In this document: positions 1-36,722 of the stretch, piece after piece
Layout: each line of letters starts with the position of its first letter
How positions within the stretch are numbered: position 1 is the stretch's first letter
From: an uncultured Bacilli bacterium
Lineage (GTDB): Bacteria > Bacillota_I > Bacilli_A > RF39 > UBA660
Assembly (NCBI GenBank): GCA_947589275.1
Contig: CANQAQ010000007.1
Location: 1 to 36,722, forward strand
DNA: 36,722 bases
Direction of reading: 5' to 3'
The notes under the pieces: model-generated
Seen by the model: only the letters and a program-made list of their open reading frames with translations
Told to the model about the DNA's origin: nothing
Database searches by the model: none
Made by a program: the position numbers and the translations under genes

Positions 1-78
1 AAGTTTTTACTTTATTATATAAAAGCAACTTAACCTGGTGTGTCAGCAACCTCGCACATCTACGCAGTCACACATAGA
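1..78 (-). ncRNA. 5' leader of an outgoing transcript, resembles S10 (rpsJ) leader
   Basis: On the minus strand this short stretch is much richer in G and C than its surroundings. It can fold by pairing GTGTG near position 75 with CACAC near position 40, enclosing GAGGTTGCTGA. A strong promoter directly upstream would start transcription here and run off the left edge. From memory, the GAGGTTGCTGACACACC string resembles the leader of ribosomal protein S10 operons in Bacilli. That identity is an inference, because the gene it would precede lies outside the window. Confidence 0.45.
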
Positions 79-81
79 CTA

Positions 82-110
82 ATTATAACAATACAAAAAA
101 ATAAATGCAA
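82..110 (-). promoter_or_regulatory. Housekeeping promoter for the outgoing leader transcript
   Basis: Reading the minus strand, TTGCAT (105-110) is followed after 17 bases by a perfect TATAAT (82-87). The predicted start, about 7 bases further left, falls at the beginning of the GC-rich leader. Confidence 0.7.
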
Positions 111-121
111 GCTTTTTAAGT

Positions 122-148
122 AAAAAAAATAAAAAAGTTGAAGACTTT
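122..148 (-). terminator. Weak terminator after the pilin/tail-fibre-like gene
   Basis: On the minus strand AAAGT and ACTTT pair around the loop CTTCA, and a long T-rich run follows. The stem is only 5 bp, so termination may be partial. Confidence 0.35.
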
Positions 149-152
149 CTTA

Positions 153-1094
153 TTATTTTATTCTTTTATACATATAAACTGTCACATATGGATTTTGTAT
201 ATCAAAATTCGTTCCTGAACCCACACTTTCTGTTGATGTCTTATTTCCACTAAACGTACTAGTTATTGATCCTGATGGTGTATATGAATGTTGATGAGCT
301 CCTGCACTAGATACAAAACTTGTTGAATTAGCATTTACAAAAGTTCCATCCAAAGGTCCATCATGAAAATATGCAAACTGAGCAGAAGAAGAACCTGGAG
401 CATATATAGGTGTAGTATATTTTATTGCATGAGTATGTGATCCAGCTTCAGTTGTATTAGATTTTGTCCCAGTGAATGTACTTTTAATAGTTCCACTTGG
501 TGTATATGAATGACTATGACTTGGTAAATTTGCTGTTGTTAAACTAATTAAACTACTTCCTCCTGTTTCATTTAAAGTATACACTAATGCATTACCATTT
601 TCATCTGTTGTTGTACCTACTCCTACTAATGTTCTTCCTTGTGAATATGCTTCCCATTCCCCTCCAAATTTACTCTTTACTTTTTGGACTGTATCATCTT
701 TAGTACTTATATATATGCTTCCTACTGGATATACTTCATTTATTACACTACTTTTTAATCCTGTTAATTTATTTTCTAACTCTGTAGTTTTTTTAGTTGA
801 ATTTGATAATTCACTTTCTAATTTTGTAACTTTACTATTTGAACTTGTTAAACTATTTTCTAACTCTGTTATCTTATCTGTTGATTCTAATAATTTACTT
901 TCTAAAGCCGTTATTCTTTCTTCTAACTCACTATTTGTATCTCCATATTCTATATCTTTTATTGTTTCTTCATTTAATGCTTTATTTAGTGAAACACTAT
1001 TATTTACTGTAAATAACATTATACTTATTGCTACTAAAAATATTGCAAATATTGTATATATTATTACTGATGATGCAAATCCTTTTTTATTCAC
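153..1094 (-). CDS. Surface protein: pilin-like N terminus, coiled coil, phage tail-collar-like C terminus
   Basis: The 313-residue product starts at GTG, with AAGGT upstream as ribosome binding site. Residues 1-30 are a short basic KKGF segment followed by a long hydrophobic helix, like a prepilin anchor, but the conserved Glu at position 5 of mature pilins is missing. Residues about 45-115 are repeated ELE/KLE heptads typical of a coiled coil. From about 120 to the end the sequence looks like phage tail collar or receptor-binding domains: YPVGSIYIS near the start, GGEWEAYSQGRTLVGVG, LPSHSHSY, a second HQHSY block, and NPYVTVYMYKRIK at the end. The HSY-TPSG segment occurs twice, about 75 residues apart. 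The role is probably a displayed, trimeric adhesin or glycan-binding fibre. It is a monocistronic unit with its own promoter containing a G10 tract, so its expression may switch on and off. Confidence 0.65.
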   Translation of the reverse strand: MNKKGFASSVIIYTIFAIFLVAISIMLFTVNNSVSLNKALNEETIKDIEYGDTNSELEERITALESKLLESTDKITELENSLTSSNSKVTKLESELSNSTKKTTELENKLTGLKSSVINEVYPVGSIYISTKDDTVQKVKSKFGGEWEAYSQGRTLVGVGTTTDENGNALVYTLNETGGSSLISLTTANLPSHSHSYTPSGTIKSTFTGTKSNTTEAGSHTHAIKYTTPIYAPGSSSAQFAYFHDGPLDGTFVNANSTSFVSSAGAHQHSYTPSGSITSTFSGNKTSTESVGSGTNFDIQNPYVTVYMYKRIK

Positions 1095-1121
1095 TTTATC
1101 ACTACCTTATTTTTTTATTTA

Positions 1122-1151
1122 AGTATACCCCCCCCCCGGCACTTTTGTCAA
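1122..1151 (-). promoter_or_regulatory. Promoter with a G10 tract in the spacer, likely phase-variable
   Basis: On the minus strand TTGACA (1146-1151) and TATACT (1122-1127) are separated by 18 bases. Ten of those, at 1128-1137, are an uninterrupted run of G touching the -10 box. The optimum spacer is 17, so gain or loss of one or two G would strongly change promoter strength. The start codon lies 28 bases beyond the -10 box. Nothing else in this AT-rich window has such a G or C run. Confidence 0.85.
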
Positions 1152-1152
1152 T

Positions 1153-1186
1153 AAAAAAATTACTGATAATATATCAATAATTTTTT
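1153..1186 (-). terminator. Terminator of the WG-repeat/prepilin operon
   Basis: On the minus strand AAAAAATTA-T-TGATA pairs with TATCA-G-TAATTTTTT around a three-base loop. The stem overlaps the last codons of the prepilin gene and ends in a T run. It separates the prepilin gene from the promoter of the next gene. Confidence 0.75.
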
Positions 1187-2043
1187 ATATCTAGTATATA
1201 AGGATTAAACTGAGTCCCATCACCATTTTCTATAACTAAATAATTTTTTAATCTTATAACATTTTTCATACATGCATTAGAATTTTCATTTGAGTTTACT
1301 ATTTCATTTGTACCACTTGTTAATATCTTATAATCATTATTTTGATTTATCCACATATCATTTCCATTTGATATATATGTATTACTATTTATCATACTCT
1401 CATTATATATTTGAGTTGTTATCATATTTTCATTATTATTTATTAATTTTTTTGTTGATTCTGTATAATCATCATTATATGAAGTTTTCATTACTAACTC
1501 AATGTTTTTCTTTTCAACCACATTATCACAATCATTTTTAACTATATATACATATCCATTTGAATCAACTTTAACAATCCTATAAATTTCTTCATTAAAA
1601 CTTACATAATTTTTTGCATTAGTTCCTTTATATACATACTCATTATTAATTTGATATACACCATCATTTTCATTTAAATCTTTAATAATACTTGTAAAAG
1701 TAGTACCCTCAACATAATAAAAATTTATTTTTTTATCTTCATTTACTACTACAATTTTTGTATTTTCATCATATTTTTTTCCAGTTAATGGATTTTTAGC
1801 ATTACTATTTATATAATTTTCTTTTATTAAATCTACAACTTTATATTCCGTAACACCTGTTTTACTGCCATCAGATAAATATTTTCTTTTTGCACTTTCT
1901 ATTATTAATTTTTTAGATGAATCAAATGCACTAATTCTAGAATTTTCTACTACATTTAGTATTTTTGGTGTTGCAATTACTGCAACGACACCTAATATTA
2001 CTATTACAGATAAAAGTTCTATTAATGTGAATCCCTTCTTCAT
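1174..2043 (-). CDS. Type IV prepilin/pseudopilin-like protein
   Basis: The 289-residue protein opens with the class III signal KKGFTLIELLSVIVILGVVA. It would be cut between G and F by a prepilin peptidase, leaving an N-methylated Phe, and it keeps the Glu at mature position 5. The rest is a large hydrophilic domain with no family I recognise. It contains several short hydrophobic beta-like stretches (for example YRIVKVDSNGYVYIVK) and ends with a GDGTQFNPYILD motif. The start has GGAGG 7 bases upstream. It lies 12 bases downstream of the WG-repeat gene, so the two are probably co-transcribed. No pilus assembly ATPase or prepilin peptidase is present in this window. It is longer than usual competence pseudopilins (about 100-150 residues), so a displayed pilin with an added domain is more likely. 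Confidence 0.75.
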   Translation of the reverse strand: MKKGFTLIELLSVIVILGVVAVIATPKILNVVENSRISAFDSSKKLIIESAKRKYLSDGSKTGVTEYKVVDLIKENYINSNAKNPLTGKKYDENTKIVVVNEDKKINFYYVEGTTFTSIIKDLNENDGVYQINNEYVYKGTNAKNYVSFNEEIYRIVKVDSNGYVYIVKNDCDNVVEKKNIELVMKTSYNDDYTESTKKLINNNENMITTQIYNESMINSNTYISNGNDMWINQNNDYKILTSGTNEIVNSNENSNACMKNVIRLKNYLVIENGDGTQFNPYILDIKNY

Positions 2044-2055
2044 AATATAACCTCC

Positions 2056-3927
2056 CTATTTTATTTTATATATCATTTTACCATTATAATTATAGTATTT
2101 ATTACCTATTACAATATAATTTTCATATATAGTAATATCATCTATAATCTTCATTGTTAATTCATTAAATGTATTTAAATTAATAAGTAATTCATCATTA
2201 TTATATATTGCTTTTATTATAGGATATTTGGTAGTTATTATATCAAAAGAATTATATATAGGTTTTATCAATATCTTACCCTTAGAATTTAATATACCAT
2301 ATTTATCATTTACTCTGAAAATAAACAATTCTTCTTTATTTTTATCTTTAATAGTCTTAAATAATTCATCTTCTAAAATAATTATTTCATCATACATAGG
2401 TTTTATAACCTCTTTACCAGAATCATTTATCACACCATATAAATTATCATACTTAACAATAGCATATCCATAACTAGTAAAATCTGATAATTCATCATAC
2501 GATTTATTTGTTATTATCTTTCCTTTTTTATTTATAAAACCATACTTATTATTAGCTTCATATATTTTCATAAAACCATTTACAAACATATTATCAACTG
2601 GTTTTATATCATTAAATTCTCCTATTACATTATCTGAATCTACAATCTTATATTCATCTTTGTCAGTTTTAAAATTATGGCTTTTTTGTAAAATAACACC
2701 ATCTGAATATGTATAATCTATATTATCATTAGAATTAATAACTTCCTTATTATTTAAATTTATATAATCAGTTTTACCATTTTCCTTTATACCAATAGCA
2801 ATATTAGATGATAAATCATCAATTCTAATTCTTTTATAATCACTAGTTTCATATATTACTTTATCATTTTTAATAACAAAATATTTATTATTTTCTCCAT
2901 CATTTTCTGATTTTACATAAAATACATTATTATCTAAAACATAAATATCACTTAGTGTATACTTATAAACTTCTTTACCAGTTTCTGCATTTATTATAGT
3001 TGATGAGGCATTTATTTTTACTTTAGCATATTTTTCTTTAGAATCACTAGTTGATATTTCTATTGATACATCTCTATTATCAACTTCATCAACTACATAT
3101 GAATATATTTCTTTTCCATCTTTATTCATTAGTCCTAATGTCTCATCTCTTACAAATAGAAAAAGTCCAGATTTTGAATAACTTAAATTATCATAATTAA
3201 ATCTCGTTAATTTATCTAAATTTTCATCTAATAAGCCTTGTTTCAAACCATCATTAGTAAATTTACTTGTAATATATCTATCAGAGTATAAATCTATATA
3301 AAAGAAATTACCAAATGGTACTTCAAGTTTTGCCTTGCTATTTAAAACCCCACTTAAATTATTATAATTTTTAACAATTGCATAGCCTCTATAAAAATCA
3401 GTTCCTGAAATATATTTAGGTTTTGCAAGCACTTCCCCCGTATTATCAATATATCCTACTTTACCATTTTCTTCTATTTTTATTAGATTTACTTCATCTG
3501 CTTTTATATTTGATGAAAATAAATAAATTCCCAAAAAAGAAACAAATATAAAAGCTATAACAGGTAAAAGTTTTAATTTAGGAATAATATTATTAGAAAT
3601 TTTACTAAAAATATCTTCTTTATTATCTGACTCTTTATATTCATACATTTTATCTATATTATTAAGTTCTTCATCACTTGGAATATAACTATTTCCTAAA
3701 TTTTCAAAAATAGATTCCTTATTATCATTAACTTCAATCTGTGTTGATAAATCTTCTTTTAAAGTATTATCATTTTTAACAAATGGAACAAATTCATTAA
3801 TTCCTATATCATCAATTGTATCATTATTAATAGAAGGTTGTTTTTCAGTTGAAAAAGATTGTTCAAATGGTAATTCTTCTAGTTCATCATCTTCTTCTTT
3901 TGAAAATGGTAATTCATCAAAATCCAT
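2056..3927 (-). CDS. Membrane-anchored WG-repeat protein
   Basis: The chosen start (MDFDELPF) has AGGAGG 6 bases upstream; the open frame extends 12 codons further without a binding site. The product has 623 residues. Residues 1-119 are acidic and hydrophilic, residues about 120-138 form one membrane segment (LPVIAFIFVSFLGIYLF), and the remainder is outside the membrane. The outer part is built of WG-type repeats of about 35-45 residues: NGKVGYIDNTGEVLAKPKY, KYGFINKKGKIITNKSYDE, LYGVINDSGKEVIKPMYDE, KYGILNSKGKILIKPIYNS. The middle repeats are eroded. WG repeats are common in surface proteins of gut Firmicutes and are thought to form beta-rich interaction modules. The topology (short N terminus inside, repeats outside) is inferred. 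It is the first gene of a two-gene unit with the prepilin. Confidence 0.75.
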   Translation of the reverse strand: MDFDELPFSKEEDDELEELPFEQSFSTEKQPSINNDTIDDIGINEFVPFVKNDNTLKEDLSTQIEVNDNKESIFENLGNSYIPSDEELNNIDKMYEYKESDNKEDIFSKISNNIIPKLKLLPVIAFIFVSFLGIYLFSSNIKADEVNLIKIEENGKVGYIDNTGEVLAKPKYISGTDFYRGYAIVKNYNNLSGVLNSKAKLEVPFGNFFYIDLYSDRYITSKFTNDGLKQGLLDENLDKLTRFNYDNLSYSKSGLFLFVRDETLGLMNKDGKEIYSYVVDEVDNRDVSIEISTSDSKEKYAKVKINASSTIINAETGKEVYKYTLSDIYVLDNNVFYVKSENDGENNKYFVIKNDKVIYETSDYKRIRIDDLSSNIAIGIKENGKTDYINLNNKEVINSNDNIDYTYSDGVILQKSHNFKTDKDEYKIVDSDNVIGEFNDIKPVDNMFVNGFMKIYEANNKYGFINKKGKIITNKSYDELSDFTSYGYAIVKYDNLYGVINDSGKEVIKPMYDEIIILEDELFKTIKDKNKEELFIFRVNDKYGILNSKGKILIKPIYNSFDIITTKYPIIKAIYNNDELLINLNTFNELTMKIIDDITIYENYIVIGNKYYNYNGKMIYKIK

Positions 3928-3972
3928 ATTATACCTCCTATTCTTTATAATATAATAACACATATTTTATAT

Positions 3973-4006
3973 AAAAAAAAGAATTTACAAATAATATTTG
4001 TAAATT
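3973..4006 (-). terminator. Terminator after the sortase gene
   Basis: On the minus strand a perfect 10-bp stem, AATTTACAAA/TTTGTAAATT with a 5-base loop, is followed by C and eight T. It lies just after the sortase stop codon and before the WG-repeat gene. Confidence 0.85.
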
Positions 4007-4010
4007 AAAA

Positions 4011-4601
4011 TTATTCTACTTTAGCACTAACAACAATTCTACTTTTTCCTCCATCTTCACATGTTACAAGTGTAACATGATAACTATCAAACCATGATAA
4101 ATAACTAGTATCAGTTGGATCCACATATCTACTTACAGAATATACAGTATATTCTAATCTCCTACCAATAACATCTGTTATATATATCTTACTACCATTT
4201 TTTAAATATCTTATTGGATAAAAAAATTGATTTCGTCCTCTAAAATTATGACCTGATATAACAAATCCACCATACTCATTTAATTCAACACCATAAGATT
4301 TTATAGTTCCAATATTCATTGCAGCATATGTCTGTTCTTTTAATATTACTGAATTAAAATTAATAGCTGGTATTTCTATTCTACCAAGTATAGTATATCC
4401 AGCATAACTTACACTTGTACCATAATTTGTTGGTATTTCATCTTCCTTTTTTACTTCTATTTTTTTCTCGAATAGTTCAAGAGCATTTTTTGCTTGAGAA
4501 TTTAATTTACGTTCTCTAAAATTGTCGTATATCATAAGAAACGTAAAAAAATAAAGCGCAAATATAAACAAAAATATACCTATATTTATTAAACGTTTCA
4601 T
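4011..4601 (-). CDS. Sortase family cysteine transpeptidase
   Basis: The 196-residue protein has an N-terminal membrane segment (residues about 5-25), a short linker, and a sortase beta-barrel from about residue 70. The catalytic residues are visible: His118 in ISGHN, Cys181 in TLVTCED and Arg188 in KSRIVV. Sortases cleave a C-terminal sorting signal and link the protein to the cell wall or to another subunit. Size and layout fit the class D/E type; the class is not certain. GGAGGAG precedes the ATG. No protein in the window shows a clear LPxTG-type C-terminal signal, so its substrate is elsewhere or uses an unusual signal. It sits next to the surface-protein genes but is separated from them by a terminator, and probably belongs to the trmB-lipoprotein-gpmI transcription unit. 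Confidence 0.9.
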   Translation of the reverse strand: MKRLINIGIFLFIFALYFFTFLMIYDNFRERKLNSQAKNALELFEKKIEVKKEDEIPTNYGTSVSYAGYTILGRIEIPAINFNSVILKEQTYAAMNIGTIKSYGVELNEYGGFVISGHNFRGRNQFFYPIRYLKNGSKIYITDVIGRRLEYTVYSVSRYVDPTDTSYLSWFDSYHVTLVTCEDGGKSRIVVSAKVE

Positions 4602-4637
4602 ATAAACTCTCCTCCTATTCTTTTTTATTATACCATA

Positions 4638-6110
4638 TTAATCTATTTTCTTTATATTTAATTTATCAAGAATAAAATTTGCTATATCTGATAATTTATC
4701 AACATTTATAGATAAATTTTTATCACATACAATAAATGGTACTTTATTATTAGTATGACTTGTAACAATATTATTATCATCGTCAATCATCTTTTCTGCA
4801 TTACCATGATCAGCTGTTATAATAAATAAATAATCATCATCAAGACATTTATTATATATTTTTCCTATCATTTCATCTACTTTTTCAACTGCTTTAATAG
4901 TAGCATTAAAATTACCTGTATGACCTACCATATCACCATTTGCAAAATTAAGTAATATAAAATCATAATCATTATCCATTTCCTTAAGTAATGTATTAGT
5001 TATTTCATCTGCACTCATTTCAGGTTTTAAATCATATGTTGCAACTTTAGGAGAATCAATAAGTATCCTCTTACACCCATCTAATTTAAGTTCTCTACCA
5101 CCATCAAAGAAATAAGTAACATGTGCATACTTTTCAGTTTCAGCTATTCTAAGTTGTTTTTTATTATTCCTTGATAATATTATTCCTAAAGTATTATCTA
5201 ATATATCTTTTTTAAAAGCTATGTCTGATTTTATATCATCATTAACATACATCATTGTAGTTAAATATAAATTTGATAATTTCTTAACATCAAAAAAATT
5301 AAAATTATTTGATACTAATGCATTTAATATTTCAATTGATCTATCAGGTCTAAAATTTACCCATATTATACTATCATTATCATGTATCATTCCATTTTGA
5401 TCTATTATAGATGGAATTATAAATTCATCTGTAACATCATTTTTATAATTATCTAGTATAAGCTCTTTATAATTATCATATTTTAATCCAACATTATTAA
5501 CTATGCTATCATATGCTTTCTTTATTCTATCCCATCTCTTATCTCTATCCATTCCATAATATCTACCAGATATAGTAGCAATTTTACCAATATTATATTT
5601 ATTTATTTCATTTTGAAGTAAATCAAGATATTTAATACTAGAATCCATTTTTGTATCTCTTCCATCAGTAAATATATTAAAATAAACATTACTAAAATCA
5701 TTATTTTTACATACTTTTAATAATTCTATAAAATGATTTATATGTGAATGTACTCCTCCATCACTTAAAAGCCCCATTATATGAATATTAGAATTATTTT
5801 CTTTAGCATGATTTATTGCATTCAAAAATGATTTATTATTATAAAATGATTTATCTTCTATAGACTTATTTATAAGTTCTAAATTTTGATATATTATTTT
5901 ACCTGCGCCAATAGTTAAATGTCCTACCTCACTATTACCCATTTGTCCTTTTGGAAGTCCAACATATTCACCTGATGCTTCTATATATTTATTTGGATAA
6001 ATACTAATTAATTTATCTAAATTTTTAGTATTAGCTTGTTTTACTGCATTACCATTTATTTTATCTGAATGACCTATACCATCCATTATACATAATAATA
6101 CTTTTTTCAT
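4638..6110 (-). CDS. gpmI: 2,3-bisphosphoglycerate-independent phosphoglycerate mutase
   Basis: This glycolytic enzyme interconverts 3- and 2-phosphoglycerate in the cytoplasm with two metal ions and a phosphoserine intermediate. It has about 490 residues, close to the usual 500-515. The catalytic Ser60 lies in MGNSEVGH. Other family motifs are present: MDGIGHSD at the start, LLSDGGVHSH, TDGRDT, GRYYGMDRDKRWDR, FRPDRS and TADHGNAEKM. The start is set at the ATG of MKKVLL, with GGAGG 6 bases upstream. A four-codon extension would begin at a TTG lying inside that binding site. It lies between a lipoprotein gene and the sortase gene with short gaps. The usual neighbours (gap, pgk, tpiA, eno) are not here. 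Confidence 0.97.
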   Translation of the reverse strand: MKKVLLCIMDGIGHSDKINGNAVKQANTKNLDKLISIYPNKYIEASGEYVGLPKGQMGNSEVGHLTIGAGKIIYQNLELINKSIEDKSFYNNKSFLNAINHAKENNSNIHIMGLLSDGGVHSHINHFIELLKVCKNNDFSNVYFNIFTDGRDTKMDSSIKYLDLLQNEINKYNIGKIATISGRYYGMDRDKRWDRIKKAYDSIVNNVGLKYDNYKELILDNYKNDVTDEFIIPSIIDQNGMIHDNDSIIWVNFRPDRSIEILNALVSNNFNFFDVKKLSNLYLTTMMYVNDDIKSDIAFKKDILDNTLGIILSRNNKKQLRIAETEKYAHVTYFFDGGRELKLDGCKRILIDSPKVATYDLKPEMSADEITNTLLKEMDNDYDFILLNFANGDMVGHTGNFNATIKAVEKVDEMIGKIYNKCLDDDYLFIITADHGNAEKMIDDDNNIVTSHTNNKVPFIVCDKNLSINVDKLSDIANFILDKLNIKKID

Positions 6111-6138
6111 AAATTCCTCCAAAGTAAAAAATAGAATA

Positions 6139-6576
6139 CTAATATCCTAAATCTTTAAGTATACTATTAATTTCCTTTTTATCTTTTTTGTTTAATGATG
6201 TTCCATAAACTATTGTGTTATCAACTCTATATAATTTAAAATATTTATCCTTTGTCATTTTAACTACTGAGTAATCATCCTTTAATTTAACTTTATAATT
6301 TTTATCACTTACATATGAAGTTTTTATATAATCAATTGCATCTTTTTCATCTTGAAATTCCATATACATAATCTGTATACTACCATTCCCTGATTCTATA
6401 CTTCTTATTACATCTAATCCATAATCATTAGAATGATCAATTTGTATATATCCTTCTTTATCTTTAAAATATTCGTCATATGAAGTATATGATAATTTCT
6501 TATAATCTTTTGTACATCCAGCAAGTATTAATATTGCACATACTAGTACAATAACTTTTTTTACTATCTTCTTCAT
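6139..6576 (-). CDS. Small lipoprotein of unknown function
   Basis: The 145-residue product has a lipoprotein signal peptide: basic MKKIVKK, a hydrophobic core, then the lipobox LAGC with the lipidated Cys at about residue 21. The mature part is charged and has no family I recognise. An exported protein anchored to the outer face of the membrane is therefore the only supported statement. It starts at an ATG with AGGAGGCC upstream and lies between trmB and gpmI on the same strand with gaps of 28-58 bases, suggesting one transcription unit. Confidence 0.75.
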   Translation of the reverse strand: MKKIVKKVIVLVCAILILAGCTKDYKKLSYTSYDEYFKDKEGYIQIDHSNDYGLDVIRSIESGNGSIQIMYMEFQDEKDAIDYIKTSYVSDKNYKVKLKDDYSVVKMTKDKYFKLYRVDNTIVYGTSLNKKDKKEINSILKDLGY

Positions 6577-6634
6577 CTATAGGCCTCCTACTATTTTAAT
6601 ATTAACATAAACTAAAATTAATATCAATAATATT

Positions 6635-7267
6635 TTAATCTTTATAAGCTTCTAATCTATTTATCCTTACTCCAATATTTTTAAATTTTTCTTCATACTC
6701 AGTCATTATATTATTACTAAAATCACTATTATGTAAATCTAAAGAAATATTTTTTAATTTATAACCATATTCACTTAATGATTCTATTGAAAACTCAAAT
6801 AAATGTATATTATCAGTTTTTTGAAATATTATTTTTTTACCCTTAAATATATTTTCATATTTATCTAAAAAATTTTTATGTGTAAGTCTTCTTTTTGCAT
6901 TTCTATTTTTAGGCCATGGGTCTGAAAAATTTAAATATATTAAATCAACTTCTTTATCAAATACATCTTCTATAAGTCTTGCATCCATTTTTACTAATTT
7001 TAAATTTAATAAATCCTCATTTTCAAGTTTTTGAACTGCTCTTACAATAACACTATCATACATTTCAATACCAATAAAATTTATATTTGGATTATTTTTT
7101 GCCATATTTATTATAAAATTACCTTTACCCATACCTATCTCTATATGAATTTCATTTTCATTACTAAATACTTCTTTCCATTTACCCTTATTTTTTTCTG
7201 GACTTTTTACTATATATTTTGATTTTTCTATTATACTATCTACACCCTTAATATTTCTTAGTCTCAC
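6635..7267 (-). CDS. trmB: tRNA (guanine-N7-)-methyltransferase
   Basis: TrmB methylates G46 in the variable loop of tRNAs using S-adenosylmethionine. The 210-residue protein fits the family length. It begins MRLRNIKG as is typical, carries the SAM-binding loop EIGMGKGNF at about 43-51, and has the family signature FSDPWPKNRNAKRRL. The start is a GTG with AGGTGAT 4 bases upstream. The open frame extends three codons further to another GTG, but that one lies within the binding site. It appears to be the first gene of a minus-strand unit running into the lipoprotein, gpmI and sortase genes. A TATAAT lies about 25 bases upstream, without a good -35. Confidence 0.95.
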   Translation of the reverse strand: MRLRNIKGVDSIIEKSKYIVKSPEKNKGKWKEVFSNENEIHIEIGMGKGNFIINMAKNNPNINFIGIEMYDSVIVRAVQKLENEDLLNLKLVKMDARLIEDVFDKEVDLIYLNFSDPWPKNRNAKRRLTHKNFLDKYENIFKGKKIIFQKTDNIHLFEFSIESLSEYGYKLKNISLDLHNSDFSNNIMTEYEEKFKNIGVRINRLEAYKD

Positions 7268-7357
7268 ATAAATCACCTAATTATAATTATACTATAGCCC
7301 AAACAAAAAATAAACATATACATATACTAAAATTGAAAGAAATTAAGGAGGTTTTTT

Positions 7358-7678
7358 ATGAATCAAGATAATAAAATTTACGTGTATGACGAAAGACCAG
7401 GATTTGAGTCATATAGTGCATTTAATGCTCAATATCCTACACCTATGATGCCTGTATTTCCAAATCAAATGAATATGCCAAATGTACCATTTAATAATCA
7501 AAATAATAGTTATAATCAACTTGAAAATAGAGTTTCTAATCTTGAAAAATCTGTTCAAAATTTAGAAAATAAAATTCAAAGACTTGAAGGAAATATATAT
7601 CCTAAAGCAATAGATTATACTGAAATGAATAGTGATTATATAAATGCATCATATCAAAATTCAATGAACATAATGTAA
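7358..7678 (+). CDS. Small coiled-coil protein, possibly a spore or surface component
   Basis: The 106-residue protein is preceded by AAGGAGG. Residues 1-50 are rich in Pro, Asn, Gln and aromatic residues (for example QYPTPMMPVFPNQMNMP). Residues about 53-80 form a short heptad coiled coil (LENRVSNLEKSVQNLENKIQRLEG). The tail is hydrophilic, ending QNSMNIM. There is no signal peptide. I do not recognise a family. The composition is reminiscent of small spore-coat proteins, and a sporulation gene (cse60) follows on the opposite strand, but that is only suggestive. It is a single-gene unit ended by a strong hairpin. Confidence 0.65.
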   Translation: MNQDNKIYVYDERPGFESYSAFNAQYPTPMMPVFPNQMNMPNVPFNNQNNSYNQLENRVSNLEKSVQNLENKIQRLEGNIYPKAIDYTEMNSDYINASYQNSMNIM

Positions 7679-7708
7679 AAAATCCACCATTAAAAATGGT
7701 GTTTTTTT
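7675..7708. terminator. Bidirectional terminator
   Basis: A perfect 7-bp stem, CACCATT (7685-7691) and AATGGTG (7695-7701), has a 3-base loop. It is followed by seven T on the plus strand and by a T run on the minus strand. It serves the converging coiled-coil gene and cse60, whose stop codon overlaps the T run. Confidence 0.85.
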
Positions 7709-7874
7709 ATTTATACATTATAAGCGCAGAAAAACAATATATTTGTTCATCTGAAAACATAGTTATACTAACTTGAAATTTAATATCAATTATATCTTTA
7801 TGCTCTTTTAAAAACTCATTTACCCTTTTTTCTAAATCAGCTTCATGACTTTCATCAAATATTTTAACTTTCAT
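7707..7874 (-). CDS. cse60: Sporulation protein Cse60 family
   Basis: This 55-residue gene begins MKVKIFDESHEADLEKRV and continues KDIIDIKFQVS and EQIYCFSALIMY. It matches the small Spore_Cse60 family, whose Bacillus member is expressed in the mother cell and has no known biochemical role. The length is right for the family. The ATG has GGTGA 5 bases upstream. It is the last gene of the scpA-scpB-nucleosidase-lipoprotein run, 34 bases after the lipoprotein gene, and ends at the bidirectional hairpin. Confidence 0.85.
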   Translation of the reverse strand: MKVKIFDESHEADLEKRVNEFLKEHKDIIDIKFQVSITMFSDEQIYCFSALIMYK

Positions 7875-7908
7875 ATTCTTCACCAATAATATTATAATAA
7901 AGAATATG

Positions 7909-8397
7909 TTATTTTTTTGTCACAAAATAGCTGGTATATTCATTATCATTAATTTTATAAGATACTAAAACTTTAAATTCACAATCAAATTTTTCAAGCT
8001 TATCTTCAAATGGTATATAACCAACTAATACTATACCTTCTGGTTTTTCACCTAAAATAAGATTAACACTATCATCAAATATTCCTATACTTGGAAATAC
8101 ATCATCAGTTTGTTTATCATGAATTGCAATTGCTTTAATATCAGTAATTTTATCTTTTGGATTATCAATTACAACTTGATACTGTATTTCTTCATCTGTT
8201 AATTTATCATATTCTATATTAATATCAAATGGTATATCATTACTTGAATCACTAACAGATTTTAACTTTTTAACATATTTAATATACTCTTTCTTTTCAG
8301 TTTCTTCTTTTGATATACTTGGAGTTTTTGTATCATTTAAAGTACATCCTAAAGTCAAGAATAAAAATAATACTATAACTATAAAAATCTTTTTCAT
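7909..8397 (-). CDS. Putative lipoprotein, unknown function
   Basis: The 162-residue protein has a lipoprotein signal peptide with lipobox LTLGC and Cys18. A Lys/Glu-rich linker follows, then a domain with alternating beta-like segments (for example YQVVIDN and EGIVLVGYIPF) that could be an immunoglobulin-like fold. That fold is inferred from the pattern only. Its ATG comes one base after the stop codon of the nucleosidase gene, so it is translationally linked to that gene and shares its operon. Confidence 0.7.
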   Translation of the reverse strand: MKKIFIVIVLFLFLTLGCTLNDTKTPSISKEETEKKEYIKYVKKLKSVSDSSNDIPFDINIEYDKLTDEEIQYQVVIDNPKDKITDIKAIAIHDKQTDDVFPSIGIFDDSVNLILGEKPEGIVLVGYIPFEDKLEKFDCEFKVLVSYKINDNEYTSYFVTKK

Positions 8398-8398
8398 A

Positions 8399-9055
8399 CT
8401 ATATTACCTCTGTTAAATAATCTTCTATTAATATTTTCATAACTATTGAAAGATTATATTTATAAACATCTAATTGTTCATCATATCCATTTTCACCTTT
8501 TATTGGTTTATCAGTTACACCTTTAATAACTAGACATTCAACATTATTTAAACTACATACTTTTAAAACTGCTGCTGATTCCATATCTGATGCATAAATA
8601 TTCTGACTTGCTAAATAAGTTAAATCTTTCCATGTTACTAAAGCTCTATCACTACTACCCATAAATCCTGTTTTAAAAGGTAATGATATTTTAGGAAGAT
8701 CTAAATTAATAATATAATCCTCTTTTATATTATCATTAAGATCTCTTATAATAAAATCATAATCTATAATTCCTTCTGGAATAAATATATCTTGATATGA
8801 TAAATAATCTGATGAAGATGAACATGTACCAAGAACAATTATTTTTTCTAAATTAAATTTATCTATCATATATTGTGTACTCGCAGATGCATTAACCTTC
8901 CTTGATCCACTCCTATAAAATACTACATCTTTATTATGAAATTTAGTTCTATAATATTCACCAAATGGATAATTTTCTAAATATTCATCTTGAATATTAT
9001 AAATTTCTAATAGTACTTTAAATTCTGCTTTAGACGCTACTAAAACACCTATCAA
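8399..9055 (-). CDS. Nucleoside phosphorylase/MTA-SAH nucleosidase family protein
   Basis: The 218-residue protein has the PNP_UDP_1 fold pattern: an N-terminal IGVLVASKAE strand, VLGTCSSSS, the sugar-contacting motif SDMESAAV at about 166-173, and IKGVTDKP near the C terminus with the catalytic-type Asp. These features fit 5'-methylthioadenosine/S-adenosylhomocysteine nucleosidase, which removes adenine from these by-products of SAM metabolism. However, sequence identity to true MtnN appears modest, so another nucleoside phosphorylase specificity is possible. It starts at TTG, overlapping the scpB stop codon (TTGA), which indicates translational coupling. Confidence 0.8.
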   Translation of the reverse strand: MIGVLVASKAEFKVLLEIYNIQDEYLENYPFGEYYRTKFHNKDVVFYRSGSRKVNASASTQYMIDKFNLEKIIVLGTCSSSSDYLSYQDIFIPEGIIDYDFIIRDLNDNIKEDYIINLDLPKISLPFKTGFMGSSDRALVTWKDLTYLASQNIYASDMESAAVLKVCSLNNVECLVIKGVTDKPIKGENGYDEQLDVYKYNLSIVMKILIEDYLTEVI

Positions 9056-9624
9056 TTTTCATCACCTACTTCTTTATATCTAGATAAAAACAAATCATCC
9101 TCTTCAAGAACTTCTATATCATTTAAATCTATTTTTGGAAGATCATCTTTTGTAGATAATCCAAAATAATCTAAAAAGTAATCAGTTGTTTTATATAAAA
9201 TTGGTCTACCTGGCAAATCACTTTTACCTACATCACATATAAATCCTTTTGATACCAAATTTCTAAGCATAGAAGATGAATTTACCCCCCTAATATCATC
9301 AATTTCTAATCTTGTAATTGGTTCATTATATGCGACTATTGCAAGAGTTTCTAATGCTGATTTTGATAATGTATTACAAACATTATCTGATAACTTTACT
9401 AAATATTCTTTATACTTTGGTTTAGTAGTTAATTTATACTTATTTCCTAATATTTTAAGTTCAATTCCCCTTTTATTATCTTCATATTCTTTTTTCAAAT
9501 CTGATATTAGTTTTAAAGTTTTATCTTCATCTATTTCCATTATTTCAGATAGTTGTTTTAATGTTAATCCTTCATCACCTACTGCAAAAAGTAAGCACTC
9601 AAGTACGTCAATCATTTTTTGCAC
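9052..9624 (-). CDS. scpB: Segregation and condensation protein B
   Basis: ScpB is the winged-helix partner of ScpA and the SMC ATPase in the condensin-like complex that organises the chromosome. The 190-residue product fits the family. It shows the N-terminal ECLLFAVGDEGLTLKQLSEI, the conserved ALETLAIVAYNEPITRLEIDDIRGV block (about 90-114) and DLPGRPILYKTTDYFLDYFGL near 137-157. It overlaps scpA by 17 bases and the nucleosidase gene by 4 bases, so the three are translated from one message. Confidence 0.95.
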   Translation of the reverse strand: MQKMIDVLECLLFAVGDEGLTLKQLSEIMEIDEDKTLKLISDLKKEYEDNKRGIELKILGNKYKLTTKPKYKEYLVKLSDNVCNTLSKSALETLAIVAYNEPITRLEIDDIRGVNSSSMLRNLVSKGFICDVGKSDLPGRPILYKTTDYFLDYFGLSTKDDLPKIDLNDIEVLEEDDLFLSRYKEVGDEN

Positions 9625-10342
9625 CTTCTTTTAGATTTATTAATATGTTTTCAAAATTATCTTTCTGAACAATATTTATTTCTCCATATTTAGCCATTTC
9701 TAATATTGATAAAAAAGTAACTACTATATACTCTCTTGTTTTATATGTAAATAAATCAAAGAAAGAAACTTCCTTCTTATTTTTTAATATTGTTCTTATT
9801 TCATCAGTTCTATCTTTTACAGATAGTTCTTTCTTTGTAATTTTAGTACTTATAGGTTTCTCATCTTCTTTTCTTTTAAGAAAACTATTTAATGCATTTA
9901 TTAAATCTTCTAGTTGTAAATCACCATTATTTTCAACATTAGTAGATCTATATTCATTTAGATTAATTGGTTCTTTAGTAAATATATCTTGTCTTTCTTC
10001 TTCAAGGGTTTTAAATTTTTCAATCATATCTTTATACTTTTTGTATTCAATTAATCTATTAATCAAATTTTCTCTTAAGTCTTCTTCATATTCATCTTCT
10101 TCTAATTTATTTTTACTTGGAAGAAGCATTTTAGATTTAATTTCTATAAGTTCTGATGCCATTACTAAATATTCAGAAGCAATATCTAAATTCATCTGTT
10201 CCATTTCTTTAATAAAATTAAGATATTGTTCAGTAATAGCCTCAAGCTTAATATCATATATGTTCATCTCAGATGTCTTTATTAGATGAAGTAACAAATC
10301 TAAAGGTCCTTCAAAATCATTTATTATGAATTTATAGTCCAT
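9608..10342 (-). CDS. scpA: Segregation and condensation protein A
   Basis: ScpA is the kleisin that bridges the SMC heads and binds ScpB. The 244-residue protein has the usual kleisin layout. The N-terminal part has FEGPLDLLLHLIKTSEMNIYDIKLEAITEQYL (residues 9 onward), MASELIEIKSKMLLP follows at about 62-76, a charged linker comes next, and the C-terminal winged helix has FLSILEMAKYGEINIVQ. The ATG is preceded by AGGTGGTGA. It heads the operon and has a TATAAT-type promoter upstream. Confidence 0.96.
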   Translation of the reverse strand: MDYKFIINDFEGPLDLLLHLIKTSEMNIYDIKLEAITEQYLNFIKEMEQMNLDIASEYLVMASELIEIKSKMLLPSKNKLEEDEYEEDLRENLINRLIEYKKYKDMIEKFKTLEEERQDIFTKEPINLNEYRSTNVENNGDLQLEDLINALNSFLKRKEDEKPISTKITKKELSVKDRTDEIRTILKNKKEVSFFDLFTYKTREYIVVTFLSILEMAKYGEINIVQKDNFENILINLKEGAKND

Positions 10343-10367
10343 TACTTCACCACCTATGCTATAAATA

Positions 10368-10395
10368 ATTATATCATATTTAATAAAATAAACAA
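10368..10395 (-). promoter_or_regulatory. Promoter of the scpA operon
   Basis: On the minus strand TTGTTT (10390-10395) and TATAAT (10368-10373) are 16 bases apart, ending 25 bases before the scpA ATG. The -35 sits in the T run of the mraZ terminator. Confidence 0.6.
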
Positions 10396-10421
10396 AAAAA
10401 ATTTAGGATAGTCCTAAATTT
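10393..10421 (-). terminator. Terminator of mraZ
   Basis: A perfect 10-bp stem, AAATTTAGGA/TCCTAAATTT (10399-10421) with a 3-base loop, is followed on the minus strand by a T run. It directly abuts the mraZ stop codon, so mraZ is transcribed alone. Confidence 0.9.
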
Positions 10422-10823
10422 TTATAATTGTTTTCTATATTGTTTATAATTTTCATTATTTGAAAAAATCTTTATATGATCAGCAGAACCAGTAAGATAT
10501 AAACTATCTATAATAGTATACTCTTTTCTAATAATTGATGGAATAAGAATTCTTTTTTGTGAATCAAGTTCACTTTTTGATATCAACCCAGTTGCTAAAA
10601 AATCTCTATTTTTTTCTATTTCTTGTGTATATTGGGTATTTATTAACTTATTATACATTTCTAATCTTTCTTTAAATATTTCATATCTATATATTCTAAG
10701 TGCTAAATCATTTTCCCTAACTAAGCATACTTCTTCGCCTTCTTTAAAATTAAATTGATATGGAATTATAAATCTACCTTTATTATCAACATTTCTTTCA
10801 TAACAACCTAAAATAAATTCCAT
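10422..10823 (-). CDS. mraZ: Transcriptional regulator MraZ
   Basis: MraZ is a DNA-binding protein with two AbrB-like swapped-hairpin domains that usually controls the cell-division and wall (dcw) cluster. The 133-residue protein has both halves of the signature: NVDNKGRFIIP (about 11-21) and ELDSQKRILIP (about 86-96). The second differs from the consensus D-x-K-G-R (D-S-Q-K-R). AAAGGGGTGAT precedes the ATG. Its usual downstream partner rsmH (mraW) is absent. A strong terminator and the unrelated scpA operon follow, so this copy is detached from the dcw cluster. It may regulate its own promoter or distant targets. Confidence 0.85.
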   Translation of the reverse strand: MEFILGCYERNVDNKGRFIIPYQFNFKEGEEVCLVRENDLALRIYRYEIFKERLEMYNKLINTQYTQEIEKNRDFLATGLISKSELDSQKRILIPSIIRKEYTIIDSLYLTGSADHIKIFSNNENYKQYRKQL

Positions 10824-10850
10824 TATATCACCCCTTTTTAAGTGATATAT

Positions 10851-10878
10851 ATTATATTCATTTACTATGCTTTGTCAA
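10851..10878 (-). promoter_or_regulatory. Promoter of mraZ
   Basis: On the minus strand a perfect TTGACA (10873-10878) and a perfect TATAAT (10851-10856) are separated by 16 bases, with the -10 ending about 27 bases before the ATG. It is one of the strongest promoter matches in the window. Confidence 0.85.
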
Positions 10879-10925
10879 ATATTTCATTATTAATAATATA
10901 TTTTATAGATTTATTAATATCATAT

Positions 10926-10954
10926 TTGATAATTAGTAACTAATAATATATAAT
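10926..10954 (+). promoter_or_regulatory. Promoter of the leader ORF/RNHCP gene
   Basis: TTGATA (10926-10931) and a perfect TATAAT (10949-10954) are 17 bases apart. The following GTGAGGTG serves as ribosome binding site for a short ORF at 10974. It diverges from the mraZ promoter. Confidence 0.7.
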
Positions 10955-10973
10955 GTATGTGAGGTGTTCATAT

Positions 10974-11042
10974 ATGAAAAAGGTTTTAATAAGTAAAAAA
11001 TATAGATTTGAATTAATTTATAAAAATAATGAAAAAATTTAA
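10974..11042 (+). CDS. Short overlapping leader ORF (22 codons)
   Basis: An ATG with GAGGTG 6 bases upstream opens a 22-residue, Lys-rich frame (MKKVLISKKYRFELIYKN...) ending in TAA at 11040-11042. It overlaps the first ATG of the RNHCP gene, and its stop lies directly before that gene's second ATG (TAATATG). The good binding site belongs to this ORF, not to the RNHCP gene. It may therefore couple translation of the larger gene, or be the displaced start of that gene after a frameshift. Expression is not proven. Confidence 0.4.
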   Translation: MKKVLISKKYRFELIYKNNEKI

Positions 11043-11331
11043 TATGATTGATGAAGAATTCATATGTGAACATTGTAAAAATAAAGTTAATAAATTAGTA
11101 TATACTGCAAGAGATCATTGTAATTACTGTCTTTATTCTAAACATGTTGATATTAATCCTGGCGATAGATTAAATACTTGTAAAGGTTTACTTAAACCTA
11201 TAGGAATAGAAAAATTTAAAGATTCATATAAAATAATTTATAAATGTGAAAAATGTGGAATGTTACATAAAAATATTATGGCAAAAGATGATAATTATAA
11301 TATGATAATTAATTTATCAATAATAAATTAA
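11029..11331 (+). CDS. RNHCP-domain zinc-ribbon protein
   Basis: The 100-residue protein matches the RNHCP family. It has FICEHCKNKV (two Cys), a RDHCNYCLYSKHVD block in place of RNHCPxCLxSxHVD, PGDRLNTCKGLLKPIGI, YKCEKCGMLHKN and a terminal DDN. The paired cysteines suggest one or two zinc ribbons. The family has no established function. The ATG at 11029 lacks a binding site of its own. The next ATG, at 11044 (MIDEEF), follows the stop codon of the short upstream ORF and may be the true, coupled start. It ends in a hairpin shared with the converging spoVA operon. Confidence 0.8.
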   Translation: MKKFNMIDEEFICEHCKNKVNKLVYTARDHCNYCLYSKHVDINPGDRLNTCKGLLKPIGIEKFKDSYKIIYKCEKCGMLHKNIMAKDDNYNMIINLSIIN

Positions 11332-11363
11332 AAAATCATTCTTAAAAAATTGAATGATTTTTT
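11330..11363. terminator. Bidirectional terminator between RNHCP and spoVAE
   Basis: A 12-bp stem, AAAAAATCATTC (11330-11341) and GAATGATTTTTT (11352-11363), has a 10-base loop and gives a T run on both strands. It touches both stop codons. Confidence 0.8.
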
Positions 11364-11713
11364 TAATCTCTTGGTTTAAATATTAGAGTAAATATAAATG
11401 CAAATATTATTGTAGCAGTTATTCCAGTTGCAGTTAATGAAAACATACCAGTAAATAATCCTAAAAGACCATCACTTGCTGCTTTTGCAAGAGCACCATG
11501 AATTAATAAATGTCCAAAACTTGTAATACATACAAGTGCTCCTGCACCAAATGTATCTACAAAAAAATCATATATTGCAAATGTATCAAGTGCAGCACCT
11601 ATTATTACAAATAAACTTGTTATATGACCTGGAAGTAATTTTGTATTATCAAGTATAATTTGACCAATTAAACAAACAATACCAGCAAATAAAAATGAAT
11701 ATATATATATCAT
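11363..11713 (-). CDS. spoVAE: Stage V sporulation protein AE (SpoVAE/SpoVAEB)
   Basis: This is a 116-residue inner-membrane protein with about four hydrophobic segments. It matches the small SpoVAE family: IVCLIGQIILDNTKLLPGHITSLFVIIGAAL near the start, then FGAGALVCITSFGHLLIHG. Together with SpoVAC and SpoVAD it makes the channel apparatus that moves calcium-dipicolinate into the forespore and out at germination. It begins one base after the spoVAD stop codon and is the last gene of this three-gene operon. Confidence 0.93.
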   Translation of the reverse strand: MIYIYSFLFAGIVCLIGQIILDNTKLLPGHITSLFVIIGAALDTFAIYDFFVDTFGAGALVCITSFGHLLIHGALAKAASDGLLGLFTGMFSLTATGITATIIFAFIFTLIFKPRD

Positions 11714-11714
11714 A

Positions 11715-12704
11715 TTATATTACCTCCAAACATATTGCATGACTTACACTTGGTATACTTAACTTTTGATTACACATAGTTGGACTCATAAGTGCACCTG
11801 TTGCTATTAACAAAACTCTTTTTAATAATCTTTCTTTCATTTTTGGAATAATATCAGAATAAACAACAAGAGGAAGACATGATGGTCCAGATCCACCAGC
11901 ATATATGTCTTCATTTTCAAAATCATATATCATAGTTGCTGAATCATCATAATTATCTTTTAAATTTATCCCATATTCTTTACTTAAATACTCTTTAAAA
12001 AGCTCTTTACCATATATTCCTAAATCACCAGTCAATATAAAATCATAATCCTCTGGCTTTGTATTTGTTTGTTTTAGATGTTCATTTAAAACATATGCAG
12101 CACTTGGTGTCATAACACTTCCCATATCAAATACATTTGTAACACCCATATCAATAATTTTCCCAATTGTAGCACTTGTTACCTTTATATCAGTTTTATC
12201 ACTTGTAAGCATTATTCCAGTTGCACCTGTTACAGTAAATGTTGTTGTTTTTGGTTTTGGAGCACCATATTCTACAGGATTTCTAAATTGTCTTTCTGCT
12301 GTCATATTACTTGATGATGTTGTACATATTGCCCTTTTTGCATAATTGCTATTAATTATTGATGATGCAACTAAAATACTTTCACACATTGATGCACAAG
12401 CATTATATAATCCTAGATATGGTACATTTAATTTTGCAATTGCATAATTTGATATAGTTATTTGATTCATTAAATCTGCGGATACTGCAAAATCTACATC
12501 CTCTATTTTATGATGAGATTTATCAAGTAATATATTTATAGCACTTTCTAATTCTTTTATCTCACATTGTTCAAATGTTTTTTCACCATCATAAAAATCT
12601 ACAAACTTCTTATCAAATTTATCTTTAAGTGGACCTTCTATTACAAATGGACCAGCAACTGTTGATACATTCTCTACGTATACATTATTAAACTTAATAT
12701 TCAT
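11715..12704 (-). CDS. spoVAD: Stage V sporulation protein AD
   Basis: SpoVAD has a thiolase-like fold without catalytic function and binds dipicolinic acid. The 329-residue protein is the expected size. It shows family segments such as YLGLYNACASMCESI (about 96-110), NPVEYGAPKPKTTTFTVTGA, GKIIDMGVTNVFDMGSVMTPSAA and YAGGSGPSCLPLV. It lies 3 bases from spoVAC and 1 base from spoVAE on the same strand. No N-terminal membrane segment is seen, consistent with a peripheral protein on the spore inner membrane. Confidence 0.96.
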   Translation of the reverse strand: MNIKFNNVYVENVSTVAGPFVIEGPLKDKFDKKFVDFYDGEKTFEQCEIKELESAINILLDKSHHKIEDVDFAVSADLMNQITISNYAIAKLNVPYLGLYNACASMCESILVASSIINSNYAKRAICTTSSSNMTAERQFRNPVEYGAPKPKTTTFTVTGATGIMLTSDKTDIKVTSATIGKIIDMGVTNVFDMGSVMTPSAAYVLNEHLKQTNTKPEDYDFILTGDLGIYGKELFKEYLSKEYGINLKDNYDDSATMIYDFENEDIYAGGSGPSCLPLVVYSDIIPKMKERLLKRVLLIATGALMSPTMCNQKLSIPSVSHAICLEVI

Positions 12705-12707
12705 AAT

Positions 12708-13148
12708 TTAACCTCCAAAAAAAACGAATCTAACAATACCAAATATATAAGCTGCTATTACACCATAAAGTATTACACTTCCTGATAATTTAAATATATT
12801 AGATCCTATCCCCATAACAAATCCTTCTCTTTTATAATCAATAGCACTACTTGTTGTAGCGTGTGCAAAACCTGTTATTGGAACAAAAAGTCCAGCACCT
12901 GCTTTTGATACCCAATTATCAAAAAAACCTATAGCAGTAAATAAACAAGATAAAAATATTAATGTTACCATCATTAAACTTACTGCCTCATTACGACTAA
13001 TATTTTCAAAACTTTGATAAAAATCTACAAGTCCTTGCCCTATTACACCAACTAAACCACCTATTAAAAAAGCAATTGTAGCATTTTTTAATTTATTTTC
13101 CTTTGGTTTATGTTTTTCTATTAACTTCTGATATTCTTTTCTTTCCAT
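12708..13148 (-). CDS. spoVAC: Stage V sporulation protein AC
   Basis: SpoVAC is the mechanosensitive channel-like membrane subunit of the dipicolinate transport complex. The 146-residue product starts at MERKEYQKLIEKHKPKENK, with GGTGA 5 bases upstream. It has four to five hydrophobic stretches with the family's AFLIGGLVGVIGQGL and KAGAGLFVPITGFAHATTSSAIDYKREGFV. The open frame reaches four codons further upstream to an ATG without a binding site. As first gene of the spoVAC-AD-AE set, it has a forespore-type promoter candidate just upstream. Confidence 0.95.
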   Translation of the reverse strand: MERKEYQKLIEKHKPKENKLKNATIAFLIGGLVGVIGQGLVDFYQSFENISRNEAVSLMMVTLIFLSCLFTAIGFFDNWVSKAGAGLFVPITGFAHATTSSAIDYKREGFVMGIGSNIFKLSGSVILYGVIAAYIFGIVRFVFFGG

Positions 13149-13163
13149 AATATTCACCATTTG

Positions 13164-13193
13164 TAGTATTCACATATTATTATTTTTTATACA
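13164..13193 (-). promoter_or_regulatory. Candidate forespore (sigma-G/F-type) promoter of spoVA
   Basis: On the minus strand TGTATA (13188-13193) is followed after 17 bases by AATACTA (13164-13170). This is close to the sigma-G pattern (TGnATA, then CATACTA; one mismatch in the -10). The position, between the sigF terminator and spoVAC, and the known sigma-G control of spoVA in Bacillus agree. It is a match by eye only. Confidence 0.5.
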
Positions 13194-13222
13194 AAAAAAT
13201 CTTGAATTTTCATTCAAGATTT
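13193..13222 (-). terminator. Terminator of the spoIIAA-sigF unit
   Basis: A perfect 10-bp stem, AAATCTTGAA (13197-13206) and TTCAAGATTT (13213-13222), has a 6-base loop and is followed by T residues on the minus strand. It separates sigF from the spoVA operon. Confidence 0.85.
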
Positions 13223-13226
13223 CTAA

Positions 13227-13886
13227 CTAAGCAATTTTATCATATAGTTCATCTAAAATTTTCCGTTCCATTCTATATACTTTTACCTGACTAATATTCA
13301 TTTCTTTTGCAAGTTGTGTTTGAGTTTTATCTTCATAATACCTTAAATAAATAAGTTTTCTATCTTCCGCATCTAAATCATTTAATGCATCTTTTAATGA
13401 AATTAAATCAATATTATCAACTTTTTCCTCACTTATAACTTTATCATATCTAGTTATATTATCTGAATATTCTAATATTTCATCTAAACTTTCTGTATTT
13501 TGACTTATATTCAATATATCAATTATTTTAGATTCTGGAATATTTAATATACTTGATAATTCTAAAGTACTTGGGACATATCCATTTTCTTTATAAAAAT
13601 CATCACTTGCAAGTTTAATTTTTCTATATAAACTAATTATACCTCTACTAATATGCATATTTTTATCTTCTCGAATATATTGTAAAATTTCACCTAATAT
13701 ATGTTTATGTGCATATGTTGAAAACTTAACTCCTAAATTTGGATTATAACTAGATACAACTTCACTAAGTTTTTTCATACCTACTTGATATAAATCTTCT
13801 TTATTATAACTACTAGCATATTTATTAACAATGGATAATACTAATCTTCTATATGAAAGTACTAACTCATTTGTAAGTTCTAGCAT
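13227..13886 (-). CDS. sigF: Sporulation sigma factor, SigF-type
   Basis: The 219-residue sigma-70 family protein has region 2 (SYNKEDLYQVGMKKLSEVVSSYNPNLGVKFSTYAHKHILGEI, residues about 25-66) and region 4 with a helix-turn-helix (TQTQLAKEMNISQVKVYRMERKIL, about 188-211). Position identifies it as SigF rather than SigG: it follows an anti-anti-sigma gene by overlap and lies next to spoVA, as spoIIAA-AB-sigF-spoVA do in Bacillus. SigF is the first forespore-specific sigma factor. The expected anti-sigma kinase gene spoIIAB is missing between the two genes. The start overlaps the end of spoIIAA by 7 bases. Confidence 0.88.
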   Translation of the reverse strand: MLELTNELVLSYRRLVLSIVNKYASSYNKEDLYQVGMKKLSEVVSSYNPNLGVKFSTYAHKHILGEILQYIREDKNMHISRGIISLYRKIKLASDDFYKENGYVPSTLELSSILNIPESKIIDILNISQNTESLDEILEYSDNITRYDKVISEEKVDNIDLISLKDALNDLDAEDRKLIYLRYYEDKTQTQLAKEMNISQVKVYRMERKILDELYDKIA

Positions 13887-14197
13887 ACGCTTAATAACCT
13901 AAGTGCTGAAAGTTCATCTTGAACTTTTTCATAGCAATCAATATTAATATCATTATAACTTCCACATATTAGCATTTTTCCATCGTTATCTTTTATAAAT
14001 CTTTCACAATTAGAAAACAAATTAATCTTACTAGATATCTTCAAATTATTAACATTTAATACAAGATATCGAATACCTCCTTCTTTAATTACATTTGTTA
14101 TAGTATTTTCTATTTTATTCTCATTTTTATTATTTAAAATCCCTTCTAACCTAACAAATAAAATGCCCTTTTTAAATTCTATATTTATATTAAGCAT
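13880..14197 (-). CDS. spoIIAA: SpoIIAA-like STAS-domain anti-anti-sigma factor
   Basis: The 105-residue protein has the STAS pattern: FVRLEGILNNKNENKIENTI in the first part, then LVLNVNNLKISSKINLF. In Bacillus the phosphorylated serine lies in DSSG. Here the aligned residues are ISSK (54-57), so the two serines remain but the flanking Asp and Gly are lost. SpoIIAA normally releases SigF from SpoIIAB. With no spoIIAB next to it and a changed switch site, its mechanism may differ, or it may act on a kinase encoded elsewhere. GGGAGG precedes the ATG. Confidence 0.75.
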   Translation of the reverse strand: MLNINIEFKKGILFVRLEGILNNKNENKIENTITNVIKEGGIRYLVLNVNNLKISSKINLFSNCERFIKDNDGKMLICGSYNDINIDCYEKVQDELSALRLLSVC

Positions 14198-14236
14198 ATT
14201 TATCCTCCCTTTTCTACATTACATATTAAAACACTA

Positions 14237-14265
14237 ATTAAATATGTTTTAAATACTTTAGACAA
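14237..14265 (-). promoter_or_regulatory. Candidate promoter of spoIIAA-sigF
   Basis: On the minus strand TTGTCT (14260-14265) and TTTAAT (14237-14242) are 17 bases apart, about 40 bases before the spoIIAA start. No clear sigma-H pattern was found in this interval. Moderate match only. Confidence 0.35.
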
Positions 14266-14335
14266 AACATTACAAATTTCTTATATTTATGCTCATATAA
14301 TATATTACCCAATATATTAAAAAATTCCTCTATAT

Positions 14336-14366
14336 AAAAAAGAATAGTTTATGAACTATTCTTTTT
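14336..14366 (-). terminator. Terminator of the amine dehydrogenase gene
   Basis: A perfect 13-bp stem, AAAAAGAATAGTT and AACTATTCTTTTT with a TATG loop, overlaps the end of the gene at 14349. T residues follow on the minus strand. Confidence 0.85.
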
Positions 14367-15407
14367 ATACTTAGGTATATCAAATTTAGATGTTGGAATA
14401 TAGCCCGGTTTAGAATTAATAACATCTTCTATTCTATTAACTATAGTAGCACATGTAAGTTCAACAGTTGATGGTTTACTTATTACTACTCTAGTACTTG
14501 GTTCTCCTTCTATAATCCATTCATTTATATCTACTTCATCTTTTTTATAAACTTTACCTATACATTCTGATTTAATTTTTATTCCTTCTTTTGTGATAGT
14601 TTTAACAACGGCGCTCATACCAATTACATTACCCTTTTTAATAATCATATTAAGTGTATTACTATTAATATCATCGTCTGCAATTATAGGTATACACTCT
14701 TGTGTTTGACTTATTACTGTTAAGTTGAATCTATCGCATAGCCATCCATTCGTATTCCACATGTATGATGGTAAAAATTCACCATTTTCTATAAGTTTAT
14801 TTCTTTCTTCTATTGATATATTATCATATGATGCTATTTGCTTTTCAAATTCATCTTTAGTAAGACCTACACCATGTGCTTTTGCAAGAGCTATACCATA
14901 GTCTTCAACATTATAACTTGAACTTCCATTTATATTTTTTATTTCGTGAGTACTACCTGCTAATGTATAAATTAAATTACCCCAGAATACATCTTGATAC
15001 CCACTTCCTGTTATTGTGCAATTATTTTCTTTTGCAAGTTTATCTATATTTAGTGTTATTTTTGGAGATGAGTTAAATGGATATAAAGCTTCTTCACATG
15101 TACTTATAGCATTTATACCTAAAGATGCACATATTGTAAAAATATCTTTAATATCTTTCATTAAACTCATTGTTGAAACTATACATATATCTGGTTTTAA
15201 TTTTCTTAAGATGTTATCCGCATCTTTTGCATCAAGAATTTTCACACCTTTATCTTTACCACCAATAATATAAGATATATCTTTACCAATAATATCTTTA
15301 TTAACATCAAAAGCACATACAATGTTATATCCTTTTTCAATAGCATATCTCATTATATATTTTGACATTTTGCCACAACCATATTGTACTACTTTATAAT
15401 TATTCAT
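14349..15407 (-). CDS. DapB-like NAD(P)-dependent amine dehydrogenase (2,4-diaminopentanoate dehydrogenase-like)
   Basis: The 352-residue protein has an N-terminal Rossmann fold (VVQYGCGKMSKYIMRYAI, residues 5-22), a segment resembling dihydrodipicolinate reductase, and a C-terminal domain with ECIPIIADDD and EGEPSTRVVISKPSTVELTCATIVNRI. This layout fits the DapB-like family that includes 2,4-diaminopentanoate dehydrogenase of ornithine-fermenting clostridia. True DapB is shorter (about 250 residues). The substrate is not determined, because none of the other ornithine-pathway genes (ornithine racemase, oraS/oraE, ortAB) is present. It is a single-gene unit with GGAGGG before the ATG and a strong terminator after it. 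Confidence 0.7.
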   Translation of the reverse strand: MNNYKVVQYGCGKMSKYIMRYAIEKGYNIVCAFDVNKDIIGKDISYIIGGKDKGVKILDAKDADNILRKLKPDICIVSTMSLMKDIKDIFTICASLGINAISTCEEALYPFNSSPKITLNIDKLAKENNCTITGSGYQDVFWGNLIYTLAGSTHEIKNINGSSSYNVEDYGIALAKAHGVGLTKDEFEKQIASYDNISIEERNKLIENGEFLPSYMWNTNGWLCDRFNLTVISQTQECIPIIADDDINSNTLNMIIKKGNVIGMSAVVKTITKEGIKIKSECIGKVYKKDEVDINEWIIEGEPSTRVVISKPSTVELTCATIVNRIEDVINSKPGYIPTSKFDIPKYKKNSS

Positions 15408-15489
15408 AACTATCCCTCCTTATAATAAAAGTTTAACATATAGGAATTTTACTAACAAGAATTTTTTTATTTCTAGTGTAAACTATATG

Positions 15490-15498
15490 TGTTATAAT
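15490..15498 (+). promoter_or_regulatory. Extended -10 promoter of the membrane protein gene
   Basis: TGT directly before a perfect TATAAT (15493-15498) makes an extended -10 element 18 bases before the ATG at 15517. No good -35 is visible. Confidence 0.5.
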
Positions 15499-15516
15499 AA
15501 ATTAAAGGTGATTATA

Positions 15517-15984
15517 ATGAATAAAAATAAAAAAATAATGCTAATTATATTATTAAGTATTATTATATTTATAATAACTATTTTAATATTTACGTTTATC
15601 AACATTAAAGAAGTAAATAAAAAAGGAAATGTAAAATTTTATACAATGGGTAATGATAAAATACCATCTATTACATCAGTTGTTGGAAAAAGAAAAACAA
15701 ATAATATTAGTTATGATAAAAGTAAAAATATAACTACTAAAAAATATAAATATACTAATATTAAAGATGTTAAATCTGATATTGATAATTATATTAATGA
15801 ACTTAAAAATAATAATTTCATTAACACAACTAGTATTGATTTAAGTAAAGAAAATGGATTGATTAGCTTTGCTACTTTATCATCTGATAAAGAATACATT
15901 ATTATTTTAAACATAACATACAATACCAATAGTTATATAATTGAATTAAAAAAAGGTATAGGCACTCTAACTGAGTTTAATTAA
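15517..15984 (+). CDS. Single-pass membrane protein, unknown function
   Basis: The start is the ATG with AGGTGAT 4 bases upstream; the open frame extends 10 codons further without a binding site. The 155-residue product has a lysine-rich N terminus, one membrane helix (IMLIILLSIIIFIITILIFTFI, about 7-28), and a polar outer domain. That domain has Lys- and Asn-rich segments and two beta-like stretches near the end (LISFATL, YIIILNITY). I know no family for it. It is followed by the pnuC-like gene, which has its own promoter-like signal. Confidence 0.6.
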   Translation: MNKNKKIMLIILLSIIIFIITILIFTFINIKEVNKKGNVKFYTMGNDKIPSITSVVGKRKTNNISYDKSKNITTKKYKYTNIKDVKSDIDNYINELKNNNFINTTSIDLSKENGLISFATLSSDKEYIIILNITYNTNSYIIELKKGIGTLTEFN

Positions 15985-15987
15985 TTT

Positions 15988-16028
15988 TTGTAACACCTAT
16001 TTTTTACTCTTATAAAATATAATAGGTG
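15988..16028 (+). promoter_or_regulatory. Promoter plus inverted repeat reaching the pnuC ribosome binding site
   Basis: TTGTAA (15988-15993), a 17-base spacer and TATAAA (16011-16016) form a promoter. A perfect 8-bp inverted repeat, CACCTATT (15994-16001) and AATAGGTG (16021-16028), overlaps it: the left arm lies in the spacer and the right arm contains the AGGTGG ribosome binding site. If transcription begins further upstream the hairpin would hide the binding site; if it begins here the repeat could only act as DNA. Confidence 0.5.
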
Positions 16029-16033
16029 GTACT

Positions 16034-16687
16034 ATGAATAATAAAACTATGACTATTATTTCAGTATCTATAATAGTCTTTTCTTTTTTTATAGGTGTTA
16101 TTTCTAATGATATTTTTTTCGGATTTATAGCATTATGTAGTGGTACACTAAATATATTATTCCAAGTAAACGGAAGAGCATTTAATTATATATTTGGATG
16201 TATATTTAATATAACAAATGCATATATATCATATATTAATAATCTATATGGTCTATTTATTTTATCATTAATAGTATATTTCCCATTAAATATATTTGGG
16301 TTTATTTCTTGGAACAAACATAAAGAAAATGATATTATTACATTTAAAAAATATGAAAAGAAAAAATCAACTATTATAATATTGATATCAATTATAACAA
16401 GTATAATATTTGGATTCCTACTTGGAATAATACCTAATCAAAAATTAGAATTTTTAGATTCATCGTCAAATATATTAAACATATTTAGTATGATACTATT
16501 AAATAGAAGATTAAATGAAGGATGGTATACACTTCTTAGTAATAATATTATTGATTTAATTATATGGATAATAAACTTTATAAATCATACTCAAAATTCA
16601 TTTATGATGTTACTAGTATCAATACTATATTTAATTATTAATATTTATGGAATATATAAATGGAAAAACTCAAAGATTATAACATAA
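16034..16687 (+). CDS. PnuC-family nicotinamide riboside-type transporter
   Basis: The 217-residue membrane protein has about seven hydrophobic segments. Family-typical traits are the central VYFPLNIFGFISWNKHK (close to the PxQIxGxxxW motif) and the later NEGWYTLLSNNIIDLIIWI, in which Trp and Asn line the substrate path of PnuC. PnuC proteins move nicotinamide riboside by facilitated diffusion, with trapping by a cytosolic kinase. No nadR-like kinase gene is in the window. GGTGG lies 6 bases before the ATG and is part of an inverted repeat. The related thiamine (PnuT) specificity cannot be excluded. Confidence 0.8.
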   Translation: MNNKTMTIISVSIIVFSFFIGVISNDIFFGFIALCSGTLNILFQVNGRAFNYIFGCIFNITNAYISYINNLYGLFILSLIVYFPLNIFGFISWNKHKENDIITFKKYEKKKSTIIILISIITSIIFGFLLGIIPNQKLEFLDSSSNILNIFSMILLNRRLNEGWYTLLSNNIIDLIIWIINFINHTQNSFMMLLVSILYLIINIYGIYKWKNSKIIT

Positions 16688-16706
16688 TATATAATTTTTG
16701 AGTTTT
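16665..16706 (+). terminator. Terminator-like hairpin after pnuC
   Basis: AAAACTCAAA (16665-16674) pairs perfectly with TTTGAGTTTT (16697-16706) around an AT-rich, partly self-pairing loop. The stem begins inside the last codons of the gene. Confidence 0.6.
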
Positions 16707-16739
16707 AATATATATATTAGGTGTTTAAAATTAAAGGTT

Positions 16740-16768
16740 TTTCTAATATGCATATAGTATATTAGAAA
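16740..16768 (+). promoter_or_regulatory. Inverted repeat in front of the collagen-like gene
   Basis: A perfect 10-bp inverted repeat, TTTCTAATAT and ATATTAGAAA with a 9-base centre, ends one base before the AGAAGGG ribosome binding site. The centre contains CATATAGTA, which fits the CATAnnnTA -10 pattern of sigma-K, but no -35 partner is evident. Operator or RNA hairpin are both possible. Confidence 0.5.
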
Positions 16769-16779
16769 GAAGGGATGTT

Positions 16780-17616
16780 GTGGATAATCAATTTCCTATT
16801 TTGGAAAAAAAATGTTATTTAATTGGCCCAACTGGACCAACTGGTCCTACTGGACCTGCTGGACCTAATAATGGAGCAACTGGGCCAACAGGTCCAACAG
16901 GGGCAACAGGTCCTACAGGACCTACAGGTGTTAGTATGCCTTCTGAAACTATTTTACTTGGTAATGTTAGTACAACTGATTATGAAAATAATGCTCAAAT
17001 TATTGATAATAAAACTGGACTTGTTCATACCTTTGATTTTATAATACCAAAAGGTCCTAAAGGTGATACTGGACCTAAAGGGGAACAAGGAATTCAAGGG
17101 AAAAAAGGAGACACTGGACCAACTGGTCCGCTATTTGTACCAACTTGCATATTCATAAAATTTAATGGAACAGCAACAGACGAAGAAGTAAAATCAAAAG
17201 GAAAAATTCCGTTAGATGTTAAAATTGGTGATGAAACTAATTTATTTACTCTTAATACAGATGATAATACTATTACTTTTTTAAAATCTGGAACTTATTA
17301 TATTGATTTTGTTGTTCAAGCACATCCAATTAATCAAACACCTCTTAAGGATGATCATGATATGATTGCAATTGGATTTAAAAAAGTTGATGAAGAAACT
17401 GTATACGCTGGAGGTTGTATATGGGGTTATGATGATTCTACAGTATATGTAATTGGGAAAGGAATTGTTACATTACCATATGAAAATGAAATATTTGAAC
17501 TTGTTAATTTAGGAAAATATCCAATATACCTAAATAGTCCAAATGGTGCTTATATTTATAGTGAGTCTTCTTTTATAAATCCTATTGTAAGTTTAACAAT
17601 ACAAAAAGTAAAATAG
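16780..17616 (+). CDS. Collagen-like BclA-type surface protein
   Basis: The 278-residue protein starts at GTG with AGAAGGG upstream. A 15-residue leader is followed by a Gly-X-Y tract (16-50, mostly GPT), then a short non-collagen domain (about 51-91, [15 protein letters not shown]...FDFIIP), a second Gly-X-Y tract (92-117, [13 protein letters not shown]), and a C-terminal domain of about 155 residues. The last domain is beta-rich, with [13 protein letters not shown] and [20 protein letters not shown], as in the trimeric C1q/TNF-like heads of BclA proteins. Such proteins form filaments on the exosporium or cell surface. There is no signal peptide, as in spore-surface BclA. It is a single-gene unit in a spore-former, so a spore-surface role is the best inference. 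Confidence 0.85.
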
Positions 17617-17636
17617 AAATTTATAATTATTTATAA

Positions 17637-17670
17637 AAAAATCCTTATATTTTTTTAAGGGTTTTTATTT
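17637..17670 (+). terminator. Terminator of the collagen-like gene
   Basis: AAAAATCCTTA (17637-17647) pairs with TAAGGGTTTTT (17656-17666) with one T-G wobble, followed by ATTTTT. Confidence 0.75.
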
Positions 17671-18008
17671 TTAAGGTCAAAATTATTAACTTAATTTTTA
17701 ATAATAAATCTATACTTTTATATAATAACTTTTAAAACTAAAGATTTTTACTTTCATATTTAGTAATTGTAGAAAATTAAAAATATAATATAATAATATA
17801 TGAAGGTAAATAATTATGAAATATAATAAAAATCAAGAAAAATAAAAATTAGATAAAATAAATGAAGATTTAGATGATATGAAAAAAAGACATTAATAAA
17901 AAATTTAACAAGAAGTTTAATAAACAACTAAATATATTATATTTTTTAAAATTATGGAAAAAATTATTTCTTTGTGATATAATCTTTTGCAGAAAGGAAA
18001 TGATAAAT
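17671..18008. other. AT-rich intergenic region with a broken micro-ORF
   Basis: This stretch marks the change from core genes to accessory genes. At 17816-17896 an ATG preceded by GAAGG opens a 26-codon, Lys/Asp-rich frame with an in-frame TAA at codon 10. It looks like a decayed small gene. A perfect TATAAT at 17978-17983 with no strong -35 probably serves the following HD gene. Nothing else recognisable. Confidence 0.4.
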
Positions 18009-18635
18009 ATGAACAAAAATATAATTGATTTTTATTTAGCAGCAAGTAATATAAAAAATACAATACGTACTGGTTGGAAAGATGTTAATATTCCAAATGA
18101 ATATATTGAATCTGTTGCAGATCACTTTTGTGGATGTGTAATTTTAACATTAGGTGTTTGTAGTGAAAAAGATTATAAAGAATTAGATTTTAATAAAATA
18201 GTAAAAATGCTTCTTGTAAAGGAACTTCACAAAGTAATTACTAATGAAATGAGTATTATCAAAAAAGAAGATAAGAAAAAAGCTAATGAAGATGCAATTA
18301 GAAATATCTTAGAACCATTAAAAATTAGAGATGAGTTATTTAAATTATATATTGAAGCATGTGAATTAAAAACAGATGAAGCAAAATTTGTTCAAAAAAT
18401 TTCAAAATTAGAATCTGATTTACAAGCTAAAAAGTATGAGCTAGAAGGACATTTTACTCTTGATGCTGCAAAAAAAGATGTTAGTAATTATCCAGAAGAT
18501 TTAAAAGAAGAAATTTTACCACAATTAAAAAATGCAAGTGATGGATGGATTTTATTTGATAGAAAATATTATGATGAAGATGAGGATTTTATAAGTTTGT
18601 CTAAAGATATTCAAAATATTAAACCTATTAAATAA
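18009..18635 (+). CDS. HD-domain-like protein with degenerate active site
   Basis: The start is the second ATG, because AAAGGA lies about 9 bases before it but almost touches the first. The 208-residue protein follows the YfbR/HD_3 pattern: RTGWKDVNIPNEYIESVADHF (20-40) corresponds to R-x-GW...ESVAEHS, and LDFNKIVKMLLVKELHKVITNE (59-80) to the helix with the metal-binding HD. His39 remains, but the HD pair is replaced by Lys71-Glu72. Metal-dependent nucleotidase activity is therefore doubtful. The C-terminal half is a charged helical region without a known domain. A binding or regulatory role, or loss of function, is inferred. Confidence 0.65.
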   Translation: MNKNIIDFYLAASNIKNTIRTGWKDVNIPNEYIESVADHFCGCVILTLGVCSEKDYKELDFNKIVKMLLVKELHKVITNEMSIIKKEDKKKANEDAIRNILEPLKIRDELFKLYIEACELKTDEAKFVQKISKLESDLQAKKYELEGHFTLDAAKKDVSNYPEDLKEEILPQLKNASDGWILFDRKYYDEDEDFISLSKDIQNIKPIK

Positions 18636-18653
18636 TAAAAAATGACTAAATGT

Positions 18654-18680
18654 TGGACTTGTCAATAAAAAGTAGACAGT
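18654..18680. repeat. Terminal inverted-repeat end of an IS3-family element
   Basis: The string starting TGGACTTGTCAATAAAAAGT has the TG...CA-type start and composition of IS3/IS150-group ends, and lies 9 bases beyond the transposase stop codon. The matching opposite end was not found. Confidence 0.5.
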
Positions 18681-18689
18681 AAAAAAGAG

Positions 18690-19043
18690 TTAATTAAACC
18701 CTAGTTGAGTTCTATACTCAATTGGGGTTTTATAATTTAAAGCATAGCTCGGTCTATAATTATTATTATCATAAACAACATCATCAATAAATTCTTGAAC
18801 TGTGCTATAATTATTTATGTCAAAATCAATATACATTTCTTTCTTGAGCCAACCATTTTTAGATTCAATAACAGGATTATCTGTTGGAGTTCCAGCTCGA
18901 GACATAGATCTTACGACTACATAGTCCTTTAGTATATTGTTAAATGACACAGAGGAATATATAATGCCTTGATCTGTATGGATAATAGTCTCAAGGTCTT
19001 TATATCCTCTTTTTATTTTGTATTTAATAAAATTACTAACCTC
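18690..19043 (-). pseudogene. IS3-family transposase, C-terminal fragment
   Basis: The minus-strand frame is open for 117 codons back to a TAG at 19044-19046. It carries the second half of a DDE integrase: HTDQGIIYSS with the second Asp, SMSRAGTPTDNPVIES with the catalytic Glu and the family SMS-x-x-G-x-P-x-DN motif, and a C-terminal NNYRPSYALNYKTPIEYR. The first Asp and the orfA part are missing. What remains is a non-functional 3' remnant whose 5' side was lost by deletion. It shows that this locus received mobile DNA. Confidence 0.9.
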
Positions 19044-19188
19044 CTAGAAATTTTGACAAATATAACAGAATAATCCTATTTTTTATTTCAATAAAAAAAA
19101 TCTCTATTAAGGATGAAATATATTTAGTAAATTATATAGTTAAATTTTCTATAATATGTTATGATAACTGATAAGGAGGGTTTTAGAT

Positions 19189-19854
19189 ATGCAAGAATTA
19201 TATTCTAAAGCTGATGATTGCTTTGAATTATATAAAATATTAAGAAGAAAAATGGGTAATAAAATTGAATATTGGGGTACACCTTATACTGGACTTTTCG
19301 AGGGAAGATATTTCTCTCACTATAGAGAACATCATAGTACTATTGATTTCTTATTTGAAAGAGGACTACCTTTTCATTATAAATTTTGTAAAGATGGATT
19401 TTTAAGAATAGGTGTAGGAAGCTATTATCATAATACTTCAGTTGGAGAAAAATTAGCTGCTTTAAGTGAGTTTTACGAAGTATTAAGTGAAGAATTTGGA
19501 GAACCAACTGTATTTTATACTACTAAATATGATGATGAAGGATTATTATCAATTCAGTGGTCATTTATTAATAAAGAAGAAGATATTCAAAAATTTAAAG
19601 AAGGAACTTATTTTTATGATGCTGAAATTGATGAGCTAATTATATTTGATGAATCTAAACAAAAGAATGATTATTATCAGTTAAGTGACACTACAAAAAA
19701 GTATATTTCAAAACAAGTTGGTGTTCCTTTTGAATTATTACCACTAGTAGATGAAAATATAGAAGATTTTGTTAAATTTAAAACTGGAAAAGAATTAAGT
19801 ATTAGAGAAAGTGAAATAATAGATGGAGTACCAGTGAAAAGAAAATGTCTTTGA
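19189..19854 (+). CDS. Protein of unknown function (221 aa)
   Basis: AAGGAGGG precedes the ATG. The soluble 221-residue protein has a basic N-terminal part (LYKILRRKMGNKIEYWGTPYTGLFEGRYFSHYREHH) and an alternating alpha/beta pattern with FRIGVGSYY-like and LSIQWSFINKEED segments. There are no membrane helices, cysteine clusters or catalytic motifs I can name. Codon use matches the neighbours. It lies alone between the IS remnant and the UDG-like gene, with TATAAT-like boxes at 19150-19165. Confidence 0.65.
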   Translation: MQELYSKADDCFELYKILRRKMGNKIEYWGTPYTGLFEGRYFSHYREHHSTIDFLFERGLPFHYKFCKDGFLRIGVGSYYHNTSVGEKLAALSEFYEVLSEEFGEPTVFYTTKYDDEGLLSIQWSFINKEEDIQKFKEGTYFYDAEIDELIIFDESKQKNDYYQLSDTTKKYISKQVGVPFELLPLVDENIEDFVKFKTGKELSIRESEIIDGVPVKRKCL

Positions 19855-19868
19855 AATGAAAAAAATAA

Positions 19869-19889
19869 ACTCACACGATAGGTGTGAGT
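19869..19889. terminator. Hairpin after the 221-aa gene
   Basis: A perfect 8-bp stem, ACTCACAC and GTGTGAGT around GATAG, lies 12 bases after the stop codon. The T-rich tail is on the minus-strand side (reading TTTATTTTTTT), while the plus side has only AATTATCAT. It would work best for minus-strand transcripts, although no minus-strand gene is present here. Confidence 0.5.
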
Positions 19890-20036
19890 AATTATCATAT
19901 TAGAGTTATTATTGAAAATATCTAAAACTTTAATTCATAATTATTTGATATATAAAATATCAATTATTGATAATATTTTATCTTAAATGTCTTAAAAAAT
20001 GAACAGTCTTATGATAAAATTATATTGGTGATTTCA

Positions 20037-20561
20037 ATGCAGTTAGAAGATTTAAAAATTGAATATGATAAACTTCAATTAAAATATGGTGCAAAAGAAT
20101 TAGATTCAATTTATAATGGTGGTTGTAAAAACAACCCAGATGTTTGTTTTGTTTTTATGAATCCAACTGGCCGAAATGTAGCATCTTCTAAAAATTGGAA
20201 AGGAATTAAATCTCCTTGGATAGGAACTAAAAATATATGGGATTTATTTTTTGAACTAAATTTGATGGATAGAGATATCTATAGAAAAATAAAAGAAATT
20301 AAGGGTAAAGACTGGACAGAAAAATTTGCTGAAGAAGTTTACAAAGATGTAGAAAATCACAAATACTTTATTACAAATTTAGGAAAATGTACACAAGTAG
20401 ATGCTAGAGAATTACCTGATAATATTTATAAAAAATTTGGACCAGATGGTTATGCAAAAAGTTATTGTTATGACAAAGAATTTGAAGATTTTAAAAAGTA
20501 TGTAGAAGAATTATTAAAGAATAAATATAGGTTTGCAGTAAAATATATGGAGGCAAATTAA
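20037..20561 (+). CDS. Uracil-DNA glycosylase superfamily protein with atypical C terminus
   Basis: The start is the ATG with GGTGAT 4 bases upstream (174 residues). Residues 1-133 follow one branch of the uracil-DNA glycosylase superfamily: CFVFMNPTGRN (37-47) is the first active-site motif, SPWIGTKNIWDLFF (59-72) and YFITNLGKCTQVDAREL (110-126) are its other hallmarks. Members I know continue for 60-100 residues with a KxIITFGNQ strand and a later His-containing motif. Here, after residue about 133, the sequence changes to GPDGYAKSYCYDKEFEDF and stops. The end therefore looks replaced or truncated. It lies 3 bases before the HD/kinase gene, as an operon. Repair activity is doubtful without the second half. 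Confidence 0.65.
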   Translation: MQLEDLKIEYDKLQLKYGAKELDSIYNGGCKNNPDVCFVFMNPTGRNVASSKNWKGIKSPWIGTKNIWDLFFELNLMDRDIYRKIKEIKGKDWTEKFAEEVYKDVENHKYFITNLGKCTQVDARELPDNIYKKFGPDGYAKSYCYDKEFEDFKKYVEELLKNKYRFAVKYMEAN

Positions 20562-20564
20562 ATT

Positions 20565-21902
20565 ATGGATATTAAAGAAAAAGCAAAAATGTTTGCAATA
20601 CAAGCACACATGGGACAAGTTAGAAAAAGTGAACCTGATAAACCAATGATAATGCATCCAATAAGTGTTGCACAATTATTAGAATCATTTGGGTATGATG
20701 ATAATGTTGTGGCAGCTGGATATTTACATGATGTTGTAGAAGACACAAAATATACCATTCAAGATATTGAAAAAGAATTTGGCAACGATATTGCTAACTT
20801 AGTAATGGGTGCTTCTGAACCTGATAAATCGTTATCTTGGGAAGATAGAAAAAGGCATACAATTGAAGAAACAAAAAAACTTCCCCTTAGAAATAAATTA
20901 GTTATATGTGCTGATAAAATTAACAATTTAGAAGATTTATTTTTAAAATTTGAGAAAAGTGATAATAGAGATTTCAGTGCTTTTAAAAGAGGAGAAGAAT
21001 CACAAAAATGGTACTATACAAGTATTTATGAAAGTCTAATATTAGGAGAAGATAAAAATTTACCTATATTTCAAAGATTAAAAGACATTTTAGATAAAGT
21101 ATTTTATAAAAAAGAAGATTTATTTTTAAGAGATACAATTTTTGTAGATAATCAAGATTATTATGCAAAATTAAAAAAATTACATGCCGAAAAGATTGAA
21201 TTACAAAGACTAAAATCATTAGTAACACTCCCTAAACCTTTTGTTATAGAATTTACAGGAACACCTAGAACAGGAAAAACCACAATAATAAATAATTTAT
21301 ATGATTTCTTTAAAAAAGGTGGATTTGAAGTTTCTTTAGTAGAAGAGTTTACAACTTCTAAATATTATAAAGAAGAACTAAGAAGTAAATTTGATAGTAT
21401 GAGTTATTCAGATAGAGACTTAGCGATATTTGAAGAAATATATAAACAATTACAAAATGCTGTTTTGACAAAAAAAGACTTAATTTTAATTGATAGATCT
21501 TTAAATGATAGACAAACATGGAATTATAGGCGTTTAGTTAGAGGAGATATGCCAGAAGATTTGTATTTAAATGCAATGGAAAAATACTCAAAACTTTCTA
21601 AACAATTAATTGATTTTTTGGTAGTTACTTATGCTGATTCATTAATTTCTTTAAGAAGAGATTATACTTCTAGTTTAGCTTTAGAACAAAGATCGTTCTT
21701 AAATCAAGAAAATATTGATGAATATAATAATTGTTTAAATTCATTACAAGGATTATTTGCAGATAGTGTTGATTCTTATATGTTATTAGATACTTCTAAT
21801 ATGGGCATGAATGATGTTTCTATTGAGGCTACTTCACAAATACTTCCTGTTATTAGAAAACGATATATAAAGGCTTTTCAACAAAAGTATAATCTAAAAT
21901 AA
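20565..21902 (+). CDS. HD phosphohydrolase / P-loop nucleotide kinase fusion protein
   Basis: The 445-residue protein joins two enzymatic domains. Residues 1-180 are an HD domain of the RelA/SpoT-MESH1 type: AHMGQVRK (14-21), IMHPISVA (29-36), GYLHDVVEDT (52-61, metal-binding HD plus ED) and ICADKINNLED (114-124). The RelA-type synthetase domain is absent, so hydrolysis of (p)ppGpp, NADPH or another nucleotide is expected. Residues about 224-440 form a P-loop kinase: VIEFTGTPRTGKTTIINNL with Walker A at 232-240, LILIDRSLNDRQTWNYRR (306-323) with the DRS motif of deoxynucleoside and thymidylate kinases, and SLRRDY in a lid-like position. It is co-transcribed with the UDG-like gene. A dual nucleotide-modifying role is inferred; the substrate is unknown. 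Confidence 0.8.
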   Translation: MDIKEKAKMFAIQAHMGQVRKSEPDKPMIMHPISVAQLLESFGYDDNVVAAGYLHDVVEDTKYTIQDIEKEFGNDIANLVMGASEPDKSLSWEDRKRHTIEETKKLPLRNKLVICADKINNLEDLFLKFEKSDNRDFSAFKRGEESQKWYYTSIYESLILGEDKNLPIFQRLKDILDKVFYKKEDLFLRDTIFVDNQDYYAKLKKLHAEKIELQRLKSLVTLPKPFVIEFTGTPRTGKTTIINNLYDFFKKGGFEVSLVEEFTTSKYYKEELRSKFDSMSYSDRDLAIFEEIYKQLQNAVLTKKDLILIDRSLNDRQTWNYRRLVRGDMPEDLYLNAMEKYSKLSKQLIDFLVVTYADSLISLRRDYTSSLALEQRSFLNQENIDEYNNCLNSLQGLFADSVDSYMLLDTSNMGMNDVSIEATSQILPVIRKRYIKAFQQKYNLK

Positions 21903-21936
21903 CAATCACGACTTTTAGATGTGGTTGTTATTTTTC
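21898..21936 (+). terminator. Terminator of the UDG-HD/kinase operon
   Basis: AATAACAATCAC (21898-21909) pairs with GTGGTTGTTATT (21921-21932) with one wobble pair, followed by T residues. The stem includes the stop codon. Confidence 0.85.
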
Positions 21937-22306
21937 TTGAAAACGCTAGATAATGCCAATATCTATCCATCTTATTAATTATTTTGTTTTTGACAAAATT
22001 ATTAACCCTCTTTCCTTGCTATAATGACACAGAATAAAAAATTACAAGATTTGCTTTATTTTAAAGGGATTATTGAAAATTATAGTATTAAGTTAAATAA
22101 GTTAGAAAATAAAGAATTTGATAATAATTTAACAGTTTTAGTTTCAATTTTAAATTAAATTGATAAAGTCGTGTTCTAATAATACATAATTGAAATAATA
22201 AAATAAGCAAGTATTTAATGTAGTATAAGTTTTATATTAGTTGCAAAGGTATGTTTGAAAAAGCATATCTTTTTAAATTGCAAAAAACGAAAGGAGAAAA
22301 GATTTT
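21937..22306 (+). other. Region upstream of the relaxase gene with candidate oriT
   Basis: This gene-poor stretch begins the mobile segment. TTGACA at 21990 and TGC-TATAAT at 22017-22025 are promoter-like but 24 bases apart. A 44-codon frame (22024-22158, MTQNKKLQDLLYF...) starts inside that TATAAT and has no binding site, so it is probably a remnant. Two adjacent hairpins precede the relaxase gene: AGTATAA-GTT-TTATATT (22222-22238) and AAAGGTATG/CATATCTTT (22245-22272). The first resembles the AGTATA repeat next to the nick site of pMV158-type plasmids, whose relaxases are related to the gene downstream. The nick site itself was not recognised. Confidence 0.4.
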
Positions 22307-23593
22307 ATGAATTATGGAATATTTAGAAGTCAACCGATAATGACTATCAATGATTTAGCACAAATTGGATCACACAATAAGCGTGAGAAAAAAGCGTATA
22401 AAAGTAATAAAGATATTAAATTAGAATTAACTAAAAATAATATAGAATTAGTACCCTTAGCAGAAAAATATGTTAAGGGTTTTAAATTAAAAGTAAAAGA
22501 TTATGAGAAAGAACACAATGAAAGAATGAAAACTGAACGTCCTGAAAGAAAAAAGACCTTTAATGAAATGTTAAATAAGTCTAAAAGTGTTGTTGCAGAT
22601 GAACTTTTATTTACAGCGACACATAAATTTTTTGATAATATGAGTAAAGAAGAAATAATGAGATGGGCTGATACTTGTATGGATTTTGTTTATAATGATT
22701 TAGGTTATAAGAAAGAACAAATATTACACGCAACAATACACATGGATGAATTAACACCACATATTCATTGTGTTGTTATACCACTTGTTAAAAAACTAGA
22801 TAAAAGGACAAATACTGAAAGATATACTATTTCTAAAAAGCAATATATCAAAGATAATATTCATTTATCAGAGTTACAAGATGTTTATAATGTAAGATTA
22901 AGAGAAGCAGGTTTTGAACTAGAACGAGGAATTAAAGGCAGTGATAGAAAACATCAAAAAGTAAAAGAGTTTAAGAAAACAACTAGGTTCTTTGAAGATA
23001 AAGTAACAACTATTAATAAAAGTCTTGATAATGCTATGAATGACTTTGAAGAAAAAATGAAAACTACTAAAAATACCTTAATTGATAAAGAATATGTAAA
23101 GGTTAGAAAAGATACTTTTGATAGTATGCACAAAGTTATCAATGAAACTAAAAAAGTAATGGAATTTCAACCAAAAATGGAACAACTATTTAATGAAGTA
23201 GAAACTTTTACTAAAAGTCATCAAACATTAGAAAAAGAAAATGCTAATTTACAACGAGAAGTAAAAGCACTTACAACTAGAAACCAAAACTTAACCAAAG
23301 AAAATAACAATCTTAAAGACTATTTAAAAGCCATTTTAGAGGCAATTAAACACTTTTTTAGAGAGTTATTACAAATTGGTAATGACAAGACAAAAGAACG
23401 TGCTACGAGCGAAATTAAGGACTATTACGATAATAAAGAATTTGATTCTAATGATGTTTATGATATTTCAAAAGGAACTACCAAAGAAGATGAGTTATTT
23501 GATTATGCAGAAGTACCTAGTTATTTAAAGACTAGCAAAAAATCATATAAAGAAAAAGAAAAAGATAAAGATGATTATGAAATAAGTTTATAA
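22307..23593 (+). CDS. mob: MobV-type relaxase (Mob/Pre plasmid recombination enzyme)
   Basis: The 428-residue protein has the Mob_Pre relaxase domain at the N terminus: SHNKRE (22-27), and the metal-binding triad HMDELTPHIH (145-154) that holds the metal for cleavage at oriT. From about residue 220 it turns into a long coiled coil with many Lys and Glu, ending in a charged tail. Such enzymes nick one strand of a small plasmid or integrated element and allow it to be mobilised by a helper conjugation system. AAAGGAGAAAAG precedes the ATG. A truncated second copy of its last 105 codons lies at 29260-29577. Confidence 0.93.
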   Translation: MNYGIFRSQPIMTINDLAQIGSHNKREKKAYKSNKDIKLELTKNNIELVPLAEKYVKGFKLKVKDYEKEHNERMKTERPERKKTFNEMLNKSKSVVADELLFTATHKFFDNMSKEEIMRWADTCMDFVYNDLGYKKEQILHATIHMDELTPHIHCVVIPLVKKLDKRTNTERYTISKKQYIKDNIHLSELQDVYNVRLREAGFELERGIKGSDRKHQKVKEFKKTTRFFEDKVTTINKSLDNAMNDFEEKMKTTKNTLIDKEYVKVRKDTFDSMHKVINETKKVMEFQPKMEQLFNEVETFTKSHQTLEKENANLQREVKALTTRNQNLTKENNNLKDYLKAILEAIKHFFRELLQIGNDKTKERATSEIKDYYDNKEFDSNDVYDISKGTTKEDELFDYAEVPSYLKTSKKSYKEKEKDKDDYEISL

Positions 23594-23624
23594 AATATGA
23601 TTATGAAATAAGTTTATAAAATAT
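23573..23624 (+). repeat. Tandem 26-bp duplication at the end of mob
   Basis: The 26 bases starting GATTATGAAATAAGTTTATA, which contain the mob stop codon, are repeated once, immediately and without a mismatch. The second copy is non-coding. It marks a slippage or recombination event at the gene end. Confidence 0.9.
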
Positions 23625-23672
23625 TTGACTTGTAAAGAAACTTAGAGATCATTGAATTGTATGTTAATTTTT

Positions 23673-23701
23673 TTGTCAAAAATTAATATCTATGTTATAC
23701 T
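23673..23701 (+). promoter_or_regulatory. Promoter of the YezG-like/HExxH operon
   Basis: TTGTCA (23673-23678) and TATACT (23696-23701) are 17 bases apart, 100 bases before the first gene. The long AT-rich leader between them and the ATG shows no obvious hairpin. Confidence 0.6.
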
Positions 23702-23801
23702 ATTAATAGATAATAAAATTTAATTTTTTGGTTGTGAAACATAAAAAGAAAATAATAATTAAGATAATGAAAGTCTGTATATTAAGAAAGGAATTATAAA
23801 G

Positions 23802-24212
23802 ATGAAAGAAAATAAAGAAATAATGGATGAAAAAATAGCAAAAATAGGAACATTAGCAATTGAATGTTTGAATAGAAGAAATTTCCATAAATTGATATTA
23901 GGATTAATTATAAATAAAGCAAATGATGCTGATATTAGAAATATGGAATTTTTTTATAAAGACTCAGATGATAAATTAATATATTTTAACGAATTTATTT
24001 ATGATGAGAAATTTAATGATAGTATAGAAGAAGAAAAATATTTAGAATTACAAGAATTATTATTTAATTTACATGAATATTGTATTGATTTTGGTGATGA
24101 ATGGAAATGTATGACATTAACTATTGATTCTGATGGAAAATTTAATATTGATTTTAAATATGACTCAATAGAAATTGCTGAATGGAGAAAACAAAACGGT
24201 ATAATAAAATGA
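23802..24212 (+). CDS. YezG-like (DUF600-type) immunity/antitoxin protein
   Basis: The 136-residue acidic protein ends with a WKCMTLTIDSDGKFNIDFKYDSIE...W pattern. This is typical of the YezG family, whose Bacillus member neutralises the nuclease toxin YeeF. The N-terminal half is helical. The ATG has AAAGGA upstream. Its stop codon overlaps the start of the next gene (ATGA), so both are made together. No polymorphic toxin with an LXG domain is present. It could protect against an outside toxin, pair with the neighbour, or be an orphan. The family assignment is by pattern recognition and fairly but not fully certain. Confidence 0.65.
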   Translation: MKENKEIMDEKIAKIGTLAIECLNRRNFHKLILGLIINKANDADIRNMEFFYKDSDDKLIYFNEFIYDEKFNDSIEEEKYLELQELLFNLHEYCIDFGDEWKCMTLTIDSDGKFNIDFKYDSIEIAEWRKQNGIIK

Positions 24213-25576
24213 AAAACACATTAATTAATAGTTTATACTTTAAGGTTTATAATAATCTAAAGTTTGAAGATATTGCTTTTCATGAATTTGTTAATATTAT
24301 TGATAATTCAAATAATGTAATATCTTTTTGTAATATTGAATTTAATTTTTTAATTAATTTTCTTTTTAAAAGAGATTATAAGAAATATGCAATAATTAAA
24401 GATAAACTTTTATTGAAAATAATAGAGTGTCAATTTTTAATTATAGATGATAACTTAAAAGATGAATTAATTACAATGTTGAAATGTAAATATTCTAATG
24501 GTTTATTAGATATTAATACTTGTAATAGTTATATTTTAAAATATTTAAATGATGAATCATTATTATCTAAATGTATTATAAGCGAAGAAAAAAATAATCT
24601 ATTTAGGGAAATATCTATATACATATTGGAAACAGTTCTTGAAGATTTCACTATGAATAAAGAAATTGAAATAACTGAAAGAGAACTTATTGATGATATA
24701 AATATTAGTACTAATAATAAATTAATAGCACATGTAGATCCATTTTTAAGATTAACCAAAAATAATCCAATAGGACAATATATATCATCAAAAAATATAA
24801 TTAGGTTAAATGAATTGCAAGTTGTAAATCTAGAATATGAAAACATAAAAATATTAGATACTATATTTCATGAAATATATCATTCAATTCAGTTGAACAG
24901 ACAGTTTAATGACCTAAATTTAGTTTTAAATACTATAGATAATAAAATGAGAGAAGATCCTAAAATAAATAATATTTTAGGCAATAAGATATTATTGAAT
25001 GACTCTGAAGATTTTACTTTTATTAATTATGGTTCATACATGATGAAAAAAGAAACATTATTAGAAAAAATAGTTGGTACTAAGTATAATGAATTAAATT
25101 ATAAATTTAAGTTCATTGAAATAAATGCAAGACTTAATGCTCATAAGGAATTAAAAAAATATCTTACTGATATTAATATAAATGATATTTATTTTTACTA
25201 TGAAAAGGTTGATATAGATGAATTAATAAGAGATGAACAATTGAATTTAAAAAATGCAACATACAAAAAAGATATTAGAGAAGAAACAGACAATTTGAAT
25301 AATATTTTTGATAAGTATATAAGTTCCGATTTAATAAAAACTTATGAAATGCTTAGTATAGAATATAATGATGACTGCACTTTAAAAGATGCAAGTCAAT
25401 TATTAAATGATTTAGAATTAAAACTTTCAAAAACTGATGATATAAATAAAATAAATAAAATTTTGGATTTATATTATAATCTAATAATAAATAATTTTAA
25501 TAAAGATTTAATTATTGAATATGCTACTAACAATAAAATAATTATTGACCTAAAGAAACAATTAATGAGTCATTAA
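24209..25576 (+). CDS. Putative zinc metalloprotease-like protein (HExxH), unknown role
   Basis: Translation begins at the ATG overlapping the previous stop codon. The 455-residue protein is very rich in Asn, Ile and Lys. A metalloprotease-type motif, FHEIYHS, lies at residues 220-226 (His221, Glu222, His225). About 80 residues later comes FIEINARLNAH, with Glu304 placed as a possible third zinc ligand, an arrangement seen in gluzincins and related peptidases. The preceding segment has IDDNINIST-like text and the sequence LIAHVDPFLRLTKNNPIGQY. There is no signal peptide or membrane helix. The C-terminal 150 residues are helical. I know no named family. Coupling to an immunity-type gene suggests a toxin-antitoxin or effector-control pair, which is inference. 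Confidence 0.6.
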   Translation: MKNTLINSLYFKVYNNLKFEDIAFHEFVNIIDNSNNVISFCNIEFNFLINFLFKRDYKKYAIIKDKLLLKIIECQFLIIDDNLKDELITMLKCKYSNGLLDINTCNSYILKYLNDESLLSKCIISEEKNNLFREISIYILETVLEDFTMNKEIEITERELIDDINISTNNKLIAHVDPFLRLTKNNPIGQYISSKNIIRLNELQVVNLEYENIKILDTIFHEIYHSIQLNRQFNDLNLVLNTIDNKMREDPKINNILGNKILLNDSEDFTFINYGSYMMKKETLLEKIVGTKYNELNYKFKFIEINARLNAHKELKKYLTDININDIYFYYEKVDIDELIRDEQLNLKNATYKKDIREETDNLNNIFDKYISSDLIKTYEMLSIEYNDDCTLKDASQLLNDLELKLSKTDDINKINKILDLYYNLIINNFNKDLIIEYATNNKIIIDLKKQLMSH

Positions 25577-25607
25577 AATATTTTAAGTATATGTGAGGTG
25601 ATATTTT

Positions 25608-26246
25608 TTGAAAAAAATTTATTTAATAAGGCATTCAGCACCTTTTGTAGAAATTGATAATTACAAGAATTATGAAAGTGTTCTATGGTCTGAGTATAAC
25701 AAAAATATGATTTTATCCCCACAAGGAGAAGAAAATGCAAAGAGATTATGTAATGTTGATGAATTAAAAGGCATTAGTGAAATATATGCTAGTAATTCAT
25801 CTCGTGCAATAGAAACTGCCAAATACCTTGCAGAAAGCAATAATTTAAAAATAAAACTTGATGAACGCATAAATGAAAGAGAGTTTGGTGTTGATTATAT
25901 AAAAGATTTACCAAATGACTTTACTAAAATTTCATTTGATTATAAAGCATTTAAAGTAAATAATGGAGAATCACTTAATGAGGTTGATAATAGATTCAAA
26001 TCTTTTATAAGTGAATTGTTGGATAAAGATAATAATAAAATTGCAATAGTAATGCATGGAATTATTCTACTTTCATACTTAAAAACTATTTGTAGCCATT
26101 TTGAATTTGATGGCAAAAACTTTGATATTAAATATAATGATAATATAGTTTTAGGTGGAAAACCTAAAAATCCTAGTATTTATAAAGTTGTGTTTGATAA
26201 TAATAAAAAGATTATTAATGTTGAGTATGTGGAGTGTAATTTATAA
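25608..26246 (+). CDS. Histidine phosphatase family protein (first of two)
   Basis: A TTG start has GAGGTGAT 7 bases upstream. The 212-residue protein has the phosphoglycerate-mutase-like fold: IYLIRHSAP (4-12) replaces the usual LxRHGE/Q with RHS, YASNSSRAIETAKYLA (about 62-77) gives the second Arg, and IAIVMHGIILLSYL (about 145-158) the second catalytic His. It should transfer phosphate to the first His. The substrate is unknown. It overlaps the next gene by one base (TAATG), and the two proteins are clearly paralogous. Confidence 0.85.
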   Translation: MKKIYLIRHSAPFVEIDNYKNYESVLWSEYNKNMILSPQGEENAKRLCNVDELKGISEIYASNSSRAIETAKYLAESNNLKIKLDERINEREFGVDYIKDLPNDFTKISFDYKAFKVNNGESLNEVDNRFKSFISELLDKDNNKIAIVMHGIILLSYLKTICSHFEFDGKNFDIKYNDNIVLGGKPKNPSIYKVVFDNNKKIINVEYVECNL

Positions 26247-26869
26247 TGACTACTATATATTTAATTAGACATTCAAAACCATTAAAGGTTAATAATACTT
26301 TTAACAGTGATAACTTGCAAATACAAAATGAAAAGTCATCTCTTTCAATAGATGGAGAGCAAATAGCACAAGAAAAACTTAATAAAAATGAGTTTGCTAA
26401 TATTGATATCCTATTCTCATCAAATTATGTAAGAGCTATACAGACAGCAAAATATTTATCTGCTAAAAATGATATAGAAATTAATATTATTAGTGATTTA
26501 GGTGAAAGGAAATTTGGTATAGATTCTTGGGATCAATTACCAGAAAATTTTGAGAGAAAACAATTTTTAGATGAAAATTATAAAATTGGTGATGGTGAAA
26601 GTCAAAAAGAAGTTAGCAATAGAATGTATTCTATCATAATGAAAGTTTTAAAAGAAAATAAAAATAAAAGAATTGCTATTGTTAGTCATGCCACTGCAAT
26701 TTCATATTTGCTGAAAAAATGGTGTGATATTCAAGTTATAGATGATAAATTAAGATATAGTTTTAATAACAATATAATATTGGATGGTTATTTCAACTAT
26801 TGTGAAACATTTAAACTTGTATTTGATGAAAATAATGAAATAATTAATATTGAAAATATAAAATTTTAG
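26246..26869 (+). CDS. Histidine phosphatase family protein (second of two)
   Basis: The 207-residue paralogue of the preceding protein shares IYLIRHSKP (4-12), LFSSNYVRAIQTAKYLSA and IAIVSHATAISYLL, where the usual HG is HA. Both proteins have a Glu-Arg-xFG segment (GERKFGIDSWDQLP here, NEREFGVDYIKDLP there) that helps close the active site. Tandem copies with translational coupling suggest a heterodimer or stepwise action on one substrate. It is followed 10 bases later by the 188-residue gene, with AGGAGG between. Confidence 0.85.
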   Translation: MTTIYLIRHSKPLKVNNTFNSDNLQIQNEKSSLSIDGEQIAQEKLNKNEFANIDILFSSNYVRAIQTAKYLSAKNDIEINIISDLGERKFGIDSWDQLPENFERKQFLDENYKIGDGESQKEVSNRMYSIIMKVLKENKNKRIAIVSHATAISYLLKKWCDIQVIDDKLRYSFNNNIILDGYFNYCETFKLVFDENNEIINIENIKF

Positions 26870-26879
26870 GAGGAAAAAT

Positions 26880-27446
26880 ATGAGTAAATATTTAAAAGTA
26901 ATGTTTGGAAATAAAGGTGTTAATTTTGAATATAAAATTGATGAAGTAAATATTGCTGATACTTGGAATCCAAACACTTATGAACCAAAAGAAATGGGTG
27001 GATTTAATTTTTCTACTGAAGATAAAATATTAAGATGGTTAGTTCGTGGAGATACTATCTATGATGTAGTAATACCAGAAGATGCTGAAATAGTAGATTG
27101 TCCTAGTGAATCAGCTCCACATGGTGTATTTAGAAGTAATAAAATAATCTTAACTAATCCTAGACCTATGACTGATGAACTTGCTATGAATTTTTATTTA
27201 AAATCAGATTTGCCAGAAAAATCGTATTATAAATCATTAGCAGGAGTTGCGATTAGAGGTTATAGAAATACAGCTTTAAAAATGATTGAAGATAAAGTAA
27301 ATGAAGATAATATAGATTTAGTATTAAGTGAGATAGATGACTTTGTTAAACCTTATAAAAATAGTGATACTACTTCTAATGGAATAGAAGTTTATGAAGA
27401 AATGATGCAAATTCTAAATGGAGTAAAAAAAGATTCGGCTATTTAA
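26880..27446 (+). CDS. Conserved protein of unknown function (188 aa)
   Basis: AGGAGG lies 6 bases before the ATG. The soluble protein is better conserved in appearance than its neighbours, with a compact N-terminal domain (NIADTWNPNTYEPKEMGGFNFSTEDKILRWLVRGDTIYDVVIPEDAEIV, about 24-72) and a helical second half (LKSDLPEKSYYKSLAGVAIRGYRN). I recall similar hypothetical proteins from clostridial mobile elements but no named function. It ends the operon with the two histidine phosphatases and is closed by a strong terminator, so a shared role is likely. Confidence 0.7.
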   Translation: MSKYLKVMFGNKGVNFEYKIDEVNIADTWNPNTYEPKEMGGFNFSTEDKILRWLVRGDTIYDVVIPEDAEIVDCPSESAPHGVFRSNKIILTNPRPMTDELAMNFYLKSDLPEKSYYKSLAGVAIRGYRNTALKMIEDKVNEDNIDLVLSEIDDFVKPYKNSDTTSNGIEVYEEMMQILNGVKKDSAI

Positions 27447-27465
27447 TTTCCGAGTCTTTTGTTTT
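27428..27465 (+). terminator. Terminator of the phosphatase operon
   Basis: AAAAGATTCGG and CCGAGTCTTTT pair over 11 bp (one T-G wobble) around an AT loop, followed by GTTTT. The stem begins in the last codons of the 188-residue gene. Confidence 0.8.
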
Positions 27466-27564
27466 ACTACAAAGTCAATTAATAGGTAATATAGATTAAT
27501 ATACTGTTTTAGCAATTTATTTCTTGATTTTACTGTTAGGATTAAACTATTTTTTATATAAAAT

Positions 27565-29070
27565 TTATCTTCTTCTTTTTGCTTCAATAGGCTCTGGTTT
27601 CTCTTCACCAAAATTAACTTCTGCTTGATGTAATAAAGTTTCCTCAAGTTCTTCTTGGGACATACCATATTTTTTCATCATTTCTAATTTCCAATTGTTT
27701 AGCTTATCGTTTTCAGGTTCAATAACTTTATCATCAATAATTTGGGTTTCGAATGGTGCGTTTGCTATTAGGTCTCCATAAATTGCTTTTAAATCTCGTT
27801 CATATTCAATATAAGTTTTTCCATCGATTTTTCCTTCGTTATAACAATCTTCAAGTTCTTCTAATAAAGACACCATCTCATCCGATAATTCTCTTTGGGT
27901 TTTCAATACAGTTCTAAGAGTTTCTGAAGATTGATCCTTTACTCTTTTACTATTGGAAATTTTCGTTATTAACAATTTTTCAATTCTATTTTTTTTATTT
28001 AGATTCATGGTTCTTGTACTCGATATATTTATAACTCTCAAATTATTTGAATAAAAATTGTTGTTTTCTGGTGTTTCGCGATGTTCTGTATCAGATGTTG
28101 AAGAACTTGTAAATGTTTCGTTTACTGATTTTCTTTCATCATGATTATATATTTTTTTACCAACAATATCAACTACTATATGTCTAGAATTTTTGATTGA
28201 TTCCTTATTTACTCTATATGAATTGTTATAACCTTCAAAGACAAATTCAATGGGAGTTTCATACATAGTTTCAAAACTACTTCTATTCACTTCAAACAAT
28301 ATTTCCTCACCATTGACAGTTTTATAGATTTTTATGGTTCGATTTTTTTCTCTTTCTATTTGTTCTGGAGATGGGTCATATTTTTTACCATTAAACGCAA
28401 ATTCCTTTACACCTCTGTAATCATCCCTGCCCAATTTAAACAATTTTAAAGATGAGGGAACATGTATTTCTCCTAGATTGTTGCATCCTCTAAGAGCCTC
28501 ATCATCCATATAAATAATGCCTTCTTTTAACCATATTTTTTTAAGATATTTAACCTGATTAACAGAATACTTTTCAAGTCTTTGAATCTTTCCAGGTATA
28601 ATTAATTCTTCTAAAATATTATTATGTGAAACTATTCCTCCTTTTATAGTCGTTACTGTATCATCTAATTCTAGCTTTACTATATTTGGAGAAAATTGAT
28701 TGCAAGCAAATTGCTCCAAACTATTTGGTAATACTATTTCGATTCCTCTACTTAAAGTATTGCCGTCAAAATACATATCCATCTTTTTCAAATTAGTAGG
28801 TAATACTACTTTTGAAAGTTTATTGAATCCAACAAATGCACCAAATGGTAAGGCTGTAATACTTTCGTTATTAGAAAAATTAACTTCTGTAGCACTTTGT
28901 TTCATACTATTTAATCCAGAAATTGAAATTGTTTTTACTTCAGAGGGAATCTCATAAATAGAGAGACCTATAGGTGCTTGAATCAACTCTCCACTTTCTT
29001 TATCTATTATATAATCATTTATATTTATAGTTTGATTTTTTTGTTTTTTATCAAAATTAAAAATTTTCAT
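27565..29070 (-). CDS. Leucine-rich-repeat (BspA-like, LRR_5) cytosolic protein
   Basis: The 501-residue protein starts at ATG with AAAGGAG upstream and has no signal peptide. Residues about 35-215 are BspA-type leucine-rich repeats, each with a hydrophobic strand followed by PxxL: KVVLPTNLKKM, EIVLPNSLEQF, ELIIPGKIQRL, KIWLKEGIIYM, EIHVPSSLKLF. A middle domain (IYKTVNGEEILFEV...VVDIVGKKIYNHD) is beta-rich. A polar Ser/Thr linker follows. The C-terminal 110 residues are a helical, SHOCT-like segment (EELEDCYNEGKIDGKTYIEYERDLKAI) with an Arg/Lys end. Most BspA proteins are exported; this one lacks export signals, so an intracellular recognition role is more likely. It is encoded opposite to the surrounding cargo genes. 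Confidence 0.75.
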   Translation of the reverse strand: MKIFNFDKKQKNQTININDYIIDKESGELIQAPIGLSIYEIPSEVKTISISGLNSMKQSATEVNFSNNESITALPFGAFVGFNKLSKVVLPTNLKKMDMYFDGNTLSRGIEIVLPNSLEQFACNQFSPNIVKLELDDTVTTIKGGIVSHNNILEELIIPGKIQRLEKYSVNQVKYLKKIWLKEGIIYMDDEALRGCNNLGEIHVPSSLKLFKLGRDDYRGVKEFAFNGKKYDPSPEQIEREKNRTIKIYKTVNGEEILFEVNRSSFETMYETPIEFVFEGYNNSYRVNKESIKNSRHIVVDIVGKKIYNHDERKSVNETFTSSSTSDTEHRETPENNNFYSNNLRVINISSTRTMNLNKKNRIEKLLITKISNSKRVKDQSSETLRTVLKTQRELSDEMVSLLEELEDCYNEGKIDGKTYIEYERDLKAIYGDLIANAPFETQIIDDKVIEPENDKLNNWKLEMMKKYGMSQEELEETLLHQAEVNFGEEKPEPIEAKRRR

Positions 29071-29129
29071 TTTAGTGTTCTCCTTTCAATATTATTGTAA
29101 CATAGATTTTGATAAAATGATACTTGGTT

Positions 29130-29171
29130 CATTAAATATCTATTTTTTATCATTAAATATCTATTTTTTAT
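29130..29171. repeat. Tandem 21-bp duplication
   Basis: The 21-base unit beginning CATTAAATATCTATTTTTTA occurs twice in direct succession, upstream of the LRR gene on its 5' side. No function is evident; it could be slippage or a short binding-site pair. Confidence 0.85.
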
Positions 29172-29235
29172 CTTATTTAATACTTTATAGCAAAAATTCA
29201 AAAGAAACTTTGTAACTAATGAATTTCGGCGATAA

Positions 29236-29257
29236 ACCTAGTTTTAGACAACTAGGT
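29236..29257. repeat. Inverted repeat at the edge of the truncated mob copy
   Basis: ACCTAGTT and AACTAGGT form a perfect 8-bp inverted repeat around TTAGAC. It ends two bases before the point where similarity to the mob gene begins. The position suggests a recombination junction or a crossover site. Confidence 0.6.
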
Positions 29258-29259
29258 AA

Positions 29260-29577
29260 CTTACTACAAGAAATCAAAACTTAACCAAAGAGAATAATAA
29301 TCTTAAAGACTATTTAAAAGCCATAATAGACGCCATAAAACACTTTTTTAGGGAATTATTACAAATTGGTAATGATAAGACCAAAGATCGTACTACAAGC
29401 GAAATTAAGGACTATTATGACAATAAAGATTTTGATTCTAATGATGTTTATGATATTTCAAAAGGAACTACCAAAGAAGATGAGTTATTTGATTATGCCA
29501 AAGTACCTAGTTATTTAAAATCTAGCAAAAAATCCTATAATGAAAAAGATAAAGATGATTTTGAAATGAGTTTATAA
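29260..29577 (+). pseudogene. Truncated second copy of the mob relaxase 3' end
   Basis: The frame is open for 105 codons and encodes the same C-terminal coiled-coil tail as the mob gene at about 23276-23593 (for example LTTRNQNLTKENNNLKDYLK and TSEIKDYYDNK), with about a dozen amino-acid changes and a 2-residue deletion in the terminal Lys/Glu repeat. An in-frame TAA lies directly upstream and the relaxase domain is missing. The two copies bracket the cargo genes between 23.6 and 29.3 kb in the same orientation. The sequence divergence shows they are not a recent duplication but two related elements, one of them mostly deleted. Confidence 0.92.
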
Positions 29578-29579
29578 TT

Positions 29580-29620
29580 AAAAGTGAGAATATGTTATTT
29601 TAGAGCCATATCTCTTTTTT
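29580..29620 (+). terminator. Terminator after the truncated mob copy
   Basis: AAAAG-TG-AGAATATG pairs imperfectly with CATATCTCTTTT (29607-29618), followed by T residues. It also lies at the 3' end of the converging LysR-type gene. Confidence 0.5.
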
Positions 29621-30445
29621 CTATTTATTAAAATATTTTTTTATTTTAAATTCATTATTTAAGTTATATAAAATTCCCATTTTAATTGTTGAAATGTTAT
29701 CTGAAATATTCAATTTTGAAGTATCACTCTTTGACAAATTACTATTAATATGTTCTTTGATTAAAAAACCATTTGCATACCCATTAGATATTAGAGGATA
29801 GATAACATCATAATCATCAACCAATATGATATTTTCAATATTAACATCAATAGATTGTAAATATTTTTTACATATATCACTAAATTTGCTATTGTTTAAA
29901 AGGACTATTGGCTTATTATTATCTTTATTTGAAAAATAAACTAAATGAAATTCTTCTAATTGCTTGAATACTAATTCATCACTAAATTGATAATTATTTG
30001 GTTCTGATATAAAGGCAAAATCTATTAAATTGTTAGATAATTGATTATCTAATAAATCAAAATTATTTGTATCAATCAAATTTATATTTGAATGAGTGCC
30101 AAAAATATTATCTAATTTCTTGTTTTCTATTAAATAATTAATATATGTCTTATTACATGCAATTTTAATAGTTTTATTCTTTATTATTTTGGAAAAACTA
30201 ATTTCAGCTTTCATAATGTTATCAATATAATCACCAATTAGTCTATATAATTCTTTACCCTCATTTGTTAAAATAACACCCTTTGTTTTTCTAATAAATA
30301 GTTTTGTATTCAATTGAGCTTCCATAGTTTTTAACATTCTGCTAATAGCAGGCTGACTAATATTTAATTCATTAGCAGCTTTAGTTATATTCTTATTTTT
30401 AGCAATAACATAAAAGACTTTGTAATATTCAAAATTAATATTCAA
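29621..30445 (-). CDS. LysR-family transcriptional regulator
   Basis: The 274-residue protein has the N-terminal winged helix-turn-helix of LysR regulators: FYVIAKNKNITKAANELNISQPAISRMLKTMEAQLNTKLFIR (residues 11-52). The C-terminal effector-binding domain is shorter and less conserved than usual (full-length members have about 290-310 residues). It starts at TTG with AGGTGATGA upstream. Its promoter holds a palindrome of LysR type, pointing to autoregulation. The divergently oriented neighbour, now a pseudogene, may have been its target. Confidence 0.9.
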   Translation of the reverse strand: MNINFEYYKVFYVIAKNKNITKAANELNISQPAISRMLKTMEAQLNTKLFIRKTKGVILTNEGKELYRLIGDYIDNIMKAEISFSKIIKNKTIKIACNKTYINYLIENKKLDNIFGTHSNINLIDTNNFDLLDNQLSNNLIDFAFISEPNNYQFSDELVFKQLEEFHLVYFSNKDNNKPIVLLNNSKFSDICKKYLQSIDVNIENIILVDDYDVIYPLISNGYANGFLIKEHINSNLSKSDTSKLNISDNISTIKMGILYNLNNEFKIKKYFNK

Positions 30446-30463
30446 TTTTCATCACCTATAAAT

Positions 30464-30491
30464 ATTATATCATAACAAAACGTTATGTCAA
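30464..30491 (-). promoter_or_regulatory. LysR gene promoter with embedded operator
   Basis: On the minus strand TTGACA (30486-30491) and TATAAT (30464-30469) are 16 bases apart. In the spacer, overlapping the -35, lies the palindrome CATAAC-N5-GTTATG (30471-30487), which contains the T-N11-A core of LysR operators. Confidence 0.7.
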
Positions 30492-30562
30492 ATATAAAAA
30501 ATAGGTATTTTACAAATAACAATATATCTACTATAATATATGGCGACAAGGGGGAAAAGAAA

Positions 30563-31345
30563 ATGAGAATGACGTATGACTATGTATGGAAGACGTTGAA
30601 ATGGGATTACCATACATATGAAAAAATTAATTTGATTGCTACTCAATTGAAAAAATTAGGAATTGAATTTTTAGATCTTTATCAATATGATTTTGCAAAC
30701 AATCATATTGGAAAAGAATCTGGAGTACAAATTGATTGGTTTTTTCAAAATAGTATATTATTTACAAAAACTATTCATAAATTTCCTGATGAATTAAATA
30801 TAGAATAATTTGTTTCTCTATATAAGGATAATTTATTATTAAAGAAAGAAGCTGAATATTTTTATAATCTTAGGTGTAAAATATATGACGACAGTATTAA
30901 CGATGGGTATGCGGATATTAGAGATTATTGGTGTGGTAAATTTGCACATGAATATAGTAATTTTCAAAATGATTATGCAGTACCTATAGCAGTGAGAAAA
31001 GTAGATACCAATAGTAATTTTGTCAATTCTTTGCTACCAGTTTTATTTGGAAAAAGAATAGTATTAGAAGATTGCTCATTAGACTTATGTTATTTTGAAA
31101 ATGTAAATTTAATAATTCCTATTGAAAAATATTTTAAAAAAAGTATGAATATATATAATCTTAAAAAATGTGATGAATATAAAGAAGGAACATGGTCATT
31201 TGATGATTTAATAGAATATATAAAATTTAAAAAAATTAGTGAACAACCTGAACAAAAACATATCATTGATATTGCACACAATAGTATAATGGATATTTTA
31301 GAAAATGAAGAATCTGATGTAATGGTTAAGACATTGCATAAATAG
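30563..31345 (+). pseudogene. Gene of unknown function interrupted by one in-frame stop codon
   Basis: An ATG with AGGGGG 8 bases upstream opens a frame that meets a single TAA at 30806-30808 after 81 codons and then stays open in the same frame for 178 more codons to 31345. The text is coherent on both sides (FPDELNIE, stop, FVSLYKDNLLLKK). A C-to-T change of CAA to TAA would explain it. The complete product would have 260 residues, without a signal peptide, with aromatic-rich segments such as VQIDWFFQNSILF and DYWCGKFAHEY. I do not recognise a family. A shorter second ORF could start at the GTG at 30992. Confidence 0.8.
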
Positions 31346-31372
31346 TGTATAATAATATTATGGTAGGTGTTT

Positions 31373-31981
31373 ATGAGAAGTAAAACTATTTTAATAAATA
31401 ATTCTAATGATTATAATAACTTTCTAAGTAAGATTAATATATATAAGAGTATTTTATATTGCAATACTCTTTTTGTACTTAAAAACAACATAAACAATCA
31501 AATGATAGATTATATAATAAATGCCTTAAATATAAAAAATCGTAAGAAAAGAATTGTTTATATATATGATAGTTCATGTGAATTAATTGATGATAATACT
31601 AAAAATATTAATATATGTGGTTTTAAGAATAATAAATGCTATGTACAAAGAAAAATAAAAAATGGAAAATGTAATGGATGTTGTAGGATGTGTATTTATC
31701 AAACAAAAGATGGATGCCCTACTAAAAATCTTGCTTGTAAATTGTTTAATTGTTCTGAAGTAAGAAAACGATATGAAGTCATAGAATATAAAGATTTAAA
31801 ATTACTAAAAGTATTAAGTTTAAAAAATCAAATCATAATAAAATCAGACTATTTTTCAAAAAGAGAAGATGTATTAAAAGATTTATACTCTTATACTTTA
31901 ACTTTTTCAACTTTGAGAATTGTTTACAGATTAACAAAAAATTTTATCAAATTTAACAGAAAACAGAAAGAAAGTAATTGA
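31373..31981 (+). CDS. Cysteine-rich protein, possible metal-cluster binder
   Basis: The 202-residue protein starts at the ATG after TAGGTG. The central part has seven cysteines in 28 residues: C100-x2-CC-x2-C107, C115, C122 and C127 (NGKCNGCCRMCIYQ, DGCPTKNLACKLFNC). This spacing suggests an iron-sulphur cluster or zinc site. The first 95 residues have an alpha/beta pattern with RIVYIYDSS, and the last 70 are basic and helical. There is no transporter or signal segment. Similar hypothetical proteins exist in gut Firmicutes to my recollection, without known function. A TATAAT lies at 31348-31353. Confidence 0.65.
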   Translation: MRSKTILINNSNDYNNFLSKINIYKSILYCNTLFVLKNNINNQMIDYIINALNIKNRKKRIVYIYDSSCELIDDNTKNINICGFKNNKCYVQRKIKNGKCNGCCRMCIYQTKDGCPTKNLACKLFNCSEVRKRYEVIEYKDLKLLKVLSLKNQIIIKSDYFSKREDVLKDLYSYTLTFSTLRIVYRLTKNFIKFNRKQKESN

Positions 31982-32039
31982 TACATGTTATAATTATATA
32001 TAATAATGGAATTTGTAATAATGAAAAGTGGTGATAATA

Positions 32040-33737
32040 ATGAATATGGATCAAAAAAATAAAATGATTGAAGATTACATAAATAATATTTCAAATCAAG
32101 TTAATAGTCGGTATGATGGATTAATTGATAATGATAAAATATCTCGTGCCTTAATGATGTTTAAAGATTCTTCTGATGATTTGGAAACAGAGATTATTCC
32201 CAAAATAAATGAATTAGTACAAGAAGTTATAACTAATTATCTTAAAGCTAAAGAAAAAGAACAAAAAAGTAGAATGCTTAAAAATATAGAAAAAAATATT
32301 AATTCGGATTTTTTTATAGAAATGTTAAAAAAGGATTGGGAAGAGACTCATGATATTCAATTATTGGGAAAATTAATTGGCGAATTGTATATTCATCATA
32401 TCATAAATAAAGATGGTTATGGATTTAAAAATTACATGACAGAAATTGAAAAACTATATTTACAATATAATGATAAACAAATATCTCCACAGCAATTCGA
32501 ATTGCAAAGGGCTAAACTAATTTCAATGACAATAGGAATGAAAATGGGGATTGATCTAGATAAAGAAATATATAGCGAAGATATGGAAAGAATCAAAGAT
32601 CACTTTTTACAAGAATATGTTTCCAATGGTTTTGTATCTCATTCATTTCCTGATGCTTATTATGAATCAATAATGAAAAATGGATTAATTTCTTCAACGG
32701 AATCAAGAGAGGATAAACCATTGGAAGTTCAAGAAATTCAAGATATTTTTATGAAAAAAGGTGTTGTTGCACCAATGGGAGGGTATCCTTATTATGGTGG
32801 CTCTGGAATATATTATGAACAGGATTTTACGAAAATGTTTTGGCACGCAATAGATTCTCCCGAATGGTTTAAATGGTTTACTTCATCTGATCATCTTACA
32901 GCTTATCATAAAAATATAGAAACATCTCCTTATATCTTAAGAAGCGAAAAAGATTGTAGAAGAAATATTGATGATTTATGTAGAAATGCTGAATTAGATG
33001 ATACTGATACAAAAAAAGTAGTAAATTTTTATCAAAAACAATATGCCAAATTTATGTCTCCAAAGTTAAATGTTGCTCTAATTTCTAAAAAAACGGTTGG
33101 AAAAGACAATATACAGGATGCAGTTCCACAAAATATGGATTTACTTAGTACGATAAATTATGTATTAAAAGATGGAGCACATCAATATAGTGAGCACCAA
33201 GGAAATGTTTATAATGGAGTTATTCCACCTACAGAATTAAATATTTCTGTTATACCAAATGCTTCAATATATATTAAAGCAGATCACTATAGTAGAGAAA
33301 CAAAAGAACATTTGTTAAATCCTGATAGTAATTTAGCAGTTTTACAAAATGCCGAAAAAAATAGAAATAGATTAGTTCCCTCTATGTCTTCAAAAGTAGA
33401 AAAAGTAAAAAGTGAAATTATGAATAAAAAAAAAGATAAAAATGGGATACAAATTCAACCACAGCAAATAAAAAAACAAGAGTCATTTGCACATAGAAGT
33501 CAAAGTGAAATACAAGTAAGTCAACAAATAAAACAAAAAAATAATATGATTAAGCAACAAAAAGCACAAAAACAACAACTTAATAAACCAAGAGTTAAAA
33601 CTTTAACCAAATCTTCCCTAAATAGTAGTTCAACTGGTAGTAAAGGATTTACTAATGTGATCACATTATCATTAATTGTTAGCTTTGTTTGTGGTGCATT
33701 ATTTATAATTGTTTATATGTTAATTAAGAGGTCATAA
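32040..33737 (+). CDS. Tail-anchored protein of unknown function (565 aa)
   Basis: The start is the ATG with GGTGAT 4 bases upstream. Residues 1-195 are helical and charged. Residues about 196-460 hold a globular domain with SHSFPDAYYESIMKNGLIS (201-219), PMGGYPYYGGSGIYYEQDF and SSDHLTAYHKN. The His-Ser plus I-x-x-NGL arrangement is reminiscent of the entrance strand of ADP-ribosyltransferase-like folds, but I see no complete catalytic set and treat that as speculation. Residues about 470-530 form a Gln/Lys-rich linker. The last 30 residues are one membrane helix (TNVITLSLIVSFVCGALFIIVYMLI), so the protein is anchored by its C terminus with the bulk inside the cell. It is followed 5 bases later by the HAD gene. 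Confidence 0.65.
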   Translation: MNMDQKNKMIEDYINNISNQVNSRYDGLIDNDKISRALMMFKDSSDDLETEIIPKINELVQEVITNYLKAKEKEQKSRMLKNIEKNINSDFFIEMLKKDWEETHDIQLLGKLIGELYIHHIINKDGYGFKNYMTEIEKLYLQYNDKQISPQQFELQRAKLISMTIGMKMGIDLDKEIYSEDMERIKDHFLQEYVSNGFVSHSFPDAYYESIMKNGLISSTESREDKPLEVQEIQDIFMKKGVVAPMGGYPYYGGSGIYYEQDFTKMFWHAIDSPEWFKWFTSSDHLTAYHKNIETSPYILRSEKDCRRNIDDLCRNAELDDTDTKKVVNFYQKQYAKFMSPKLNVALISKKTVGKDNIQDAVPQNMDLLSTINYVLKDGAHQYSEHQGNVYNGVIPPTELNISVIPNASIYIKADHYSRETKEHLLNPDSNLAVLQNAEKNRNRLVPSMSSKVEKVKSEIMNKKKDKNGIQIQPQQIKKQESFAHRSQSEIQVSQQIKQKNNMIKQQKAQKQQLNKPRVKTLTKSSLNSSSTGSKGFTNVITLSLIVSFVCGALFIIVYMLIKRS

Positions 33738-33742
33738 TCAAT

Positions 33743-34156
33743 ATGAATGAAAATATAATAGATGAATACTTAGATAAAGAGAAATCCTATAAACGACTAA
33801 AAGAAGAATTTGAAAAACATAAGAAATTAATTATTGCCTATGATTTAGATAGTACAGTTTTCGACTATCATAATACAGGATCTTCATATGAAATGGTTAA
33901 AGATTTGATTAGAAAATACAAAGAATATGCTTATTTTATAGTTTTTACTTCTTCTGAACCAGACAGATATGATGAAATAGAATCAATTTTACAAAGAGAA
34001 AATTTGCCATACGATTCTATTAATGATGATGCACCATTTATCCCATTTAAAGGTAGAAAAGTATATTACAATATCCTATTAGATGATCGTGCAGGTTTAA
34101 ATCAAACATATAATGAATTACTAAGATTATATAATGAAGTAATTATAAATCTATAA
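33743..34156 (+). CDS. Small HAD-family phosphatase-like protein
   Basis: The 137-residue protein carries all HAD signatures: motif I IIAYDLDSTVFD (residues 30-41) with both Asp residues, motif II VFTSSEPDR (67-75), a basic residue near 103-106, and motif IV ILLDDRAG (111-118). It lacks a cap domain, so it is a compact hydrolase of the kind often seen in phages and plasmids. The substrate could be a nucleotide, polynucleotide end or sugar phosphate. Its ATG is 5 bases after the stop of the tail-anchored protein and the ribosome binding site overlaps that gene's end. Confidence 0.85.
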   Translation: MNENIIDEYLDKEKSYKRLKEEFEKHKKLIIAYDLDSTVFDYHNTGSSYEMVKDLIRKYKEYAYFIVFTSSEPDRYDEIESILQRENLPYDSINDDAPFIPFKGRKVYYNILLDDRAGLNQTYNELLRLYNEVIINL

Positions 34157-34179
34157 TAACAATTAAGGATGTGATATTC

Positions 34180-34794
34180 ATGGATAATAACTTAAATGTG
34201 AAAATTTTAGAATCATATGTTGAAATAGATAAAATTCATGATGATATTAATAATAAAATCTTCAATTTTATTACAAAAGCAAATGAACTCGTAGAATTAT
34301 CAGAAGATGATTATCAAATCGAAAAAACATTAATGTTAAACAAAATATCATTGAAAGGTTATGTGTTAGATTCTGATTTATGCAATCAATTAGCTGAAAA
34401 TAATATAAATGATTATTCAATAGATGAACTTAAAAATTATTTAGATCAATATGAGAAATCATTTAACACTGATTGTTCGAAATACTTATTAGCACTTTCT
34501 TTGTATGAAATAATAGAAGATATAGAAAAGCAAGCTGATTCAAAAATTGATTTAGAGATTAGTGAGTTAAGCAGTATAGTATCGAATATAAAGGATGTAA
34601 AAAATGTTGGCAAAAATGAATATGAAAATTTATATTACAAATTAAAGACTCAAGTAGATAGTTATTTTAAAAATAATAGATTAGATGAAAAATCTTATAA
34701 TGCATGTATACAAATATTAAATGATATATTTAATTTTTATATTAGTGGTTATCCTAATATACCAGATGAATATTTATATCATGAAGATAATTAA
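34180..34794 (+). CDS. Helical cytosolic protein, unknown function
   Basis: The start is the ATG after AAGGATGTGAT. The 204-residue, acidic protein is predicted by eye to be almost wholly helical, with repeated Leu/Ile spacing (for example ELSSIVSNIKDVK). It has no signal peptide or catalytic motif. It is the third gene of the unit with the tail-anchored and HAD proteins, 23 bases after the HAD gene. A structural or adaptor role for that set is possible but unproven. Confidence 0.6.
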   Translation: MDNNLNVKILESYVEIDKIHDDINNKIFNFITKANELVELSEDDYQIEKTLMLNKISLKGYVLDSDLCNQLAENNINDYSIDELKNYLDQYEKSFNTDCSKYLLALSLYEIIEDIEKQADSKIDLEISELSSIVSNIKDVKNVGKNEYENLYYKLKTQVDSYFKNNRLDEKSYNACIQILNDIFNFYISGYPNIPDEYLYHEDN

Positions 34795-34797
34795 ACG

Positions 34798-34876
34798 ACT
34801 ATCTTTAAGAACAAGATAGTAACACACTACTAAGTCGGTAAACCAACTTAGGTGTGCAAAGGGAAAAATTCCCTTT
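34798..34876. other. Three consecutive stem-loops, candidate origin/nick region
   Basis: Just after the helical-protein gene stand ACTATCTT/AAGATAGT (34798-34820), CACAC-TA-CTAAGT/ACTTAG-GTGTG (34823-34856) and AAAGGGAA/TTCCCTTT (34858-34876), only 1-2 bases apart. The two latter stems have more G and C than their surroundings and none has a T tail except the last, weakly. Such tight arrays occur at transfer or replication origins of Firmicutes mobile elements. No relaxase gene lies directly beside them in the window, so the role is inferred. Confidence 0.5.
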
Positions 34877-34891
34877 TGAAACCCTTTTTAA

Positions 34892-34936
34892 GCAATAATT
34901 TTGCAAACTATCGTAAGCAAAGTTATTGCCTTTTTA
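34892..34936 (+). terminator. Terminator hairpin D
   Basis: GCAATAATTTTGC (34892-34904) pairs with GCAAAGTTATTGC (34917-34929) over 13 bp with one wobble, followed by CTTTTTATTT. Confidence 0.75.
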
Positions 34937-34960
34937 TTTCACTTTCGTTTCATAAAAAGA

Positions 34961-35016
34961 AAAAAAGACTACCACTTTCATCAGCACTTGCTGACAAAAC
35001 GTGATAGCTTTTTTTT
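34961..35016. terminator. Terminator hairpin E
   Basis: A long imperfect stem, AAAAAAG...CTA-C-CAC with GTG-A-TAG-CTTTTTT, is capped by a perfect TCAGCA/TGCTGA hairpin with a 2-base loop. T runs appear on both strands. Confidence 0.65.
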
Positions 35017-35021
35017 GAATC

Positions 35022-35068
35022 AAAACAACCTAATGCTAGTCTGCGAAAAGCAAAAGGTTGTTTTTTTT
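35022..35068 (+). terminator. Terminator hairpin F
   Basis: A perfect 10-bp stem, AAAACAACCT (35022-35031) and AGGTTGTTTT (35055-35064), is followed by further T. It touches the stop codon of the converging regulator gene. Confidence 0.8.
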
Positions 35069-35603
35069 ATGGTGTATCATTTGGTAATTTTGAATAATCA
35101 TATTTTTCAGTACTCTTAACTAATTCTTTACTTATATCCTTTAATTCTTCTTTAATTTTATCTATCGTTAAAAAATCTTTATATATATCATAATTTTCTA
35201 ATTTAGTAACAAGACTATTTATTCTTGATCGACACTCTCTGACATTATCACGTTTTTGGTAAGCATCATCTAATAAATCCATTTGAGATAATCTATATTC
35301 TTCTATTAAGTTTTTTAAATCTCTTGTAGATTTTCTATCTAGTGAACTTTCATGTTTAAACATATTTGCTGCTTGATTATAACCTGCTGCAGTTAGTAAT
35401 AATTCTAAACTTAAATCTAATTCTTCTGCAATTCTTCCTAAAACTTCTATATCTATTTTTTTAATTTTTCCATTTTCAATGTCATTTAATGAAGAATGAT
35501 GTATTCCTACTTTTCTTGCTAACTTTCTTTGAGAATAACCTTTCTTTTCTCTACCTGCTAGAATAATTAATTTTAAATCATATTTCATTTTATTATCGTT
35601 CAT
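35067..35603 (-). CDS. Cro/C1-type helix-turn-helix regulator
   Basis: The 178-residue protein has an N-terminal XRE-type helix-turn-helix (residues about 10-63): REKKGYSQRKLARKVGIHHSSLNDIENGKIKKIDIEVLGRIAEELDLSLELLL. The C-terminal 100 residues are a charged coiled coil (DLKNLIEEYRLSQMDLLDDAYQKRDNV), likely for oligomerisation. CGAGGTG precedes the ATG. It is divergent from the winged-helix genes at 35762, and an inverted repeat in the shared control region is its likely binding site. Such regulators keep mobile elements silent, as phage repressors do. Confidence 0.9.
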   Translation of the reverse strand: MNDNKMKYDLKLIILAGREKKGYSQRKLARKVGIHHSSLNDIENGKIKKIDIEVLGRIAEELDLSLELLLTAAGYNQAANMFKHESSLDRKSTRDLKNLIEEYRLSQMDLLDDAYQKRDNVRECRSRINSLVTKLENYDIYKDFLTIDKIKEELKDISKELVKSTEKYDYSKLPNDTP

Positions 35604-35636
35604 AAAACACCTCGATTTCCCCCCTTAAGTACCTAT

Positions 35637-35665
35637 ATCATAACATAGATAAAAAAATATTTCAA
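35637..35665 (-). promoter_or_regulatory. Promoter of the Cro/C1-type regulator
   Basis: On the minus strand TTGAAA (35660-35665) and TATGAT (35637-35642) are 17 bases apart. A run of six G follows in the leader before the ribosome binding site. Confidence 0.65.
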
Positions 35666-35668
35666 TAA

Positions 35669-35739
35669 TTTTGTCGGTAATTCTTGACAAAATTATAGTT
35701 ATGATGGTATTATTAAATTGGCTGTAAAAACCGACAAAA
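35669..35739 (+). promoter_or_regulatory. Rightward promoter flanked by a 10-bp inverted repeat
   Basis: TTGACA (35684-35689) and TATTAT (35708-35713) are 18 bases apart. The pair TTTTGTCGGT (35669-35678) and ACCGACAAAA (35730-35739), a perfect 10-bp inverted repeat, brackets them. The arms are 61 bases apart centre to centre, nearly six helical turns. This suits looping by the divergent regulator, or a hairpin if the DNA is single-stranded. Confidence 0.65.
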
Positions 35740-35761
35740 GAAAGAGAGGTGATTTGGGTGG

Positions 35762-36019
35762 ATGAGAATTAAACAACTAGAAGTACCACAAGAAGTTTGG
35801 GAAGATAAAAGAATCCCATACGAAACTAAATATGTATATGGATTTATCTTATCAAAAGGATTTGATAAAACAATCACACATTTAGATGTAGGAGAACTAC
35901 AACAAACCTTTAAAATTAAAAATAAAGGTTTAAAGAAAAGTTTAGATATATTAGAGAATTTAAATTATCTAATATATAAAGACCACTCTCATGGTAGATA
36001 TACCATAACCCTTAACTAA
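35762..36019 (+). CDS. Small winged-helix protein of a mobile element
   Basis: The 85-residue protein follows AGAGGTGAT. Its text, YETKYVYGFILSKGFDKTITHLDVGELQQTFKIKNKGLKKSLDILENLNYLIYKD (residues 20-74), has a helix-turn-helix followed by a wing. It resembles the N-terminal DNA-binding part of replication initiators, and it is similar in plan to the truncated gene at 36541. It may bind the element's origin or act as a second regulator. It is the first gene under the repeat-flanked promoter. Confidence 0.65.
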   Translation: MRIKQLEVPQEVWEDKRIPYETKYVYGFILSKGFDKTITHLDVGELQQTFKIKNKGLKKSLDILENLNYLIYKDHSHGRYTITLN

Positions 36020-36285
36020 AGAGTCAAAAGCGTTAGTTAAGTAAGGTACAGTAAGATAATAAAGGCTTATGTTAGTACCTATTCTAGCAATAGAATGAAC
36101 TAATTTGAAATAAGACATACTCAAAGAACTATGAAATAAAGGAAATGTATGTGTTATTTCAAATAATCAATCCCAAGAAACAGGATTTAAAATAAGGTTT
36201 CAGGGGTATTATTGTCTTTTTTTAGGTAGTGGCTTGTAGTAAATACGAGTTTTTTTGTTGGAAAAAATTAAAGGAAAGGAGAATG
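36020..36285 (+). other. Structured intergenic region with long inverted repeat
   Basis: Two hairpins stand out: ATTCTA-GCAA-TAGAAT (36081-36096), with a GNRA-type tetraloop, and TTTGAAATAA-G-ACATAC (36104-36120) with GTATGT-G-TTATTTCAAA (36147-36163), 16 pairs and one G-G mismatch around a 26-base loop. In addition, GGTAC near 36046 can pair with GTACC near 36078. No clear -35/-10 pair was seen for the next gene. The structure fits a translational control leader, an antisense-RNA target or a replication origin; the sequence alone does not decide. Confidence 0.55.
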
Positions 36286-36537
36286 ATGTATTTGAGAGAA
36301 TTAAGTTATGAAGATGTTTTAAAAAGCAAAGTTGATACTATCTCACAATTTTATATTTTAGATTATTTAAAGGAGAACTTAAATATAAATGAATTTAAAA
36401 TATATTTAGTTGATCGAGATAATATTAAAGTATTAGATAAAAATAATGAATATCTATATTTTCATTATGATAATAAAAATAAGAAAGTAGCGTACCGAGA
36501 AGAATTAAAAGAAAAAGAATACGAAATGGGTTTATAA
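36286..36537 (+). CDS. Small protein of unknown function (83 aa)
   Basis: AAAGGAG stands directly before two ATG codons; the second (36286) has the better spacing. The longer frame, from 36229, has no binding site. The product (MYLRELSYEDVLKSKVD...) is acidic, with a helical first half and a beta-like second half (KIYLVDRDNIKVLDKNNEYLYFHYD). I know no family. Its stop codon is 3 bases before the next ATG, so they are probably translated together. Confidence 0.6.
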   Translation: MYLRELSYEDVLKSKVDTISQFYILDYLKENLNINEFKIYLVDRDNIKVLDKNNEYLYFHYDNKNKKVAYREELKEKEYEMGL

Positions 36538-36540
36538 TTT

Positions 36541-36722
36541 ATGGGTTGTATCTTGATAGATGATTCCATTGTAGCAAGTAAATTAATCAATTCAACAGAT
36601 AAACTTGTATATGGTGTTATTACTTCACTAGCGAAGAATACAGGGTATTGTTATGCTAGTAATGATTATATTGGCAAAAAGGTTAATTTAAAGAAAAGGA
36701 CAATGACAGAATCTATCAAAAG
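36541..36722 (+). CDS. Helix-turn-helix replication-type protein, N-terminal part (runs off the window)
   Basis: The frame is open from the ATG at 36541 to the window edge (60 codons). The text MGCILIDDSIVASKLINSTDKLVYGVITSLAKNTGYCYASNDYIGKKVNLKKRTMTESIK (quoted here only as the segments VYGVITSLAKNTGYCYASN and RTMTESIK being diagnostic) is typical of the winged-helix N terminus of plasmid and conjugative-element replication initiators. The rest of the gene, and so its class, lies outside the window. Confidence 0.65.
   Translation, partial: MGCILIDDSIVASKLINSTDKLVYGVITSLAKNTGYCYASNDYIGKKVNLKKRTMTESIK

Follow-up and report, generated by a model that had tools for sequence, protein, structure and literature searches.

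A poly-G tract in the promoter spacer of a membrane-anchored fibre gene suggests phase-variable expression in an uncultured Bacilli bacterium

The analysed stretch of DNA (the window) comprises 36,722 nucleotides of contig CANQAQ010000007.1 (assembly GCA_947589275.1) from an uncultured Bacilli bacterium of the RF39 lineage, and the locus described here is encoded on its minus strand. It contains a prepilin-type gene (1174..2043), assigned by a domain match to N_methyl / IV_pilin_GFxxxE and considered as context only, a promoter (1151-1122) and a gene encoding a membrane-anchored fibre of 313 amino acid residues (153..1094). A 14-bp hairpin followed by a U run (1155..1185; -9.5 kcal/mol, z -4.1) is found between the prepilin gene and the promoter. 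This structure is terminator-like, is absent from the output of a terminator scan that requires GC, and should stop transcripts of the prepilin gene from reading on, which would make the promoter the fibre gene's own.

Direct reading of the window gives the promoter as TTGACA AAAGTGCCGGGGGGGGGG TATACT. The -35 hexamer TTGACA (1146..1151), which is the same at the other two spacer G10 sites of the genome, is separated from the -10 hexamer TATACT (1122..1127) by an 18-nt spacer (1128-1145) that consists of AAAGTGCC and a G10 tract (1128..1137) in its 3' part, touching the -10 box. Downstream are a ribosome-binding site, AAGGTAG (1102..1108), also present at the fibre paralogue of contig C24, and a GTG start codon at 1094. 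The original prediction, which described these boxes, the 18-base spacer ending in G10, the ribosome-binding site and the start, is exact. A promoter scan assigned the site a sigma-70-type match of 11/12, the top score within the first 2.5 kb. The locus shows the anatomy that characterizes the porA-type class, a good sigma-70 promoter with a homopolymer of at least eight residues between its -35 and -10 boxes. The G10 tract had also been predicted to be extremely unlikely by chance and, in agreement, the expected number of G8 tracts in the window was 0.00 (100 shuffles with dinucleotide content preserved); its location in the promoter spacer is not due to chance.

The fibre protein shows a KKGF motif with a hydrophobic N-terminal helix, a coiled coil and a C-terminal Gp10_C domain (PF21939). 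From the N-terminal membrane segment, the coiled coil and Gp10_C, we infer that it is surface-exposed. The window genome encodes a prepilin peptidase and the neighbour of the fibre gene is a prepilin gene; the formal identity of the fibre as a type IV pilin is ruled out, since KKGF is present but the glutamate (+5) of GFxxxE is missing and the N_methyl profile gave no match. Poly-G promoters of other genera also precede genes for Gp10_C proteins (four of the 45 downstream proteins scanned, the fibre of the window included), and no fibre relatives were found in viral contigs.

The 904-kb window genome (G000) contains four tracts of G8 or longer, each exactly G10, and three of them are located in TTGACA-(18/19)-TATACT spacers at the same promoter position. 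The genome search for other spacer-located G tracts proposed with the original prediction was thus positive, with sites in contigs C10 and C24. Both read TTGACAAAARTGCCTG10TATACT, with a spacer of 19; the C10 promoter precedes a gene encoding a GNAT acetyltransferase, and the C24 promoter precedes a fibre paralogue at the contig edge. Two further fibre paralogues show a fixed non-G spacer of 18 bp at the same position, and the modal spacer of the non-G TTGACA/TATAMT promoters of the genome is 17. The fourth tract (C6:14852-14861, L009) lies in the 5' part of the coding sequence of an OafA-like acyltransferase gene, beside a sugar transferase gene, in an exopolysaccharide-like locus. The predicted product is a 13-residue stub at G10, 369 residues at G9 and 370 residues at G12; this coding tract would switch the acyltransferase through its reading frame, OFF at G10 and ON at G9 or G12.

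The pattern TTGACA-N(6-20)-G6+-TATA was found in 27 of 193 genomes of the family, with 88 sites in sum, while its reversed control and its poly-C version gave no site in the 193 genomes. In total, G8TATA occurs 336 times in 48 family genomes versus four times reversed, and tracts of G8 or longer number about 1371 in 136 family genomes, one of the 193 genome rows being left out of this total. Genomes that do not show the strict pattern can have weaker -35 boxes (TTGCAA, TTGCCA or TTGAAA). Large families of G-tract promoters were found in G159, G060, G119 and G132. G159 contains 76 poly-G promoters, many of which serve tandemly arrayed paralogues at intervals of about 1.1 kb (L295-L323, odd numbers); there, each gene follows a hairpin-like sequence, TTGCAA, G9 and TATAAT, with one G8 copy among those read. 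An N-terminal hydrophobic segment is predicted in 91 of the 99 downstream proteins versus 57 of the 191 other open reading frames in the same loci (Fisher 5e-26; this p-value and those of the correlations below are indicative only, sites and pairs being non-independent). Two kinds of target are not surface proteins, the GNAT genes in G000 and G105 and a DUF1292 gene in G105, a point against the surface-switch reading. Furthermore, a sigma-70-family factor with regions 1.2-4 (G136, L087:600-2765, plus strand) is apparently located downstream of a poly-G spacer promoter, and a switch at this gene would affect many others. G021 (L273-L279) shows a variant box before surface-protein genes, in which G8 or G9 is followed by TGCAATACAAT and a TTGAAA-like sequence lies upstream; the position of its -10 box is uncertain.

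Outside the family, the matches listed include Clostridia, Saccharibacteria, Elusimicrobia, Treponema, Streptobacillus, Streptococcus and Helicobacter, and part of those in GC-rich genomes may be due to chance. In these other phyla, 55 of 73 downstream proteins among the matches listed show an N-terminal hydrophobic segment, at a slightly lower threshold.

Across 76 distinct sites of the family, the length of the tract and that of the remaining spacer are anticorrelated (rho -0.51, p 3e-6), and the variance of the total spacer, 1.78, was under that of every permutation (permuted mean 3.94). The same trend was observed in other genomes (rho -0.32, p 0.0017; 93 sites among the matches listed). 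Such compensation would not be expected unless the total spacing were important, and the comparison therefore argues that it is. Tract lengths at the listed sites span G6 to G16. With one assembly per species, length variation was compared between paralogues within genomes: of 57 pairs with at most one mismatch in 36 flanking bases, 18 differ in tract length, and the flanks of the 57 pairs contain 40 changes in 2052 positions. The large families are near-uniform, nearly all G9 in G159 and mostly G9 in G119; this predominance of a single length may mean that switching is slow or that one state is favoured. MutL is encoded in 184 of the 193 family genomes, including the window genome, so a mismatch-repair defect was ruled out as the cause of the tracts.

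Recurrence in 27 of 193 genomes, specificity of orientation and position, spacing compensation, length differences between copies and the surface-gene bias all favour the slippage-prone spacer promoter originally proposed to precede a surface fibre. On these comparative grounds, the locus very probably contains a promoter of the sigma-A type in which a hypermutable G tract determines the distance between the -35 and -10 boxes, giving phase-variable control of the membrane-anchored fibre. Slipped-strand mispairing during replication would gain or lose G residues, and the altered spacing would change the fit of RNA polymerase and hence, judging from porA, the level of fibre mRNA. Cells of one population would then differ in fibre expression, either by degrees or as ON and OFF. 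The upstream hairpin would insulate the promoter from the prepilin gene, the same device would act at the second fibre gene and the GNAT acetyltransferase gene of the window genome, and the coding tract in C6 would add a switch of the acyltransferase in the exopolysaccharide-like locus.

The evidence supports a phase-variable promoter like that of porA in Neisseria or those of the Vlp system in Mycoplasma hyorhinis. In porA of N. meningitidis, a poly-G tract of 9-11 residues between the -35 and -10 boxes sets expression of a surface protein in steps, 11G being highest, 10G 2-fold lower and 9G 13-fold lower (PMC3639595). In contrast to porA, the boxes described here are the consensus TTGACA/TATACT, the host is an uncultured bacterium of low GC content and Bacilli type, the tract directly adjoins the -10 box and several loci occur per genome; the effect of tract length on expression is predicted from porA. 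Vlp is a multigene surface family in which each gene has its own homopolymer promoter, of poly-A (PMC10502178). The arrays in G159, G060, G119 and G132 resemble it, and several paralogues with their own homopolymer promoter, as in the Vlp type, are also found in the window genome, however with only two G-tract fibre genes. The system works like Vlp but is not a member of it, because the tract is poly-G. Length-variable poly-G tracts are also known at the promoters of surface-protein genes of Treponema pallidum, the tpr genes, where G8 and G10 were tested with reporters for tprL (PMC7864442). Of the two Neisseria parallels drawn originally, porA is the right one and opc is imperfect: in N. meningitidis opc the homopolymer whose length controls transcription is a poly-C that overlaps the -35 region (PMC7864442), whereas the tract described here is a poly-G within the spacer and poly-C was found in 0 of 193 genomes.

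The mechanism itself is thus already known, and no reports of poly-G spacer promoters in this bacterial group were found in the open-licence literature. What appears to be new in the searchable literature is the scale, up to 76 such promoters per genome, many in tandem arrays. The promoters predict which surface genes of a large uncultured bacterial family are phase-variable. The G count is a simple DNA readout, applicable to existing metagenome reads without culture, and read-level counts would directly show the surface diversification of gut bacteria in a host over time.

As to the ON state, the original prediction suggested that a spacer of 17 may be the strongest and 18 an intermediate, a ranking that is conjectural. 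The modal spacer in the family is 19 (36 of 76 distinct TTGACA sites), and either most assembled copies are off the 17-bp optimum or G-rich DNA shifts the optimum. According to the latter, the tract slips, but G-rich geometry or the G residues beside the -10 box move the optimum to 18-19, most assembled copies are ON and slips lower them. Besides the family mode, the two fixed fibre paralogues with an 18-bp non-G spacer are consistent with this variant, and so is the orthologous GNAT promoter of G105 (L040/L103), where a conserved interrupted tract, G4AG6, which should slip little, still keeps a 19-nt spacer. However, poly-G spacers elsewhere, in several phyla (L106-L221), show a double peak unlike a single shifted optimum: among the matches listed, 20 spacers are of 16 nt, seven of 17 nt, 19 of 18 nt and 24 of 19 nt, a deficit at 17 relative to the neighbouring lengths (Poisson p about 0.001, post hoc test). 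We give the shifted optimum somewhat less than an even chance. Tentatively, this Bacilli-type family and scattered other gut lineages could instead use poly-G spacer promoters as a general means of bet-hedging that is specific in orientation, with dozens of insulated terminator-promoter-gene cassettes held mostly 1-2 bases off the 17-bp optimum and single slips turning individual surface proteins on. The near absence of 17-bp poly-G spacers is a testable clue to the ON lengths.

Improbable, by comparison, is a G tract that serves as a fixed structural or protein-binding spacer element, through G-rich DNA shape or a MerR-like regulator needing a long spacer, with no slippage switch. The exclusive G orientation, the modal spacer of 19 rather than 17, the constant spacing of the G105 GNAT promoter despite its interruption and the near-uniform tract length in large families would all fit such an element. 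Against it, lengths range from G6 to G16 and differ between copies with near-identical flanks, the flanking spacer bases vary freely between genera, and the bias towards surface genes is consistent with contingency loci, as is the G10 tract within a reading frame of the window genome. The listed spacers, including that of the window, show no dyad operator of the kind that MerR-type promoters have within a 19-20 bp spacer, no inverted repeat confined to the spacer was found at the locus, and a MerR-type long-spacer promoter was rejected on this basis.

A slipping tract also remains preferred over an artefact, either of sequencing, with two-colour chemistry generating poly-G, or of misassembly, which is extremely unlikely: the genomes are mostly metagenome assemblies and some sites lie at contig ends, but both flanks of the tracts are assembled, the position relative to the -35 and -10 boxes is the same on either strand across many independent assemblies, and tracts are also present in the named isolates Streptobacillus notomytis, Helicobacter sp. 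and Streptococcus sp. An invertible promoter can practically be dismissed, because the 12-nt imperfect AT-rich inverted repeat around the promoter (1083-1094/1147-1158) has low-complexity arms that overlap the start codon and the -35 box, respectively, and inverting the promoter would leave the G tract unexplained.

In viral contigs, the matches to the pattern mostly correspond to a phage promoter, TTGACAGTTCGATACA-G7-TATATT, with an invariant G7 (L223, L228, L234, L241, L242 and L244), followed in several cases by GTATCGAAC. This phage G7 element looks operator-like and unrelated to slippage.
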